A program made the position numbers and the translations under genes. The notes under the pieces are model-generated. The model saw only the letters and a list, made by a program, of their open reading frames with translations. It searched no databases and was not told where the DNA came from. Positions 1-64,000 of a DNA stretch of 64,000 nucleotides are shown here, piece by piece (positions within the stretch are counted from its first letter, which is position 1; every line of letters starts with the position of its first letter). Location: the NCBI RefSeq assembly GCF_001866075.3, contig NZ_CP063356.1, forward strand, positions 744,001-808,000. The letters run 5' to 3'. The DNA comes from Anaerobacillus isosaccharinicus (lineage in GTDB: Bacteria; Bacillota; Bacilli; Bacillales; Anaerobacillaceae).

Positions 1-1103
1 GGCGCCGTTTCTTACTGCTATTAAGCACCTTTACAATTAAGAAAGTGAGTCGCCTTACTGACAAAAGTCGTCCAAAAGTGTTCGTTTTTGATGATTCTGC
101 TTATGATCGAAATCGTAGTAAAAAGGTTGAATTACTTGCACGTTGTTTTGACCATGCCTCTCTTAAAATGCGTTTCTATAAGGGGTTCCGTATGTTGACT
201 ATGGGGTGGTCTGACGGGCATACATTTATGCCGATTGACTTTTCCTTGGTCAGTTCCAAAACGTCACAAATCAATGGAATCTCCGAACATATAGACAAAC
301 GCACATGCGGTTATAAACGTCGGGAAAATGCCCTACAAACTTTGCCTGAACAAATCCCAGACATGATCAGACGTGCGTTAGATAGTGGAATAGAAGCCAG
401 TTATGTCCTCATGGATTCTTGGTTTACTTTGCCACCACTTGTCAAAAACATTGTTGATCAAGGATTAGACGTGATTGGCATGGTCAAAGAAACAAAACAG
501 CGTTACAACGTAAGCGGAGAAATGGTTTCATTAAAACAGCTTTACCGCCTAGCTGGACCCGTTCAATCAAGGAAAGGAATACTTCGTTCCATTCATACAA
601 CTATGGCTAATGGAACACCAATTAAAGTTGTATTTATTCGAAATAGAAACAAGAAAAGCGAATGGCTAGCCATCCTCAGCACCGATCGCACTCTTTCCGA
701 ACAAGAAATCGTTCGAATCTATGGAATGCGTTGGGATATTGAGGTTTTCTTTAAGACGGCCAAATCACTCTTAAAACTTGAAAAAGAGTTTCAAAGCCGT
801 TCATATGATGCGCTTATAAGCCATACAACTATTGTCTTTGCTCGTTTTATCGTGCTATCTTGGCAAAACCGCTGTAACACCGACCAACGTACGATTGGAG
901 GTCTTTTTTACGAGCTATGTGACGAAGTCAATGAACTTGATTGGGCTGTTGCTTTACAGCAGCTAATCGAGCTTCTTCAAGATGCGCTTGAACAAACAAA
1001 TAAGAAAATCAAAAAGTTAATACAAAGTCAACTGGAGCAGTGGATCTCAGGCCTACCTAATTATATCAAGGCTTATTTGCCGATTTCACTCTGCGAAAGT
1101 TGA
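1..1103 (+). CDS. IS4-family transposase, 5' end outside the window
   Basis: The reading frame is open from base 3, so the gene begins upstream; the GTG at 45 is only the first possible start inside the window. The visible part carries the DDE landmarks of IS4-type transposases: VFDDSAYDR near the front, VLMDSWFT in the middle, and a clean YREK signature, YGMRWDIEVFFKTAK (Y-2-R-3-E-6-K), near the end. The enzyme cuts and joins the ends of its own IS. I could not place the right terminal inverted repeat between the stop at 1103 and pssA. The catalytic part looks intact, so activity depends on the unseen 5' end. Confidence 0.88.
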   Translation, partial: RRFLLLLSTFTIKKVSRLTDKSRPKVFVFDDSAYDRNRSKKVELLARCFDHASLKMRFYKGFRMLTMGWSDGHTFMPIDFSLVSSKTSQINGISEHIDKRTCGYKRRENALQTLPEQIPDMIRRALDSGIEASYVLMDSWFTLPPLVKNIVDQGLDVIGMVKETKQRYNVSGEMVSLKQLYRLAGPVQSRKGILRSIHTTMANGTPIKVVFIRNRNKKSEWLAILSTDRTLSEQEIVRIYGMRWDIEVFFKTAKSLLKLEKEFQSRSYDALISHTTIVFARFIVLSWQNRCNTDQRTIGGLFYELCDEVNELDWAVALQQLIELLQDALEQTNKKIKKLIQSQLEQWISGLPNYIKAYLPISLCES

Positions 1104-1292
1104 GTTAAATCAAAAAACATTTATACCAAGTTATTTTAACTTCACAGTTCGTTTTCACTTGTAGGGGATTTCAAAATTCCAAGATTTTAACATTGAAGGT
1201 AAGGTTTTTATTTTCTTCAAAAAAAAGCTATAATAGATAGATCGATACAAATCAACATAGGAACTCTTATTCATAAAGAAGGTGTGAGAAAC

Positions 1293-1973
1293 ATGTACTT
1301 AAGACGATCTCTCCCTAACATACTAACGTTAGGTAATATTTACTGCGGCTTTTTATCGATTGGCTATGCTGCATCCGGACAATTTCGCAATGCCGCTATT
1401 TTAATTATTATCGGCATGATGCTTGATGCCATGGATGGCCGTGTGGCAAGGATGCTAGGGGTCGAAAGTGAACTAGGTAAGGAACTTGATTCATTAGCAG
1501 ACGTTGTCACCTTTGGTGTGGCACCATCATTTTTAGTTTATTACACAACATTCATGAACTTAGGAGTTTTAGGTTTTGCCATTGCTGGGCTATTCCCTCT
1601 CTTTGGTGCTTACCGATTAGCGCGCTTTAACGTAAGTAAAGATAAATCCTCTCTGCAATACTTTATTGGTGTCCCAATAACCGCAGCAGGAGGAATACTA
1701 GCCATACTTACATTGTTCGGAAATTTAATCCCTAGTGTTATCATTACGGTTATTTTTACTGGCCTTTGTTTTCTGATGGTAAGCAGGGTACGAATACCAA
1801 GCCTTAAAAGTGTTCCTCTGCCTAAATACGGAACCATTGTGTCCTTGTTTTTAGGGGTTATGTTGTTCATTATTTACAGGGAGTCATATGCGAGCTTCCC
1901 TTACCTAATCTATATTGCAACACCAATTTATATCGCTTACCTAACCTATCGCTTTGTAAAAATTAAGCGGTGA
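1293..1973 (+). CDS. pssA: CDP-diacylglycerol--serine O-phosphatidyltransferase
   Basis: Makes phosphatidylserine from CDP-diacylglycerol and L-serine in the membrane, the first step to phosphatidylethanolamine. The CDP-alcohol phosphatidyltransferase signature is complete: DAMDGRVAR at residues 45-53, then G62, D66 and D70 (DG-x2-AR-x8-G-x3-D-x3-D). Several hydrophobic helices follow, and the length of 226 residues is normal for bacillar PssA. I prefer ATG 1293 over GTG 1284, because the ribosome site GAAGGTG (1278-1284) is 8 bases upstream of the ATG and overlaps the GTG. A TATAAT at 1229-1234 is a possible -10 box without a good -35. The gene appears monocistronic and ends in a strong hairpin. 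Psd is not next to it here. Confidence 0.93.
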   Translation: MYLRRSLPNILTLGNIYCGFLSIGYAASGQFRNAAILIIIGMMLDAMDGRVARMLGVESELGKELDSLADVVTFGVAPSFLVYYTTFMNLGVLGFAIAGLFPLFGAYRLARFNVSKDKSSLQYFIGVPITAAGGILAILTLFGNLIPSVIITVIFTGLCFLMVSRVRIPSLKSVPLPKYGTIVSLFLGVMLFIIYRESYASFPYLIYIATPIYIAYLTYRFVKIKR

Positions 1974-2002
1974 CTATGACTATCAAACCAATAAGGGTAG
2001 GG

Positions 2003-2049
2003 ATAGCAAAGAAACTTAGAGTGCCAGTCACTCTAAGTTTCTTTGCTAT
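2003..2049. terminator. 21-bp perfect hairpin between convergent genes
   Basis: Two perfectly complementary 21-base arms (2003-2023 and 2029-2049) surround a 5-base loop, followed by TTGTTTAATT. It lies just after pssA and before the end of the convergent regulator gene, so it most likely terminates pssA and may serve both directions. The stem is longer than most intrinsic terminators. Confidence 0.75.
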
Positions 2050-2100
2050 TGTTTAATTAACACTGTTATTTGTTCCAAATACATAAGGAAACTAAAATAA

Positions 2101-2129
2101 AGAGAAATTTCTAGTAACGAACTTTCTCT
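2101..2129 (-). terminator. Possible terminator of the metal-ATPase operon
   Basis: On the minus strand AGAGAAA and TTTCTCT pair around a 15-base loop and are followed by TTATTTT, directly after the regulator's stop codon. The stem is short and AT-rich, so the call is tentative. Confidence 0.4.
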
Positions 2130-2143
2130 CCTTTTTTTATAAA

Positions 2144-2875
2144 CTAATATTCACCTAGTACAATCTTTAAAAGAGCATTCTTATCCTTAATGATTATTTG
2201 TCTTTGACCAATAAGTTCAATAAATCCTTTATCTTGAAAACTAGATAGCTTGCGACTTAAACTCTCAGGAGTAATTCCAATATATTTAGCTAAGTCTCCT
2301 TTTTTTACATCTAGTTGTATTCCTTGTATTTGCGTGTAAGCCTCGCCCCTATTCTCCTCTTGAAATTGAATTAGAATTGTAGCAACTCGCTGGTCTATAC
2401 TTTGCATTTGTAATATATTCAGGAGCTGCTCAGTCTTTTTTAGTCTTCTACTTACTTCTGTTAAAAGCTTTAACCCAATAGAAGGTGTTTCGTTAATGAT
2501 TGTTTGCATATCTTTAAGACGAATGATACATGCTTCGGTAGGTTCAACCGCTTCAGCAAACGTATCTGTTAATTTTTCTTCAAATAGTGTATCTTCACCT
2601 ATGAAGTCTCCCGTAGACAGAATTCGAATAAGATGTTCTTGTCCAGAGTTTGTTGTTTTACCTATCTTTACTTTCCCTACGTGGACTATATACAAACTAT
2701 TTAACTTTTGTTCTTCTAAAAATAATATTTCCCCCTTCTTATAACTTTTTCTAGTTACTAATGAGCTTATTTTTTTTCTTTCGTCAATTGACAAAGAATG
2801 AAAGATTGGTACTTTTCCGATACACAAAAGGATACATTCATGCCCTTTCACTACGTGGTCTTCATTACATTTCAT
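2144..2875 (-). CDS. Crp/Fnr-family transcription regulator
   Basis: A 243-residue regulator with an N-terminal cyclic-nucleotide-binding-type beta-barrel (about 20-140), a long dimer helix and a C-terminal winged helix-turn-helix (about 185-235). The recognition helix reads ITPESLSRKLSSF; its E-xx-SR pattern is the FNR type that reads TTGAT half-sites, not the CRP type. Cys3, Cys14 and Cys18 lie ahead of the barrel and could bind metal, a cluster or a redox signal. The gene starts 11 bases inside the end of the ATPase gene, so the two are translationally coupled. A perfect TTGAT-N4-ATCAA palindrome precedes the operon (5106-5119), so autoregulation is likely. The signal sensed (metal, oxygen or redox) cannot be told from sequence. 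Confidence 0.87.
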   Translation of the reverse strand: MKCNEDHVVKGHECILLCIGKVPIFHSLSIDERKKISSLVTRKSYKKGEILFLEEQKLNSLYIVHVGKVKIGKTTNSGQEHLIRILSTGDFIGEDTLFEEKLTDTFAEAVEPTEACIIRLKDMQTIINETPSIGLKLLTEVSRRLKKTEQLLNILQMQSIDQRVATILIQFQEENRGEAYTQIQGIQLDVKKGDLAKYIGITPESLSRKLSSFQDKGFIELIGQRQIIIKDKNALLKIVLGEY

Positions 2876-4769
2876 TACTTAAAACTCCTTTCTTCTCTAG
2901 AGCAAAGTCAGACTTCGACTTATTCTTTTTATCTTTAAAAACAACAATCCTTAATGCGTTAAGAATGACTAGTAAAACACTTAATTCGTGAATTAACATC
3001 CCACTTGTCATAAAAATTACGTTTCCGATAACCCCTAAAATAAGTAGCACAACAACTGAAATAGAAAAGAAAATATTTTGTTTTAAATTTTTCACAGTAA
3101 AACGGCTAATCTTGAAAAGGTACTCCATTTGTGATAGTTTATCATTCATTAATATAACATCCGCAGTATCCATTGCGACGTCTGTCCCTGCCACACCCAT
3201 AGCAATACTAGTATCAGCAATCGCTAATGCTGGTGCATCATTGATCCCGTCGCCAACCATTGCTACCTTATGACCATTTTTTTGTAGACTTTTTACTACA
3301 TTAACTTTATCTGAAGGAAGTTTTTCTGCATATACTTCATCTAAACCTAATTTATCTCCTACTGCTTTTGCAGTAGCTAAATTATCTCCTGTTATCATAA
3401 TTACCTTTTTTATTCCTGACGCTTTTAACGATTTGACTAACGTATAAGCATCTTCTCTGATTTCATCTGCAATAGAAATTATGCCCATTATCTTTGTTTT
3501 TGTTGCTGCAATGACAACAGTCCTGCCTAAGTTTTCTTCTAATGATAGCTCTTCTATAAAGCGATCTGACAGTTCACCAAACTTCTCTTTAATGAATAAA
3601 CGATTTCCAATAAATAATGTTTCATTACCTAATGATGCAATAATCCCCTTACCAAGCACTACTTCGAAATGGTCGGGGGATTCAAACATTTCAATTCCTT
3701 CTTCCTTCGCTCTTTCCACAATTGCTTTTCCTAATGGATGTTCAGAAGCACACTCGGCACTTGCTAATTTCATTAGTAATTCTTTACTAGTTACACCATA
3801 TGGTTTAACATTGATTACTTTTGGGGTACCCTTTGTTAGCGTTCCTGTTTTGTCAAAGGCGACCACATCGATTTTTGCTAATTTTTCAATATATTCTCCA
3901 CCTTTAATCAGCACTCCATTTCTAGCTCCATGCCCTATGCCTGCAACAATTGAAATTGGTACAGATATAACAAGAGCACCTGGACAGGATATGACAAGCA
4001 AAGTAAGTGCTATCCGTATATCATTTGTTACTACCCACAAAAGAATGGCCAAAATTATAATTAAAGGGGTATAATATTTCGCAAACTTTTCAAGAAATTT
4101 TTGTGTTTTCGCCTTTGATTCTTGAGCATCTTCAACCATTTCGATAATTTTAGATAGCGTCGTATCTTCCCCGACATTGATTGCTTCAACGTGCATAAAC
4201 CCTGACTCATTAATCGTTCCACTAAATACATTATCTTTTTCTTGCTTAAATATCGGAATTGACTCTCCAGTTATCATTGATTGATTAATGGTGGCGCTAC
4301 CTTTAATAATGACCCCATCGACGGGAATTTTTTCACCTGGTTTCACTATGACGATATCGCCTTTCTTTACATCTTCTGCAGCGATGATTAGATGATTTCC
4401 ATTTTCTAAGATGGTTGCCTGAGATGGATGATACTCCATTAGTTTTTCAAGAGATGAACGAGTTTTTTCTAATGTTCGTACTTCTAAATATGATCCGAGC
4501 ATAAATAGGAATGTGACTGCTGCCGCTTCCCAATATTCTCCGATAATTATCGCACCGATAACCGCAATCGTTACAAGAAGTTCAATTCCAATGATTTTAA
4601 ACCGCAACCCTTTCAATGCCTTTATAAAAATTCGATATCCTGCTACAAATGCCGAAATGACCATAAATGAATCAGCTACATGCATCATTTCAATTTTTCG
4701 AAAAAGAAATGATAGTGCAATTAATCCTATAGCAGCAAGTATTGTGTAGCCCTGTATTTTTCTAGACAT
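2865..4769 (-). CDS. P1B-type metal-transporting ATPase without its own HMA domain
   Basis: A 634-residue heavy-metal P-type ATPase of the plasma membrane. It has the actuator loop TGES (168-171), phosphorylation site DKTGTLT (D306), nucleotide-domain HP dipeptide (SEHPLG, H344-P345) and hinge GDGINDAPA. The membrane metal site, usually CPC, CPH or SPC, reads SCPGAL (C262-P263-G264), so the cargo cannot be read from known motif classes. CadA-like enzymes carry an N-terminal HMA domain; here that domain is a separate gene 44 bases upstream. The fnr-like regulator gene overlaps the 3' end. Automatic annotation would probably say cadmium/zinc ATPase; I would keep the substrate open. Confidence 0.9.
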   Translation of the reverse strand: MSRKIQGYTILAAIGLIALSFLFRKIEMMHVADSFMVISAFVAGYRIFIKALKGLRFKIIGIELLVTIAVIGAIIIGEYWEAAAVTFLFMLGSYLEVRTLEKTRSSLEKLMEYHPSQATILENGNHLIIAAEDVKKGDIVIVKPGEKIPVDGVIIKGSATINQSMITGESIPIFKQEKDNVFSGTINESGFMHVEAINVGEDTTLSKIIEMVEDAQESKAKTQKFLEKFAKYYTPLIIILAILLWVVTNDIRIALTLLVISCPGALVISVPISIVAGIGHGARNGVLIKGGEYIEKLAKIDVVAFDKTGTLTKGTPKVINVKPYGVTSKELLMKLASAECASEHPLGKAIVERAKEEGIEMFESPDHFEVVLGKGIIASLGNETLFIGNRLFIKEKFGELSDRFIEELSLEENLGRTVVIAATKTKIMGIISIADEIREDAYTLVKSLKASGIKKVIMITGDNLATAKAVGDKLGLDEVYAEKLPSDKVNVVKSLQKNGHKVAMVGDGINDAPALAIADTSIAMGVAGTDVAMDTADVILMNDKLSQMEYLFKISRFTVKNLKQNIFFSISVVVLLILGVIGNVIFMTSGMLIHELSVLLVILNALRIVVFKDKKNKSKSDFALEKKGVLSNEM

Positions 4770-4813
4770 GCGTTACATACCTCCCCTTTATTTAGATTGC
4801 CAGTTGTGCATTA

Positions 4814-5035
4814 CTAACCCACTTTTCTCCCTACTGCAGAGTAACCTAATTTTTCCAACACCTCTTCTATTTGCAAAATAGTAATTTGATCCTCATTAAA
4901 GATAATTTTTATTTTATTACTGAAAAATTGGATCAAAACCTCTTCAATCCCTGTTTGTTTTAATAAGACCTTTTCAATAATATCTGCACAAGATGGACAA
5001 CTAAATGGTTCCATTTTGAATACTACTTTTTTCAT
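4814..5035 (-). CDS. Small HMA-domain metal-binding protein
   Basis: A 73-residue stand-alone heavy-metal-associated domain. The metal site SCPSC sits at residues 12-16 (C13 and C16), in place of the usual MxCxxC, and the fold pattern (beta-alpha-beta-beta-alpha-beta, ending EVLEKLGYSA) matches the family. It is the first gene of the operon and lies 44 bases ahead of an ATPase that lacks this domain, so it probably delivers metal to that pump or regulates it. A good ribosome site, AGGAGAGG, lies just upstream of ATG 5035. The metal is unknown. Confidence 0.86.
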   Translation of the reverse strand: MKKVVFKMEPFSCPSCADIIEKVLLKQTGIEEVLIQFFSNKIKIIFNEDQITILQIEEVLEKLGYSAVGRKVG

Positions 5036-5077
5036 ACGAACCTCTCCTCTTTCTCACTTTTATTTGATTTCTTCTTT

Positions 5078-5119
5078 AGTTTACTGAAATTTACGATCTA
5101 TCACTTTGATTTAAATCAA
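5078..5119 (-). promoter_or_regulatory. FNR-type box and -10 element of the metal-ATPase operon
   Basis: TTGATTTAAATCAA at 5106-5119 is a perfect match to the FNR consensus TTGAT-N4-ATCAA. On the minus strand a -10-like TAAACT (plus 5083-5078) lies downstream. A start about 7 bases after it, near 5071, would put the box centre (5112.5) at -41.5, the classic class II activator position. The operon encodes an FNR-type regulator, which makes this the obvious target. The transcription start is inferred. Confidence 0.8.
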
Positions 5120-5242
5120 TTTTCGGTTTGCTCGATCATATTGCTTAAAAAATAGACCCCACCCCATCACAAAAAGTCCCCCAAACTTGTTAGTCAGGAG
5201 GATTAAAACACACTTCAATTTTAATATCATTTATAGATCGCA

Positions 5243-5272
5243 AAAAAGAAGTCCAAAACTGAACTTCTTTTT
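5243..5272 (-). terminator. Terminator of the dus gene
   Basis: On the minus strand AAAAAGAAGT and ACTTCTTTTT pair around a 10-base loop, ending in a run of T. It begins 11 bases after the dus stop codon. Confidence 0.75.
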
Positions 5273-5282
5273 ACGATTAAAT

Positions 5283-6272
5283 TTATTTTTCCAGCTCTAA
5301 CATGTCCTCATCGCAAGCTTTTTCAAAGTTATCCAGCAAAGCACGCACTTCCTCTGTTGATTTGGTGCTCATCAATTGACTTCTTAATTCAGCAGCACCA
5401 TGAAATCCTTTAACATAAATTTTGAAAAAGCGATGAAGGCCTGTGATTGATCGTGGCAGCACTTCTGCATATTGATCTTGAAGATCAAGCTGCAGTCTAA
5501 GTAGATCAAGGTACTCTTTACTGCTATGCTCTTTGGGCTCTTTTTCAAAAGCAAAAGGATTTTTAAAAATCCCTCTCCCGATCATAACGCCATCAATGCC
5601 ATATTGTTTTGCAAGCTGCAGCCCAGTTTGACGGTCTGGAATGTCTCCATTGATTGTTAGCAGTGTATTTGGCGCGATACGATCACGTAATTTTTTGATT
5701 TCCGGAATTAGCTCCCAATGCGCATCTACTTCGCTCATTTCCTTTCTTGTACGTAAATGAATAGAAAGGTTCGCAATGTCCTGTTTTAAAATATGCGTTA
5801 GCCACTCCTCCCACTCATTAACCTCCTTAAAGCCAAGTCGAGTTTTCACACTGACAGGCAGCCCGCCCGCTTTTGCTGCTTGAATAAGTTCTGCCGCAAT
5901 GTCTGGGCGCAGAATAAGGCCGCTCCCCTTTCCTCTCGATGCTACATTCGGTACAGGGCAGCCCATATTAATATCTAAACCTTTAAATCCTAGCTCTGCC
6001 ATGCCAATACTCATTTGACGGAAATATTCGGGATTATCCCCCAAAATATGTGCCACTATTGGCTGTTCATCCTCTGTAAAAGTCAAACGCCCACGCATAC
6101 TTTTGATCCCTTCTGGATGACAAAAGCTATCCGAGTTTGCAAACTCTGTGAAAAATACATCTGGTCGACCGGCAGCACTTACTACGTGACGAAAAACAAC
6201 ATCTGTCACATCTTCCATCGGTGCAAGTACAAAAAATGGTCGTGGTAAATCACGCCAAAAATTATCTATCAT
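5283..6272 (-). CDS. dus: tRNA-dihydrouridine synthase
   Basis: An FMN-dependent TIM-barrel enzyme that reduces uridine to dihydrouridine in tRNA using NADPH. Family marks are APMEDVTD at the start of the barrel (residues 17-24), [10 protein letters not shown] with the catalytic cysteine at about 105, SVKTRLG, SIHLRTR and GVMIGRG. The C-terminal helical part binds tRNA. I start at ATG 6272 (MIDNFW, 329 residues), because AGAGGA lies 12 bases upstream; the longer frame from 6311 has no ribosome site and adds 13 residues that homologues are not expected to have. It is monocistronic with its own terminator. Which tRNA positions it modifies cannot be judged. Confidence 0.9.
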
Positions 6273-6493
6273 TTTAAACTCAAATCCTCTCACTAGTGAT
6301 ACAACTTCCATCTGTCGGTTAAAAATTCAAAGCTAAATGTTCCGCTTTCTTTACACTTATATCATTTATCAAACACATTCATATTTAGACATTTATTTTT
6401 TTTGTAAATCAGCAAGTTTATTTTAACGAAAATTGGTCCTGAATGCTATTTTTACAAACAAAACATCCATGAGCATGCACTCGCAACCTAATT

Positions 6494-6586
6494 ATGTAAA
6501 CTGTCGGTCGATATCTTCACTTCGCTGTAAAACGCTAGCGACTTTTAGAGGCTCGTTCAAAAATCGATCGACACTTATTTTTACAT
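6494..6586. repeat. Imperfect inverted repeat with about 50-bp spacer
   Basis: The left arm ATGTAAACTGTCGGTCGAT (6494-6512) and the right arm 6563-6586, which on the other strand reads ATGTAA...GTGTCGATCGAT, match with one mismatch and a short gap. The spacer of about 50 bases contains GCTAGC. It could be a decayed miniature element or a folded RNA; I cannot assign a function. Confidence 0.4.
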
Positions 6587-6590
6587 AGAA

Positions 6591-6631
6591 AAAAAGCAGA
6601 TGGTATAGAACTTTTCTATATCAACTGCTTA
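6591..6631 (-). terminator. Terminator of ddh
   Basis: On the minus strand AAGCAG...CTGCTT frames an inner TATAGAA/TTCTATA stem, followed by seven T. It lies about 120 bases after the ddh stop codon. Confidence 0.65.
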
Positions 6632-6748
6632 TCTATTATACCAACTCCAGTTGGTGAATTTTTTTCATTAAAAACAAAATTGATCTATATTCACGTTTTC
6701 TGACCCCCGAAGCAAAAATCATTGACGTTCGTGAGAAGAGAACCTTTA

Positions 6749-7735
6749 TTACAATAGATCTCTTCTCAGATCTTCGGCAGATTTTGGAGATAGATAACCG
6801 GGTGCAACATCAAAACAAGTTTTTGCACCCATTTGTCCTTCTTTATTTAGACGATAAGCTGCTCTTGCATATGCCACCAGGACACTAGCTGTAAATTCAG
6901 GGTTACTCTCTAAGTTAAGCGAGAATTCAATAATTTGTTTACTATCTCTCCCTGTTTTTCCACTTCGAATGACAAAGCCACCATGTGGTAATTTTGAATG
7001 GTTTTCTTTTAATTCTTCTGCTGTGATAAAGTTTACTTCTGTATCATAGTCAGCAAAGTAGTTAGGCATTGTTTTAATATCGTGTTCAATTTTCGCTTGG
7101 TCATATCCTTCTTCTGCAACCACATAACAAACACGTTGGTGTTTTTCAGCTGTAGATAATTCAGGATTTACTCCACTTTTGACCTTCTCTATCGCTTCAT
7201 CAATCGGCATTGTATACTGAACACCACCTGCTACACCCTCGACTCTACGAATAGCATCTGAATGCCCTTGGCTCAGTCCTTTTCCCCAGAAGGTGTAAGT
7301 TTCACCATATGGTAAAATTGCTTCAGCCATTAAACGATTCAGAGAGAATAAACCAGGATCCCAGCCAACAGCAATGATACTAGTTTTTCCATTTTCTTGG
7401 GCTGCTTGATTAACTACACTAAAATATTCAGGAATCTTTGCATGTGTATCATAACTATCGATCGTGTTAAACATTCTAGCAAAATATGGACCATGATCCG
7501 GAAGATCTGTTGCTGAACCTCCACATAAGATCATCACATCAATTTTGTCCTTATATTCTTCTGCACTCGAAATATGTAAAACCTCTACATTTGGCTCATT
7601 TATTGAAAGGTTTTCAGGTGCTCTTCTTGTAAAGATAGCCACAAGCTCCATATCTGGACACTGCTTGATTGCTTCAATCGTTCCTCTACCAAGATTACCA
7701 TAGCCTACAATTCCTACTTTTATTTGATTACTCAC
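6749..7735 (-). CDS. ddh: meso-Diaminopimelate D-dehydrogenase
   Basis: An NADPH enzyme that makes meso-diaminopimelate from tetrahydrodipicolinate and ammonia in one step, bypassing the acylated branch of lysine and cell-wall precursor synthesis. It has the Rossmann motif GYGNLG at residues 11-16, CGGSATDLPDHGP, FNTIDSYDTH, the WDPGLFS loop and the SQGHSDAIRR region typical of Ddh. The length of 328 residues fits the family. I choose GTG 7735, since TCTCCTCC on the plus strand (7741-7748) gives a near-perfect ribosome site GGAGGAGA 5 bases ahead; the longer frame from ATG 7780 adds 15 unlikely residues. A TATAAT at plus 7826-7821 could be the -10 box. It is monocistronic. The enzyme is found in only part of the Bacilli. 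Confidence 0.93.
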   Translation of the reverse strand: MSNQIKVGIVGYGNLGRGTIEAIKQCPDMELVAIFTRRAPENLSINEPNVEVLHISSAEEYKDKIDVMILCGGSATDLPDHGPYFARMFNTIDSYDTHAKIPEYFSVVNQAAQENGKTSIIAVGWDPGLFSLNRLMAEAILPYGETYTFWGKGLSQGHSDAIRRVEGVAGGVQYTMPIDEAIEKVKSGVNPELSTAEKHQRVCYVVAEEGYDQAKIEHDIKTMPNYFADYDTEVNFITAEELKENHSKLPHGGFVIRSGKTGRDSKQIIEFSLNLESNPEFTASVLVAYARAAYRLNKEGQMGAKTCFDVAPGYLSPKSAEDLRRDLL

Positions 7736-8119
7736 TACTATCTCCTCCAATTTCAGCTTTTCTTTTACGTCCATTATCAATATTTAACTACTTTTAAGCA
7801 AAATCTTAATTACTTTAATCATTATAATATATTTTCCAATTGTATCGTCCATAAAACTGCTAAATAATTACTGGAAACTTGCAAATTAATTATTTACTTT
7901 TGTAACGTTGAAAAAGTTAGTACATTTCCATCCCGATCAAACTCGCATTCTAATTATGGATGAGTTGTGTAATAAATCGCTACTACAATTATGATTGTTG
8001 GTCAAATTCAATCTTCTATAGTTACGAACATATCCTTCAAAAAATTGCATTAAGTCAAAATATCGTTTTTACATGTAAACTCCTCTTCTCTGATGACAGA
8101 GTTCATTAGCTTAGATATT
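7736..8119. other. Intergenic region downstream of the DUF5412 gene
   Basis: These 384 bases hold the ddh promoter area and AT-rich sequence. No coding frame with a ribosome site is visible. A small CTCTG/CAGAG hairpin near 8088-8101 is too weak to call as a terminator. Confidence 0.5.
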
Positions 8120-8521
8120 TTATTTAATACCGCTTCTGTAATCATACGACTCATGAGGCAATCCAAGTATTATGTTATTTATCTTTACTGTATCTTCATC
8201 TAACCACTCAATTTTTGCATGATCAGTTTTATCCCAATACACCTTTATCCGTCGATTTTTCCTTTCATTAAAAACTAATTCACCTAATACAGTGAAAGGT
8301 GTCGTTGCGTGACTATTATTTAAATAGGCGTTGATCGTATATGTACCATTAGGAGAAGTAGATTCAACAATTAGTTCTTGCTTAAACCTGCTCCAATCAT
8401 AAAATAGCCAATAAATACCGTATCCTATCAGTCCGCCAAAAATCACTAACCAAACGAGCAATACTTTTGCTACTTTTCTGTTTGTTCGCCTGTTTTCTAA
8501 TTTAAAATCATCGAGATCCAT
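8120..8521 (-). CDS. DUF5412-family membrane protein
   Basis: A 133-residue protein with one membrane helix (about residues 18-40) and an exported or cytoplasmic C-terminal domain with the pattern ESTSPNGTYTINAYLNNS, then GELVFNE, IEWLDEDTVKIN and PHESYDYR, which I recognise as DUF5412. No biochemical role is known to me. I start at ATG 8521 (MDLDDFKLEN), because AAGGAG lies 6 bases ahead; the frame stays open to 8641, but that extension lacks a ribosome site and would overlap the divergent frame at 8599. It is transcribed alone. Confidence 0.72.
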   Translation of the reverse strand: MDLDDFKLENRRTNRKVAKVLLVWLVIFGGLIGYGIYWLFYDWSRFKQELIVESTSPNGTYTINAYLNNSHATTPFTVLGELVFNERKNRRIKVYWDKTDHAKIEWLDEDTVKINNIILGLPHESYDYRSGIK

Positions 8522-8598
8522 ACTTATCTCCTTCATTTTATTTGCTTTACTATATCTATCTGTATCACTACAACATTTATCCAATTTTACCATAAATT

Positions 8599-8793
8599 GT
8601 GTTAAACTATAAGAATAGATATCTACTGAAAGACTTATCACCTTTAGAAGTAACGATTGAAGGAAAACGCAGTAAGCCTGTTTTAGTTACGGAGGAAATT
8701 GACGTGACTACGTTAGAAAACTATGTCATGGGTGGTTCAATTTATTATGTAAACATGAATATGCCTGATGAAAATAGATATCGAGAATTATAG
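8599..8793 (+). CDS. Small hypothetical protein, possibly a 3' gene remnant
   Basis: A 64-codon frame starting at GTG 8599 whose last 50 codons (SPLEVTIEGKRSKPVLV onward) look like protein by composition. It has no clear ribosome site and no recognisable family. It ends 10 bases before the next start codon, and the next gene's ribosome site directly follows its stop, as in an operon. It may be the tail of a gene that lost its front, or a real small protein. Confidence 0.35.
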   Translation: MLNYKNRYLLKDLSPLEVTIEGKRSKPVLVTEEIDVTTLENYVMGGSIYYVNMNMPDENRYREL

Positions 8794-8803
8794 GGAGATG
8801 TAA

Positions 8804-9148
8804 ATGATGGAGATTAAATTATTTGGAGGGGCATCACTGCATCTTCCACCAATACACATTACAGCCATTATCTTTATCGTCATTTATTTATTAGTTCGTT
8901 GGAGCAAGCAATCGGAAATAAGTGGTCTTAAAATTTTCTTTTACTTTTTGATAAGCACTTATATAACACCTATCTATTCTCATGGTTCACAGGATGGATA
9001 TTTTCAACTATGGGCTCCATTAGGGTTTATTTTTATTTTCTTTTATTTGTTCAAAAGTGAAAAATACCATCCATCCAAGATGAAAGCTAGTTTATTAGGT
9101 TTAACAATTGCTATTTATAAAATGATCCATCAGTATGGTGGATGGTAA
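8804..9148 (+). CDS. Small membrane protein of unknown function
   Basis: A 114-residue protein with three or four hydrophobic segments (about 17-32, 42-55, 67-84 and 94-108). A ribosome site GGGAGATG (8793-8800) precedes ATG 8804; ATG 8807 is an alternative. I do not recognise a family. It follows the 64-codon frame at 8599-8793 with almost no gap, so the two would share a message. Confidence 0.6.
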   Translation: MMEIKLFGGASLHLPPIHITAIIFIVIYLLVRWSKQSEISGLKIFFYFLISTYITPIYSHGSQDGYFQLWAPLGFIFIFFYLFKSEKYHPSKMKASLLGLTIAIYKMIHQYGGW

Positions 9149-9348
9149 TTTGTTCACTCCTTACTTTTTTCTTTCAGTTTAACACTATAGTACCTCATAC
9201 CTTTTGGAACGCTTTTGATTTCAAATATGCCCTTCCTGTGACTTTCTGGATTCTAATACCATTTGTAAACGTAAAATCGTATTAAACAACATTAATTTTG
9301 CTTCACTACTTGACATTATGTTATTTCGTAACTCTATAATGATAACGG

Positions 9349-9918
9349 TCACGCTCCTTTACGTTTAATGTAAGCAATTATGGAGATAAGCAATACACCT
9401 AAAATCAAGATTCCCCAAAGTGACTGTGTACCACCTAATATTGCTTCTTTTTTGTTTATTTCAACAATAGATAGCTCTACATCTTTGAGAGGTATTTCTC
9501 CTTCACCAAGAATTTGCAAATCACCCTGAGCCAAGCTGATTTCGGATGTTCGACTACAAATAACTGCCACAAGTGTTTTATCTCCATACATTGTAGATTC
9601 ATTCGAATAAACCAAATACTCTTGTCCAACTTGGAAGTCAAATCCACAGTCTCCGCCACCTAATCCCGTTGTGACCTTCACTTGTAACTCTTCTATACCC
9701 TTCCATGTTCGCTTAACTTCAAAATGAACCAACCTTCCGTAACTTCCTTTACCCTTTTTCTCCTGAATATCAAGAACCTTTCCGCTAAATACCGCCTGTG
9801 ATCGTTTAAATGCTGCCTCTACATCAGGATTTTCAGCACAAGAACAAGCATTTACTGACGTAACAAATGACACCATGAATAAATAAAATAATAAGAAAAT
9901 CAATACCATTCTCTTCAT
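9349..9918 (-). CDS. Exported TIMP/netrin-like protein with C-terminal membrane anchor
   Basis: A signal peptide (MKRMVLIFLLFYLF...) is followed by ACSCAENPDVEAAF, the conserved start of the bacterial proteins related to tissue inhibitors of metalloproteinases, then VFSGKVLDIQ, VKRTWKG, CGFDFQVGQEYLVY and VAVICSRT. Paired cysteines suggest disulphides outside the cell. The C-terminus is a hydrophobic helix followed by KRKGA, so the protein stays membrane-anchored; there is no LPxTG. I start at ATG 9918, with AGGTGG 8 bases upstream, not at 9969. The target is unknown; in animals the fold inhibits metalloproteases, and this role is not shown for bacterial members. Confidence 0.75.
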   Translation of the reverse strand: MKRMVLIFLLFYLFMVSFVTSVNACSCAENPDVEAAFKRSQAVFSGKVLDIQEKKGKGSYGRLVHFEVKRTWKGIEELQVKVTTGLGGGDCGFDFQVGQEYLVYSNESTMYGDKTLVAVICSRTSEISLAQGDLQILGEGEIPLKDVELSIVEINKKEAILGGTQSLWGILILGVLLISIIAYIKRKGA

Positions 9919-10086
9919 ATAACAACCACCTATACATAGAATGAAAGGCATCACAACAAAATAGTGCAATGCCTATGTAAATAAGATGTACCATCGAAGA
10001 ATACAATGGATTGCATGTTAAAACTTATCTACTGTTTTTTTCTAAGTTCTCGAATTTCTACTGGATCCATACCTTCCTCCTCCCTA

Positions 10087-10614
10087 TTACTCTAAAACAA
10101 ATCTAATTAACTTTCTCTCTTCTATTTCAAATGTTTTGCCAAGGTTAAAAGCTGAGAGATTGATCGTCTCTTCCTCACGAATTGGCCAATCTTCTTCATC
10201 TGCCCAACAAGAATACACTTCGATAGACTCCCCTTCTTTCAGCTCACGCTTAACATATGAAAGCAATTCTTTGACACATTTTTCATTCGCTTGATTAGAA
10301 GTAAAATGATTGATTTTATCCGCTTCATTAAGATGAAAAGAACCCCCAAGCTCATAAATATAGGATTTATTCATTGGTAATTTTTCTTTCAAAACAGCAT
10401 CTCGGACTTCCATAATCGTAACAAATGCAAAGTCTAATTCTGTTTCATACACTTTTGTCCACTCGTTCTCCAAATGAGACAAGTCCAAAATATTACGAAG
10501 GTCATTAGGATCACTCGGCTTAGGTATATCTTTTAATTTTTTTAATGTGTATTTCTCACCGTAATTCCCGATTGGTAAAGGATGATTCGCTCCAATGTAG
10601 TAAAACATCGTCAT
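10087..10614 (-). CDS. Hypothetical cytoplasmic protein
   Basis: A 175-residue acidic, soluble protein with no membrane segment and no family I recognise; the segment EVYSCWADEEDWPIREEETI stands out. I prefer ATG 10614 (MTMFYYIGANHPLP), with AAAGGCGG 8 bases upstream, over 10644. It lies 20 bases after the small membrane protein gene at 10635-10913 and is probably cotranscribed with it, which may suggest a toxin/immunity or membrane-linked pair, but nothing in the sequence proves that. Confidence 0.6.
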   Translation of the reverse strand: MTMFYYIGANHPLPIGNYGEKYTLKKLKDIPKPSDPNDLRNILDLSHLENEWTKVYETELDFAFVTIMEVRDAVLKEKLPMNKSYIYELGGSFHLNEADKINHFTSNQANEKCVKELLSYVKRELKEGESIEVYSCWADEEDWPIREEETINLSAFNLGKTFEIEERKLIRFVLE

Positions 10615-10634
10615 AGGTTTAACCGCCTTTTCTG

Positions 10635-10913
10635 CTAAATACATCTTTTTCGAAGTCGAATTCTATTAAATAAATCTATCAATACTGCACCTAACAAAGC
10701 CACCAACAAGAAACTGATGACAAAATAAATTGGTTCAATATCGATGACATAGCCAAAAGCCACTTCATTCTGTAGATACGTTACATTTTCATATTCATTA
10801 ATGATATCAGGAACATAATTGATCGTTAGATACCAACCATGAATGAGAATTCCCGCAATATAAATGACATGAACCAATAATGAAAATATGACCGACCGTA
10901 GCAGTAATTTCAT
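10635..10913 (-). CDS. Small two-helix membrane protein
   Basis: A 92-residue protein with hydrophobic segments at about 6-28 and 58-80 and a basic C-terminus (NRIRLRKRC). GGGAG is 6-8 bases ahead of ATG 10913. No family recognised. It is the first gene of a two-gene unit with the hypothetical protein downstream. Confidence 0.6.
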   Translation of the reverse strand: MKLLLRSVIFSLLVHVIYIAGILIHGWYLTINYVPDIINEYENVTYLQNEVAFGYVIDIEPIYFVISFLLVALLGAVLIDLFNRIRLRKRCI

Positions 10914-11027
10914 CTAATCTCCCTCTAATCCTAAATATTACCTTTTATTATACATTACCTGAATTTTCAAGTAACCTTATATTGATTAAGGAAATAAAAA
11001 AGGTTACTCCAATGCAAGAAACGTAAA

Positions 11028-11057
11028 AAGGCAACACCCATAAGGGTTAGTTGCCTT
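11028..11057. terminator. Bidirectional terminator-like hairpin
   Basis: AAGGCAAC (11028-11035) pairs with GTTGCCTT (11050-11057), with an inner CCC/GGG, flanked by A-runs on the left and CTTTT on the right. No intact gene ends here now; it may have served the gene whose ParB-like tail remains at 11234-11359. Confidence 0.6.
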
Positions 11058-11233
11058 CTTTTAAAATGAGTTGCGCTACGCACTCCACATGTGTTTTGAT
11101 AGAATGTTGATACTGAAACGCGTATATTTTGATTTCGCGTAAAGGTGTACCCCCTAAATTAAAGGGGGTTATAGTTTATTTACATGTAATGTATTGAAAT
11201 CAAAACAAACTTCTGTACTATTTAGCATATGAA

Positions 11234-11359
11234 CTATTCTTTTACTTTTTTAACTATTACTGGTACTTCTTTTATTCCTACACACTTGGCAATAGTTAGT
11301 CTATGCTTTCCATTTCTGTAGACAGTCACTTTATTTCTTCTCGTTTGATCGCATTTTTT
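11234..11359 (-). pseudogene. 3' fragment of a ParB-like nuclease-domain gene
   Basis: About 41 codons ending at TAG 11234 read CDQTRRNKVTVYRNGKHRL then TIAKCVGIKEVPVIV. This matches the D/NGxHR..A...G...IPVIV core end of ParB-like N-terminal domains. A TGA stop interrupts the frame at 11360-11362, where the mobile structure begins. A second copy of the first part of this fragment, in inverted orientation, lies just before 19437. The 5' part of the gene is not in the window. Confidence 0.6.
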
Positions 11360-11423
11360 TCAAATTACACCAGAATAAACTATATACTCTCCCGAGATTA
11401 TGTGCTAAATTTTTTGCATATTA
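11316..11423. repeat. Left arm of the large palindrome, outer segment
   Basis: This segment is the inverted copy of 19330-19437, identical as far as I can align it by eye. At its outer end (CTGTAGACAGTCAC) the match stops exactly: here the sequence continues as the ParB-like gene, while at 19438 it continues as a serine recombinase. The inner end is interrupted by the IS at about 11425. Confidence 0.85.
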
Positions 11424-11424
11424 A

Positions 11425-13251
11425 GGTAGTGTCAAAAGTTCTATGAAAACTAAAGGCTGATGACACTTTCTACCAATTAAACTGGTGGTAGCTCCCGCCA
11501 TCGCTCTTGACAAACACGCCAATGGTTTAGCGAGAGGTTTAACAAGGGCGAAGAGGACAAAAGAAGGCATAGCTAAATAAGCCCTTGGTATTTCCATTTT
11601 AAACCATTGGCAAGTTCGGTTTGTCAAGAGTACGCTCCGCCGATGGCTAGAAAGGGCTCAGTTAAACAAAAGTTAGGCAGTTTGCTTACTTATCCAGTCC
11701 TGGGCAAGACCAATAAGAGTTGTCCATCTAGCTGGCATGTTTGGAAGCTTTTCTAGCTCAGGAAGTGTTACTGGTACTTTTCCTTCCAATGCTGAATGTG
11801 GTCTTAGAAAGTTAAAGTAAGCAACGAACAAGGTCACAAAAGAAACAGAACCATGTTCTGACCCGAAACCATGAGTGGATCGATAGTTTCCTTTAAAGGT
11901 ACGATTTAGCCGCTCGATAATTTGTTTGAGAGGTCGATATTCCTTTGATACCTCGTCTTCGTTGGTTAAGCCAATTACCTGAATCACCTCAAACGGGATT
12001 TGATGCTGGGCAAAAAAGTGTTGTGCTAATAAGTAAATGGGATTGCCATCGACAACGAAAGTTAGGTTTTCTGGGATTTTCCTAAGCTTTAACAACACTT
12101 CGTCTATCGCTTTAATAGCTGTAGCTGTGTCTCGGTTAGGTGACACAGGATAAGAGAGAATGACTTTCTTTACGGCATCAAAAAAGAAAAATAGGTAATG
12201 CCAACGGCCATTCACACGGATGTACGTTTCGTCACCGCAGAATTGATCTGAAAGCTCATAAGGATAGTGATCAATATACGGTTTCAACCACAAGGCCACA
12301 CTATTTTCGTAATTTAAAATGCTTTGACGAGAGATTGAAACACCATGTACGTCTTTCATCAGCGCTGCTGTTTTACGGGCTGAAAGTCCATAATTGACGT
12401 GATAAGTCAATATCAATCCAAGCGTATGTGGAGACACATAAATTCTTGATAGATCAACTCGTGGTCTCTTTGGTGAATGCTTCGCTAATGGTTGAAAATC
12501 AATGTGAAACTGGCGGTAAATATAGCGAAGTTTAAAGGCTTGAGGATCTTCTTTGAACCGATTTTTCTCTTTTTGAGTCATCGCATTACGTTTCTGTTGG
12601 TAATAAGAACAAGCGTCGTTTTTACACTTGTACACATGGAAGTCTTTTCTTTCCTTCACTTTTTCAAGTGTTTTTGAACAGTGAGGGCATTTCAGGATTG
12701 CTTCCTTGAGATATCGATTTCTCTCACTGAAAAGACATGAACACACCTTACATTGAAATTGTCCTTTCGCTCCATTGTTCGCATACAAATAATCAGATGG
12801 AGCACCACACGTAGGACATTTCATTGATGAAGGAACGGGTGTTGAATTCGACCGTCTTTGTACTGGTTTGAGAGGTTTACCTTTAGACTTAAGATGCTCG
12901 GTTAATAAAACTTGAAAATCTAGTTTTTTTGGAACTTCAATGATCGGTAGATCATCAACTTGAAGCTTGCGATATGGTTTATTAACTGGAGCCTCAGTCG
13001 GTTTATCAAACATGCTCTTCCCTATTAAAAGGGTAAGGAGCGTTCGAATTACTTGTTCTTGGTAGTTTATAAAAGTAAGTAAATAGGTTATAATTTGAGG
13101 TAACAACTTGTCACTTTCCTTTCTTTTGGGATGTTGGGTGTGTGGTAACCTCAATTATCTACAAAATTCAGGGGGTGGCAAGTTTTTTGCTTATAAAGCC
13201 CTTTAAACTAGGATTTAATAGCCTATTTCTATATAAAGTTTTGACAATACG
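11425..13251 (-). mobile_element. IS with IS240-type DDE transposase, inserted in the left palindrome arm
   Basis: Terminal inverted repeats are imperfect: GTAGTGTCAAAAGTT at the left end and, read inward on the other strand, GTATTGTCAAAACTT at the right end (13250 inward). Boundaries (within about 2 bases) were fixed by comparing the two palindrome arms. The intact right arm has 54 bases (19276-19329) where the left arm has this 1.83-kb IS, so insertion was accompanied by a 54-bp deletion. No target duplication is visible, as expected after such a deletion. Confidence 0.75.
11673..13154 (-). CDS. DDE transposase with N-terminal zinc ribbons (IS240/IS6-related)
   Basis: A 493-residue transposase. 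Two zinc ribbons lie in the first 190 residues (CPTCGAPSDYLY...CKVC and CPHCSKTLEKV...CKNDAC), then a helix-turn-helix (GLSARKTAALMKDVHGVSIS) and a DDE core: GDETYIRVNGRWHYLF, FVVDGNPIY and the acidic residue in KQIIERLNRTFKGNYR. The core resembles DDE_Tnp_IS240, but the zinc-ribbon front makes it longer than usual IS6 proteins. It looks complete and is the only gene of its IS. Confidence 0.82.
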   Translation of the reverse strand: MRLPHTQHPKRKESDKLLPQIITYLLTFINYQEQVIRTLLTLLIGKSMFDKPTEAPVNKPYRKLQVDDLPIIEVPKKLDFQVLLTEHLKSKGKPLKPVQRRSNSTPVPSSMKCPTCGAPSDYLYANNGAKGQFQCKVCSCLFSERNRYLKEAILKCPHCSKTLEKVKERKDFHVYKCKNDACSYYQQKRNAMTQKEKNRFKEDPQAFKLRYIYRQFHIDFQPLAKHSPKRPRVDLSRIYVSPHTLGLILTYHVNYGLSARKTAALMKDVHGVSISRQSILNYENSVALWLKPYIDHYPYELSDQFCGDETYIRVNGRWHYLFFFFDAVKKVILSYPVSPNRDTATAIKAIDEVLLKLRKIPENLTFVVDGNPIYLLAQHFFAQHQIPFEVIQVIGLTNEDEVSKEYRPLKQIIERLNRTFKGNYRSTHGFGSEHGSVSFVTLFVAYFNFLRPHSALEGKVPVTLPELEKLPNMPARWTTLIGLAQDWISKQTA

Positions 13252-13738
13252 GTATGAATTAAGAGGGAAAGAAAATGAATTCCCGATTATTGAGTTTTGT
13301 TCTGAGTGTAAGGGGCGGGGGAAACTATATCGTCATGGGTTTTATATGAGGTTTGGAATTACTGAAAAGGGGGCAATAAGTATTCCTATTTGTCGTTTGA
13401 AGTGCAAACACTGTAAAACTACATTTTCAATCATTCCTGACTTTCTCATCCCGCATTTCCAGCATACTTTACATACTATTGTTCAAGGAGTTGAACAACG
13501 TCTACTAAAAAAGAAAGCGTTCGATCGTCGTCAATTAGTAAATTTTCATTTCAAACGTTATGTAAGTATTCTTAAATGGGTTCATACTTATTTTTCTGAT
13601 TTGGATTATGCCCTTAGTTTCTCAGATGATCAAAAAAAAGAAGCCATAAAATATTTAAAAATGATCCAAGATTTTGGCGAATCCTCCTTCTTGCGAAGGA
13701 GCCAGGGTCATTTAAAGAAACACTTTATGGCACTTTAA
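13252..13738 (+). pseudogene. DUF6431 gene, 5' end replaced by IS sequence
   Basis: From codon YELRGKENEF on, this copy equals the intact gene at 18789-19313, but its first 12-13 codons and ribosome site were lost in the 54-bp deletion made by the neighbouring IS. The frame happens to stay open into the IS (to 13142), giving a chimeric start without a proper ribosome site. The protein has a zinc ribbon (CSECKGRG...CKHC) and is described under the intact copy. Confidence 0.75.
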
Positions 13739-13871
13739 TTTTAGCATATTTGGCGTTTAAAAAATATATTGAAGATTCCACATAACGTTTTCATTTTCTA
13801 TTTATGGCGAAAAAAGTAGAATAAAAGCATGGATGACCGGTCGTCCTTCTACTAAAAGGAGGAAGAAATCC

Positions 13872-14579
13872 ATGGAAGATAAAATACGTGAACAAATCGC
13901 TTTATTTCGTTATGGAATTATCGCCCCACTGCTAAATGGGCAAGTAGAACCGAAGGGATATTGGGTTGAAATAGAGGCAAAAAGTCATTCTATCCCATAC
14001 TATGGTGAGCGGAAAATCGCAGCTAAAACGGTTCAAGAATGGCTCCTTCATTATCGGAGATACGGCTTTGATGCACTAAAACCAAAGAAACGTTCGGACC
14101 AAGGTAATTCAAGAAGATTAACTCCAGAAGATCAAGATCATATTCTCGAACTACGAAAAAAATCTCTCCACATGCCCATTAGTGTCTTCTACGAACAACT
14201 GATTGAACAGGGAGAGATCTACAAAAATCAAGTTTCATATAGTACTATAAATCGTTTAATACGAAAAAACAAGCTAAATGGAAAAAATGTATCAACATCT
14301 CCTGAAAGAAGACGATTTGCCCATGCGAAAGTAAATACACTGTGGCAAGGGGATCTCTCTCACGGACCGTACGTTCAGAAGAAAAAGACATTCCTCATTG
14401 CTTATATTGACGACTGTTCGAGGCTAGTGCCCTATGCTCAATTTTTCTCTTCCGAGAAATTCGATGGAGTAAGAGTGGTGACGAAAGAAGCTTTGATAAG
14501 AAGAGGAAAGCCATCCATGATTTATGCCGACTATACCGAAAAAAATACTATGCCGAATAAACTTATAAATCCTTCATAA
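13872..14579 (+). pseudogene. DDE/rve transposase gene, 3'-truncated (left copy)
   Basis: It begins at ATG 13872 (MEDKIREQIALFRYG) with AAAGGAGG about 9 bases ahead. A helix-turn-helix front (KTVQEWLLHYRRYGFDALK) is followed by the first part of an rve/IS481-like DDE core: LWQGDLSHGP with the first Asp, then AYIDDCSR. After KPSMIYADY, where the second catalytic Asp would fall, the frame runs into the RIT end and stops, so the second half of the catalytic core is missing. The identical truncated gene lies inverted at 17948-18655. With its DUF6431 partner it formed a two-gene transposable element that the RIT element now interrupts. Confidence 0.8.
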
Positions 14580-14675
14580 ATAAACAGTTTACGAAGGATT
14601 TTCGGCATAGTGTTTTGCTATTTTTTCCATAATAGAAGTGGACTAACGTCCAAACTATTTTTAGGAGGAATTACT

Positions 14676-15908
14676 ATGGTAAAGAAACCAACTGTGGAAA
14701 GTAGTGTAAAAATGGTACTTGAAGCGCTTGAAAAAGCAGGTTATTGTCAATCAACGATTCATAGTTTCAAAAGGGTATATGAAAGACTGTTGAAGTCTGC
14801 CGCTATCATGGGGACAGAAACTTTAACTCAAGAATTGGTTGAGCATTTCGTGAATGATTCTGCAGACAGAAGGACAGGACAATACTGCCATTCACGTAAA
14901 AAGCTACACACTTCATGCATAAGAAAATTAAGGGAATATGAAGAAAGAGGCTATTTTGGCTGGCAACCAAGCAGGGATAGTAAGGTCGATAAGCCCTCAA
15001 CTATTAAATTCCAGGACCTTCATATCCATTTTCTAGCGTTTCTACAAGAGGAGAAAAAAAGTAAAAATACTATAGAATCGTATCGAAATACTTCCTGCAA
15101 GTTCCTTATTTTTATTGAAAAATTGGGCTATACCGAGTTGAAAGCTGTCCCTCTTAAATCAATCTATAAGTTTTTTGATGAACTAAGAGAAACCTGGGAC
15201 TCTGGAAGTCTTCGAACGGCGGCCTCCGGATTAAGATCATTTTTGCGTTTTGCAGAAGGTGGAAACAGACTTATTGCAGCCGTTCCTGATAAACTCCTGA
15301 GAAAAAGGACAATTATTCCCGTATTAACGGAGGAGGAAGAACGGGCTGTATGGGATGTATTACAAACCGATGCTGTATCTTCAAGGGACAAAGCTATTAT
15401 ATTATTATCGCTTCTTACTGGAATCAGGGCCGTGGATATTTTGAACTTAAGGTTAAAAGATATAGATTGGCAAGGGGATGTTATTAACATAGTCCAACAG
15501 AAGACGAATGAGCCTTTAGTTTTACCCCTTCTTCCTGCAATCGGCAATGCATTAGTAAGGTATCTCACGAATGACCGTCCTAAATCAGATTCATCGTGCG
15601 TATTTTTATCTCGAAATGCCCCACATGTACCGTTGAAAGAACATTCGAGTTGTTACACCATAGTAAGAAAAATATTTACATGTGCAGGAGTAAGAGTTAA
15701 CAACGAACTTAAAGGCACCCGCCTCCTTAGACATCATGTCGCCTCAAAAATGTTAAAAAATGGGGTTGCCATACAAACAATTTCATCAACACTTGGGCAT
15801 GTCAACCCAAACTCAGCCGACGTTTATCTGTCTACTGACGAAGAAAAGATGCGTGATTGTGCATTAACCTTAGCCGTCATTCCTATGAAAGTGAAGGGGC
15901 TCAAATGA
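14676..15908 (+). CDS. Tyrosine recombinase, first of the RIT trio
   Basis: A 410-residue site-specific recombinase starting at ATG 14676, with AGGAGG (14663-14668) 7 bases ahead. An N-terminal SAM-like DNA-binding part (about 20-200) is followed by the catalytic domain: Arg in LLTGIRAVDIL, Lys in QQKTNE, LLRHHVASKML, LGHVNPN and the tyrosine in SADVYLS. The box II position that is normally His-x-x-Arg reads Arg-Leu-Leu-Arg, so the first His is replaced. The stop overlaps the start of the next gene (ATGA). It probably acts only together with the other two recombinases at the element ends. Confidence 0.85.
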   Translation: MVKKPTVESSVKMVLEALEKAGYCQSTIHSFKRVYERLLKSAAIMGTETLTQELVEHFVNDSADRRTGQYCHSRKKLHTSCIRKLREYEERGYFGWQPSRDSKVDKPSTIKFQDLHIHFLAFLQEEKKSKNTIESYRNTSCKFLIFIEKLGYTELKAVPLKSIYKFFDELRETWDSGSLRTAASGLRSFLRFAEGGNRLIAAVPDKLLRKRTIIPVLTEEEERAVWDVLQTDAVSSRDKAIILLSLLTGIRAVDILNLRLKDIDWQGDVINIVQQKTNEPLVLPLLPAIGNALVRYLTNDRPKSDSSCVFLSRNAPHVPLKEHSSCYTIVRKIFTCAGVRVNNELKGTRLLRHHVASKMLKNGVAIQTISSTLGHVNPNSADVYLSTDEEKMRDCALTLAVIPMKVKGLK

Positions 15909-16876
15909 TGGAGAAGGCATATGTTAGTAAACTAGCTTCTTTCATGGAGTCTTTTGTAGCGTTTAAACACTCACTAGGCTGGAAGTATAAAACAAGCGAA
16001 TACTATCTCCACGAGTTTGATCGCTATTGTGCAAAACGCGAATCCGAAGAGGTTTTATTGAACGAGATTGTTAAAGGTTGGGTTATCTTACGGGATAACG
16101 AATGCCCAAACACCCAACGAGTACGTGTGGCACCTATTCGTGAGTTTGGCAAATACCTGCAACATTCTGGATACTCAGATGCATATGTTGTCACCAACAA
16201 AATCTGTCGAAAGCAAATCCGAACGATACCACATTTTTTCACAGATGAAGAAATTATCCGATTTTTCGATGCTTGCGACACACTAGGCCCTCGCAAGGAA
16301 AATCCTGTCCGCCATCTTGTCCTACCCATGTACTTTAGATTGCTTTATTGTTGTGGATTGAGAACAAGTGAAGCGCGGTTGCTTCTGCGAAAAAACGTTA
16401 ACCTTCATACTGGCTATATCGATGTAATCCATTCAAAAGGCCCTAAAGACCGAAGGTTGTTTCTTCCGGAAGACCTTAAACAACTATATTTGAAATACGA
16501 TGCTGTCATAGATAATATATTTCCAGATCGAACGTATTTCTTTCCGGTAAAATCCCATAGTTGTTACCAGAGTACGTCTATTGGATCGAATTTCAATAAG
16601 ATATGGAAGGCGGCTGGTTTGGGGCATGAGTCAGGCTCGAAGGCAAGAGCATATGATTTTCGCCATCATTTTGCCTTCGACAAACTCAATCAATGGCTTA
16701 AGGAAGAATCCGATGTGAATTCCATGCTTCCATATTTGGTGCGTTACATGGGACATGCCTGTTTGGAAAGCACCTACTACTATCTTCATCTTGTGCCTGA
16801 GTTTTTTTCTACTTTCTCCGAAAAAACTAAAATACTTGAAGGGTTGCTTCCGGAGGTGGATTATGATGAAGAGTAG
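15905..16876 (+). CDS. Tyrosine recombinase, second of the RIT trio
   Basis: A 323-residue protein starting at ATG 15905 inside the stop of the previous gene, with GAAGGGG 7-8 bases upstream. Catalytic marks are the Arg in CCGLRTSEARLL, Lys in HSKGPKDRR, then AYDFRHHFAF, YMGHACLES and the tyrosine in TYYYLHL. The first His of box II is Tyr here (Y-D-F-R). The gene overlaps the third recombinase by 14 bases. The three proteins are only distantly alike, as in known RIT trios, where each belongs to its own subfamily. Confidence 0.85.
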   Translation: MMEKAYVSKLASFMESFVAFKHSLGWKYKTSEYYLHEFDRYCAKRESEEVLLNEIVKGWVILRDNECPNTQRVRVAPIREFGKYLQHSGYSDAYVVTNKICRKQIRTIPHFFTDEEIIRFFDACDTLGPRKENPVRHLVLPMYFRLLYCCGLRTSEARLLLRKNVNLHTGYIDVIHSKGPKDRRLFLPEDLKQLYLKYDAVIDNIFPDRTYFFPVKSHSCYQSTSIGSNFNKIWKAAGLGHESGSKARAYDFRHHFAFDKLNQWLKEESDVNSMLPYLVRYMGHACLESTYYYLHLVPEFFSTFSEKTKILEGLLPEVDYDEE

Positions 16877-17906
16877 AAAGCAGATTGAGCCCGAATTTTG
16901 GCATTATGCTCGTAGCTTCCTTCATGTATACCTGCCCAAGGTAAGAAACCTTAGCCAAAACACAATAAATTCGTATAAGAAGTCCATGAGTTACTTTATT
17001 GATTACTTGGAAATCCAAAAAGGGATTGAACGACAGGACATTACGTTTGACTTTCTAAATAGGAAACACATTAAAGATTATTTTGTCTGGATGAATGAAG
17101 TGCAAAATCTAGCAGCCAAAACATGCAACCTTCGATTGACTGCACTAAAATCGTTCATGGAGTATTGCGCAGACGAGGATATTACGCTTGTTGCAATATA
17201 CAACGATGTTCGTAGCGTTCGCGGAATGAAGGAACACAAAAAGTCCATATTATATATGACAAATGAAGCTATTGAAGCATTATTAAAAACGCCTAAAACA
17301 GATACACAAAAGGGAAGACGCAATCGCATGATGTTCATTATGTTGTATGATACGGCTGCCAGAGCGCAGGAACTTGTAGATATTACCCTTCGGGATCTGC
17401 ACATTATCAACGTCAAAACACCTTTCGTTACGCTAACCGGTAAAGGCAACAAAAGTCGTAATGTGCCCCTGATGGAGAAAACTGTTGCTCACATCAAGCG
17501 TTATCTTCAGGAATTCCATCCGCATCCAAACACAGATGGCGGGGCTCCATTGTTCTATTCGATGAGGGATGGGAAGCCTCATGCCTTGTCTACGGATACG
17601 ATAAATCTCCTTTTAGGTCAATATGCAAACCAGGCAAGAATGATTTGTCCTGAAATCCCACGGCATGTTCACTGCCACTTAATCAGGAAAACAAGAGCTA
17701 TGACGTTATACCGAAAAGGTATGCCCCTCACAGTCATCATGGAAATGCTTGGTCATGAAAGTCTTTCAACAACATCAAACTTCTATGCTTTTGCAACGTT
17801 GGATATGATTCATGAAGCCATAAAGAAAACAAGCCCTGAGGCAGTGGAAGAATCCCCGCTTTGGAAAACCAAGGATATAAGAAAACTGATTTATAGTCTG
17901 GACTAA
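16863..17906 (+). CDS. Tyrosine recombinase, third of the RIT trio
   Basis: A 347-residue recombinase starting at ATG 16863 (or 16866), with GGAGGTG at 16852-16858. A SAM-like domain (about 10-110) precedes the catalytic domain: Arg in DTAARAQELVDI, Lys in TGKGNKSRNVPL, HCHLIRKTRA (intact His-x-x-Arg), MLGHESLSTT and Tyr in NFYAFATL. It alone of the three keeps every standard catalytic residue, so it may be the main cleaving enzyme. It ends 41 bases before the right-hand palindromic end of the element. Confidence 0.87.
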   Translation: MMKSRKQIEPEFWHYARSFLHVYLPKVRNLSQNTINSYKKSMSYFIDYLEIQKGIERQDITFDFLNRKHIKDYFVWMNEVQNLAAKTCNLRLTALKSFMEYCADEDITLVAIYNDVRSVRGMKEHKKSILYMTNEAIEALLKTPKTDTQKGRRNRMMFIMLYDTAARAQELVDITLRDLHIINVKTPFVTLTGKGNKSRNVPLMEKTVAHIKRYLQEFHPHPNTDGGAPLFYSMRDGKPHALSTDTINLLLGQYANQARMICPEIPRHVHCHLIRKTRAMTLYRKGMPLTVIMEMLGHESLSTTSNFYAFATLDMIHEAIKKTSPEAVEESPLWKTKDIRKLIYSLD

Positions 17907-17947
17907 AAGCTAAACACTATGCCGAAAATCCTTCGTAAACTGTTTAT

Positions 17948-18655
17948 TTATGAAGGATTTATAAGTTTATTCGGCATAGTATTTTTTTCGGTATAGTCGG
18001 CATAAATCATGGATGGCTTTCCTCTTCTTATCAAAGCTTCTTTCGTCACCACTCTTACTCCATCGAATTTCTCGGAAGAGAAAAATTGAGCATAGGGCAC
18101 TAGCCTCGAACAGTCGTCAATATAAGCAATGAGGAATGTCTTTTTCTTCTGAACGTACGGTCCGTGAGAGAGATCCCCTTGCCACAGTGTATTTACTTTC
18201 GCATGGGCAAATCGTCTTCTTTCAGGAGATGTTGATACATTTTTTCCATTTAGCTTGTTTTTTCGTATTAAACGATTTATAGTACTATATGAAACTTGAT
18301 TTTTGTAGATCTCTCCCTGTTCAATCAGTTGTTCGTAGAAGACACTAATGGGCATGTGGAGAGATTTTTTTCGTAGTTCGAGAATATGATCTTGATCTTC
18401 TGGAGTTAATCTTCTTGAATTACCTTGGTCCGAACGTTTCTTTGGTTTTAGTGCATCAAAGCCGTATCTCCGATAATGAAGGAGCCATTCTTGAACCGTT
18501 TTAGCTGCGATTTTCCGCTCACCATAGTATGGGATAGAATGACTTTTTGCCTCTATTTCAACCCAATATCCCTTCGGTTCTACTTGCCCATTTAGCAGTG
18601 GGGCGATAATTCCATAACGAAATAAAGCGATTTGTTCACGTATTTTATCTTCCAT
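17948..18655 (-). pseudogene. DDE/rve transposase gene, 3'-truncated (right copy)
   Basis: Identical in protein sequence to the copy at 13872-14579 and truncated at the same point (after KPSMIYADY) by the RIT end. The start is at 18655, with the same AAAGGAGG site. It lacks the second half of the DDE core and cannot be an active transposase. Confidence 0.8.
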
Positions 18656-18788
18656 GGATTTCTTCCTCCTTTTAGTAGAAGGACGACCGGTCATCCATGC
18701 TTTTATTCTACTTTTTTCGCCATAAATAGAAAATGAAAACGTTATGTGGAATCTTCAATATATTTTTTAAACGCCAAATATGCTAAAA

Positions 18789-19313
18789 TTAAAGTGCCAT
18801 AAAGTGTTTCTTTAAATGACCCTGGCTCCTTCGCAAGAAGGAGGATTCGCCAAAATCTTGGATCATTTTTAAATATTTTATGGCTTCTTTTTTTTGATCA
18901 TCTGAGAAACTAAGGGCATAATCCAAATCAGAAAAATAAGTATGAACCCATTTAAGAATACTTACATAACGTTTGAAATGAAAATTTACTAATTGACGAC
19001 GATCGAACGCTTTCTTTTTTAGTAGACGTTGTTCAACTCCTTGAACAATAGTATGTAAAGTATGCTGGAAATGCGGGATGAGAAAGTCAGGAATGATTGA
19101 AAATGTAGTTTTACAGTGTTTGCACTTCAAACGACAAATAGGAATACTTATTGCCCCCTTTTCAGTAATTCCAAACCTCATATAAAACCCATGACGATAT
19201 AGTTTCCCCCGCCCCTTACACTCAGAACAAAACTCAATAATCGGGAATTCATTTTCTTTCCCTCTTAATTCATACTCTTGTAATCCGATTCCAAAATCAT
19301 GAATAATGACCAT
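18789..19313 (-). CDS. DUF6431 zinc-ribbon protein of a transposable element
   Basis: The complete version (174 residues) of the gene that is beheaded in the left arm. GGGGGAG lies 6-7 bases ahead of ATG 19313. A zinc ribbon (CSECKGRGKLYRHG...CKHCKTTF) fills the first third, followed by a helical part with FLIPHFQHTLHTIV. I recognise this as DUF6431, a family seen beside rve-type transposases; it probably binds DNA for transposition. Its partner transposase downstream is truncated. Confidence 0.7.
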   Translation of the reverse strand: MVIIHDFGIGLQEYELRGKENEFPIIEFCSECKGRGKLYRHGFYMRFGITEKGAISIPICRLKCKHCKTTFSIIPDFLIPHFQHTLHTIVQGVEQRLLKKKAFDRRQLVNFHFKRYVSILKWVHTYFSDLDYALSFSDDQKKEAIKYLKMIQDFGESSFLRRSQGHLKKHFMAL

Positions 19314-19423
19314 AAAAAACTCCCCCTTTTAATATGCAAAAAATTTAGCACATAATCTCGGGAGAGTATATAGTTTATTCTGGTGTAATTTGAAAAAAAT
19401 GCGATCAAACGAGAAGAAATAAA

Positions 19424-20737
19424 GTGACTGTCTACAGTATTAAAGGGAAGTACGATATTATCTTATCTAAAGAACTTTCTAGACTTGCTAGGAATGTGCC
19501 ATTGGCATATAAAATTCGAGATATGGTAGAACGTTATGACCTTGAATTAATTACTCTTGATGGCGCAATCAACACAATTGAAAAGAAAGGTAATATGTTT
19601 GGTTTATATGCTTGGATCTACGAGTTAGAGGCTCAAAATACCAGCGAACGTTTAAAGCTAATGTTTAAAACAAAAGCTCAAATAGGAGAGTTTAATGGTT
19701 CACACCCACCGTATGGGTATGAGGTTATTAAAAAAAAACTTGTAATTCGAAAAGACCAAACTCCAAATGTTGTTCGGAGAATTTTTGAAGAGTATATAAG
19801 TGGCAAAGGTTTCGACGCAATAGCGAGAGGGCTATATAACGATGATGTTACAACTCCATCACAACTAGCTGAAAAGACTAATGCAACTACAAAATGGCAC
19901 GGATCGTCAGTTAGAAAAATACTTGAAAACCCTCACTATATGGGGATCCTTAAACAATGTCGAGATCATAAGCCAACTGTAACTAGCAAGAAAAGGAAAC
20001 ACAACTCTATATCTGATCAAGTCGTAATAGAAAATAGTCACGAACCCATAGTTCCTATTGAAGACTTTCTAGTAGTACAAGAACTTATAAAAAGTAGAAA
20101 GAGAACAAGGCCACAAAGTGAAAAATACTTATTTACGAATACTGCTTTTTGTAGTGACTGTGGTAGGGGTATGCACTTTAAAAAGAACAGAAAAGGTTAT
20201 ATTTGTGGGAACTACAATAAGCATGGAATTAAAGCTTGTAGTAACCATTATATTTCCCAAACCTCCCTTACTGATATTGTTTTAACCGACCTCAATAGAA
20301 TTTCTAACAAAATAAACAAGAATAATTACTACCAAAGTCTGATTAAAGAAATAACATTAAATAAAGAACAGATGCGAGAAATTCTTGAAACTAACATCAA
20401 TGAGTTAGAAGCAAAAAAAAGAGACAAAACCAATTTGGTCATTGCCCTCTCGAACGGAATTATTTCAAACGATGACTATCAATTAGCTATCAACTCCTTG
20501 AATGAAGTAATTACAAATATAGTGAACGAAAACAGGAAACTAAATAAAGAACTCGAACATCAAGATATCGAAAAAGACTTAAAAGAATTTAAGAAGAATT
20601 TGTCTTCTTTTACAGACTTACAAGTAGTTACTCCTGAATTACTTCACACTTTAATTGATAGAATAGAAATAAAAGCAGACGGAACAACTAAGATCCACTA
20701 TCGTTTTAATGAACCTACTGATCCACCTGCTTATTAA
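19424..20737 (+). pseudogene. Large serine recombinase lacking its catalytic front
   Basis: The frame joins 5 codons from the palindrome arm to the body of a large serine recombinase at 19438. Present are the end of the resolvase domain (YDIILSKELSRLARN, LITLDGAINT), the recombinase domain (GSHPPYGYE, PNVVRRIFEEYISG), the zinc ribbon CSDCGRGMHF...CGNYNKHGIKAC and a coiled coil (about 290-390). Missing is roughly the first 50-60 residues with the nucleophilic serine, so it cannot cut DNA. The 437 codons left stay open, which suggests recent damage. It may once have integrated the neighbouring defence island, or have been brought in with the rearrangement. Confidence 0.8.
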
Positions 20738-21103
20738 TTTCGGTAAATCTATCTTAATTCTATCAACGCACAGCACTCCACATGTCAGGAGTGTATGTGG
20801 CAACACATGAGATGTTGGTGAGTTTTACGTATTAATTAGTATAAAATAAATTATCCCTCATTTAAACTGCCGGTTGATTGAGGCAGATATAATGGTGATT
20901 AAATTTTTCTTGCTAAACAAAAAAATTCATTACTTTACTAATTCATTCATTATCTCGACTTTCTTTTCAGCAATTCTAGCATTAAACAAATTATCAGATG
21001 AATGTTCGAATTATCCTCCTAATCGGCATACGAAAAAATGAAATTGCTAGAAACTCTCCTAAATCCACGAATTACCATTATTTGACTTCACTATCTCACT
21101 TTG
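20738..21103. other. Intergenic region between serine recombinase and CBASS operon
   Basis: These 366 AT-rich bases between two converging genes show no coding frame with a ribosome site and no clear terminator. GCACTCCACATGT at 20773-20785 also occurs at 11080-11092, outside the other end of the palindrome. Confidence 0.5.
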
Positions 21104-21940
21104 TTAATTGATAGTTGAAGCATCAAATCTATATTTAATAATTTGATTAAAGTTCTTACTTCTTATTTCTTCGACTACCATATCTATTTGAATTAACATC
21201 GAATTAAATAGAGTATGTACTCTTTCCTCTTCATTTTTAAGATTAGGGATAACAAATCTGATAAATCCTGTTTCCATAACTAAAATGTATTCATTGATAC
21301 TTGTTAAAGATATAATAGAGTTTATTGCTCCAGTGAAAATTTGTGATAGTGCTGCATTGTATATGTCATACCCGGTAGGAGCGAAATTAATAAATCCGCT
21401 GACTTTGAAACCCGATATTTTTTCTAATGCATTTTTATAAATTGTAATCTCTATACCGTCTGTTGATGTAACTCTAGATAAAGGATCAATAACTTTTTTA
21501 CCTTTTTGCTGAACTCCCACATAGTTATCACTTTGACCGATGATAGTCATCAAAAGAAACTCTATTTCCATTCTTGTATCCTTTAACATATTACTTAACA
21601 ATTTTCTATCATCGATTGATGGTGTTGGCATCGCTTCAGGATGAGTATGCCACTCCCCTAAATAAATCCTCTCTCCTTGGGAGTTATTCCAAGCGTCCTC
21701 TATTATTTTTTGGGCCTTTTTTACATTTCTAAAAAAGTAATATCTGCCTGACTTGTCTTCTCGTGAAGGCTCTGACACAGTATCTACTAATACTAAATCT
21801 TTATAAACTTTCCCTAAGAGTATCCCGCCTGATTCATGTTGATTCTTTTTAATTTGCTTATAGGATACAAAGGTTTTAACAACTTCTTTTGTAAACACAA
21901 CTTGGCTATAACCAAATTTATAAATCACTTTAATCAACAC
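21104..21940 (-). CDS. cap3: CBASS Cap3, JAB-domain deconjugase with long C-terminal extension
   Basis: A zinc isopeptidase that in type II CBASS removes the CD-NTase from proteins to which Cap2 has attached it. The JAMM site is complete: E36 in HESGGILLG and HTHPEAMPTPSIDD with H98, H100, S108 and D111. Typical Cap3 is about 150-180 residues; this one is 278, with roughly 120 extra C-terminal residues of unknown fold (FINFAPTGYDIYNAAL...). The start overlaps the end of cap2 by 11 bases. It is the last gene of the operon. Confidence 0.86.
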   Translation of the reverse strand: MLIKVIYKFGYSQVVFTKEVVKTFVSYKQIKKNQHESGGILLGKVYKDLVLVDTVSEPSREDKSGRYYFFRNVKKAQKIIEDAWNNSQGERIYLGEWHTHPEAMPTPSIDDRKLLSNMLKDTRMEIEFLLMTIIGQSDNYVGVQQKGKKVIDPLSRVTSTDGIEITIYKNALEKISGFKVSGFINFAPTGYDIYNAALSQIFTGAINSIISLTSINEYILVMETGFIRFVIPNLKNEEERVHTLFNSMLIQIDMVVEEIRSKNFNQIIKYRFDASTIN

Positions 21941-23702
21941 TTTCTTGGTAATATTCTAATTCAGTAATCCTGACCGAGAAATCGTCTGCTCCTAACCATC
22001 GTGGAGACAATATTCGCTTATTTTTCTTTTGTTCTGATAAATTGCCTAGCCAAGTTAATACCTTACTTTCTTTTCCTTCATTATTTAGTTGCTGTTGAAT
22101 AAACATTAAGACCTCAATAATAAACTTTTTAAGTTCTAATACCCCATAAGGCACATAAGAAGTGTTGCAACCCAGTTCCTTTTTTGAATACAAATTCCCG
22201 TTTTTTAAGACTTGATACTTATAAAAACCATCCCTAAAAAGTTTCTTAAGACTCGTAATGTTACCAGAAGCATTCCATACTGCATGACCACCTGCTAAAT
22301 ATGGTTCTACCCAAATATTTATTATCGGTTTGCTAATTATCTTCTTTTTTTGTAACTCATCTAACCTTACCTCTGTAGGTGTATTACTTATTGCTACTAT
22401 AATAAAGTCATATGAATTTAATGAATTTGGATAAGTTTGTAACAAGGATAAAACATTATCATTACAAACATGGATGTTGCTTGTTGGATAATGCCTTCTT
22501 AGCCTATTTTTTATTGCTTCTGTTTTCTTATTCCCTACTTGGTCAGCACCACATAGATGCCTATTAATGTTTTCAAAATTTAAATTGTCAGGGTCAATCA
22601 GTAGTAAATCCTCTATGCCAATATCCATTAAACCTTGTGCTATATGGCTTCCAACTGCTCCACAACCTATAATAGCAACTTTTTTACCAGTGTTTTCAGT
22701 TTTCCCATCGCCACCACGAGTTTTTAACCTAGTTGTCCTAACGTCTTTCACTGAGTACTTATTTAACTCCATATTGGGGAATTCTTTAATTAACTCTAGC
22801 CAACCATTTTGGCTATCCTTCCTGAACCCTTTTAGACCTGTTTGGATTTTTCTTTTCCCTTTATACTTAGATACAACTTTTTTATATGGTTTAACATGCT
22901 CCCATAGACCCCACGTATATTGATTTTGTAATTTCATTGAAAATAGTATTTTAGTAGGTCTCTGATGCTTTGATAGATAAGTGAAATAATCCTTACGATT
23001 ATTACTTTCTTTTAGTAAATTCGTTATATCTTTATTAAATTTAGGAAAAGGATAATTCATTGGTTCGTTTAAAGGGATATAAAATAGACTAATTATCTCT
23101 TCCTCATTAAATGTTCCACCTATATTTAGAAGCCATTTTATTGCTTCGCTTCTTTTATCAGCTATTATTCCCTTCTCAAGCCAATTCTGAAACTTAAATG
23201 GGATTAGACATACCTCTTTAGAAACTTCGGAAGGTTCTACAATAGATATGTAAAACCCTCTGCTTTCTTGTGCCCAATATGTTTCCATTTCGTCTACATA
23301 ATCATCATGGTTTTGTCCTGATTTACCTTTTAAGAGTAATTCTTTAGCCTTTTGAATTGTTGCATCTAATACCCCAGTTGGATTTTCAGGATTAGGACTT
23401 GCTAAAACATCGTCAAAGACACAAAGTGTCTTAAAAATATCTAAATGCGGCAAGGGATATAACTTTGTAAAACTATCTTCATCTAATTTAACTTTTGGAA
23501 ACGAATCAGGGAAATTAAAGGGTATGCAAATTAATAGGTTAAAATCCTCTTTCTCTATCGAAATTGTTATTTTTAGAGTTATAGGATATCTAATGGGATT
23601 TTCCGACTCAACTTTAATTGCTCCATAGTAACGTTCAAGATAAAAAACTGATTCATTTCTAATATTGTTATAAACTACTGATAAATTATGACGATCTTCC
23701 AT
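21930..23702 (-). CDS. cap2: CBASS Cap2, fused E2-E1 ubiquitin-transfer-like enzyme
   Basis: A 590-residue enzyme that conjugates the C-terminus of the CD-NTase to target proteins and thereby primes it. The N-terminal E2-like domain has its cysteine at C94 in KTLCVFDD, after PFNFPDSFPKV. The C-terminal E1 domain has the nucleotide loop KVAIIGCGAVGSH (341-353), LLLIDPDNLNFENINRH and a probable active cysteine C512 in GCNTSYVPYG. The order E2 then E1 is that of Cap2. It overlaps the CD-NTase gene by 17 bases and cap3 by 11, which marks a tight operon. Confidence 0.88.
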   Translation of the reverse strand: MEDRHNLSVVYNNIRNESVFYLERYYGAIKVESENPIRYPITLKITISIEKEDFNLLICIPFNFPDSFPKVKLDEDSFTKLYPLPHLDIFKTLCVFDDVLASPNPENPTGVLDATIQKAKELLLKGKSGQNHDDYVDEMETYWAQESRGFYISIVEPSEVSKEVCLIPFKFQNWLEKGIIADKRSEAIKWLLNIGGTFNEEEIISLFYIPLNEPMNYPFPKFNKDITNLLKESNNRKDYFTYLSKHQRPTKILFSMKLQNQYTWGLWEHVKPYKKVVSKYKGKRKIQTGLKGFRKDSQNGWLELIKEFPNMELNKYSVKDVRTTRLKTRGGDGKTENTGKKVAIIGCGAVGSHIAQGLMDIGIEDLLLIDPDNLNFENINRHLCGADQVGNKKTEAIKNRLRRHYPTSNIHVCNDNVLSLLQTYPNSLNSYDFIIVAISNTPTEVRLDELQKKKIISKPIINIWVEPYLAGGHAVWNASGNITSLKKLFRDGFYKYQVLKNGNLYSKKELGCNTSYVPYGVLELKKFIIEVLMFIQQQLNNEGKESKVLTWLGNLSEQKKNKRILSPRWLGADDFSVRITELEYYQESVD

Positions 23703-24666
23703 GATTACCTATTACTGCTGGAGTTGATGTTTGGAAAGCATATCCTTTGTTTACTCTTTCCTCTTCTGGTGGATTGGGTTTAGGAAACCTTTCTCCAAAT
23801 ATTTTTATCCAGATATCAGAAGCATCACTTTGTTTATCCTTCTCTAAAGCCTTTTGACCATTTGTAACAAGTGTAGACAACTTACTTAAGAAATTTGTTT
23901 TTGCCGTTTCTGACCAATCAGCCAATAGTTCCTCATCGGGGAAAACCGGTCTAGTTAGACTAAAAGAACTGTTTAGATTGTTATAAATCTCTTTTGCAAT
24001 CGCTACAAATGCAGCGTCATCGTCGTCTTCATAACCTTCAATAAAGTAATTCGCTGCTAAGATTGTAAACACCATTCCACTAGGGAATTTATCGTCCCCT
24101 TTTTTAAAATCCTTCCACGCTTTTAAATATCTAACTATACGCTTTAACTGATCGCCCTTTACGGTTACCTCATCATTAAACCAATTTGTTAATGCTTTGG
24201 GGTCGCTATCAATCCAGCCTTTTGTTTTATGAGCTAGTTTTGGATGGTCTGCATCATCGCCTTTAATATAAATTGGAAAGTCAATATGATAATCATTTTT
24301 GTAGATAATACGAATACAAGTATTTTTGTTAACAGGTGGCGTACTAGTATGTCCATCAACGGCTTTAAGAATCCAATTGTGTACCGTACTAGTTGCTGGC
24401 CATTCTTCTTCTTTCTTACTAGACAAGTGAACTAAATAAATGCCATCATCTATATCATACTCTCCTTCTATTGGTTCAATTGTAGTGTTCATCATATAAG
24501 AACCTTGACCCCAAAATTTAGGGTTTGAAACTTCTAATGTATTATCGAAATAACTTTGAATTTTTGTTCTTAGTGCATTTCGTGATTTTCGTAGTGATTT
24601 CTTTTTTTCAGACTTCAACTTAATTTTGTTATTAAATTCGATAAATAAATGATTACATTGTGCCAA
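23686..24666 (-). CDS. CBASS CD-NTase (DncV-like cyclic-oligonucleotide synthase)
   Basis: Senses phage infection and makes a cyclic di- or trinucleotide that activates CapV. The nucleotidyltransferase core shows GQGSYMMNTTI (the GS motif), EYDIDDG (the two metal-binding Asp) and HIDFPIY (third Asp). The set resembles clade A (DncV-like) enzymes, whose usual product is 3',3'-cGAMP; product identity is an inference. I favour the TTG start at 24666, giving (M)AQCNHLFIEFN, which fits the family's start and has GAGGTGAGG upstream; the frame is open to ATG 24684. The C-terminus ...VIGNHGRSS is the tail that Cap2 would attach to partners. Confidence 0.87.
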   Translation of the reverse strand: MAQCNHLFIEFNNKIKLKSEKKKSLRKSRNALRTKIQSYFDNTLEVSNPKFWGQGSYMMNTTIEPIEGEYDIDDGIYLVHLSSKKEEEWPATSTVHNWILKAVDGHTSTPPVNKNTCIRIIYKNDYHIDFPIYIKGDDADHPKLAHKTKGWIDSDPKALTNWFNDEVTVKGDQLKRIVRYLKAWKDFKKGDDKFPSGMVFTILAANYFIEGYEDDDDAAFVAIAKEIYNNLNSSFSLTRPVFPDEELLADWSETAKTNFLSKLSTLVTNGQKALEKDKQSDASDIWIKIFGERFPKPNPPEEERVNKGYAFQTSTPAVIGNHGRSS

Positions 24667-25696
24667 CAGCCTCACCTCTAACATTCATATTTAGGTTATT
24701 TGTCTCAAAGAATTGAACTAACTGTGGATTATTAATCCATTTATAACTTGCCTCATGCCCTTTTCTCTCCAATAGAATAATAGATTTACTAGAAGCATTA
24801 TCCAAACCAACTAATTTGCTCTCAAGGACAGTGAGTGGTTCACTCTCAATTCTTAGATAATTTCCATTCAACGATTTATTTAGATACTCTATATGATAGT
24901 GAGTCGAAATAGATTGTAAATCCATCATTAATGGAATTAGTTTGGTACTCCACAGTAATATAGACCTGTTGTAAACTTTAAGTGGTTTTTCGAACGCGAA
25001 ATTCTGATGTAGCGTTGATACTGATAGTAAACTGAATTTCTTGTAATCTTTACCATCTTTGTTAATAAAATAACGATATGCTTCTTGTATTCCATGTAAA
25101 GATGGATTATTTGAAAACAAACCTCCGTCAGCAAACTGATCGTCAGCATCCCTCATTGTTGCGATTTCTTGTATAGGAAAATAAGTTGGTGCAGCCGCTG
25201 TCGCTAAAGCAACGTCTACTAAAAAGTGATTATTATCCCTATCCAATTCATCACTGTGATCAGTTTTAATTATGCAGGGAGTACCCTTAGTAATGTTAGA
25301 TGTAGGTATGAGAACGTTTGTCTCACAATCTCTTATTCGTTTTTCACCAAAGACATCTTGAAGTGCATTTTTAAGCTCGCTTTCCCCATATTTGGAGGAA
25401 AATAATAATTGTTTAAAAAAACTTAAGGACTGATAAAGCTTGTTTTTATATGGAAAAATTAATGGTCCTTTCTCTTTATATAAATTAACAACTTCAGTTG
25501 CAGGTATTCCGGCTGATAACGCAAGTGCAATAATCCCTCCTGTCGAAGTACCACAAATCAAATCGAAATATTTATTTAATTTCCCGTATTTTCTTTCAAA
25601 ATCTGCTAATATTACTGCTGAATATAATCCCTTAATTCCTCCACCATCGATAGATAAAATCCTAAAAGTTCCTATCTCTTTCACACCTTCCCACAC
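24653..25696 (-). CDS. capV: CBASS effector CapV, patatin-like phospholipase
   Basis: A 347-residue patatin phospholipase that, when it binds the cyclic nucleotide, degrades membrane lipids and stops the infected cell. All catalytic parts are present: oxyanion loop DGGGIKG (17-23), nucleophile elbow GTSTGG with S51, and the dyad Asp D190 in FADGGLFSNNP. It is the first gene of the CBASS operon, which runs capV, CD-NTase, cap2, cap3, the same order as the Vibrio cholerae system. The start is GTG 25696; GTG 25684 is an alternative. The 3' end overlaps the CD-NTase start. Confidence 0.9.
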   Translation of the reverse strand: MWEGVKEIGTFRILSIDGGGIKGLYSAVILADFERKYGKLNKYFDLICGTSTGGIIALALSAGIPATEVVNLYKEKGPLIFPYKNKLYQSLSFFKQLLFSSKYGESELKNALQDVFGEKRIRDCETNVLIPTSNITKGTPCIIKTDHSDELDRDNNHFLVDVALATAAAPTYFPIQEIATMRDADDQFADGGLFSNNPSLHGIQEAYRYFINKDGKDYKKFSLLSVSTLHQNFAFEKPLKVYNRSILLWSTKLIPLMMDLQSISTHYHIEYLNKSLNGNYLRIESEPLTVLESKLVGLDNASSKSIILLERKGHEASYKWINNPQLVQFFETNNLNMNVRGEAVGTM

Positions 25697-25769
25697 TTTT
25701 CTTTTTCCCTGTATAACTTTAAGCTGGCAAGATTTATCGGGTATAAAACTTGTAATATTTTGTAATTTA

Positions 25770-25799
25770 ATTGTACCAAAATTTAGTAGTTTATTGCAA
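25770..25799 (-). promoter_or_regulatory. Probable sigma-A promoter of the CBASS operon
   Basis: On the minus strand TTGCAA (25799-25794) and TACAAT (25775-25770) are separated by 18 bases, about 75 bases upstream of capV. No other good pair is seen nearer. Confidence 0.55.
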
Positions 25800-26263
25800 T
25801 GAATGAAAACATATATTCCCTAATAATAATACTTACTATCCTTTTATTGTTCGATTTATTCCTCACTGAATAATTAAATTATCGTCATTCGAATAGAGTG
25901 CAATAAATAAAAGGTACCAATAACAAAGTACCTTTAAAATGATTTACAATTTTTTTTAGCACTTATATGAACTAGAACACCCTATCAAAAAAATCTTACT
26001 CACCATATTTATTAATGCCAATTGTAAAAAAAACTGGCTCTTAGCGTTTAAAACGTTCATTCTTATAAGCAAATTATTATTCTGTCGTTTAATTGATAAC
26101 TATAATATTATTAAAACGTATTTTGAGTTTATTGATAGCTACTTCCATCTATGTTGGTTCTTTGCTTTGCATACACTCGGCACCTCCCTATTTTCCAAAT
26201 AACGACAAATCATTTATGCTAAAGTAGGTATATTGATTTGTTTCTATACACCTTCTTCGTTGA
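25800..26263. other. Intergenic region between Wadjet and CBASS operons
   Basis: About 460 AT-rich bases between the jetC stop codon and the CBASS promoter. I see no coding frame with a ribosome site and no convincing terminator hairpin. Confidence 0.5.
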
Positions 26264-29200
26264 CTAAAACAACTTTAATTCCTCTTCTTCACCCTTAGTA
26301 AACTCTTCCTCATCGATGTCTAATTGCGGTTCATTGTAAGGCGGTACTTCATTTTCACGGATGTAATATGCTACTCCTAACTTCCTTATTGTTTGTACAT
26401 CTTTTTCTAATTTATTTTTAAGGAAACTCATATCAAATTGAGTTCGAAGTTTGGCACTATACACCACTGGGAACTCACGTAAAATTTGTTCTGCCCTGTG
26501 AGCGGTTAAACAAATCAATTGCACAAAGTTCTTTTTTGCTACTTCAAATATCGGACGTAAAATGTGAGAGGAAGAGGCTTTTCCAAAAGGATTGTCCGCA
26601 ACAATGGTTTTCCACTCACCTACGACTTCTTCGTTGTTTTTTCTGATGTGATTAATGATAATCATAAACATAATAAGATAGATGGAATATTTTTCTCCCC
26701 CTGACCAACTATGCACATATTCCCACTCATAATGATTGTTTCGAATCTCTTTTGTCGTCCCCTCTTCTAATGGCTTAAACACTTCAATCTTACAAGACGA
26801 AAGTTTTGTCAATTGGTTGATTAAGTGTTCGGTTCGTAAATAATCAGCAATGAATGAATTGATAAGAGATTCCTCTTTGCCTTCTTGTTTCAATTCTTGG
26901 GCAATTTGCAACCCTTTATTCAAATAATCTCCCATTTTACGAATTCCTTCTTCTTCTTCCCAACCATTCCACTTAATTCTAATCATTTGAATGTTTCTTT
27001 CATACAAGTCAATTTTGGCGTGTTGTTGAAGCGCCATGATGTCCTTGTAAACCATTGTGGCTTTTTTTACACACATTTCAAGAAGAATACGTTTGTTTTC
27101 TTCACTTTCTTCCAGTTGAACCTCGATATGAACAACAATTTCATCTAAACTTTGATGGATATATTCAAATCGTTCTTTTACCCTTTCATAATCATAAATC
27201 AATTTTTCTTCCAAGAGTCCATTGAGATTATTCGCAAACTTTACTAGATTATCATCTTTGGTTTTCAATTCCTCGATATATTCTCGAAAGGCACTTCTCG
27301 TTGACACCTTGATACTACTTAACTCTCTATTTGCTAGACCTAAACGGTTGTTTAACGTTTTGAAGAAGCCTTTTGGATCAGTCGCCATCTCTTTGGTCTT
27401 TTCTTCATCCAACCCTTCCGCTTTTTCAAACTCTTCAACTGGACATTCGGTTAGAAAACTAATAGCATCTTTTAAGTGATTTAACTTATTCATTATCACA
27501 TTCTGTTCGTCCTGTTTCCCTTTTAGTTCAACTTGCAACGCTTTTACCTTTTCGTCAAAGCCAGCCCACTCTGCATCCATCTTCTCTTTGTCTCTGCTGT
27601 ACTCCATATACGGTTCTCGTTCACAACTCTCAATTACATTTTCTCGTTTGTTTTTCCATTCGTTTTCCGCAACATCTTTGTTTTTATCTGCTGCGTTATA
27701 TCGTGCACTCGCTATGTCAACTTCTTTCTTTGCCTTCGTTACTTCTTTGGCTGTCAACTCCACGTCTTCCTCTGTGACCACCTTTGTTTGTTCTTCCAAC
27801 CAATGTCGATCAATCTCAAGTTTATCAATGATTTTTGTATGTTTCTTTTTATCATCGGTATACTTTTTAATCCATGCTTCGATGTCTTCTCGTGTTTTCA
27901 ACTGCTCATTCAACCCTGCACGGAGTGTTTTCGCTTGTTCGTGTAACTCGGTAAAGTTCTTTTGACTCTCATCCTTCATTGACACTTGTTCTAATTTAAA
28001 GTCGACAAAAATGGTTTTGTGACCCTTCTTTTCTTGTTCAACCATCATTTTTTGTTGGTGCAACTGAAGGATCTCACCTTCAAGAGTATTAATCATTTCT
28101 TCTAGCTCGCCTTTTTCGTTATCCACAACTTGCATTTGTAAGACAATAGTATGCCTTTCTTTCTCTTTTTCTCCCTCAATCTGATAAAGGGGTAAAAACG
28201 CCTCCCACTTATTCTTTCTCACCATTTCCTTGTCGATGACATCCTTTGCTCGGGTGATTTTGTCCGTCGCTTCATGTACCCACTTGTGATATGCGCTTGT
28301 AATCGCCTCAATATCTTGATCTCGTTTTGTTTTTAATGCCTCCATTTGTTTTTCTGCTTCCAAGGTGATGCTTTTCTTTTCCGTTTCATACTGCTTTTGA
28401 ATACTATGCAAGTTCTCTTCAAACGCAAACTTTGCTTCCTTAATATCTGCGTCTCTGCGCTGTTGTAATTGTGTCCTTTTCTTGTTGAAACCCTCCGTCA
28501 ATTTGATTTTTGTTTCTGCTAGTTTTGCTTGTATTTCAGTGGTTAACGCTTTTAGTTTTTCTTCTAGATCGCTAATCATATCATTGGTGTCTTGGCGCAA
28601 GGATTCTATTTTTTGATCGCATTCTCGTTCCGTATCCGTCATCTTTTGTTCGTATTCATTAATTAATTCAACATATTCCCCTTTTAACGCAATATCTTTG
28701 GCTACACTCTCTTCAAGTGAGGATGCTTCCTTTTCCCACTGATTTACTTTAACAATTGGGTACTCTGTTAGAACCAACTCCATTTTTGTTAACAGAGAAC
28801 GAAATTTCAATTCTTCATTTTCAAACAGTTTTGCCTTTTTCTTTAGTTCCGCAACTGCCTTTCTCAACTCAGCTTTCATCTCTTCAAGCGTCATAGGTGA
28901 AACAAAGACTTCGACAGGGGTTGGCTGATAAAGAAACGTCCCTTGGCTTATGTTTTGAAATGACGATTTCTTTGAAAGACAAAACGCTACTTCTTCACGG
29001 ATCATTAAAAATAAAGGGGTTTCCGTTAACCAGTTTCCAAGTTCGTTTAACGAAGCATAAATCCCCTCTAAATCACCTTCTTTAATAAGAATGGCATATG
29101 GGAATAATTTATTCTCATCAATGATTCTTCTTTTCTCTTCCTCAGAAAGGGTTTTGGATGCTAAGTACTCACTTCCTAATTGAACAGAAAATCCCCCTTT

Positions 29201-31450
29201 TTTCAGGTGTTTTTCTACTTTCACCAAATCCAAATGTGGAATGAAATAAGGACGTTCTTCAAGCATTTTCAGTTTTCCTTGTTTACTCTTTTGTTCAGCA
29301 TACCATTCACGAAGTTGTGCGATATGCTGATCAATCTTTCCTCGTACTTCATCGATGAGCGTTTCCTCATTCTCATTGACTCTTTTAGCATCATATTGTA
29401 ATTCTATCGCGGCTTCTCTTGCCTCGTCATATGCAACATGGGCTTTTGCGATCTCTGTTGATAGTGACTCCAAACGAGTGCTCTCTTTGGCTATTTTTTC
29501 TGTTAGTTGCTCCACACCCGTTTCTCTTTGCTTGTTTGCTGCTTTCATTTGTTTCAAAGCAAAATCTGCTTCCTTTTGAATTGATTGAACGGTCTGTTCT
29601 AATTGTTCTTTTATTGCTAACTTCTTTTGCTGTGTCATCAAACTTTTTTGTTCTATAAGATCGGCACTTTCTTTCTCTTTTCTTGCTACCTCAAGCTGCC
29701 AATCTTCTTCATGCCTTTTTAACGCTGAATCTGTTTCTTCTTGTCGACGAGTGATGAAAGATTCCATTTCACTTCTTTTATGATCAATTTGTTCATCTTT
29801 TTCATTAGCTTTATTGGCCAATAGCGCTTCTGTTTCGTCTTGAATCGTGTTACGTACCACATCGAACTCGTGGTTTTTTTCTTTAATGGCGTTTTCCTTA
29901 TCCTTCTCATGTTGATTTCGTTCTTCTTCCAATGAACGGATGGTGTTATTTGAAGAACGAATAAACTCTAGCGTTTTTTCGTAAAATGCTTTTGGATCTT
30001 CAAACATAAACAAATTGTAAAGGCTTAATAACTCTTGGTGTAACCCTTCCTTTTGTTTAAACCAACCCCCTACTTCCGTTAATTCCTTTAACGCTTGATC
30101 TCTTTGTCCATCAAGTTCCTTCATTCGTTTTTTACATTGTTCCTTTGATTTGTCGCTTTCTGTTAACGACAATTTGGTTCCATTGATTTTTTGTGTAAGA
30201 ACTTCCTCTTTCGTTGTCCACACTCTCTTTAAATGGGATAACGTATCGTCGTACTCTCTTTTTAACTCCGGCGCTTTTTTATCTAGGATATCTAATTCCT
30301 CATTTTTCGCATTCATCAACGATTGAATGTGGTTTTCCTCTTGAAAATTCCATATGGCTGTTGTTTCTTTTAACTTGGTTGTTACCTGTTGTTGTAACTC
30401 TATCTTTTCCTCTTTTTTCTTCTTCGCTTTCTCAAATTCCTCTGTCGCTAGTTCCAACTTCAACAAACTGCAAAATGCTTGGTAACTGCTCACTTTCCAT
30501 AAGAGATCCTTCACTTCCTTGTCTAAGTATATTTCCGATTTTTTTAGTTCGGATCTTTTCTTAGACAGCTCTCGTTCCATTTTTTCAAGACTATATAGGG
30601 CTTTCCCAATAAACGCTCTTGTTTTGTCTACATCTTCCAACGCATTTGTTGATCTTTGGGAATGCTGCAACAACTTCACAGAATCTTGTTTGAATTGGTC
30701 CAAGTCTGCAATCGTCTTTTTTAAACTTGGAATTTGCAAAATAGTATCTCTGTATTTCATAAAGGCATTGGTTAATTGGTTACGCTTTGCTTCTGTTTGA
30801 TAGATTGCATCTTCAATTCGTGGTATTAAAATTTTAGAAAGGAGTGCCTTTGTTTGATCTGCTTTGGCAAAGTACGCTTCCACATCTCCCTCATCGCCAT
30901 TAATTGTTGAAATAGCATCCCATTCCTCAGGAATAATGTTATATTGCCTAATTCGACCGTGCAAATCATCGTGTTCGGTGTTATCAAAAAATTCAAGTCG
31001 ATTTCTAGTTGCTGTATTCTTTCGTAACCAATCTTTCAATTGCGTGGCACTTAACACCTGATTTTTTTCATTTAACAACCTTATGTTTATCGGGTGCAAT
31101 CGTTCGGACACTTTATATTCGTACACATAATTAAAATAGGATAATGCATACTTGCTTGCGTGATTTATAGTAAAGCAAAAACCTGTGACAATAATTCTTT
31201 CCTCATCTTCCCACACCAAAATAATGTGTCCGACTTTGGTAAACTGTACAGTATCTTTAAAATAACGTTTCCCTATTCTTTTATTCGGAAGAATCGCTTG
31301 CAGCATCAGTTGAATTGTTGTTGTTTTTCCTCCGCCATTATCTAAAATCACAACCGAGTCTAATCCGTTAAATTTGAAACGCAAAAAATCTATAAACTTT
31401 GTTTTGTCGTAACGTACCCCTGCAATGATCACTTCTTTTAATAGTGGCAT
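26264..31450 (-). CDS. jetC: Wadjet JetC, SMC-like ATPase
   Basis: The motor of Wadjet, which extrudes loops of small circular DNA so that JetD can cut it. At 1728 residues it has an ATP head at both ends: Walker A DNGGGKTT at 37-44, signature WSGGEKYS near 1583 and Walker B-like IVADNPFGKASS near 1617. Between them are long coiled coils rich in E, K and Q around a central hinge (about 740-900). Walker B ends in Asp-Asn instead of the Asp-Glu of most SMC proteins. It lies 21 bases after jetB as the last gene of jetD-A-B-C. It is long for the family. Confidence 0.88.
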   Translation of the reverse strand: MPLLKEVIIAGVRYDKTKFIDFLRFKFNGLDSVVILDNGGGKTTTIQLMLQAILPNKRIGKRYFKDTVQFTKVGHIILVWEDEERIIVTGFCFTINHASKYALSYFNYVYEYKVSERLHPINIRLLNEKNQVLSATQLKDWLRKNTATRNRLEFFDNTEHDDLHGRIRQYNIIPEEWDAISTINGDEGDVEAYFAKADQTKALLSKILIPRIEDAIYQTEAKRNQLTNAFMKYRDTILQIPSLKKTIADLDQFKQDSVKLLQHSQRSTNALEDVDKTRAFIGKALYSLEKMERELSKKRSELKKSEIYLDKEVKDLLWKVSSYQAFCSLLKLELATEEFEKAKKKKEEKIELQQQVTTKLKETTAIWNFQEENHIQSLMNAKNEELDILDKKAPELKREYDDTLSHLKRVWTTKEEVLTQKINGTKLSLTESDKSKEQCKKRMKELDGQRDQALKELTEVGGWFKQKEGLHQELLSLYNLFMFEDPKAFYEKTLEFIRSSNNTIRSLEEERNQHEKDKENAIKEKNHEFDVVRNTIQDETEALLANKANEKDEQIDHKRSEMESFITRRQEETDSALKRHEEDWQLEVARKEKESADLIEQKSLMTQQKKLAIKEQLEQTVQSIQKEADFALKQMKAANKQRETGVEQLTEKIAKESTRLESLSTEIAKAHVAYDEAREAAIELQYDAKRVNENEETLIDEVRGKIDQHIAQLREWYAEQKSKQGKLKMLEERPYFIPHLDLVKVEKHLKKGGFSVQLGSEYLASKTLSEEEKRRIIDENKLFPYAILIKEGDLEGIYASLNELGNWLTETPLFLMIREEVAFCLSKKSSFQNISQGTFLYQPTPVEVFVSPMTLEEMKAELRKAVAELKKKAKLFENEELKFRSLLTKMELVLTEYPIVKVNQWEKEASSLEESVAKDIALKGEYVELINEYEQKMTDTERECDQKIESLRQDTNDMISDLEEKLKALTTEIQAKLAETKIKLTEGFNKKRTQLQQRRDADIKEAKFAFEENLHSIQKQYETEKKSITLEAEKQMEALKTKRDQDIEAITSAYHKWVHEATDKITRAKDVIDKEMVRKNKWEAFLPLYQIEGEKEKERHTIVLQMQVVDNEKGELEEMINTLEGEILQLHQQKMMVEQEKKGHKTIFVDFKLEQVSMKDESQKNFTELHEQAKTLRAGLNEQLKTREDIEAWIKKYTDDKKKHTKIIDKLEIDRHWLEEQTKVVTEEDVELTAKEVTKAKKEVDIASARYNAADKNKDVAENEWKNKRENVIESCEREPYMEYSRDKEKMDAEWAGFDEKVKALQVELKGKQDEQNVIMNKLNHLKDAISFLTECPVEEFEKAEGLDEEKTKEMATDPKGFFKTLNNRLGLANRELSSIKVSTRSAFREYIEELKTKDDNLVKFANNLNGLLEEKLIYDYERVKERFEYIHQSLDEIVVHIEVQLEESEENKRILLEMCVKKATMVYKDIMALQQHAKIDLYERNIQMIRIKWNGWEEEEGIRKMGDYLNKGLQIAQELKQEGKEESLINSFIADYLRTEHLINQLTKLSSCKIEVFKPLEEGTTKEIRNNHYEWEYVHSWSGGEKYSIYLIMFMIIINHIRKNNEEVVGEWKTIVADNPFGKASSSHILRPIFEVAKKNFVQLICLTAHRAEQILREFPVVYSAKLRTQFDMSFLKNKLEKDVQTIRKLGVAYYIRENEVPPYNEPQLDIDEEEFTKGEEEELKLF

Positions 31451-31471
31451 CGAGCGTCCTCCTTAATGGTA

Positions 31472-32209
31472 TTATTCTATTTCATTTGACGTTTCTACTA
31501 AATCCTCTACGGCCTCTTCTAACGGTCTTTTTAATAGTTCGAGTAAAAAGTTTTTCCGTGAAGAATTAAAATAATAGAGGTTAATTAGTTCAACCATTTT
31601 TTCGGTTAAACGGATATTGGTTTCTTCATAAAAAGTAACCAAATCTTCTTCCTTAAGAAAGTTTAATACACGAAACAAAAAACCAATTTTATTCCATGCG
31701 GATTTCGTTTTATCTTCCTCATACGGACCCAATTCCTCGTTCCACACTTTTGAAATCCCTTCCAAATCAAGATGCGTTTTTTCCATGACATCAATAAGCA
31801 CATTTTCTTCGAATTTATTGATTTGACCTAAATATTTGGTGATTTCCTTTTCTAAATCTTCTACTGCTAAAAATTGGATCGCTTGAACCGTTTGCTCATC
31901 GCTGTTGTAATATTTCGCTAGTAACACCATAATCGTAAAGTATGCGAGATACAAATGGACATTGGTGACTTTTTTTCCTTTAAAGATCTTCTCCCTCAGT
32001 TCTTCATTGGTGAACATGAATTTGTTGTTGTGAACATTTCTCACCATATACAACCGTTGATCTGCTTCTAAAATCACCATATCACTTCTCCTTGCGAAAT
32101 CTTCCACGTAATCTCTGATTTCTTCGTTGTTATACGCAATTATTTTTTCTTTGTTGGATAATACACCTTCATGTTCAAGTTCCCGGAAAATATCAAAAGC
32201 GATCAGCAT
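31472..32209 (-). CDS. jetB: Wadjet JetB, MukE-like subunit
   Basis: A 245-residue winged-helix-rich protein that joins the JetA kleisin and the JetC SMC heads. It has no catalytic motif; assignment rests on size, acidic helical make-up and position between jetA and jetC. I start at ATG 32209 (MLIAFDIFRELEHEG), with GGAGAAG just ahead; ATG 32230 would overlap jetA by 8 bases. The N-terminal part (MLIAFDIFRELEHEGVLSN) looks like a helix-turn-helix. Confidence 0.8.
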   Translation of the reverse strand: MLIAFDIFRELEHEGVLSNKEKIIAYNNEEIRDYVEDFARRSDMVILEADQRLYMVRNVHNNKFMFTNEELREKIFKGKKVTNVHLYLAYFTIMVLLAKYYNSDEQTVQAIQFLAVEDLEKEITKYLGQINKFEENVLIDVMEKTHLDLEGISKVWNEELGPYEEDKTKSAWNKIGFLFRVLNFLKEEDLVTFYEETNIRLTEKMVELINLYYFNSSRKNFLLELLKRPLEEAVEDLVETSNEIE

Positions 32210-32222
32210 ATTTTCTTCTCCA

Positions 32223-33779
32223 TTAATCATTCTCGATCACCACTCCTCGAATAAATTTCCAATCTGTCATTTCATCTCCATTATCAAAACGAAGTTCCCT
32301 TGTGCTTCTTTCAATCTGAAACCCTTGCATCTTCCATAATTCATTACTTCTTTCCGCTAAATCGACAACTGCATGGAAAGCTGGTTCAAACACTTCTACT
32401 TTTAATTCGTCATTGCGTAAAAAAAGCACTTGTTCAATGCGATCCAGTGTAATCAAAAAGGGAAGAAAATCCGCACTGTCCATAATCTCTTGAAAGTGCT
32501 CTTTGTTTTCATTTTTCAACTCATTTAGCACATCTGATAAATAGACTTCTTCTCTTGTTAGTAATGGATTTGCGATTACTTCTAAGTACCCCCGTAAACG
32601 ATCGACCTTCCATTTTCGAACAGTTTCCTCATGTTCAATTTGCCTTCTCTCCAATTCTTCATTGTAAGAAGGGATGTCGCCTCCTGTTGTACTTTCTTCT
32701 CTTGACTTAAACCGTTGGAGTTGAAACCATGTGGATGGATATAAACTTTTTTTATATTTCGTTCTAAATAGTAAAGACTGTAAAAACTGCTGCATTCCTA
32801 GTAAACTCGTTCCTTTTAATACTTTTTCAACGACATCTTTTTCAAAATTGATCTTTACTAAAAATGAACGATAGATAAGCGAGTCCAAGGATTGATTCAT
32901 AAACCTCTGTAAATCCAATTTATCAACAAACAATTCCTCGTGTTCAGCGTTTGTTTTCTGTAATCCGCGTTTCATTTTTTTTATCAAGATTACCGCATTT
33001 CGTTTGTCGTCTTCTAGTTCACCTTTTTCATATTGTTTCATCGTATCATCGATTAAATTATCAATCTCTTTAAATACCGTTTTCTCTTTGTATAACTGTT
33101 CATTGACACGTTCTAGTTGTTTCTTAAACTCATTTTCTTTTGATACTTTTAAAGCTTCTTTCATAATGCGTTCCCGCAAGCGTTGAATATTGTTCTTTTC
33201 TTCTTTGACGTCAATGGACAACTCTTTTATTTCTCTTAACGCCCCGTCAAACACACCTTTTTCGATTTGTTGACGGAAAAAAAGGCTTTTAATCGACACT
33301 CTCATTTCATTGTACAACTCTCTCGTTTTAAAAAGCATTTCAATGCATTCAGAGGTAAGTTCTAAATAAGTCGTTCCATTGATTTTATAATCAACAATTT
33401 GAATCAAATGAAATTCTAAATACTTTAAACTCTTCTCTTCAAAATCCCAATACTCATATTTATGAGGAATTCCACGGTTTTGGAGATGGTCTTGGACAAT
33501 GGTAATGGCTACTTCTCTCACTTCCTCTTCTTCTAGCTCATCGCCAAACTGTTCCAACACCAACGCTTTTAAAAAGTGCCTGATTTGTGTTAAGGAACAC
33601 GTTTTCGAATTGTTTAACATGTGTTCCAAGATATATAAAAGGATCGCAAACCCTAAAGACCGCATGGGATAAGGGTATTTTCGAATCCTCTCCAACTCAT
33701 ATAAGGGGACCATATAAGCAAAACTTTTTTCCCTTTCCCCGCTATTTTCTAAAAACTCGTTTTCAATCAATGCGAACAC
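32223..33779 (-). CDS. jetA: Wadjet JetA, kleisin-like subunit
   Basis: A 518-residue helical protein that bridges the JetC heads, like MukF in MukBEF. An N-terminal winged-helix part (about 1-130) is followed by long helices and a coiled coil (about 180-290) and a C-terminal domain. I recognise the front (IENEFLENSGEREKSFAYMV) as the JetA family seen in Firmicutes. The start is GTG 33779, inside the end of jetD (17-base overlap), and the end meets jetB. No catalytic role is expected. Confidence 0.84.
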   Translation of the reverse strand: MFALIENEFLENSGEREKSFAYMVPLYELERIRKYPYPMRSLGFAILLYILEHMLNNSKTCSLTQIRHFLKALVLEQFGDELEEEEVREVAITIVQDHLQNRGIPHKYEYWDFEEKSLKYLEFHLIQIVDYKINGTTYLELTSECIEMLFKTRELYNEMRVSIKSLFFRQQIEKGVFDGALREIKELSIDVKEEKNNIQRLRERIMKEALKVSKENEFKKQLERVNEQLYKEKTVFKEIDNLIDDTMKQYEKGELEDDKRNAVILIKKMKRGLQKTNAEHEELFVDKLDLQRFMNQSLDSLIYRSFLVKINFEKDVVEKVLKGTSLLGMQQFLQSLLFRTKYKKSLYPSTWFQLQRFKSREESTTGGDIPSYNEELERRQIEHEETVRKWKVDRLRGYLEVIANPLLTREEVYLSDVLNELKNENKEHFQEIMDSADFLPFLITLDRIEQVLFLRNDELKVEVFEPAFHAVVDLAERSNELWKMQGFQIERSTRELRFDNGDEMTDWKFIRGVVIEND

Positions 33780-34821
33780 TCATTTCTTTTAATAGATTAC
33801 GATGTAAGGCTTCTTGTGGAAGATATCTTCGTTCCCTCAAAAGCCTTTTCATAATTTGGCATTCTTTTTTAGGAAAGTGAGTATAAAACGAATCATAATC
33901 ATTAAATTTCGTTAGCTGATCCTTTCCCATTTTAGGCGCTTCAGCACCAAACTCATTTACCATATAGGAGTAAAACGGAACGAACGGCAAAATAACTGCA
34001 TGATTTTCCATGTTAAGTTTTTTCCATATGTTGATTCCCTCTGGATCAATATCACCGAAATAGTAACTCGTAAATGTATGATCCCTATAGGCTTCTAATT
34101 CATCCAAATAAGCAAAACTAGATATAATCTTTTTACCTTCACCGTAGATCACAAAATCAAAGGTTGTTCCGTAAAACGAGCAGTATCCTTTTTTAAATAA
34201 CTCCTTAAACGTATGAAAGGAATCTTTGTTTTCGATAATCAACGCATTCACTTTTTTTTGTTTTATTTCCCTTGCGTAATACATAAATGGTTCATAGGTT
34301 TTATAACAACGCAAAACTTGAATAGATAATCCGATATTTTTAAGAACACCCTTGTTTTTATCCAACCATTTTTCATTTCGAAAAATTTGGAAAGAACGTT
34401 CATTTAACGTTAACCAACCATCATCTTCTTTGCTTAAAAAATCATTAATTTTCAAGAAATACGGTTCCAATTCTGCATAATTTTTTAACCGAGTTCGGTA
34501 GTAAATCATATCCATTAATGGATGGAAATCATTTCTTATCTCAACATCTACAACCTTTTCTGGTAACGTAATAGTATACACTTTATAAAGTGCATCTCTT
34601 TTTTTGTTTGTCCCGCTGTTTTTTATGCGTTTAATCACATGTTCCGCCTCTAATTCAGTGATTATTTCATAAAAACCCTCGTACCGGATTTGACGATATA
34701 CGTCAGGGTGATGCTCAATCAATTCATCCTCAATGACAAGCGATTCAATTTTCTTCTTTAATTTTGGATAATTTCTTAAAAATGCCATTACAATTTCTTT
34801 TGCTTGTTCTTTTGCTCCCAT
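33763..34821 (-). CDS. jetD: Wadjet JetD, Toprim-type nuclease subunit
   Basis: The DNA-cutting subunit of Wadjet. The 352-residue protein has an N-terminal winged-helix arm (about 1-90) and a C-terminal Toprim domain with the acidic residue E197 in LIIENKDS and the DxD pair D257/D259 in YFGDIDPEG, which bind metal. It is the first gene of the operon, preceded by GGATGG near ATG 34821. Wadjet protects against plasmid transformation by cutting closed circular DNA. Confidence 0.88.
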   Translation of the reverse strand: MGAKEQAKEIVMAFLRNYPKLKKKIESLVIEDELIEHHPDVYRQIRYEGFYEIITELEAEHVIKRIKNSGTNKKRDALYKVYTITLPEKVVDVEIRNDFHPLMDMIYYRTRLKNYAELEPYFLKINDFLSKEDDGWLTLNERSFQIFRNEKWLDKNKGVLKNIGLSIQVLRCYKTYEPFMYYAREIKQKKVNALIIENKDSFHTFKELFKKGYCSFYGTTFDFVIYGEGKKIISSFAYLDELEAYRDHTFTSYYFGDIDPEGINIWKKLNMENHAVILPFVPFYSYMVNEFGAEAPKMGKDQLTKFNDYDSFYTHFPKKECQIMKRLLRERRYLPQEALHRNLLKEMSVRID

Positions 34822-34976
34822 ACAACACCATCCCTATTCTTATTTATCAACTCTTCCTTTTTAGTAAATCTTTTTTCTATATAAATTTCCTTAACCTAAA
34901 TAGCTTTCGATAGAACTAATAAATTTCAAATCGTAACTTAGCTCTATAGCTACATAATATATAAAATTTAAAAGAA

Positions 34977-35003
34977 AACCCTACCTAAAAAAGGTAAGGG
35001 TTA
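34977..35003 (-). terminator. Terminator of the WYL regulator gene
   Basis: On the minus strand AACCCT-ACCT pairs with AGGT-AGGGTT around a T-rich loop and is followed by TTCTTTT. It starts a few bases after the stop codon of the WYL gene. Confidence 0.75.
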
Positions 35004-35008
35004 GAATA

Positions 35009-36007
35009 TTATTGGTATAGGTTATATAAGTTTTGACTTTCCTCCATCATCCTTTTTTTTAATTCTGTAGGACCAAGTACAAATGCATTTGCTCCGCAAG
35101 TTAATAACCACTGAACTAGTCCGTCACTAATAACAGCTTTCGTTTTTAAAATGAAATCATTGTCACCTTCTCTCGTAATTGGAACCTCTTTTCCAAATCG
35201 ATCAATTATTACATTAATTAAATTATTCTTAAACTTGATTTCAATCCATTTTTCTTCTCCTCCGTACATATTGAACAGTTGTTTGGTATATTTGGAGGGG
35301 TCAAAGCTATTCTCTTTTTTAAATTTCTTGTCAGTTACTTTAACATTGACCATTCGATCTACTCGATAATGTCGTAGCTCTTTTTCTTCAGGATACCATC
35401 CAATTAAGTAATAATAGTCATTATTCCAAATCAAACAATAGGGATGAAGATAGTAAAATTGCTTATTACGACTCAGTATAAATTCCTTGTCCACATTGTA
35501 TCTTCCATATTGGAATTGTATAATTTTTTGATCATTAATTGCATTATGGAGGTTATATATCGTATATTTTACTTTGCTACTTTCACTGTGAGCATTGTCT
35601 TGAATGAAAACTTGGTTTTCAAGCTTTGATGCTAAATGTTCACTTGTTAATTTCTTAATTTTAATAATAATATTCTCTTTTTCTACTTTTGTAATAAATC
35701 TTGCTGAAACAACAGCGTCAATTAATAAACGTAGTTCTTGAATCTCAAATAACCTATTTTGATAGCTGTAATATTTAGGTAAACCATTTTTATCTTGATT
35801 TACAATTAGGTCAATTACCTGAGAATTTTCGAACGTATTCAAATCCTCTTTTACTGCCTTTTGATTAAACCCATAAACCTTGTTAAATTGATTATTAAGT
35901 ATATTTATTATTTCTTTGATTGTGAGCTCATTTTCTTCATCTGTATATCTCTCTAGAAGTTCTTTTAATATAAGAACCCTTTCTTTAGAACTAAGTTTAT
36001 TGCTCAT
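35009..36007 (-). CDS. WYL-domain transcription regulator (BrxR/CapW-like layout)
   Basis: A 332-residue regulator with an N-terminal winged helix-turn-helix (about 5-75: LTIKEIINILN...FNQKAVKEDLNTF), a WYL domain (about 150-235: IIQFQYGRYN...FYYLHPYCLIWNNDYYYLIGWYPEEKELRHYRVDRM) and a C-terminal WCX-like domain. WYL domains bind nucleic acid or nucleotide ligands, and such proteins often repress neighbouring defence operons until infection. Start at ATG 36007, because GGGGGA is 7 bases ahead; the frame is open to 36070. It sits between the Wadjet and McrBC-like modules with its own terminator, so it could control either or both. Confidence 0.85.
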   Translation of the reverse strand: MSNKLSSKERVLILKELLERYTDEENELTIKEIINILNNQFNKVYGFNQKAVKEDLNTFENSQVIDLIVNQDKNGLPKYYSYQNRLFEIQELRLLIDAVVSARFITKVEKENIIIKIKKLTSEHLASKLENQVFIQDNAHSESSKVKYTIYNLHNAINDQKIIQFQYGRYNVDKEFILSRNKQFYYLHPYCLIWNNDYYYLIGWYPEEKELRHYRVDRMVNVKVTDKKFKKENSFDPSKYTKQLFNMYGGEEKWIEIKFKNNLINVIIDRFGKEVPITREGDNDFILKTKAVISDGLVQWLLTCGANAFVLGPTELKKRMMEESQNLYNLYQ

Positions 36008-36289
36008 TACAAAATCCCCCGTATTAAAGATAATATTACATTTTCGACATTTAGTGGAAATTCCCTCCAATTAAATCAATATATATATCAGTCCTAAGTT
36101 TTTTTAAAAAATTCCTTGTGTACAGTACATCAAAAAGACTATAGTTTTTCTGAGCTATTAAAGTAACAATTAATAATATAATTAGCTAATATAACATCAT
36201 TCTGTGCATATTTAATAGAACCCCCAAAATATTCTTTAACTATGAATTTTCTATATTTTCAAACATACTTCTGCCTTTACCACAAAAAA

Positions 36290-36314
36290 GAAGCTGATCT
36301 CTCAGCCCCTTCTT
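36290..36314 (-). terminator. Terminator after the split nuclease gene
   Basis: On the minus strand GAAGgggCTGA and TCAGCTTC pair around GAGA and are followed by a run of six T. It lies about 50 bases after the stop codon of the nuclease's C-terminal part. Confidence 0.7.
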
Positions 36315-36362
36315 CACCTATTAGAGCATTTGTTAGCAATACAATATCATTTCAGCGGACAG

Positions 36363-37179
36363 TTAATTTAATATATTCTGAAAGATTTGCAATAACTCCC
36401 TCTCACCAACAGCTACTCTCTCATCCTCTTGCATAGTTGGGAAAAGTCTTAAATACGTGATAGGTTCCTTTTCTGTTATGACAGGATTGGAGTGATCCCC
36501 AGCATATAAACATAGCATACGGACTACACAAGGTCTACCACCTGAATAATTTCCTTCTCCTATATAGAAAAAGGAGAAGTAACTTACTAACTGTTCAGAA
36601 ATGCTATTGTTATATGACGAATTGTATATATCTTTAAATTTACTGAACTTAGCATCGAGTATAACCGTACCATTATGCCACAATGAACCTTCTTTCTTTT
36701 TAAAGAAATCTACTTTAAGATCAGGCTTCTTTTTGGCTAAAGGTGTATAAAAATATTCCCCTCGATCTTTAGATTCTTTAGCAGAATTAGCATGGTAATG
36801 ATCATACCATACGTGAATAACATTTTCGTCATTCTCAAGAATGAACTTAGAACCTTCAGGTATACTATCCTCAAAATAATAGTTTATAATATTCTCTTTT
36901 AGACCAGAGGTTAAGGTATGCCCTAATTGTTTAAAGATATCAACAACTTTAAACAAACAATAATACTCATATATTTGCCATGTAGGTTTTAAGACTGGGC
37001 TTAATTTTACAGTTTCTCCTTTTTGCTTCTCAATTTGCTGCATGGTTTGAAACATACTATTCACTTTGTGGTAATGATAGTCTTTAAAGTTAGGTTTAAT
37101 ATAGTTTCTTTCCACATTAGTGAGAAAAGTATGGTTTAGAAAATATACAATCTTATTTTCAAATAATTGTAATAGATTG
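36363..37179 (-). pseudogene. C-terminal part of a DUF2357/PD-(D/E)XK nuclease gene, split by IS66
   Basis: Holds the catalytic end of a McrC-like nuclease: KKPDLKVDFF, then VILDAKFSKF, the PD-(D/E)XK core seen in DUF2357/DUF524 proteins. It begins at the IS66 edge with CAATCTAT, the same 8 bases that end the N-terminal part at 46248-46255. Joining the two at that duplication gives ...NWLNL|LQLFENK in frame, a protein of about 620 residues. A frame starting inside the IS (37199) supplies a few codons but no ribosome site, so this piece is probably silent. Confidence 0.88.
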
Positions 37180-37357
37180 GTAAGCGTCAAATACTCCACA
37201 CCTTCTAATAATTACCGTGTTTTGTGATAATCACATTAACATCAATTGTTAGGAGGTTTTTTATGTCAGTAAGCGTCAAATACTCCACACCTTCTAATAA
37301 TTACCGTGTTTTGTGATAATCACATTAACATCAATTGTTAGGAGGTTTTTTATGTCA
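37180..37357. repeat. 89-bp tandem duplication at the left end of IS66 copy A
   Basis: 37180-37268 and 37269-37357 are the same 89 bases: the inverted repeat, leader, ribosome site AGGAGG and ATGTCA start of the first gene. Copy B has this unit once. Confidence 0.9.
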
Positions 37358-37675
37358 GTAGATGAACGTAAACAAATGTGGGAAGATCGCATCGACGCCT
37401 ACAGATCCAGTGGAGTGCCAAGTGTCAAAGCTTGGTGTGAACAAAATCAAGTAGGTGTTCAAAGTATGTATAGCTGGATGAAAAGATTGGAAACTGAGCC
37501 GACTCACGTCGCTTATCCTCTTACACAATGGGTTGCCATTGATTCATCCAACTCGATTGAAGAAACAGCTACTTTAACAGTTAAGGTAGGCGATGTTTCA
37601 ATCGAAATTAAAGAAGGCTTCAGCCATTCACTTTTAAATGAAGTACTTCAGGTTCTTCAATCCCATGTTAAGTAA
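37352..37675 (+). CDS. tnpA: IS66 accessory protein TnpA (copy A)
   Basis: A 107-residue helix-turn-helix protein (SVDERKQMWEDRIDAYRSS, VKAWCEQNQVGVQSMYSWMKR) of the type found first in three-gene IS66 elements. The start is at ATG 37352, with AGGAGG 6-7 bases upstream. The end overlaps tnpB by 11 bases. Identical to the copy-B gene. Confidence 0.87.
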   Translation: MSVDERKQMWEDRIDAYRSSGVPSVKAWCEQNQVGVQSMYSWMKRLETEPTHVAYPLTQWVAIDSSNSIEETATLTVKVGDVSIEIKEGFSHSLLNEVLQVLQSHVK

Positions 37676-38021
37676 AACACCTATTCAACGAGTCTATTTA
37701 GCGGCGGGTGCAACAGATCTGAGAAAGTCGATTGATGGTTTGGCAGCGATTGTTCAAATGAGTTTCCAATTGGATCCTTTCTCTTCCAATCTATTTGTGT
37801 TCTGTAATCGCAAACGAGATAAACTAAAGATCCTTCATTGGGATCATAATGGGTTTTGGTTATATTATCGCCGACTGGAAAAAGGCGTTTTTCAATGGCC
37901 AGATGAACAAACTACTAAGCCGCTATCGATCAGTCCTCGCCAATTCAACTGGCTCTTGGATGGACTTCCACTTGAACAAAAACAAGCCCATCCAAAAATG
38001 AGTGCAAAATTTATCATATAG
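37665..38021 (+). CDS. tnpB: IS66 accessory protein TnpB (copy A)
   Basis: A 118-residue IS66 Orf2 protein with the family pattern [49 protein letters not shown] and F.WP. The start is ATG 37665, inside the end of tnpA. It is needed for IS66 transposition together with TnpA, although its activity is unknown. Identical to the copy-B gene. Confidence 0.9.
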
Positions 38022-38068
38022 AGAGAATTGATCAACCACGACACCTCTCTATATGTTATTCTATTTAT

Positions 38069-39664
38069 ATGAGAAAAACGACGAATGAACTACTAGATAC
38101 AATTGAAGAACTCGCAGCGAAAAATGCGGATTTGGAAAAACAAAAAGAAGTCCTAGAGGCAAAAATCAAATGGTTGGAAGAGCAATTCCGACTAAGCCAA
38201 CAAAAGAAATTCGGGGCTTCGAGTGAAAAAACAAATCCGGATCAAATCGAACTTCCTCTTTTTAATGAAGCTGAAATCACAGCGGATGTAAAAATGGAAG
38301 AACCTACACTTGAAACGATTACTTATAATCGAAAGAAGCATGTAGGACAACGAGATGCGAAGCTTGAAAACTTGCCTACGGAAACGATCCATTATCGTTT
38401 ATCCGAAGAAGAGCAGGTCTGTTTGTGTTGCGGTGAAACTGTACATGAAATGAGTACGCAAACAAGACGTGAGCTAAAAATTATTCCTGCTCAAGTAACA
38501 GTCGTTGAACATGTTCGACATATATACAGTTGCCGTCAATGTGAACGCGAAGGAATAGAAACGCCGGTTGTCACAGCTAAAATGCCTGCGGCAGTCTTTC
38601 CAAAAAGTCTCGCTTCTCCTTCTGCAATGGCATATATCATGAATCAAAAATACGTAGAAGGAATGCCGTTGTACCGAATCGAAAAACAATTTGAACGGCT
38701 GGGTGTCTTTCTATCACGCCAAACGATTGCCAATTGGGTAATATATGGTGCAACAAAGTGGCTCTCACCGTTATACAATCGCCTGCATGAGTTACTGCTT
38801 CATCTTGACCGTCTGCACGCAGATGAAACAACCGTTCAAGTTTTAGCAGAACCTGATAAATTAGCAACTTCCAAATCCTATATGTGGTTGTATCGATCTG
38901 GTCGGGATGTTTCACCGATTGTCTTATATGACTATCAAACTTCTCGCCATAGTAAACACCCGAAAGCCTTTCTAAAAGGATTTGCGGGCTATCTTCATGT
39001 CGATGGTTATGCAGGTTACCATGATATGAAGGATGTGGAGTTAGTTGGCTGTTGGGCGCATTCACGCCGTAAATACGACGAAACGCTCAAATCTTTGCCT
39101 GCAAGTGTAGATAAATCTACGAGTCTCGCAGCTGAAGGTCTTCACTTCTGTACGCAATTATTTAAAATTGAAAAACAGATAGAAGAGGAATTTGAAAATT
39201 GTAGTCCTGAACAGCGAAAAGAAGAACGTCAAAAACGTAGTCAACCTGTGTTGGACGCTTATTTGGCATGGCTAAAATCCAAACGCCCTCAAGTTCCACC
39301 TAAAAGCAAATTAGGCGATGCCATAAATTATAGTTTAAACCAATGGTCAAAACTCATTGTCTTTATGAAAGACGGGCGACTTGAACTCGATAATAATAGA
39401 GCAGAACGTTCAATTAAACCATTCGTTATGGGAAGAAAAGCATGGTTGTTTGCCCAATCGATGAAAGGAGCAACCGCCAGTGCGGTCATCTACAGCATTG
39501 TCGAAACTGCCAAAGAGAATCAATTAAATCCATTAAATTATTTAACTTATCTTTTTGAACACTTACCACAAATAGACCTAGATGATCAGGAAGCACTTGA
39601 CCAATTCCTTCCGTGGTCAAAGTCCATTCCAAATGAATGCAGGATCCCTGCTAAACTTAAATAA
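38069..39664 (+). CDS. tnpC: IS66 transposase TnpC (copy A)
   Basis: The 531-residue DDE transposase. It has an N-terminal coiled coil and helix-turn-helix (about 10-60), a zinc-finger-like part with [11 protein letters not shown] and CRQCERE, the DDE core [20 protein letters not shown] and [16 protein letters not shown], and a C-terminal IS66 tail. Identical to the copy-B protein. It appears intact. Confidence 0.93.
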
Positions 39665-39672
39665 AGAATACA

Positions 39673-39705
39673 CTAATGCCCACCTGAAAAACTAGGTGGG
39701 CATTA
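39673..39705. terminator. IS66 end hairpin (copy A)
   Basis: AATGCCCACCT and AGGTGGGCATT pair around GAAAAACT just after tnpC and directly before the right inverted repeat. It probably stops transcription out of the element. The same hairpin is at 46270-46300 in copy B. Confidence 0.65.
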
Positions 39706-39877
39706 TTTGACGCTTACGTACATTTAATTTAGCCGATAGCACCAATATTAACACCCACTATATACACTATCTGATAGATAGCAGATATTCGTTAATTGGT
39801 GTGCCCCCTGTGTTAGGATAGATGTCGTAAAGGACTTTTAGTGTTATAATTATAAAAAACACAGAGGAGATAACGAC

Positions 39878-40390
39878 ATGAAAGCACAGCCTGGAAAAAC
39901 ATACTCAAAAGAATTTAAAGAGGCAATAGTTAAACGCATGATGCCACCTAACAACGAACCAGTCAAGTCACTAAGCGAGGAAACAGGCGTAACGGAAGTC
40001 ACCTTATATAAATGGCGTAGAGATTCTCGAAGCAACGGTAACGCTACTCCAGGGGATGGACAAGGGTCTGAGAGATGGAACAGCGAAGATAAGTTTCTAG
40101 TTGTGATGGAAACCTACTCTATGAATCAAGCAGAATTAGCAGAGTATTGCCGTAAGAAAGGTTTGTATAAAGAACAGATTGAAGTTTGGAGATCGGCTTG
40201 TTTAAGTGCAAATGGTCGTGAATCTGATCAAACCAAGTTGTTGAGCCAAGAGTTAAAAGAAGAAAAGAAACGCACAAAAACAATAGAGCAGGACTTAAGA
40301 AAAAAGGAGAAAGCGCTTGCCGAAGCAGCAGCGTTATTACTACTTAGAAAAAAGGCCCAAGCGGTCTGGGGGGATCCCGAGGAAGAATGA
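39878..40390 (+). CDS. IS3-type transposase OrfA
   Basis: A 170-residue protein with a helix-turn-helix (YSKEFKEAIVKRM...SLSEETGVTEVTLYKWRR) and a second one (MNQAELAEYCRKKGLYKEQIEVWRSAC), ending in a leucine/lysine coiled coil. This is the DNA-binding first gene of a two-gene IS3-like element. AGAGGAG precedes ATG 39878. The stop overlaps the next start (ATGA), so the second gene is made by translational coupling. The left end may lie near GTGCCCCCTGTGTTAGGATAG (39801-39821). Confidence 0.82.
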   Translation: MKAQPGKTYSKEFKEAIVKRMMPPNNEPVKSLSEETGVTEVTLYKWRRDSRSNGNATPGDGQGSERWNSEDKFLVVMETYSMNQAELAEYCRKKGLYKEQIEVWRSACLSANGRESDQTKLLSQELKEEKKRTKTIEQDLRKKEKALAEAAALLLLRKKAQAVWGDPEEE

Positions 40391-41424
40391 TTAGCCCGTC
40401 AGATCGCGCATTAGCAGTCGAACTCATCCAAGAAGCCAACCAAAATGGTGCGCGATTGACCGAAGCCTGTAAAGAGTTGAATATAAGTGTACGAACATAT
40501 GAACGTTGGGTAGCTGATGGCGGAGTCAAGGAGGATCAACGTCCACTTGCCAAACGTCCGGAGCCGAAAAATAAACTAACTCCTGAAGAAAGACAGGAAA
40601 TCATTGAAGTAGTTAAGAAAGAAGAGTTTGAGAACTTACCACCTTCTCAAATTGTACCTAAATTGGCGGATCAGTCGATCTATATTGCGTCAGAATCTAC
40701 CTTTTATCGAGTATTGCGAATGGAGTCGATGCAAAACCATCGTGGTAGGAGTAAAAGGCCACAATGGAAATTGCCAGAGAGCTATTTAGCCATAAAACCA
40801 AATGAAGTGTGGACATGGGACATTACATGGCTTCCGGGTCCTATTAAAGGTGCCTATTTTAGGCTATACATGGTGATTGATATATTTAGTAGAATGCCAG
40901 TTGGTTGGGAAGTGTGGGAACATGAGGATGCCTTGTATGCGGAAGAGTTGATTAAAAAGTCCATTATCAGTGAAAAAATTGCAGGTAAACCGTTAGTTTT
41001 ACATTCTGATAACGGAAGCCCAATGAAAGCCGCAACATTTCAGGCGCTATTAGAGAAACTAGGAATTACAAAATCCTATTCAAGACCGCGTGTAAGTAAT
41101 GATAATCCTTATTCTGAAGCCATGTTTCGGACGATGAAGTATCGGCCAGAATACCCTCATCAAGGGTTTAAATCACTAGAAGCAGCACGAGAATGGGCAG
41201 GGAAGTTTGTCCGTTGGTATGCTTATGAACATCAGCATAGTGGACTAAACTTTGTAACTCCACATCAATGCCATACAGGGGAATATATCAAAATTCTTGA
41301 GAAGCGAAAAGAAGTCTATGAGCAAGCAAAATCCAAACATCCAGAACGTTGGTCGCGATCAACACGAGATTGGTCTGCTCACAAATCAGTAGCACTAAAT
41401 CCAATTAAAGATCAACTAGAATAG
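40387..41424 (+). CDS. IS3-type transposase OrfB (DDE)
   Basis: A 345-residue rve-type integrase with all three acidic residues: TWDITWLPG, HSDNGSPMKA and the glutamate in NDNPYSEAMFRTMKY, plus HQHSGLNFVTP near the end. An HTH front (LTEACKELNISVRTYERWV) is followed by a linker. It is coupled to OrfA by an ATGA overlap. I could not find a right-hand repeat matching the left end, so the element's right boundary is undefined. Confidence 0.88.
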   Translation: MISPSDRALAVELIQEANQNGARLTEACKELNISVRTYERWVADGGVKEDQRPLAKRPEPKNKLTPEERQEIIEVVKKEEFENLPPSQIVPKLADQSIYIASESTFYRVLRMESMQNHRGRSKRPQWKLPESYLAIKPNEVWTWDITWLPGPIKGAYFRLYMVIDIFSRMPVGWEVWEHEDALYAEELIKKSIISEKIAGKPLVLHSDNGSPMKAATFQALLEKLGITKSYSRPRVSNDNPYSEAMFRTMKYRPEYPHQGFKSLEAAREWAGKFVRWYAYEHQHSGLNFVTPHQCHTGEYIKILEKRKEVYEQAKSKHPERWSRSTRDWSAHKSVALNPIKDQLE

Positions 41425-41868
41425 TCAAATATATTACCCTCTTCATCAAGGATTAGTTTGTAAAAGGTAATCTTTGATGAAGAGGCCACCAAGCGATAGC
41501 GCGGTAGGATTTCGAATAATTTTTTGAAAGTAAAAAAACGACAACTTTCTTGACAAACACCGTGTGCTAATTAGTATGCTAAAACCATCAATTAATTGTA
41601 AAGAATATTGATGTATCAAAAAAATGAGCACCAATTATATTGTTAATTGGCACTCATATTATGTTGTAAATTTAAAATTTCTACTTCAATCGGAACCTTT
41701 AGAATATATATTTCCTCTTTTTTTATTCATTACATTATTTTCTTATTTTGTATAAAATATAGATAGGAATTACATCTTAGTTATAAACTTAACAAATATT
41801 TTAGGAGATGGTTTAGTTGGGGTATTTTGTTTATATTCTATAAAATAAATATAAAAGAAGGGTGAGCC
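41425..41868. other. Upstream region of the McrBC-like operon
   Basis: These 444 bases separate the IS3 genes from the coiled-coil gene. They hold a strong inverted repeat (41438-41485) and AT-rich sequence with the probable operon promoter, for example TATAAAATATAGAT at about 41751-41764. No further gene is visible. Confidence 0.5.
41438..41485. repeat. 18-bp inverted repeat, possible terminator of the IS3 genes
   Basis: CCTCTTCATCAAGGATTA (41438-41455) pairs with 41468-41485 with one mismatch around a 12-base loop. No U-run follows, so this may be a transcription barrier or an element end and not a simple terminator. Confidence 0.55.
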
Positions 41869-43164
41869 ATGAATGATATTTTATTATTATTGAGAACATT
41901 GACTAGAGGGGAAATAATAGCGATTATTCAACAGTTTGGTATTCCAGTAACAGGCTTCACGGCGAGACTAGACCGAGCACCAATTAAACTTTTAATCTCT
42001 TCTCTTAAAAGTGAATTAGAGAATGGTTTATTAAAACGTAAAAGAAAAAGAGGGAAAAAGTTTACGGAACCACAAGAAGTCTATGAGTATTTAGCATATC
42101 GTTATCTCCAAAATGATAATGAAATCGTTTTAGAAGAAATAGTTGAAAAAGTTCAGGTAGAAGAATACTATTCTAGGGCTGCTGTATTAGCCATTTTATA
42201 CCTTCATTTTAAAGAGCTTCTTGAAGAGAAACGTTCAAAAATTGAAGATAATATAGAACAAGATGAATTTATATTAAAGGGGATTGTTGAAGAACTATCC
42301 CTAGAAGAAAAGATGGGGAGATACCAAGATAAATTACTGGAGAGTGAAAGAAATGAACAAGACTTAAAAGCTTTAGAATTAATGATCATAGAAGAACTAG
42401 GAGAAGAGGAATACTTAGAAATTAAAGAAAAAGTGAACCAAGGGGACGAAACTTTATATCGTATGTTACGAGAAACGAGAAATTTTGGCGATTATGTGCT
42501 TTTTGTTCCGTTCTTATTAGAGAATCGACGCTATACCCAAAAAGATTATGCATCGCTCTTAGTAGCTGTATTATTGGAATACAGTAAGAGAACCCAATCA
42601 AGTAAAGAGCGTAATCAAAAAGCCTTAGAGTATGCGGATAGAGAATTAGAAAGGCTTAAAATGGTGTTAAAGGAAAAAAATGATAAACATTCCAAACTTC
42701 TACAGGAAAATGATAAACTTCAAACAGAGTATAACGAACTTCACCATGAACTGCAGACATATAAAAGGGAATGTGAAAATCATCAGAGTTTTGTAGAACA
42801 AGCAACCCAACAAATCGTTGAAATCAATATGTTAACGAATTATATAAAACAGGTACTTGAAAAAGAACAGATTATTATTGTTACAAATGAAATCTATTTT
42901 CACAATAATTTGTTATTTGAAAATCGCGTAATCGACTTAGATACTTTCAACTCTGAGATAAAAAGTAAAATCAGTCGTTTCCTAGAAGGAAAAGTGATTT
43001 TTATTACTCGTGTTTCTTATCAGAGTACAGAAAAATGGATCAAACATTCCAGTTATTTGAAAGCAAAAGGTATACCTTATTGTGAATTGTCGGGGTACGA
43101 GATTGAAGAATACTTGGAGCAAATATTTGAGTTTTTATATACGAGGGAGAGATATACTCTATGA
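41869..43164 (+). CDS. Coiled-coil protein of the McrBC-like module
   Basis: A 431-residue protein I do not recognise as a named family. It has an N-terminal helical part that may bind DNA (ILLLLRTLTRGEIIAIIQQF..TARLDR, then basic KRKRKRGKK at about 56-64), an acidic helical middle, a strong coiled coil (about 240-310) and a small C-terminal alpha/beta domain (VIFITRVSYQSTEKWIKHSS) resembling a Rossmann-like half. It is the first gene of a three-gene operon with an McrB-type ATPase (ATGA overlap) and a DUF2357 nuclease. Coiled-coil partners of McrBC systems are known, such as in CoCoNuT loci; membership there is a guess. AGAAGGGTG precedes ATG 41869. Confidence 0.7.
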   Translation: MNDILLLLRTLTRGEIIAIIQQFGIPVTGFTARLDRAPIKLLISSLKSELENGLLKRKRKRGKKFTEPQEVYEYLAYRYLQNDNEIVLEEIVEKVQVEEYYSRAAVLAILYLHFKELLEEKRSKIEDNIEQDEFILKGIVEELSLEEKMGRYQDKLLESERNEQDLKALELMIIEELGEEEYLEIKEKVNQGDETLYRMLRETRNFGDYVLFVPFLLENRRYTQKDYASLLVAVLLEYSKRTQSSKERNQKALEYADRELERLKMVLKEKNDKHSKLLQENDKLQTEYNELHHELQTYKRECENHQSFVEQATQQIVEINMLTNYIKQVLEKEQIIIVTNEIYFHNNLLFENRVIDLDTFNSEIKSKISRFLEGKVIFITRVSYQSTEKWIKHSSYLKAKGIPYCELSGYEIEEYLEQIFEFLYTRERYTL

Positions 43165-45218
43165 GAGTGGCAGAATCGAGACAGTTAGATCGTACAGATG
43201 AAAAAATGATAGAAGAGTGCTTTGTTATGGGGAAACTAGCTGAGGATGGGCCTGAACTACCAAGACTTGGTGATGAATTTGGAAAATCAGTGTCCTACCG
43301 TGATTTTAACGGAAATCAAGTTGTGGTGTTTTATATACAACCTTTATCACGAGAGCCAGAGAAATTACAAACCGTTTTAGGTAAATCGGGAACAGAAGTA
43401 TATATATCATTTGATGATAAAAATAAGAGATATTTAGATAGATATGGCTATTCAAAGGAAGATGATAAGGTTGCTTTTTTAAAAGAACACTTCAAAAATC
43501 GCTTAATTCTATTTAGACCGATTTTATCCTACGAACATAAAGCTTTAAGGTATCATTATAACTTTCAAATTCTCTTGGATGAAAAGTTAGATACTCAAAT
43601 TACACTGAATTCAAAATTCTTTGTTCCGCTTCCAACTTATTCGCAACACTCTCATCAAATGTTTGAAAGTAGATTAGTTTCTGCTAAACCTATTGAATTA
43701 TCTTCCTATAACCATGCAATGGAGATCCCTGAATTTATCGTTTGTGGGGATTATTTATACTATATTGTTGAAGAAGATAGTTTTAAAAAATATAAGGTAA
43801 ATCAAAATCATAACCTTTATATTTGTGAAAAACCCGAAGGTATTCGTCGTATTAAAAAACCTAAAGATTTCGAACGCTATATCAAGTTAGGCCATAAAGA
43901 TGTTGCTTTTGCACCAATTGAAGAGACAAAAAAATGGATTGACGAGTGCAACGAATACGGTGAGAGTATACCTGATATCTTAAAGGATCGAGTAAGAGAA
44001 ACAACAAAAGAAACGAAAAAGGATACAATAAAAGAGGATAGTAAAGTAAATCAGGATACTTCATCCTTCTCACAGGATGAAATTATTGTAAATGAGAGTG
44101 ACTTTGTTCAACGTTTAGACTATTTGGCGAGAAAAAAGAAATTACGTTATGCCTTGGATGATATATATAATTTTCATACGTCTTTAAAGACTTCCAATTT
44201 CACAATACTAGGAGGTATGAGTGGTACAGGGAAAACAGAACTCGCTATGCTATATTCAGAAGCACTTAAAATGAAAATGGGAGAAAATCTCCTGTTTATT
44301 CCAGTGAGACCCTCTTTTACAGAACCGAGTGATTTATTTGGATTTTTAAATCCACAAACAGGCGTTTATCATGAAAGTGAAGTCGGTCTTGTATCGTTTT
44401 TATACCAGGCAAGTATAGATAAAAATAAAATGCATATGGTCCTATTTGATGAAATGAATTTAGGTCAAGTTGAGCACTATTTTAGTGATTTTATTTCCAT
44501 TTTAGAGTTAGAGAAGGGGAAGAGGGTGTTGCGCCTTTTTAATGAGGGGGCAAACTGCGTTCAGCCTCACCTACGAGGTGGAATTCCTATCGGGGATAAT
44601 GTACTTTTTGTTGGTACTGCTAATTTTGATGAAACCACTAGAGACTTTTCAAATAGAATGCTAGACCGTAGCAATGTCATCATTTTAGAGAAACTCTCCT
44701 TTTTAGAAGCTCAGAAATATGAGTTAGAAGATATCGATTCCCTTCAAGATTATGAAGAAAAGGAAAAAACTAAAGTGAACCATCCAGAAGCGGTGATTAC
44801 AGCTAAAACATTCAATTCATGGATTAGTGAAAAGAAATCACTTTCATTTTTAAAAGAATATGAGTTATCGCTCTTAGATAACTTACATGAAGAGATTAGT
44901 AGCTATGATTCTCAAACAGGTGTTTCTTTCCGTATTGCTAAACAAATTGCTCACTACTTAGAAAATGTGCCAAAAGATGAAGAAGGTAATCTGTTCATCG
45001 AGCGTACTACGGCTTTTGATTATCAAATTAAGCAAAGAATTCTTTCTAAAATCCGAGGTCATAAAGAGCAAATTGAAAACCTTGTCGGTAATGAGGATGA
45101 TTATAATGGAAGACTAGGTATTATCATCTCCGGAGACGGGGTAGCAAATTTTGAAAAATCTCTGGCTTATCTAAAACAAAAGGCGAAAGAGTTGAAACGA
45201 AATGGCTATACATTGTAA
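43161..45218 (+). CDS. McrB-type AAA+ ATPase
   Basis: A 685-residue protein with an N-terminal half of unknown fold (about 1-310), a charged linker (RETTKETKKDTIKED) and a C-terminal AAA+ motor of the McrB/MoxR group: Walker A GGMSGTGKTE at about 351-360, Walker B MVLFDEMNLGQVEHYFSDF at about 427-445 and sensor region VLFVGTANFDETTRDFSNRM. In McrBC systems this ring uses GTP or ATP to move on DNA and bring in the McrC-type nuclease. It overlaps both neighbours (ATGA with the coiled-coil gene, 17 bases with the nuclease). The ATPase looks intact although its nuclease partner is split. Confidence 0.84.
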   Translation: MRVAESRQLDRTDEKMIEECFVMGKLAEDGPELPRLGDEFGKSVSYRDFNGNQVVVFYIQPLSREPEKLQTVLGKSGTEVYISFDDKNKRYLDRYGYSKEDDKVAFLKEHFKNRLILFRPILSYEHKALRYHYNFQILLDEKLDTQITLNSKFFVPLPTYSQHSHQMFESRLVSAKPIELSSYNHAMEIPEFIVCGDYLYYIVEEDSFKKYKVNQNHNLYICEKPEGIRRIKKPKDFERYIKLGHKDVAFAPIEETKKWIDECNEYGESIPDILKDRVRETTKETKKDTIKEDSKVNQDTSSFSQDEIIVNESDFVQRLDYLARKKKLRYALDDIYNFHTSLKTSNFTILGGMSGTGKTELAMLYSEALKMKMGENLLFIPVRPSFTEPSDLFGFLNPQTGVYHESEVGLVSFLYQASIDKNKMHMVLFDEMNLGQVEHYFSDFISILELEKGKRVLRLFNEGANCVQPHLRGGIPIGDNVLFVGTANFDETTRDFSNRMLDRSNVIILEKLSFLEAQKYELEDIDSLQDYEEKEKTKVNHPEAVITAKTFNSWISEKKSLSFLKEYELSLLDNLHEEISSYDSQTGVSFRIAKQIAHYLENVPKDEEGNLFIERTTAFDYQIKQRILSKIRGHKEQIENLVGNEDDYNGRLGIIISGDGVANFEKSLAYLKQKAKELKRNGYTL

Positions 45219-46255
45219 AAATCAAGTATTGCCCCTTCACCTTTATTTTGAAGATGTGAGGGGAAAAGTCTATGATATAACAAAGATATGGAATAAACAG
45301 TCAGAGATTAAATATGACGAGTTGCCTATTTTAATGGAGAATGCACGAATAGGGTTACGGTTCTATTTAGAATCAGAGGACATAGATATTCAAAATGCTT
45401 CTTTACGAATTCAAACAAGTAGATACCGCGATGTCGAAGAAAAAGAGATTTTTACGATTCCGTTATCATCTAAAGAGGAACTCCATTGGTTGTATCAGGG
45501 GGAAAAAAAGGATGAAGAATTTCCTTGGAGAATGGGCGTTTATTTTATTGAACTTCATCTAAACGGTAATGTCTATGTAGGTGGATTTAACGTTGTCCCT
45601 CTCCATTTAAACGTGAGTCAAGTAGAGAAAATGCATGATTTTTTAAACGAACAAGTGCGTGGGATTATTTATGATTTCGTCTATAGTGGGGAATCGTTAA
45701 ATACTAATTCTAATCTGGATTTACCTGAATACTGGTACTATGATTATGCTCGTCAATTAAGTGAATATTACACGGGTTTTATGCACTCTATGACCAAACT
45801 CACCAAACGCCCTCATGAATATATTCAAACAATCTATGAGCCTTCTTTAACACAAGGGAGAACGGATAGTAAAAGTATCCGGTGGGCTACCTCAAATAAA
45901 GGGCAGGTCAAAAATCGAGGAGCTGCTCAACAACTATACACTCTGAATAAAAAAAAGCATTCTCATATCAATACAAAACCAAACAAATGGTTAAAAAATA
46001 TATTGTTAATTTGGGCAAATGACATTTCTGAAGTCTCTTTAGCTATTCAAAAAGATAAGGAACGTCTAATCAAAAGGTCAAATGAATTAAAGTCAGAGTA
46101 TGAAGGGATAATAGCGAGGAAGGAGAAGTTAGCCAACCGAAAAGATGTAGGAGAAAACACAAGAAGAGATATCAAAAGTCGTTTAATTATGTGTGAAAAA
46201 GATCAAGTTAAAGCTCAAAATCAATATCACATATTAAAAAATTGGCTCAATCTAT
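45202..46255 (+). pseudogene. N-terminal part of a DUF2357/PD-(D/E)XK nuclease gene, split by IS66
   Basis: 351 codons from ATG 45202 encode the DUF2357-type front of an McrC-like protein (LPEYWYYDYARQLSEYYTGF, KWLKNILLIWANDI) and a coiled-coil segment (about 280-330). The frame meets IS66 copy B at 46256 after CAATCTAT and stops 26 bases inside it, so the nuclease core is lost. The missing 269 codons lie at 36363-37179 on the other strand. The gene overlaps the ATPase gene by 17 bases. Confidence 0.88.
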
Positions 46256-46308
46256 GTAAGCGTCAAATAATGCCCACCTAGTTTTTCAGGTGGGCATTAG
46301 TGTATTCT

Positions 46309-47904
46309 TTATTTAAGTTTAGCAGGGATCCTGCATTCATTTGGAATGGACTTTGACCACGGAAGGAATTGGTCAAGTGCTTCCTGATCATCTAGGTCTA
46401 TTTGTGGTAAGTGTTCAAAAAGATAAGTTAAATAATTTAATGGATTTAATTGATTCTCTTTGGCAGTTTCGACAATGCTGTAGATGACCGCACTGGCGGT
46501 TGCTCCTTTCATCGATTGGGCAAACAACCATGCTTTTCTTCCCATAACGAATGGTTTAATTGAACGTTCTGCTCTATTATTATCGAGTTCAAGTCGCCCG
46601 TCTTTCATAAAGACAATGAGTTTTGACCATTGGTTTAAACTATAATTTATGGCATCGCCTAATTTGCTTTTAGGTGGAACTTGAGGGCGTTTGGATTTTA
46701 GCCATGCCAAATAAGCGTCCAACACAGGTTGACTACGTTTTTGACGTTCTTCTTTTCGCTGTTCAGGACTACAATTTTCAAATTCCTCTTCTATCTGTTT
46801 TTCAATTTTAAATAATTGCGTACAGAAGTGAAGACCTTCAGCTGCGAGACTCGTAGATTTATCTACACTTGCAGGCAAAGATTTGAGCGTTTCGTCGTAT
46901 TTACGGCGTGAATGCGCCCAACAGCCAACTAACTCCACATCCTTCATATCATGGTAACCTGCATAACCATCGACATGAAGATAGCCCGCAAATCCTTTTA
47001 GAAAGGCTTTCGGGTGTTTACTATGGCGAGAAGTTTGATAGTCATATAAGACAATCGGTGAAACATCCCGACCAGATCGATACAACCACATATAGGATTT
47101 GGAAGTTGCTAATTTATCAGGTTCTGCTAAAACTTGAACGGTTGTTTCATCTGCGTGCAGACGGTCAAGATGAAGCAGTAACTCATGCAGGCGATTGTAT
47201 AACGGTGAGAGCCACTTTGTTGCACCATATATTACCCAATTGGCAATCGTTTGGCGTGATAGAAAGACACCCAGCCGTTCAAATTGTTTTTCGATTCGGT
47301 ACAACGGCATTCCTTCTACGTATTTTTGATTCATGATATATGCCATTGCAGAAGGAGAAGCGAGACTTTTTGGAAAGACTGCCGCAGGCATTTTAGCTGT
47401 GACAACCGGCGTTTCTATTCCTTCGCGTTCACATTGACGGCAACTGTATATATGTCGAACATGTTCAACGACTGTTACTTGAGCAGGAATAATTTTTAGC
47501 TCACGTCTTGTTTGCGTACTCATTTCATGTACAGTTTCACCGCAACACAAACAGACCTGCTCTTCTTCGGATAAACGATAATGGATCGTTTCCGTAGGCA
47601 AGTTTTCAAGCTTCGCATCTCGTTGTCCTACATGCTTCTTTCGATTATAAGTAATCGTTTCAAGTGTAGGTTCTTCCATTTTTACATCCGCTGTGATTTC
47701 AGCTTCATTAAAAAGAGGAAGTTCGATTTGATCCGGATTTGTTTTTTCACTCGAAGCCCCGAATTTCTTTTGTTGGCTTAGTCGGAATTGCTCTTCCAAC
47801 CATTTGATTTTTGCCTCTAGGACTTCTTTTTGTTTTTCCAAATCCGCATTTTTCGCTGCGAGTTCTTCAATTGTATCTAGTAGTTCATTCGTCGTTTTTC
47901 TCAT
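46309..47904 (-). CDS. tnpC: IS66 transposase TnpC (copy B)
   Basis: A 531-residue DDE transposase identical in sequence to copy A, with [20 protein letters not shown] and [13 protein letters not shown] as the catalytic core. It is intact. It can move its own element and probably also copy A, since both share their ends. Confidence 0.93.
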
Positions 47905-47951
47905 ATAAATAGAATAACATATAGAGAGGTGTCGTGGTTGATCAATTCTCT

Positions 47952-48308
47952 CTATATGATAAATTTTGCACTCATTTTTGGATGGGCTTGTTTTTGTTCA
48001 AGTGGAAGTCCATCCAAGAGCCAGTTGAATTGGCGAGGACTGATCGATAGCGGCTTAGTAGTTTGTTCATCTGGCCATTGAAAAACGCCTTTTTCCAGTC
48101 GGCGATAATATAACCAAAACCCATTATGATCCCAATGAAGGATCTTTAGTTTATCTCGTTTGCGATTACAGAACACAAATAGATTGGAAGAGAAAGGATC
48201 CAATTGGAAACTCATTTGAACAATCGCTGCCAAACCATCAATCGACTTTCTCAGATCTGTTGCACCCGCCGCTAAATAGACTCGTTGAATAGGTGTTTTA
48301 CTTAACAT
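47952..48308 (-). CDS. tnpB: IS66 accessory protein TnpB (copy B)
   Basis: A 118-residue IS66 Orf2 protein identical to copy A ([18 protein letters not shown]). The start at ATG 48308 overlaps tnpA by 11 bases. Confidence 0.9.
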
Positions 48309-48621
48309 GGGATTGAAGAACCTGAAGTACTTCATTTAAAAGTGAATGGCTGAAGCCTTCTTTAATTTCGATTGAAACATCGCCTACCTTAACTGTTAAA
48401 GTAGCTGTTTCTTCAATCGAGTTGGATGAATCAATGGCAACCCATTGTGTAAGAGGATAAGCGACGTGAGTCGGCTCAGTTTCCAATCTTTTCATCCAGC
48501 TATACATACTTTGAACACCTACTTGATTTTGTTCACACCAAGCTTTGACACTTGGCACTCCACTGGATCTGTAGGCGTCGATGCGATCTTCCCACATTTG
48601 TTTACGTTCATCTACTGACAT
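48298..48621 (-). CDS. tnpA: IS66 accessory protein TnpA (copy B)
   Basis: A 107-residue helix-turn-helix protein identical to the copy-A protein. ATG 48621 follows AGGAGG. This copy has the leader once, whereas copy A has it twice. Confidence 0.87.
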   Translation of the reverse strand: MSVDERKQMWEDRIDAYRSSGVPSVKAWCEQNQVGVQSMYSWMKRLETEPTHVAYPLTQWVAIDSSNSIEETATLTVKVGDVSIEIKEGFSHSLLNEVLQVLQSHVK

Positions 48622-48704
48622 AAAAAACCTCCTAACAATTGATGTTAATGTGATTATCACAAAACACGGTAATTATTAGAAGGTGTGGAGTATTTGACGC
48701 TTAC

Positions 48705-49870
48705 AAATGTACTACTCCAAGGAGGATAATAGGATTCATCTGATAGTGAGAATGGTACTAGAACCGCCGCTCAACGATTGGGATTAACAAGAAGCGCTAC
48801 AAACAAAGGAAAAGGGAGCGTCCAACCATGAAAAAAGAAAATAAAAAAAAGTGTCGAAAAGCAATTGCCTATTGAAGATTTTAATGAGGCACTAAAAGCT
48901 GAACTTGAATATCTACGTATGGAAAATGCATACTTTAAAAAGCTGAATGCCTTAGTTCAAAACAAGGAAAAATCACCCAAACAAGACAAAACGAAAGTTG
49001 TCTATGAACTAAGGAATGACTTCTCGGTGAAAGCACTTATTGCTTGGCAGTTATTCTGCGTAGTACGTATTATTACTACGTAAAAAAAATGGACCGTCCA
49101 GACAAAGATGCAGGAATTAAAAATACTTATAAAAGAAATTTATGATGAGCAGAAAGGACGATATGGTTATTGTCATATTAAAGATGAGCTTGTCATTCGC
49201 GGATATAAAAATAATCATAAAAAGGTTCAAAGGCTTATGAAGGAACAAGGTTTGAAAAGTATGGTTCGCATGAATAATTATCGTTCTTATAAAGGAAATG
49301 CAGGTAAAACTGCTCCTAATATTTTTATCGTAATTTTAAGGCAGAAAAACCAAATGAAAAATGGGTGACGGATATTACTGAATTTAAATTGTTTGGATAC
49401 AAACTCTATCTATCTCCTATTCTAGATTTATTTAATGGGGAAATTATTACGTATACCATTGGCCCTAGACCTACTTACTCACTTGTCTCAAACATATTGG
49501 AGAAGTCTTTTGAGCGATTAAAAGAAAAGGATGAATTATCTCCACTCCGATCAGGGTTGGCATTACCAGATGAAACAGTATCGCCATGCCTTAAAAGAAT
49601 TTGGAATAACACGGAGTATGTCACGTAAAGGGAACTGTTATAACAACGCTGTAATAGAGAATTTCTTTGGAATTATGAAATCTGAATTTCTTTATCTAAA
49701 AAAATTTGAAAGCATTGATCACTTTAAACAAGAGCTTGAAGAATACATGTGAACTACTATAACAACAAACGTATTAAGGCAAAATTAAAAGGCAAGAGTC
49801 CGATACAATACCGAACTCTTGCTCAACAACCGCTTAATATAAATCCGTCTAACTTTTTGGGGTCACTTCA
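48705..49870 (+). pseudogene. Decayed IS3-family (IS150-like) element
   Basis: Fragments of an OrfA helix-turn-helix (NGTRTAAQRLGLTRSAT) and of an OrfB integrase appear in changing frames. These include LRNDFSVKALIAWQ, YGYCHIKDELVIRGYKNNHK, WVTDITEFKL (first Asp), [12 protein letters not shown] (second Asp) and [18 protein letters not shown] (Glu). At least three frameshifts and a stop break it. The right end may be near TTGGGGTCACTTCA (about 49857-49870). The left end was displaced to the far side of IS66 by the inversion, since IS66 copy B abuts it at AAATGTAC. Confidence 0.82.
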
Positions 49871-50130
49871 AACTTCAACATCCAAGCGTTTTGTACTTTT
49901 GTTTTGAATTTCTACTTCAATTCATTTGTTTAAATGATATGTCTTACTGGATGAGAGCAATCCACTTTAATTTTTAGCGTTTTTATTTCTTATATACTCC
50001 ACTTTTCAGTCAGGTAATTTCATCCTGTTCCCTTTGTTATTACAAATTGATAGTCCTCAAGGGATAAATCTTTGCTTTAATACTATGAACTATTACAAAC
50101 CAATACAATCCGTGAATACTAGGGATTTAT
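49871..50130. other. Intergenic remnant region
   Basis: AT-rich sequence after the decayed IS3 with stops in all frames at short intervals. I see nothing I can name. Confidence 0.4.
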
Positions 50131-50429
50131 TTAAAATCCTTCTATTAAATCAATTTGGTTCATATATTGGTCTTCTTCATCTAATACAGTCAAGATAATC
50201 GTTTTAGCTATGTTTGTTATACTATTAATAAAATCAACTAATTCATCCCTATAAACAACATTAGTCTCTTCTATTTCATCCGAAGATCTAGACTCCTCCA
50301 GCACGAACCCTAATTTAATATAGTAACTAATTCACTATACAATATTTGATTTATAACCTTTGTTGATATCCCTAGTCCCCTCGAGAGGTATTTTGTTAAG
50401 TACTCCATATCAATTATTTTTTCTTCCAT
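50131..50429 (-). pseudogene. Small frameshifted gene of unknown function
   Basis: From ATG 50429, with GAGAGG ahead, 39 codons read MEEKIIDMEYLTKYLSRGLG and on to a TAG. A shift of one base near 50315 continues the protein as KLGFVLEESRSSDEIEETN to TAA 50131, ending DEEDQYMNQIDLIEGF. The joined product of about 100 residues is acidic and well composed, so a frameshift (or a sequencing error at TTAAATTAG) is more likely than chance. No family recognised. Confidence 0.5.
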
Positions 50430-50780
50430 AACTAAACCTCTCTTAATTCAATATAATAAGTTTGAAAGGGTTAACATTCTTCGTTATTTCCATTTTCCCA
50501 AGGATATTCTATTGCTTTAGCAATTTTGCAAAAGAACTTGTCCTCTTGTTGCTCTCCATCTCACCAATCGATCTATGAAATCTAAGTGGCGATAAATAGT
50601 ACTTTCAAATCACCTTTGCTCCTTATATAATAAGTCAGCCTTTTTCTAATGGCGAACATAAGTGATAAAAATTATATAAAACTTTTTTCACTAACGTTTA
50701 ATCTTTCGGTTTTTTGACCATAAAGTAAATAACGCATTCGATTTTTTAACCGGAAAAGTATACGACTTGTTTTTTATTGT
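50430..50780. other. Intergenic region with a short coding remnant
   Basis: Minus-strand bases near 50482-50560 can be read as QQEDKFFCKIAKAIEYPWEN and a stop after NEEC, with a stop just upstream. A neighbouring frame supplies YLSPLRFHRSIGE. This looks like the frameshifted tail of a lost gene. The rest shows nothing. Confidence 0.35.
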
Positions 50781-51158
50781 TTAAAATTGAATATTTTCCA
50801 CACAAGCTAAATCCTGTCTTTTTATATCAGAAAGCTTTTCACCAAAGATACCTCTAATTAAGGTTAAACTATCTACGACAATAAAAGGACGGTTGTTAAC
50901 AATTTCAAGTGCCCTCTCCTCATCAATATGAATAATTTGAGTTAACTCTTCCACGGAAGCTTTATTTAAATCAATTTTACCATAACAACGAGATTTGATA
51001 GTTTCTTCTTGCGAAAATGTAGAAGTTTCTCGTTCACTCTTGTGTGAAGAAGAAATACTGTTTTGAGTTTCACTATTTTCTTCAATCGGTTCGGTATCCT
51101 TAATGTCGCACCCGATTAATACTATTATTTGTAGTAAAATAAGAATGGATAGTTTCAT
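50781..51158 (-). CDS. Lipoprotein with a ComEA-like helix-hairpin-helix domain
   Basis: A signal peptide with lipobox VLIGC (Cys17) is followed by an acidic serine-rich linker (18-60) and a C-terminal helix-hairpin-helix: KIDLNKASVEELTQIIHIDE, then ERALEIVNNRPFIVVDSL and IRGIFGEK. The domain is like that of ComEA, which binds incoming DNA during transformation, so this may be a surface DNA-binding lipoprotein; the role is inferred from the fold only. I start at ATG 51158, with AAGGGG 7 bases ahead, not 51194. It is transcribed alone, without comEB or comEC nearby. Confidence 0.75.
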   Translation of the reverse strand: MKLSILILLQIIVLIGCDIKDTEPIEENSETQNSISSSHKSERETSTFSQEETIKSRCYGKIDLNKASVEELTQIIHIDEERALEIVNNRPFIVVDSLTLIRGIFGEKLSDIKRQDLACVENIQF

Positions 51159-51322
51159 AATAATACCCCTTGTTTTTAATAATTTTGAATGCAATAATTA
51201 AGTCACTCTATACTAAAGTTATTCACTATAAGAATGCATTAAATTAATTAACTTTTTACTGTAAACGGCCATAATTTCTTCAAATTGTTAAATCACTAGA
51301 TTTTTTTACGGAGATGATAGAC

Positions 51323-51976
51323 TTGAATAGACACTTTTTGTTAATTAGCTTCCTTGGCTTCCTTATATTTATTGGAATGTCAATTTTATTTATCAAAGGA
51401 TATACATCAACAATTGATCTTTTTTTTACTCCGTTATTAAATATTGAAAGTCCATTAATTATCAATATCATGCAAGTAATCACAGAGGTTGGCTCTGTAG
51501 AAGCTATACTACTATTTTCAATAGTTATTTTAATATATTTATTGCTAATTAGGAAAAAGTACTTGTTTTGGTTTTTTTCAATTCTTTCAGCAGGGGGAGT
51601 TCTTTTAAACCTTACACTTAAATTAATCTTCCAACGAGAGCGTCCGGGTGATGCGACAGTAATAATAGAAACATTTGGACAATCCATCGGTTTAATTTCC
51701 TATAGCTTTCCTAGTGGACATACAATGCGTAGCTTCCTATTATTTGCTTTTTTATTATTTTTGAGCAATAAGGTTTCCAATCGTTATATTCAAAAATTTC
51801 TCTACTTTACATCTGTTTTCTTTTTGATAACCATTCCATTAAGTCGTATTATTCTTGATTCACATTTTCCAACCGATATCATAGCAGCAATAGCCGTATC
51901 TATTTTTTGGTTTTTTCTTACATTATATATCTTAAGCAAGTTTAGCAAAAACTCCTCTAAGGTCTCGGCAATGTGA
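51323..51976 (+). CDS. PAP2-family membrane phosphatase
   Basis: A polytopic membrane phosphatase of the type that dephosphorylates phosphatidic acid, phosphatidylglycerol phosphate or undecaprenyl pyrophosphate. The three catalytic boxes are KLIFQRERP, SFPSGHT and SRIILDSHFPTD. Six hydrophobic segments fit the family, and the length of 217 residues is normal. The ribosome site GGAG (51310-51313) fits the TTG start at 51323 with 9-base spacing; ATG 51314 is too close but possible. It is monocistronic with its own terminator. The substrate is unknown. Confidence 0.88.
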   Translation: MNRHFLLISFLGFLIFIGMSILFIKGYTSTIDLFFTPLLNIESPLIINIMQVITEVGSVEAILLFSIVILIYLLLIRKKYLFWFFSILSAGGVLLNLTLKLIFQRERPGDATVIIETFGQSIGLISYSFPSGHTMRSFLLFAFLLFLSNKVSNRYIQKFLYFTSVFFLITIPLSRIILDSHFPTDIIAAIAVSIFWFFLTLYILSKFSKNSSKVSAM

Positions 51977-52037
51977 TCTATGGTCTGATGATCTTTAAAC
52001 CAGAGACTACCATTCTTTGTATTGAGTTATATAAAAT

Positions 52038-52070
52038 AAGGCATTTCAAGGTTTCACCTTGAAGTGCCTT
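52038..52070 (+). terminator. Terminator of the PAP2 gene
   Basis: AAGGCA-TTCAAGG pairs with CCTTGAA-TGCCTT around a 5-base loop (one internal mismatch), followed by ATTAAGT. It lies about 60 bases after the stop codon and may also serve the opposite strand. Confidence 0.7.
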
Positions 52071-52196
52071 ATTAAGTACCAGGTGGTGCACTTGTTTTTC
52101 GCCATCATTTCTATTTTTCCTAATCCACAACACCTATAAAATGTAAAAATATCATAAATAAAATACTCTGTAAGAAAATCCTTATATAATACTGCT

Positions 52197-52811
52197 TCAA
52201 TCAATAAAATAACGGTTCATTAAGCGATAATCCCGTATGTACGCTTCATAATAATGCAAGACCTCATCTACGTAAGCGTTACTTCGGTTATATGCAAATA
52301 ATGCTTTCTCGATGTCCCCATTAGCTGCACCGTGATCAGATAAATATTTGGCAGCTGCAAAGGTAGCATCTTCGATTTCGAACGGATCAGCAATTCCGTC
52401 GCCATTGGCATCGATCCCATAGCCACTATGAAGTCGAATTAACTCTATACTAGTAATGTCAATATTATCTTCAATCTTACCCAAAGCACTCCCAGGATGA
52501 GACCATCCCACCCAGGTTCTCGGCATAAATTGAAAAGGACCAAGTGCCCCTACTGGACTCACTAGCGGATCCATCAAAGAAAATACAGTTTCAACTCGAT
52601 GTACAGCTGCCAATAGTTCCCAGGGTATACCATATTCTTCTGCCGCTGATTGGTAAATTGGGTAATAAACTGCTGGAATTGAATGGTCTCCTAATATGTT
52701 TTTATAACCATATAGGAGGATCATTTGATGTTCCTTATAAATAAAGATACCAAGTATAACTACTATTATGATAATAATATTCCTAAAACGTTTTATTTTC
52801 AAAGGTGTCAT
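52197..52811 (-). CDS. Membrane-anchored lytic transglycosylase
   Basis: A 204-residue SLT-fold enzyme that cleaves the glycan strands of peptidoglycan. One N-terminal membrane helix (about 11-25) anchors it outside. The catalytic glutamate is E74 in VHRVETVFS, followed by the family motif GALGPFQFMPRTW, a calcium-loop-like DANGDGIADPFE (about 133-144) and the late ALFAYNRSNAYVDEVL. It resembles the small transglycosylases of Bacillus. It is transcribed alone ahead of mrpG, with about 55 bases between. Confidence 0.85.
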   Translation of the reverse strand: MTPLKIKRFRNIIIIIVVILGIFIYKEHQMILLYGYKNILGDHSIPAVYYPIYQSAAEEYGIPWELLAAVHRVETVFSLMDPLVSPVGALGPFQFMPRTWVGWSHPGSALGKIEDNIDITSIELIRLHSGYGIDANGDGIADPFEIEDATFAAAKYLSDHGAANGDIEKALFAYNRSNAYVDEVLHYYEAYIRDYRLMNRYFID

Positions 52812-52867
52812 CCTTTAGTTTAAGTGTGTTATTACAAAGTTATATCCCTTGTTAGTTACAAGAATAA

Positions 52868-53218
52868 CTAATCAGAATCGGACTCTTTTACATATACCTT
52901 AGATGCGTCTTGAACAATTTCAACATTTGTTACGTATGCAGCACGGCAAATTAGGTGTCCAGCGACTGGTGCAGTTAAGAAAACAAAGAAGATACCTAAG
53001 AGTAGACGAATACTGACATATCCATCATTAATCCAAAAATATAAAAATGCTCCAAACAATGTGCACAGAACTCCTAGAGTAGTACTTTTGGTTGCCGCAT
53101 GTGAGCGAGTGTAGACATCAGGCAAACGAATCATTCCAAAAGCACTAAAAAGGCAAAACAAGGTTCCTGTTAAGATTAAGATACCTGTAATAATTTCACT
53201 TACTGTGTTTGCGTTCAA
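52868..53218 (-). CDS. mrpG: Mrp antiporter subunit G
   Basis: A small three-helix membrane subunit of the Mrp Na+(K+)/H+ antiporter, which keeps cytoplasmic pH and sodium low. Family marks are GMIRLPDVYTRSHAATKSTT and LTAPVAGHLICRAAY. I start at TTG 53218 (LNANTVSEII), with AAGGGGAG 6 bases ahead, overlapping the end of mrpF; the ATG 53236 frame is 6 codons longer. It is the last gene of the operon. Confidence 0.9.
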   Translation of the reverse strand: MNANTVSEIITGILILTGTLFCLFSAFGMIRLPDVYTRSHAATKSTTLGVLCTLFGAFLYFWINDGYVSIRLLLGIFFVFLTAPVAGHLICRAAYVTNVEIVQDASKVYVKESDSD

Positions 53219-53480
53219 TTGCGACTCCCCTTTCAATAAACCTTGCTAAGGCGATGGTGCCGACAAACGATAGGATACCAATCAATAAAATCACTTCAAA
53301 AAAAGCACTTGTGTGTAGTAGTATCGAGTAAATTGCAATCGCAGCAATTAAGTTGATACCAATCGTATCTAAAGCAATTACACGGTCTGGCATCGACTTC
53401 CCCCTAATCAAACGGTAGATGCTAGCCATAATTGATACTGAGATTAACAACAGACAAAGAAGCAAAAGTTGTTGAAACAC
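53196..53480 (-). CDS. mrpF: Mrp antiporter subunit F
   Basis: A 94-residue three-helix membrane subunit with the family core MPDRVIALDTIGINLIA. It starts at GTG 53480, overlapping the stop of mrpE by one base (TAGTG), with GGAGGTGAC as ribosome site. Needed for complex assembly and antiport. Confidence 0.9.
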   Translation of the reverse strand: MFQQLLLLCLLLISVSIMASIYRLIRGKSMPDRVIALDTIGINLIAAIAIYSILLHTSAFFEVILLIGILSFVGTIALARFIERGVAIERKHSK

Positions 53481-53989
53481 TACCGTGTCACCTCCATAAT
53501 GGCCTTTTCAAATTTATCTTTGGCCTTAATCACAACATCCCTAGACTCAGGTATATCCATAGCATGTACTTGATAAGATTTCCCATCTTCTGCAACCTGA
53601 AGGACGATAGATCCGGGCGTCAGTGATAACAACAAAGCTAATAGAGTTACCTCCCACTCACCTTCTAATTTAGTTTCTAGCGTGAACACACCTGGTTTTA
53701 TCTTTAATCTTGGTGCTGTAACTTGTCGTATTACTAAAATACTGGATGAGATTAGTTCTTGAATAAACACCAAGAATAACTTTACTATTGCAATTATTTT
53801 TATAAAATAAAATGACCTTTGAAAAAATTTGCGCAGGGCAAATAAAACGATTAATCCAATCATATAGCCTGAAAAAAATGACAAAGTACTCCAAGTATCA
53901 TGTAAAAACATCCATAAAAAAGCGATGGCTAAATTAATTAATATTTGAGTGGGAAACAATCTCCATACTCCCCTTTCATGAGTGGCCAA
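53480..53989 (-). CDS. mrpE: Mrp antiporter subunit E
   Basis: A 169-residue subunit with two or three N-terminal membrane helices and a cytoplasmic tail. Family marks are ILINLAIAFLWMFL at the front and LLLSLTPGSIVL...VHAMDIPE in the tail. It lies 16 bases after mrpD. Confidence 0.88.
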   Translation of the reverse strand: MATHERGVWRLFPTQILINLAIAFLWMFLHDTWSTLSFFSGYMIGLIVLFALRKFFQRSFYFIKIIAIVKLFLVFIQELISSSILVIRQVTAPRLKIKPGVFTLETKLEGEWEVTLLALLLSLTPGSIVLQVAEDGKSYQVHAMDIPESRDVVIKAKDKFEKAIMEVTR

Positions 53990-54005
53990 TTACCTCAAAA
54001 CGTTA

Positions 54006-55502
54006 TTACGGAATTGGATTTCCTCCAAACACTGCATTAATGTATAATTCTGGGCTTAGCAAAGCGTTTGCTGCTTGTTCAACATATATATAAATTCCCT
54101 CTGCTCCTAAACCAAGCGCTATAGTTATAACTGTTAAAAAGCCAATCGGCAGCAGTAATCCTTTTGTACTTCCTTTCTCCATTTCTTTACTTAATAATGT
54201 TTCACCCCAAAATCCGTTCATAAATACTTTCATGATAGAATACAAAACTAGTAAGCTTGTAATTAAACCAACAGCTCCTAGCCAATATAAATTTGCTTCA
54301 AAGGTACCTTGTGATATATATACTTTTCCAACAAATCCACTAAGAGGCGGGATACCAGAAAGTGACAATGCTGCGATAAAGAACATCCATCCTAACCCCG
54401 GATGATTTCGTATTAATCCACTCATTTCAGTGAGCTTGCCTGTACCAGACACTAAGATCATCGTACCACCTAGTAGAAAAATTAACGCTTTAATGATCAT
54501 GTCATGAACTAAATAATAGATTGAACCAACCAATGCTGCTGAGGTGAAAGAAGCTAAACCGGCAATAATAAATCCGACAGCGATAATTACGTTATAAGCC
54601 AATATGCTTCGAATATCACTGTGGGCAACTGCACCTATTGCACCGAGCACCATCGTTAATGCACCTAAGATCCCAATTATTAAATGTGTAATTTGTGGTT
54701 CGTGGTAAAACACTAGCGTAAACATACGAAAAATCGCATAGATCCCTACTTTTGTTAATAGTGCACCAAAAATTGCGGCGATTGCCGTTGGCGGAGCACT
54801 GTATGAACCAGGCAACCAGTAGAAAAGAAACAAACCTGCTTTTAAACTAAAGACTATAAACAACAAAATTGCTACACTTGTCGTTAAGCCATCTTGCCCT
54901 ACCTCTGCAATTCGAACAGAAAGATGCGCTAAATTCAACGTACCTGTAATTGCATATAAATAAGCAATTGCAATTAAGAATAAAAAGGAAGACATTACAT
55001 TAATTAATACATATTTGATAGATTCTCTTAACTGAACCTTCTTCCCACCCATTGAGATTAAAACATAGGAAGAAATTAGCATTAATTCAAAGCAAACAAA
55101 AAGATTAAATAAATCACCGGTTAAAAAAGAGCCGTTTACTCCAGCAATTAGAAATAGAAACATTGGGTAGAAATAAAATAATTCTCTATCCTTTCCAATT
55201 GTATGAAACGCATACACTAAACACGGTAGTGCAACAATACTAGTTGTCGTGATTAGCAAAACAGCAAATGTGTCTGCCACAAAACTTATCCCAAACGGAG
55301 CTTGCCAACCACCTAATTGAAGTGTCTGAATTCCACTTGTTTGAACTTGGTAGAGTAATATAATACTAAAAGTAAAAATAGCGAAAAGCGTTATTACACT
55401 TAGCCAGCGATGTAATTGGGTATTGCGTCTAAAAATCACCATAATAATTCCAATGATAAACGGAATTATTAGTGGAATTATCACGAGGTTATTCATCTTC
55501 AA
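54006..55502 (-). CDS. mrpD: Mrp antiporter subunit D, proton-pumping type
   Basis: A 498-residue polytopic subunit related to the ND2/ND4/ND5 subunits of complex I. The conserved glutamate lies in LFNLFVCFELMLISSYVL, and the central lysine helix follows in FSLKAGLFLFYWLPGSY with the AP-TAIAAIFGALLTKVG loop. About 14 membrane helices carry the proton path. The start overlaps the end of mrpC by 14 bases. Confidence 0.93.
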   Translation of the reverse strand: MKMNNLVIIPLIIPFIIGIIMVIFRRNTQLHRWLSVITLFAIFTFSIILLYQVQTSGIQTLQLGGWQAPFGISFVADTFAVLLITTTSIVALPCLVYAFHTIGKDRELFYFYPMFLFLIAGVNGSFLTGDLFNLFVCFELMLISSYVLISMGGKKVQLRESIKYVLINVMSSFLFLIAIAYLYAITGTLNLAHLSVRIAEVGQDGLTTSVAILLFIVFSLKAGLFLFYWLPGSYSAPPTAIAAIFGALLTKVGIYAIFRMFTLVFYHEPQITHLIIGILGALTMVLGAIGAVAHSDIRSILAYNVIIAVGFIIAGLASFTSAALVGSIYYLVHDMIIKALIFLLGGTMILVSGTGKLTEMSGLIRNHPGLGWMFFIAALSLSGIPPLSGFVGKVYISQGTFEANLYWLGAVGLITSLLVLYSIMKVFMNGFWGETLLSKEMEKGSTKGLLLPIGFLTVITIALGLGAEGIYIYVEQAANALLSPELYINAVFGGNPIP

Positions 55503-55827
55503 TTCCCCTTAATTGATCCATATTGTCTGTCCCTAATACTTGATATGAACGATAAGCTAACACTAAGAAAAGCCCGGTGACCGCAAAGTTAATAACGATC
55601 GATGTTAATACAAGTGCCTGTGGTAAAGCATCTGTATACGATGTATTTTCTAGCCCTAATAACGGTGGCCCACCTGTTTTCAATCCACCCATTGTAAGAA
55701 TTAGAAGATGGATAGCATGACCAATAATTGACGTTCCCAAAATAATTCGTAGTAGGCTCTTCGTTAGTACTAGGTACGTTCCTATCGTCATTAAAATCCC
55801 GACAAGAATTGCTATTAACGTTTCCAT
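55489..55827 (-). CDS. mrpC: Mrp antiporter subunit C
   Basis: A 112-residue three-helix subunit related to NuoK, with GTYLVLTKSLLRIILGTSII and TDALPQALVLTSIVIN as family marks. It lies 3 bases after mrpB and overlaps mrpD. Confidence 0.92.
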   Translation of the reverse strand: METLIAILVGILMTIGTYLVLTKSLLRIILGTSIIGHAIHLLILTMGGLKTGGPPLLGLENTSYTDALPQALVLTSIVINFAVTGLFLVLAYRSYQVLGTDNMDQLRGIEDE

Positions 55828-55830
55828 ACA

Positions 55831-56253
55831 CTATCCATCCTCACTTATACTTAAAATAATTGTCATTGCCGTCCCGATTACGGCTAAGGCAACCCCAATA
55901 TCAAATATGACAGAGGTGGCAAGTTCTGTCTTCCCAAAAACGGGAAGATCAAAGTAACCAAACGTATGACTTAAAAAGGGGGCATCGACAAAAAACGAGC
56001 CGACTCCAGATAAAACAGCGATGAGAACTCCGACAGCAGCGACTGTTTTAAAGTCCACCAGAAAATGTTCACTAATCACTTCAATATTAAAAGCAAGATA
56101 AAGGAGAACAATTGCCGAAGCAGTCACAAGTCCACCAATAAAACCTCCACCAGGGTTATGGTGTCCTGCAAAAAAGAGATAAATAGAATATGTTAATATG
56201 ATAAAAGTCGTAACTTTCGTAACAGTATGCAGGATAACATCATTCTGTTTCAT
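55831..56253 (-). CDS. mrpB: Mrp antiporter subunit B
   Basis: A 140-residue four-helix membrane subunit with GHHNPGGGFIGGLVTASAIV, the hallmark of MrpB and of the matching MrpA tail domain. One base separates it from mrpA. The N-terminus MKQNDVILHTVTKV is typical. Confidence 0.92.
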   Translation of the reverse strand: MKQNDVILHTVTKVTTFIILTYSIYLFFAGHHNPGGGFIGGLVTASAIVLLYLAFNIEVISEHFLVDFKTVAAVGVLIAVLSGVGSFFVDAPFLSHTFGYFDLPVFGKTELATSVIFDIGVALAVIGTAMTIILSISEDG

Positions 56254-56254
56254 T

Positions 56255-58198
56255 TCAGTTCTCCTTTTCTAACCTAAGTTTTATTAATATATATACACCA
56301 ATACCCGCGATTAATAAAACAAGTATTTCTAATAATGTGTCTGCTCCACGAAAGTCCACAAGGATTGCATTTACCATGTTTTTTGCCCCTGCCAATTCGT
56401 ACGCATCCTCGAAATAATTCGAGATTGGTTCAAACAAGCGGTTTCCCTGTGCTGATAAAGCGATAATTGTAACAAGTGCTCCTACACCTACGGAAATTAT
56501 GAAGTTAGTTGCTCGAAACCTGACTCGACTAACTTCTTTTCGTAATTCCGGTAAATGGTAAAAACACAAAAGAAATAATGCTACACTTACGGTTTCAACA
56601 ACTAATTGTGTCAGGGCTAAATCGGGTGCTCGAAATACAACAAACAACATTGATACAATATAACCAACAGCTCCTACAGCAATAATTGCTGTTAAACGTG
56701 AAGAAGCAAAAATAACAACTAGTGCTGCAATTGCGATAGCAATTACCAGAACTGCTTCAAACATATTAATTGGTGCATTGTTAGAGAGATCGAACGAAAC
56801 TGCCTGCAAGGCAAATATAGAACCACCAACAAGTAAAATAATAAAAGTGAATATATACGCTAAATAATCACGAGTATATCCTGTCATGTATCTTCTTGTT
56901 AAAGCTAATGAGAATGGTTCAACCTTTTCAAGCATGGAATCATAAGCATTATTTAACACTAACACATCTGGGACGTGACGATACATCCAATACCATTTTC
57001 GTATAAAGATATACATAATTGTACCTAAGACAACAACTCCAATTGTCATAAATAATTCTGTATTAAAGCCATGCCACGCATAAATATCTACCTTAACATC
57101 CTCTACACCTAATCCTGGCATTATTGCAAGTATTGCAGGTTTTAGTAAATACTTAGAGAGAATATTCGGGAAAAAGAAAATAGCTATGACAAATGTTGCT
57201 AGTATAATAGGAGGAACTAACATCCCAATTGGAGCTTCATGTGCCTGCTTTTCTAGCTTCTGAGGCTGATATTTCCCCATAAATGTTTTAAAAATTAAGA
57301 TCATACAGTAGATAAAAGTAAAAACACTTGCGATCCAAGCGATAATTGGTATGAGGAAACCTAGTGACTCCATTCCGAATATCGTTAGATCTGATGTGTT
57401 TAAAACACTGGTGAAAAACATTTCCTTACTTAAAAAACCATTAAATGGTGGCAGTCCTGCCATTGAGAGACTTCCGATAATCATTAATGTAAATGATATC
57501 GGCATCAAATTCATTAAACCACCTAATTTGCGAATGTCCCGCGTCCCTGTTTCATGGTCGATAATTCCTACAACCATAAATAAACAGCCTTTAAAGGTAG
57601 AGTGATTAATTAAGTGAAAAATGGCTGCGACAAAGGCAATTGAATATACCGTTGATTCATCACCATAGCCATAGTGCATCGAAGCAGATCCCATTCCTAA
57701 CAAAGTCATGATTAGTCCTAATTGACTAATCGTGGAATATGCTAGAAGAGCTTTAAGATCTGTCTGTCTCACTGCCGTAATTGACCCAAAGATTAATGTA
57801 AATAGCCCTCCTGCTGTAACTAGCCAAAACCATTCAATACTTCCTCCGAATATTACTGTGAAGCGAGCAACTAAATAAATACCCGCTTTTACCATCGTTG
57901 CAGAATGTAAATACGCACTGATCGGTGTTGGCGCTTCCATCGCATCTGGTAACCATATACTAAACGGAAATTGTGCTGATTTTGTAAAAGCACCTAACAA
58001 AATCAAGAGCATCGCCGGAAGAAATAATGCGTCTGCGGCGATCACATCCACTTGGGCAATCATTCCGCGGATACTATATGTATCGGTAATCATTGAAAGC
58101 ATGATAAAACCAGCAAGCATCGCTAATCCACCAAATATAGTGATTAACATTGACTTTTGAGCACCATATCGCGACTTTTTTCGCTGATACCAATAAGC
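56255..58198 (-). pseudogene. mrpA: Mrp antiporter subunit A, 5' part deleted at an IS
   Basis: The body of MrpA (normally about 800 residues) is here from LIAYWYQRKKSRYGAQKS on, followed by the proton-path region FSIWLPDAMEAPTPISAYLH and the MrpA-specific tail. Roughly the first 170 residues, including the ND5-like first helices, and the operon's promoter are gone. The gene meets the inverted repeat of an IS at 58198/58199. The sequence on the IS's other side is not the missing mrpA front, so a deletion or rearrangement accompanied the insertion. ATG 58150 is the first internal Met and has no proper ribosome site. Confidence 0.9.
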
Positions 58199-58288
58199 TA
58201 TTAAATAGACTCTCGGAATAAATGATGAGTTTATCGAGAGTTTGTAAAAAATTCACTGGAAAATTCATTAACAGGACAGTAAAATGAT

Positions 58289-58320
58289 GTGTTTTCATAG
58301 TGTTTTCATAGTGTTTTCAA
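58289..58320. repeat. Three tandem copies of an 11-bp unit
   Basis: GTGTTTTCATA occurs twice in a row and then as GTGTTTTCAA. It lies inside the IS, between its left end and the stop of its transposase. Confidence 0.7.
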
Positions 58321-58370
58321 AAAAGTATGCACCAAATAAGCCTACAGTTATTCTATTTTTTAAAAATTGT

Positions 58371-59870
58371 CTAGGCGCTTTTAGTAAAGATGATTTCCTG
58401 AATGTTCAAAGTCTCTTTCTGACTACTGTACCAAGCATCTATGTGTTGACACATCATGATTGAGTATAGGCGGACATACCACATTTTTGTAGAGCGATGG
58501 CGCCCAGCTTCTAAGTGATAATCGACTTTTTCTCTTTTGTTCGAACGTTCAACTGAAGTTCTTCGTTTATAAATGAGTTTCCACTTTTCAGAAGATCTTG
58601 GTGTTTTAGTGAACAGACGAAGATTATCTCGCTTAAACGTATGAAATGTGCGGCCATACTTCGCTTTAGAACACGGAGTGGAACATGTATTTTTCGATCC
58701 GCAAGCTAGTGGACAACGCCACTTTTGGCGGTTTTGAGATATGTCAAAACCGTTGGGTTTCATTTCCTTACCGATTGGACAAATAGGCACGCCTATGGGA
58801 GAAATTTGAATATCACTTTCCGTACTGAAGTTTTTCTTTGTTCGAACATTAAGATCAATAAACGGTTCCACATTATGATGGTCCAGTAATTCGTAAATCG
58901 GTTCTGCATCATGTGCGGCATCGAGAAGGATTTTATCAATTGTGCCCAAGGTGTACCGTTGCGAAAATTCAATTGAGCTAACCACTAGGCTGACTGAATC
59001 ATGCCGGGAAGCAGGATGTAGCCGTGGATATAGCGGTAAGTCGAATCGGCTATCGCTAGTGGATATCATGTAGAGATGATATCCGTTGAAGTACCTCTCC
59101 CTTGAACTATCCCAACCTGAGTCGATGTCAGGTTGAGAATATCGACGAGGATGAGTACAATTCGTTAGTCCTTGGGCACTACAATCACAAATAGGTTTGC
59201 TTCTTGGGTAACTCGCTGTTTCCACAGGTGTCCCATCTCCAACAACACCAAGGGAATGGGGATCTCCAAGCAAACCCAATCTCGCTGAAACCTCAAGAAA
59301 TTGAGATTGAAAAAACGCGTATAATTGATCTCCCGGCAATTGTTTTTGTTTTGAACCATGGCGTAAATGACGATCTACTAATTTTCTAATAATACCAGGG
59401 TTTCTAGGAGTTGCTTTTTCACCCTTTTTCGGTTTTTTCTTCTTCTTCTTTTTTCGTTTGAGCTTAATAAAAGGTTTTACATTAGCCTTCTCAAAACCTG
59501 ATAGCCGTCTGAAGAAGTCATAAAAAGTACCGACCCCTGGAACATCCCCAGGTTCAAAGCCGCTAAGGATCGTGTAAAGAGGAACACGATGGAGTTGGTT
59601 CACCCATTCTGTAATACTCAGGGTCGGACTTGTCAATAAACACAAAAGATAAGAGCGAAGCATGGAAGCAGGATCACGTGGCTCAGGACCTTTAACTGAA
59701 TATAAATCATGAAGCCAAGTAGTAGTAAAAGAAAGATCCGTGATCCATAACTTTGAGATAATAGTCCAATCTTTTCGTACGAGAGTCAGTATACCGCCTG
59801 AGTAATGAGTATTTAGTTGGTCTAAAACGAAGTTTTGATATGAGATATGTGGTATTAGCGTAGGTTTCAT
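58371..59870 (-). CDS. DDE transposase (IS1182/IS4-like group)
   Basis: A 499-residue transposase. Marks I can see are SVKGPEPRDPASMLRSYLLC, GVGTFYDFFRRL, a lysine-rich stretch (KLKRKKKKKKKPKK), GVVGDGTPVETASYPRSKP with the first Asp, LDAAHDAEPIYELLDHH with the second, and a C-terminal RRTSVERSNKREKVDYHLE with the glutamate. A cysteine-rich part (CPLACGSKNTCSTPCSKAKY) lies between. Family placement is from memory of similar Bacillus proteins and not certain. It appears complete. Confidence 0.8.
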   Translation of the reverse strand: MKPTLIPHISYQNFVLDQLNTHYSGGILTLVRKDWTIISKLWITDLSFTTTWLHDLYSVKGPEPRDPASMLRSYLLCLLTSPTLSITEWVNQLHRVPLYTILSGFEPGDVPGVGTFYDFFRRLSGFEKANVKPFIKLKRKKKKKKKPKKGEKATPRNPGIIRKLVDRHLRHGSKQKQLPGDQLYAFFQSQFLEVSARLGLLGDPHSLGVVGDGTPVETASYPRSKPICDCSAQGLTNCTHPRRYSQPDIDSGWDSSRERYFNGYHLYMISTSDSRFDLPLYPRLHPASRHDSVSLVVSSIEFSQRYTLGTIDKILLDAAHDAEPIYELLDHHNVEPFIDLNVRTKKNFSTESDIQISPIGVPICPIGKEMKPNGFDISQNRQKWRCPLACGSKNTCSTPCSKAKYGRTFHTFKRDNLRLFTKTPRSSEKWKLIYKRRTSVERSNKREKVDYHLEAGRHRSTKMWYVRLYSIMMCQHIDAWYSSQKETLNIQEIIFTKSA

Positions 59871-60125
59871 TTAAATCCCCCATTTCACCGTATTGTTAGG
59901 AAGTCAATTCCTCCTCGGCGATTATTGGGGTTGCACTAAAAAGTCAAGTGTTTTTTTAGTTTTTTTATGATATTTTTCAACAATTAATTCCCAATTGAAA
60001 AAGAAATCTAAAGTAAAAATCCCACCTAGAAATAGGAGGGATACAAATAAATTGGCTCAAGAAAACCTTGAGCCACAAGGCTCGGCAAATGCCGAGAGTC
60101 TATTTAATATTTAGGAGGACTTATA

Positions 60126-60248
60126 ATGTTTTGGATTATTTACTTTGAAACAACTAAGTACGGAATAAGGTTTAGTGGTTGCTTAAAAATTGTAAACCCT
60201 ACTTTAATTTTCTGCTTAGTACTACCACTTTACTATATTTCTTGGTAG
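60126..60248 (+). CDS. 40-residue small membrane protein
   Basis: ATG 60126 follows an excellent ribosome site, AGGAGG (60112-60117), with 8-base spacing. The peptide MFWIIYFETTKYGIRFSG continues through CLKIVNPTLIF to CLVLPLYYISW, with two hydrophobic stretches. A strong terminator follows at 60333. The message would start inside or near the IS's right end, so the IS may have cut off its original promoter. No family recognised. Confidence 0.5.
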   Translation: MFWIIYFETTKYGIRFSGCLKIVNPTLIFCLVLPLYYISW

Positions 60249-60332
60249 TTCCCATTAAAGGCAACTTGTTGCTAGACAGGTTGCCTGGGTTTCAAAGTTA
60301 AAATAATTTAAATATATATAGTCCTAATAAAA

Positions 60333-60368
60333 AACGCACTAACTGTTTTTATGGTTAGTGCGTTCTTT
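60333..60368. terminator. Strong terminator after the 40-residue frame
   Basis: AACGCACTAAC (60333-60343) pairs perfectly with GTTAGTGCGTT (60354-60364) around a 10-base loop, followed by CTTTTGTGTTTT. Confidence 0.85.
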
Positions 60369-60370
60369 TG

Positions 60371-60774
60371 TGTTTTAGCCATCTCTCACTTCGGCAGATG
60401 GCAAACCGTCTCGATCCGTTCCTTTGCAGCTGGGATCACCGCATACGTAGACCGTGGATTTTCAGGAACAGAGTAACAAAAATAAGCTAATCGATCAATT
60501 CTAGTTTAATGCCTTATAGAGCTTTTAAAGTTTCATAGATACCTATGGGTGTTAGGAATGCGATGAAAACGTCACAGTGGTCAAATTTGAAAGAATTCAA
60601 GCATATAAAAAGGAACTGACTAAGGTTCCCTCAATCAATTCCCGATGATATAACTTTACCACCTAAAAACAGTCGTGACTTAAAGTTATTTTAAATAATT
60701 TTGAAAATAAATTGAAAGAAACTTGAAAGGGAAGTATATATTTCCAAACTTTCAGCTGACAATCATTAGTATTA
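60371..60774. other. Intergenic region with a short minus-strand coding remnant
   Basis: On the minus strand about 60400-60490 reads YSVPENPRSTYAVIPAAKER and then IETVCHLPK before a stop. The composition and higher GC look like the tail of a lost housekeeping gene. No start or upstream frame remains. Nothing else is seen in these 404 bases. Confidence 0.35.
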
Positions 60775-61233
60775 TCATAACTTCTCTTCTATAGTCTCTA
60801 TTAATATATGATTCATTCTTTCTAGTAATTGGTTAAACAATATATCTCTTGATATTAATTCATTATATTCAAATATGATATTCTCTAAGGATTTAATTAT
60901 ACTTTCAATATTTTCTTCATTAGTTACATCTATTTTTTCATTAAGGATATTTGCCAATATCGCCAAGTTATTTGATATGTTTTCTGTCTTATTATTACTA
61001 AAGTAAACAGCTCTAGCTCCTTGTCGCATTAAAGATTTATTATAAATATTTATAACATTGCTATTAAGTAACTTTAAGTTTTCAACATAATCTATTAAGT
61101 CCCCCATATATTGTTGAAACTCAACTTCCCACAACATTCTATATTGATCATTTTGTTGTTTTATATTAATAAAAAAATAACTATTACCTAAAATATTTAT
61201 TACAAGTAGAACAATCAAAAATTTTTGTCTCAT
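60775..61233 (-). CDS. Hypothetical protein with N-terminal membrane helix
   Basis: A 152-residue protein starting MRQKFLIVLLVINILGNSYF, a signal anchor (about 4-22), followed by an all-helical, N/E/I-rich part without recognisable motif. I prefer ATG 61233, with AAAGG 9 bases upstream; ATG 61242 in the same frame is possible but touches the ribosome site. It is divergent from the secreted-protein gene at 61429, and the two share a roughly 195-base AT-rich promoter region. Function unknown. Confidence 0.55.
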   Translation of the reverse strand: MRQKFLIVLLVINILGNSYFFINIKQQNDQYRMLWEVEFQQYMGDLIDYVENLKLLNSNVINIYNKSLMRQGARAVYFSNNKTENISNNLAILANILNEKIDVTNEENIESIIKSLENIIFEYNELISRDILFNQLLERMNHILIETIEEKL

Positions 61234-61428
61234 CCTCTCCATCCTTTCAAAAAAACTAAATATTTAGTAGCTAACTCTATAATATTTACCATATCATATT
61301 TTACATAATATTGAAAATAATATTTTTTTGTAAAAAAAATAACATAAATTGTTAAAATTTCTAGACTTTTGTAATAATTCAATATATTATGGAATAGTAA
61401 GACGATTAACTAATTTTAGGAGGTTTTT

Positions 61429-62373
61429 ATAAAAAAGAACTTAAAAGCTTCATTCATTATGCTACTATGTGTATTCTTGTTAATGAGTAATTTACTTCCT
61501 ACATTTGCAGCTGAAAACAAAACAGAAGATGAAACATTTGAACCTTTAGTGTTTGATGAGGAAACCATGGAATTACTTCCAGCCCAATTACGAGACCATC
61601 TCACTAAAGAAGATGAATCTGATGCAGGTGAGTTGGTAATGGCCGTTGCTACAATTCATGTTATTGAAGCTAAAGGCGGGAAAAATAAGCAAATTGCAGA
61701 AATCAACTATGATTTTAGCACTGTAGAAAATATAAAAAAATATAACGAGGATTTGGACTTACTAACAAATAATGTTGATGAAGCATTAGTTACATTAGGT
61801 ATTATTGATGAAGAAGATATAACCCAAGAAGAAATGGTATCTGCTCTTAGTAGTAGAGAGACTACACATAGAGGGATATTAACCACTGGTGTAAGTGCAC
61901 AGCGTTATATTGATCCTAATTGGCGTTATTATTATCAATTGCAAGGTTGGTGGAATTGGTTAGATTCGGGGTTTTCTTCATCACACGATCGTTTAGGACT
62001 TATTTGGCAAAGAGAATTTAGTAGTCAAGAAAGTACTCATCATGCTTGGTCCACTACTAAATCTACACATCCTACAACTACTAAACTTACAAAACTTCCA
62101 TATCTTAATAACTTAAACTTTCTAAACAAAGGTGTAATGTGGAAACATAATACTACAGCAAGAACTGAAGGTACTGTTACTGCTCAAGTTTATCATAGGA
62201 CAAACTTTAGTGGTATGCATTGGGGAGTTGCTTTTGAATATGTATCGCCTGGTAGTTCTACTGCCGATGATAGATGGAGTGCATTAATACATGATCTAGT
62301 ATTTAGCTTATCTGGTTTGGTTGTTCCTTGGGAAAGAAGATATAAAACTGGTATAACTATCACTTTGCCTTAA
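61429..62373 (+). CDS. Secreted hypothetical protein with an ATA start codon
   Basis: The ribosome site AGGAGG (61418-61423) is 5 bases ahead of ATA 61429, which opens the frame (I)KKNLKASFIMLLCVFLLM followed by SNLLPTFAAEN. That is a complete signal peptide with basic n-region, hydrophobic core and AxA cleavage site. Starting at the next ATG (61459) would remove the basic n-region and leave no ribosome site. A TAG at 61417 rules out an earlier start. The mature part has an acidic front (to about residue 110) and a W/Y-rich C-terminal domain (RYYYQLQGWWNWLDSG, HDRLGLIWQREFSS, MHWGVAFEYVSPGSS). No family recognised. Either AUA is used for initiation or the start was mutated. Confidence 0.65.
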   Translation: MKKNLKASFIMLLCVFLLMSNLLPTFAAENKTEDETFEPLVFDEETMELLPAQLRDHLTKEDESDAGELVMAVATIHVIEAKGGKNKQIAEINYDFSTVENIKKYNEDLDLLTNNVDEALVTLGIIDEEDITQEEMVSALSSRETTHRGILTTGVSAQRYIDPNWRYYYQLQGWWNWLDSGFSSSHDRLGLIWQREFSSQESTHHAWSTTKSTHPTTTKLTKLPYLNNLNFLNKGVMWKHNTTARTEGTVTAQVYHRTNFSGMHWGVAFEYVSPGSSTADDRWSALIHDLVFSLSGLVVPWERRYKTGITITLP

Positions 62374-62457
62374 AGTTTATTCCCAATTTTTTACTTTAAT
62401 TTAGATAAATTATAATATTTCTTGAATTATATTAGGTTTAATAACCTAGAAACAGTG

Positions 62458-62493
62458 AAACAGATCCAACCAGTTAGTGGCTTGGATCTGTTT
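62458..62493 (+). terminator. Terminator of the secreted-protein gene
   Basis: AAACAGATCCAA (62458-62469) pairs perfectly with TTGGATCTGTTT (62482-62493) around a 12-base loop, followed by ATTTTAT. Confidence 0.85.
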
Positions 62494-62563
62494 ATTTTAT
62501 GTTTACCAAAGAAAAAAATGTAAAAAACTCCACAGTAATTAGTAGTTAGCAATCTAAATTTGT

Positions 62564-63058
62564 TTAAACATCGCACTTTTCATAATCAAAATTGATTTCA
62601 TTAAACCATCTGTTATTCATTTTTTTCTCCGCTAAATTCAGATTAAGAGCCAGCTTATAAAACGCTTTCCAACGTATGTTTCCGTATGTCACGTGACTGA
62701 TCGGCGGCTGAAATCTATGACAATAAACTGTGAAATCGTTAATGTATTCAGCATCTTCGCTCATATAACGCTTTTCAATCAAAAACCTTTCCATTGGTGG
62801 TAGCCTTCTTACAGCCCTTTCAACGCGTTCACAAAAAGCTCTCCGCTCCTCTTGATCATTAGCATTGCTTACAGCAATTTGTGCTGTTTGATCACTTGTT
62901 GAGTTAGTAGGACCATGAAACCTTTCAGAGTAACTTGCAGTTATTGATGCTTCTGCATCTTCAAAAGATAGGTATTTATACAATCGATATCTTGAAAGAT
63001 ATTTCTCAACTTCTTTTTGTGTTTCCTTCTGGTCTAGCTCTGGCAGTTCAAAACTCAT
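62564..63058 (-). CDS. ArpU-family phage transcription regulator
   Basis: A 164-residue sigma-like regulator of late phage genes. Family marks are TASYSERFHGPTNSTSDQTA, EERRAFCERVERAVRRLPPM, ERFLIEKRYM and, in the C-terminal helix-turn-helix, PPISHVTYGNIRWKAFYKLAL. In Bacillus prophages ArpU-like genes end the early region. Here it stands with a few small phage-type genes, so this end of the window enters a prophage or its remnant. No ribosome site other than a weak GGTGATTT ahead of ATG 63058 is seen. Confidence 0.85.
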   Translation of the reverse strand: MSFELPELDQKETQKEVEKYLSRYRLYKYLSFEDAEASITASYSERFHGPTNSTSDQTAQIAVSNANDQEERRAFCERVERAVRRLPPMERFLIEKRYMSEDAEYINDFTVYCHRFQPPISHVTYGNIRWKAFYKLALNLNLAEKKMNNRWFNEINFDYEKCDV

Positions 63059-63095
63059 AAACTTAAATCACCTCAATCTATTTTTATAGAGGTAA

Positions 63096-63116
63096 ACCCC
63101 GAGATAAATCGGGGCA
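63096..63116 (-). terminator. Short GC-rich hairpin after the frameshifted phage gene
   Basis: On the minus strand CCCCGA and TCGGGG pair around a 6-base loop and are followed by TTTACC. It lies just beyond the stop at 63123. Confidence 0.5.
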
Positions 63117-63122
63117 TTATCT

Positions 63123-63492
63123 TTAATCTAGTTCGTCGGCATTGTCACCGAATGGATCTAGGTCGTCTTGACCACCTTCGTCAGTATCGACTTCTTTATC
63201 CTTCACTGCAACATTTCCACTTAAGTAACAGTTTCTTGAAGTCATCTTTACAGAAACGTTCGCCAAATTCCGTTTTGATCATTTCTAAGGTGCTTTTGTA
63301 ACACCAAGTGCCATCCTCCTGGTAGTTCTTTATTGGTGGAAACACTTGAAAGAACTGATCTACACTTGTCCACCGCAACTGCTTTTCAAGGATTTCTACT
63401 AATCTCACAAGGTCAAAATCTGCTGGTCTCGCGCCATCCTTTAAAGCCTTACCAATCGTAATTATTGAGTTGTAAGGATTGTTAATGTTCAT
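63123..63492 (-). pseudogene. Phage-type small gene with a probable frameshift
   Basis: From ATG 63492 the frame reads MNINNPYNSIITIGKALKDG and stops at 63196 after KWKCCSEG. Shifting by one base at GTGGAAATG (about 63218) gives NVAVKDKEVDTDEGGQDDLD and ends PFGDNADELD at TAA 63123. An acidic tail of this kind is typical of phage DNA-metabolism proteins, and the unshifted end is Cys-rich and odd. So the gene is probably frameshifted, or the sequence has one extra A. Function unknown. Confidence 0.5.
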
Positions 63493-63576
63493 TTTTATAT
63501 CACCACCTTTCCATTTTTTGTAGGATTAATCTCACCTTCTGTCGAATATTAGAATTTAGAAGGGGAGGTGATTATT

Positions 63577-63798
63577 TTGTATTCTTTCAAAAGTGCAGTT
63601 GGCCAGATGTTAATTTACTTTGATAAAACATTCGGTCAATACGCTTTAAAAATTGGTGATACTGTTTATGAACACCACCATAGTGCTGAATCTGCTGCTG
63701 ATAATGTCTATATGCATTCAACAGGATGTTATAATTGGGACTCTCTTGAAGGTGTAGTCGAAACTCCTTCTGAATTAAGTGCTTGGGAAAGGTTATAA
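63577..63798 (+). CDS. Small phage-type hypothetical protein
   Basis: A 73-residue protein (MYSFKSAVGQMLIYFDKTFG...) ending VVETPSELSAWERL. I start at TTG 63577, with GGGGAGGTG 8-9 bases ahead; the GTG at 63568 lies inside the ribosome site. It contains HHH at its middle (TVYEHHHSAESAADN) but no metal motif I recognise. Similar short proteins occur in Bacillus prophages and conjugative elements. Confidence 0.55.
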   Translation: MYSFKSAVGQMLIYFDKTFGQYALKIGDTVYEHHHSAESAADNVYMHSTGCYNWDSLEGVVETPSELSAWERL

Positions 63799-64000
63799 AC
63801 CTTCTTTATTACAATTTTCCTGAACAATACGTTTGAATTGTTCAATCTGACTTGGAATAGCTTCGTTGGTAGGAAATCCATTTTTAAAAACATTCCATCT
63901 TGCCCAGCGAAATGTAGAAATAGCTTCCCGAAGATCTAAGTTGTATTTTCTAAAAACAACTTCTATTTCTTTAATAGCTTTTCTTTTTTATTACCAACCT
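63793..64000 (-). pseudogene. 3' part of a gene running to the window edge
   Basis: About 58 codons read KAIKEIEVVFRKYNLDLREA, then ISTFRWARWNVFKNGFPTNE and end at TAA 63793, overlapping the end of the convergent small gene. No start codon occurs in the frame and a stop lies upstream at about 63989, within an A-rich tract. Either a frameshift has separated it from a front outside the window or it is a remnant. No family recognised. Confidence 0.4.

Follow-up and report, generated by a model that had tools for sequence, protein, structure and literature searches.

A RIT element between mirrored half-transposons in Anaerobacillus isosaccharinicus, apparently formed by the fusion of two separate insertions

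The RIT element and its mirror-image flanks

The window, that is, the whole stretch of DNA that was analysed, comprises 64,000 nucleotides of the A. isosaccharinicus contig NZ_CP063356.1 (positions 744,001 to 808,000). It contains an element whose three tyrosine recombinase genes (432, 339 and 383 aa) are adjacent, overlap and share a strand. The element is placed between two halves of a transposon, T1, which carries a DUF6431 gene and a DDE transposase gene (Table 1). In the left half, the latter is interrupted at the Asp codon of the motif YADNG. The left arm is further occupied by an IS6-like element, for which at least 30 matches in the genome, including 28 of full length, were listed when 40 of 65 candidates were scored; its score against NF033587 (71 bits) was below the profile cut-off of 125.

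Table 1. Features of the mirrored locus (window positions)
Feature	Position	Strand	Remarks
X flank	11230..11315	-	26-residue open frame with stop that emerges from the transposon end; read from the sequence as the tail of a truncated gene
Outer 109 bp of left T1 5′ half, with natural T1 left end	11316..11424	+	Identical to the reverse complement of 19329-19437; end as in L014
IS6-like insertion sequence in left arm	11425..13251	-	ORF 11673-13154; replaces 53 bp that the right arm retains
Remaining left T1 5′ half	13252..14531	+	DUF6431 protein and first part of IS481-like DDE transposase
6-bp fingerprint TGCCGA, left arm	14525-14530	+	
RIT core	14532..17995	+	3464 bp; same length and sequence in six copies of the genome
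Left terminal repeat	14532..14615	+	84 bp, perfect
First tyrosine recombinase ORF (RitA position)	14610..15908	+	432 aa; PF00589, 1.2e-25
Second tyrosine recombinase ORF (RitB position)	15857..16876	+	339 aa; PF00589, 1.5e-13
Third tyrosine recombinase ORF (RitC position)	16755..17906	+	383 aa; PF00589, 1.3e-26
Right terminal repeat	17912..17995	-	84 bp, perfect
Right T1 5′ half, uninterrupted	17996..19437	-	100% identical to L014 5′ half over 1442 nt
6-bp fingerprint TGCCGA, right arm	17997-18002	-	
Z flank, serine recombinase missing first part of Resolvase domain	19424..20737	+	Resolvase match begins at profile position 61 of 145

The mirror-image flanks were confirmed as real by a base-by-base comparison. 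The inner arms (13252-14622 and 17905-19275, 1371 nt) are complementary with only two mismatches (14616 and 14620), both falling within the RIT; the transposon portion of the mirror (1280 nt on each side) shows no differences between left and right. The outer pair (11316-11424 and 19329-19437, 109 nt) is identical as reverse complements, and the length and identity of the arms exclude chance. The original prediction had placed a RIT-like recombinase trio between inverted flanks, which agrees with this comparison and with the three PF00589 ORFs. Its rule that paired positions sum to 32527 holds for the inner arms. For the outer arms the sum is 30753, as the 1827-bp insertion sequence on the left has taken the place of 53 bp that survive on the right alone. 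Moreover, the limits that it gave for the element (14547-17980) had to be widened to those of the core, so that 84 bp of each arm are in fact the perfect RIT terminal repeat.

Both arms terminate at the left end of T1, as defined by the uninterrupted copy L014, and the 6-mers just outside these ends differ (CATTTC and TAATAC, the latter being GTATTA on the plus strand). The X and Z flanks are two different truncated sequences, of which the truncated gene in X may resemble ParB-type proteins and Z lies outside T1 from position 19438. Intact relatives carry perfect duplications (6/6 for transposon 2 and 4/4 for T1′). A search of six same-genus genomes did not find the ancestral site, the matches being only to other parts of the query.

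RIT copies in the genome and their junctions

A total of six identical RIT cores are present in the genome, and both orientations with respect to the target occur among them. Past movement of the element is implied by the different targets that these identical copies occupy, together with the order of the fingerprints given below. Three of the copies (L004, L005 and L006) are ordinary insertions with the order 5′ half-RIT-palindrome-3′ half and host duplications of 6 bp that match. The original prediction had held that simple insertion cannot give two 5′ halves and that the 5′ half of the target lies on both sides of the window copy, and it was right on both points. The palindrome is tied to the 3′ half, being absent from the window copy (5′/5′) and present twice at L003 (3′/3′), a mirror made of the 3′ halves of two different transposons, T1 and transposon 2. 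Furthermore, all six palindromes found in the genome (one mismatch allowed) sit at RIT junctions.

The six bases of the target were retained on the 5′ side in all five comparable junctions, and foreign bases occupied the 3′ side in three of these, the other two being uninformative. A parent copy was available for four of the six palindrome junctions (0.65% and 1.05% in shuffles). A 6-bp footprint and this fingerprint rule are those of SE/Tn554-like movement, and the junctions, which are the source of this reading, suggest an SE/Tn554-like circle as the RIT intermediate. The fingerprints also suggest the insertion order L004, L005, L006.

Related elements in other genomes

RitB was not found at E<=1e-70 in six same-genus genomes. 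It appeared at E<=1e-60 in at least one of 396 other genomes of an order sample and at E<=1e-45 in at least 22 of 397 other genomes of a phylum sample (at most five candidates per genome scored in both). Out of 28 fetched places, 17 plus L167 and L168 were scored and one proved to be a mirror (L172), while eight (L136, L152, L154, L155, L159, L161, L173 and L174) were left out, as no repeat pair was found or the contig end was too near; on the single readable side, L136 had a palindrome and L155 a palindrome-like stretch. Among 14 plasmid stretches, nine were scored, one was a mirror (L186) and four (L187, L190, L191 and L193) had no convincing repeat pair. L029 was also left out of palindrome scoring. 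Of the 29 other elements scored, 22 had the palindrome on exactly one side (strict threshold) and none on both. Related elements elsewhere fit the same end rule as the RITs of this genome.

The search for mirror-flanked RITs in other genomes, proposed by the original prediction, thus returned two cases. L172, in a Bacillota draft genome, is a 5′/5′ mirror that lacks the palindrome and in which one RIT region was seen. L186, in an Arthrobacter sp. U41 plasmid whose record is labelled complete, is a 3′/3′ mirror with two palindromes; its arms end where similarity to the best-matching IS3 relatives is lost, and the bases bordering both palindromes are equal on the left and right. Overall, the palindrome count tracked the flank type in four of four mirrors (none in the window copy and L172, two in L003 and L186), and mirrored half-targets are a recurrent outcome, found in three genomes.

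Origin of the mirrored flanks

The window mirror probably arose from two T1 insertions at different places that were joined through the RIT with loss of their 3′ halves, a reading to which we assign a probability of roughly two in three. Arms bounded by transposon ends with unrelated flanks, the tie between palindrome and 3′ half and the identical RIT cores are its directly observed parts; the fusion event itself and the enzyme responsible are what we infer. Two separate insertions are favoured because each arm runs to the left end of T1 and the 6-mers beyond these ends differ. Insertion of the RIT into transposon genes takes place at a fixed codon, with either orientation, and gives 5′half-RIT-palindrome-3′half. 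A starting state X-5′half-RIT-palindrome-3′half ... 3′half-palindrome-RIT-5′half-Z could then have collapsed to X-5′half-RIT-5′half-Z, by deletion rather than inversion, the 3′ halves being lost at the joining. The crossover would have been either RecA recombination between two identical 3.46-kb cores or a Rit-catalysed exchange at the end sites, and the six identical cores in both orientations make substrates available. An origin through RIT activity, which the original prediction also named, is thus conceivable.

The original prediction had instead proposed that one target was duplicated in mirror image by template switching or sister-strand joining, which is now very improbable. The identity of the arms over 1280 and 109 nt and the equal bases bordering the L186 palindromes are what copying would also give. 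However, the arms of the window and of L186 end at transposon ends with unrelated flanks, whereas copying would either include the flank or break off at a random position. Nor does the likeness of the arms point to a recent duplication, since T1 copies elsewhere are just as alike (the right arm matches the 5′ half of L014 at 100% identity over 1442 nt and that of L006 at 99.86% over 1441 nt), and L003, joining two different transposons, cannot be explained by mirror copying. An assembly error, in which the identical cores were traversed wrongly and flanks were swapped between the window copy and L003, is improbable. Such a swap would give one 5′/5′ and one 3′/3′ junction in the same assembly and a palindrome number equal to the RIT number, as found, but undoing any swap among the window copy, L003 and L002 restores no matching duplication, a half of T1 would still adjoin one of transposon 2, and the two further mirrors come from unrelated assemblies, one of them the plasmid record labelled complete.

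It is conceivable, although on balance doubtful, that a single RIT sufficed and that the Rit recombinases built the mirror in one step. In an inserted element, the inner core site consists of RIT end, 6 bp and palindrome, which is the form of the circle joint; this site would have recombined with a second intact T1, yielding 5′half-RIT-5′half and palindrome-3′half ... 3′half, the latter being lost. In agreement with this, the inner and outer sites share one form, both new 5′ junctions of the window copy bear the natural 6 bp of T1, as integration would leave, one RIT region was seen at L172, and three of the six copies of the genome fit into a recent series of moves. Nevertheless, the 3′/3′ mirrors with a RIT (L003 and L186) require a second step or two RIT copies, and the predicted RIT-less 3′half-palindrome-3′half is absent from the genome, in a scan that allowed one mismatch in the palindrome. 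Likewise tentative is the broader proposal that the RIT moves as a circle with the joint 6 bp-palindrome-6 bp and that a RIT already in place can take up a further target, so that transposons are turned inside out into 5′/5′ and 3′/3′ mirrors; both sides of the palindrome would be live integration sites because the two RIT ends are equivalent. If so, the RIT would act on other mobile elements as a machine for their site-specific fusion and deletion.

Two other candidates were rejected. A reciprocal inversion between the window copy and L003 was raised by their complementary palindrome and half counts and dropped, as the host duplications are unpaired and the halves are T1/T1 versus T1/transposon 2; sampled skew showed no sign of it, with four of six stretches (780-1160 kb) negative, as are the adjoining ones, and the other two close to zero (+0.004 and +0.024), which is weak evidence. 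A mirrored unit moving by its two left ends was ruled out by the differing plus-strand 6-mers (CATTTC and GTATTA).

Comparison with known systems

The passages on RIT elements in PMC3414803, PMC2864759 and PMC10214605 describe features shared by this element: three tyrosine recombinase ORFs next to one another, a size of about 3.5 kb, inverted repeats at the ends (here 3464 bp in six copies, with 84-bp repeats), placement inside transposase genes and identical copies within one genome. RIT-specific profiles were absent among the NCBIfam and Pfam matches listed for the window proteins, while RitB relatives were detected by tblastn in Cupriavidus pHG1, a plasmid with RITs described in the text of PMC2864759. 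The one-junction palindrome, the traced 6-bp fingerprints and the mirrored half-targets go beyond those passages, among which PMC3414803 mentions a 28-9 bp inverted repeat and an overlapping palindromic sequence. As in the parts of PMC10214605 on SE elements and Tn554, there is a 6-bp spacer rule, under which one junction keeps the 6 bp of the target and the other receives those of the circle. In contrast, this RIT has three recombinases and equivalent ends with a palindrome between them, while SE ends are distinct, and the gene sets of SE and Tn554 differ from that of the RIT (same parts). The SE set intA-tfp-intB-srap was missing from the core, in which the three tyrosine recombinase ORFs are the only genes; hence, the RIT is not an SE member and is SE-like only in the 6-bp rule. 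According to the RIT passages of the 2023 paper, RIT movement and target specificity were untested, with no laboratory-reproduced RIT transposition known (PMC10214605).

Mirror flanks of RITs were not found in the literature searched. Papers on RIT (recombinase in trio) elements were reportedly published by Van Houdt (2009) and Ricker (2013). Recombination between insertion sequence copies yields fusions and deletions, by which two insertions become one and the intervening DNA is lost. Unlike in such fusions, the shared repeat here is nested inside the fused transposons, and the half-transposons therefore end up mirrored. The element apparently fused two separate transposon insertions instead of copying one, and caution is due, as an element with inverted flanks is not necessarily the product of mirror copying.

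The copies form a readable record, with fixed-codon targets, a one-sided palindrome, 6-bp fingerprints and three insertions in a probable sequence, from which concrete bench-testable predictions on RIT movement follow, as well as a simple sequence rule for locating RIT ends and rearranged copies. A scan of the named genomes for the exact palindrome gave five places (L028-L032). L029 and L030 adjoin RIT genes, L032 lies inside a DDE transposon without a RIT, and L028, in a phosphoglycerate-mutase-like gene, is probably a chance match. The exact palindrome was also present at L031.

The RIT element of the window and its interrupted target

The window covers positions 744001-808000 of a genome assembled as a single contig of 5.23 Mb. 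As stated in the original prediction, the recombinase-in-trio (RIT) element of the window was flanked by one sequence in inverted orientation, and both sides were the 5′ half of its target. Base by base, the arms spanned 1371 nt with two mismatches, both within the RIT, plus an outer 109 nt with no mismatches, and the 5′ half of a transposon (T1) adjoined the RIT core left and right. This half encodes a DUF6431 protein together with an IS481-like DDE transposase (NCBIfam match below the cut-off, the gene being cut), which is interrupted at the codon of the Asp in its YADNG motif, presumably a catalytic residue of DDE enzymes. The uninterrupted T1 copy L014 continued with the remaining transposase and then a P-loop protein (read by eye). 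Moreover, an IS6-like insertion of 1827 bp was present in the left arm in place of 53 bp.

Coordinates of the RIT element in the window
Feature	Window position	Length	Content
RIT core	14532-17995	3464 bp	perfect 84-bp terminal repeats, three tyrosine-recombinase ORFs

Elsewhere in the window, ORFs of 120, 127, 531 and 142 aa at 37313-39664 recurred on the opposite strand and in mirrored order at 46309-48660; judged from ORF sizes only, a single insertion sequence appears to be present here twice, in inverted orientation.

Palindromes at the RIT copies of the genome

A total of six identical RIT cores were found in the genome. In L004, L005 and L006, the order was 5′ half, RIT, palindrome ATTATGACGAATTCGTCATAAT (with variable outer letters) and 3′ half, and the transposon was surrounded by matching 6-bp duplications (GGATTG, GTGTTA and GTACCT, respectively), the GGATTG pair being chosen by eye and a second copy of that transposon not being found in the search. 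The same order appeared in L002 with non-matching duplications (AACCAAC and TTATATT), L003 lay between 3′ halves from two different transposons with a palindrome left and right, and the window copy had zero palindromes. With one mismatch allowed, ATTATGACGAATTCGTCATAAT occurred at six places in the genome, every one at junctions of these RIT copies, and it was found at either RIT end; therefore, insertions took place in both orientations. Furthermore, a second RIT family (L007-L010, near 584, 1688, 3651 and 3695 kb) was located within istB-like genes, at a site read by eye as the P-loop; its members occur in both orientations, and palindrome TTATGGAAAGCTTTCCATAA adjoins one of their ends. L006 (2456-2474 kb) was itself nested, as its RIT-carrying T1, with the GTACCT duplication, is flanked by recombinase ORFs resembling a further, third trio of the RIT type.

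Mirrored flanks in other genomes

Two RITs with mirrored flanks were found in other genomes, where the original prediction had proposed to search. In a Bacillota draft contig of 7467 bp (L172), the identical istB-like 5′ half, cut after GAVGTG, appeared on both sides (the left arm being cut by the contig end) with no palindromes. The far contig end shared 127 bp with four other contigs, and no other contig of the draft matched the RIT ends, so no palindrome junction is visible there. On the Arthrobacter sp. U41 plasmid NZ_CP015733 (L186, record labelled complete), the same IS3 3′ half was present on both sides with two palindromes TTAAGCCGAATTCGGCTTAA. Its left arm contained a further IS3, and its arms stop at 7510, the point at which the best IS3 matches also stop (query 357-361 of 551 across the six top records apart from its own). 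The second RIT of this plasmid, different at 1 of 3426 positions, was an ordinary insertion with one palindrome. Hence 5′/5′ mirrors (window, L172) had zero palindromes and 3′/3′ mirrors (L003, L186) had two, so that four out of four fit the idea of a palindrome belonging to the 3′ junction.

Origin of the mirror

The original prediction explained the mirror in the window by mirror-image duplication of one target, and in L186 the bases beside both palindromes were alike left and right, as copying of one locus would also give. In the window, however, both arms run to the left T1 end defined by L014, and what lies beyond differs: the adjoining 6-mers are CATTTC and TAATAC, an open frame of 26 residues plus stop stands outside the left arm, and a serine recombinase whose Resolvase domain lacks its first part stands outside the right. 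Since uninterrupted relatives were also flanked by perfect duplications (6 bp in 6/6 copies of transposon 2, 7 bp in 4/4 copies of the T1′ family), the arms would most simply be two separate transposon insertions, and copying of one locus appears highly improbable. This argument should not be overweighted: L014 (also L035; 3162952-3166015), the one T1 copy that was found uninterrupted, has no host duplication that matches, and its right end differs and resembles that of the T1′ family, so that it looks recombinant.

Most simply, RIT copies that faced opposite ways relative to their targets would have crossed over, either through RecA acting on the identical cores or through Rit proteins acting at the end sites, and the partners would have been lost in the same step or afterwards. 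The halves counted were 4 (5′) and 3 (3′) for T1, and 7 (5′) and 8 (3′) for transposon 2, with 40/47 and 40/64 candidates scored in two of the underlying searches; these unequal counts make at least one T1 3′ half and one transposon-2 5′ half seem to be gone. No pair fitted among the unmatched halves, nor was the ancestral site found in six same-genus genomes, for which reasons we only infer the fusion event itself. A route through a single RIT, whose inner palindrome junction would attack a second target, is a less likely alternative to such a crossover.

Six-base fingerprints

Six variable bases lie between the RIT end and the 5′ half, and also on each side of the palindrome. The 5′-side bases were the natural ones of the target in 5/5 comparable junctions, and the 3′-side bases were foreign in 3/5 junctions and uninformative in the other two; L004, having no uninterrupted relative, stood outside the comparison. 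In particular, L006, located in T1, bears CTGTGA, the natural bases of transposon 2, home of L005. The 6-bp rule of SE/Tn554 (as given in part of PMC10214605), by which the target's bases are kept at one junction and those of the circle at the other, was applied to the RIT junctions. Under this rule, a parent copy could be named for 4/6 palindrome junctions: L004 for the junction of L005, L005 for that of L006, and L004 and L002 for the left and right junctions of L003, respectively; those of L002 and L004 had none. At least four parented junctions appeared in 0.65% and 1.05% of shuffles of two kinds. Because the six-base labels come from reading by hand, and these same data were in view when the rule was fitted, the parentage is suggestive, not proof. 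If right, donor copies remained in place after giving offspring, which fits copy-out movement or sister-chromosome excision.

Palindromes in other genomes and plasmids

A total of 28 RitB-bearing stretches from order and phylum samples and 14 plasmid stretches (14/21 records) were retrieved, and elements among them were tested for a 20-bp palindrome with at least 9/10 pairs near the outer edge of a terminal repeat, a threshold fixed after the scores were seen. In the first set, exactly one side was positive in 14/18 outside elements (17 of the 28 stretches plus L030, which came from a scan for the exact palindrome) and both sides in 0/18; L160, L170, L171 and L176 fell below the threshold, and L157 had only 15 bp on one side. 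The further set gave one positive side in 8/11 elements and both in 0/11, with L185, L192 and L196 below the threshold and a palindrome straddling the repeat edge in L195. Random stretches reached 9 pairs in 31/5200 cases, and at 8/10 pairs L168 and L169 would score on both sides. The scored elements are not all independent, with genomes shared by L150/L151, L166/L169 and L170/L171.

RITs of ~3.5 kb within transposase genes, with some end variation, are already known from the parts consulted of PMC3414803 and PMC2864759. No description of palindrome number against flank type, traced fingerprints or mirrors was found in the portion of the RIT literature searched; as the two founding RIT papers lie outside this basis, the newness of these three features is claimed within it only.

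Read by eye, many RITs (L150, L156, L157, L160, L166 and others) break conserved motifs of other mobile genes, namely DDE codons, a P-loop, the RHTFATRL stretch of a tyrosine recombinase and a reverse-transcriptase-like motif. At position 5501 of L032 (Terrihalobacillus insolitus), a palindrome with 14-15 bp of a RIT-like end separates the two halves of one DDE transposon without RIT genes, perhaps a scar from RIT loss. At position 7809 of L031 (Thermincola ferriacetica MAG), whose stretch has no RIT genes, a palindrome adjoins apparent HSDRG codons of an IS3 transposase, possibly by chance. Finally, plasmid pR1CP1 of Rhodococcus opacus 1CP (L188) carries one recombinase gene, then a trio, then two recombinase genes on the opposite strand, like a RIT within another RIT.
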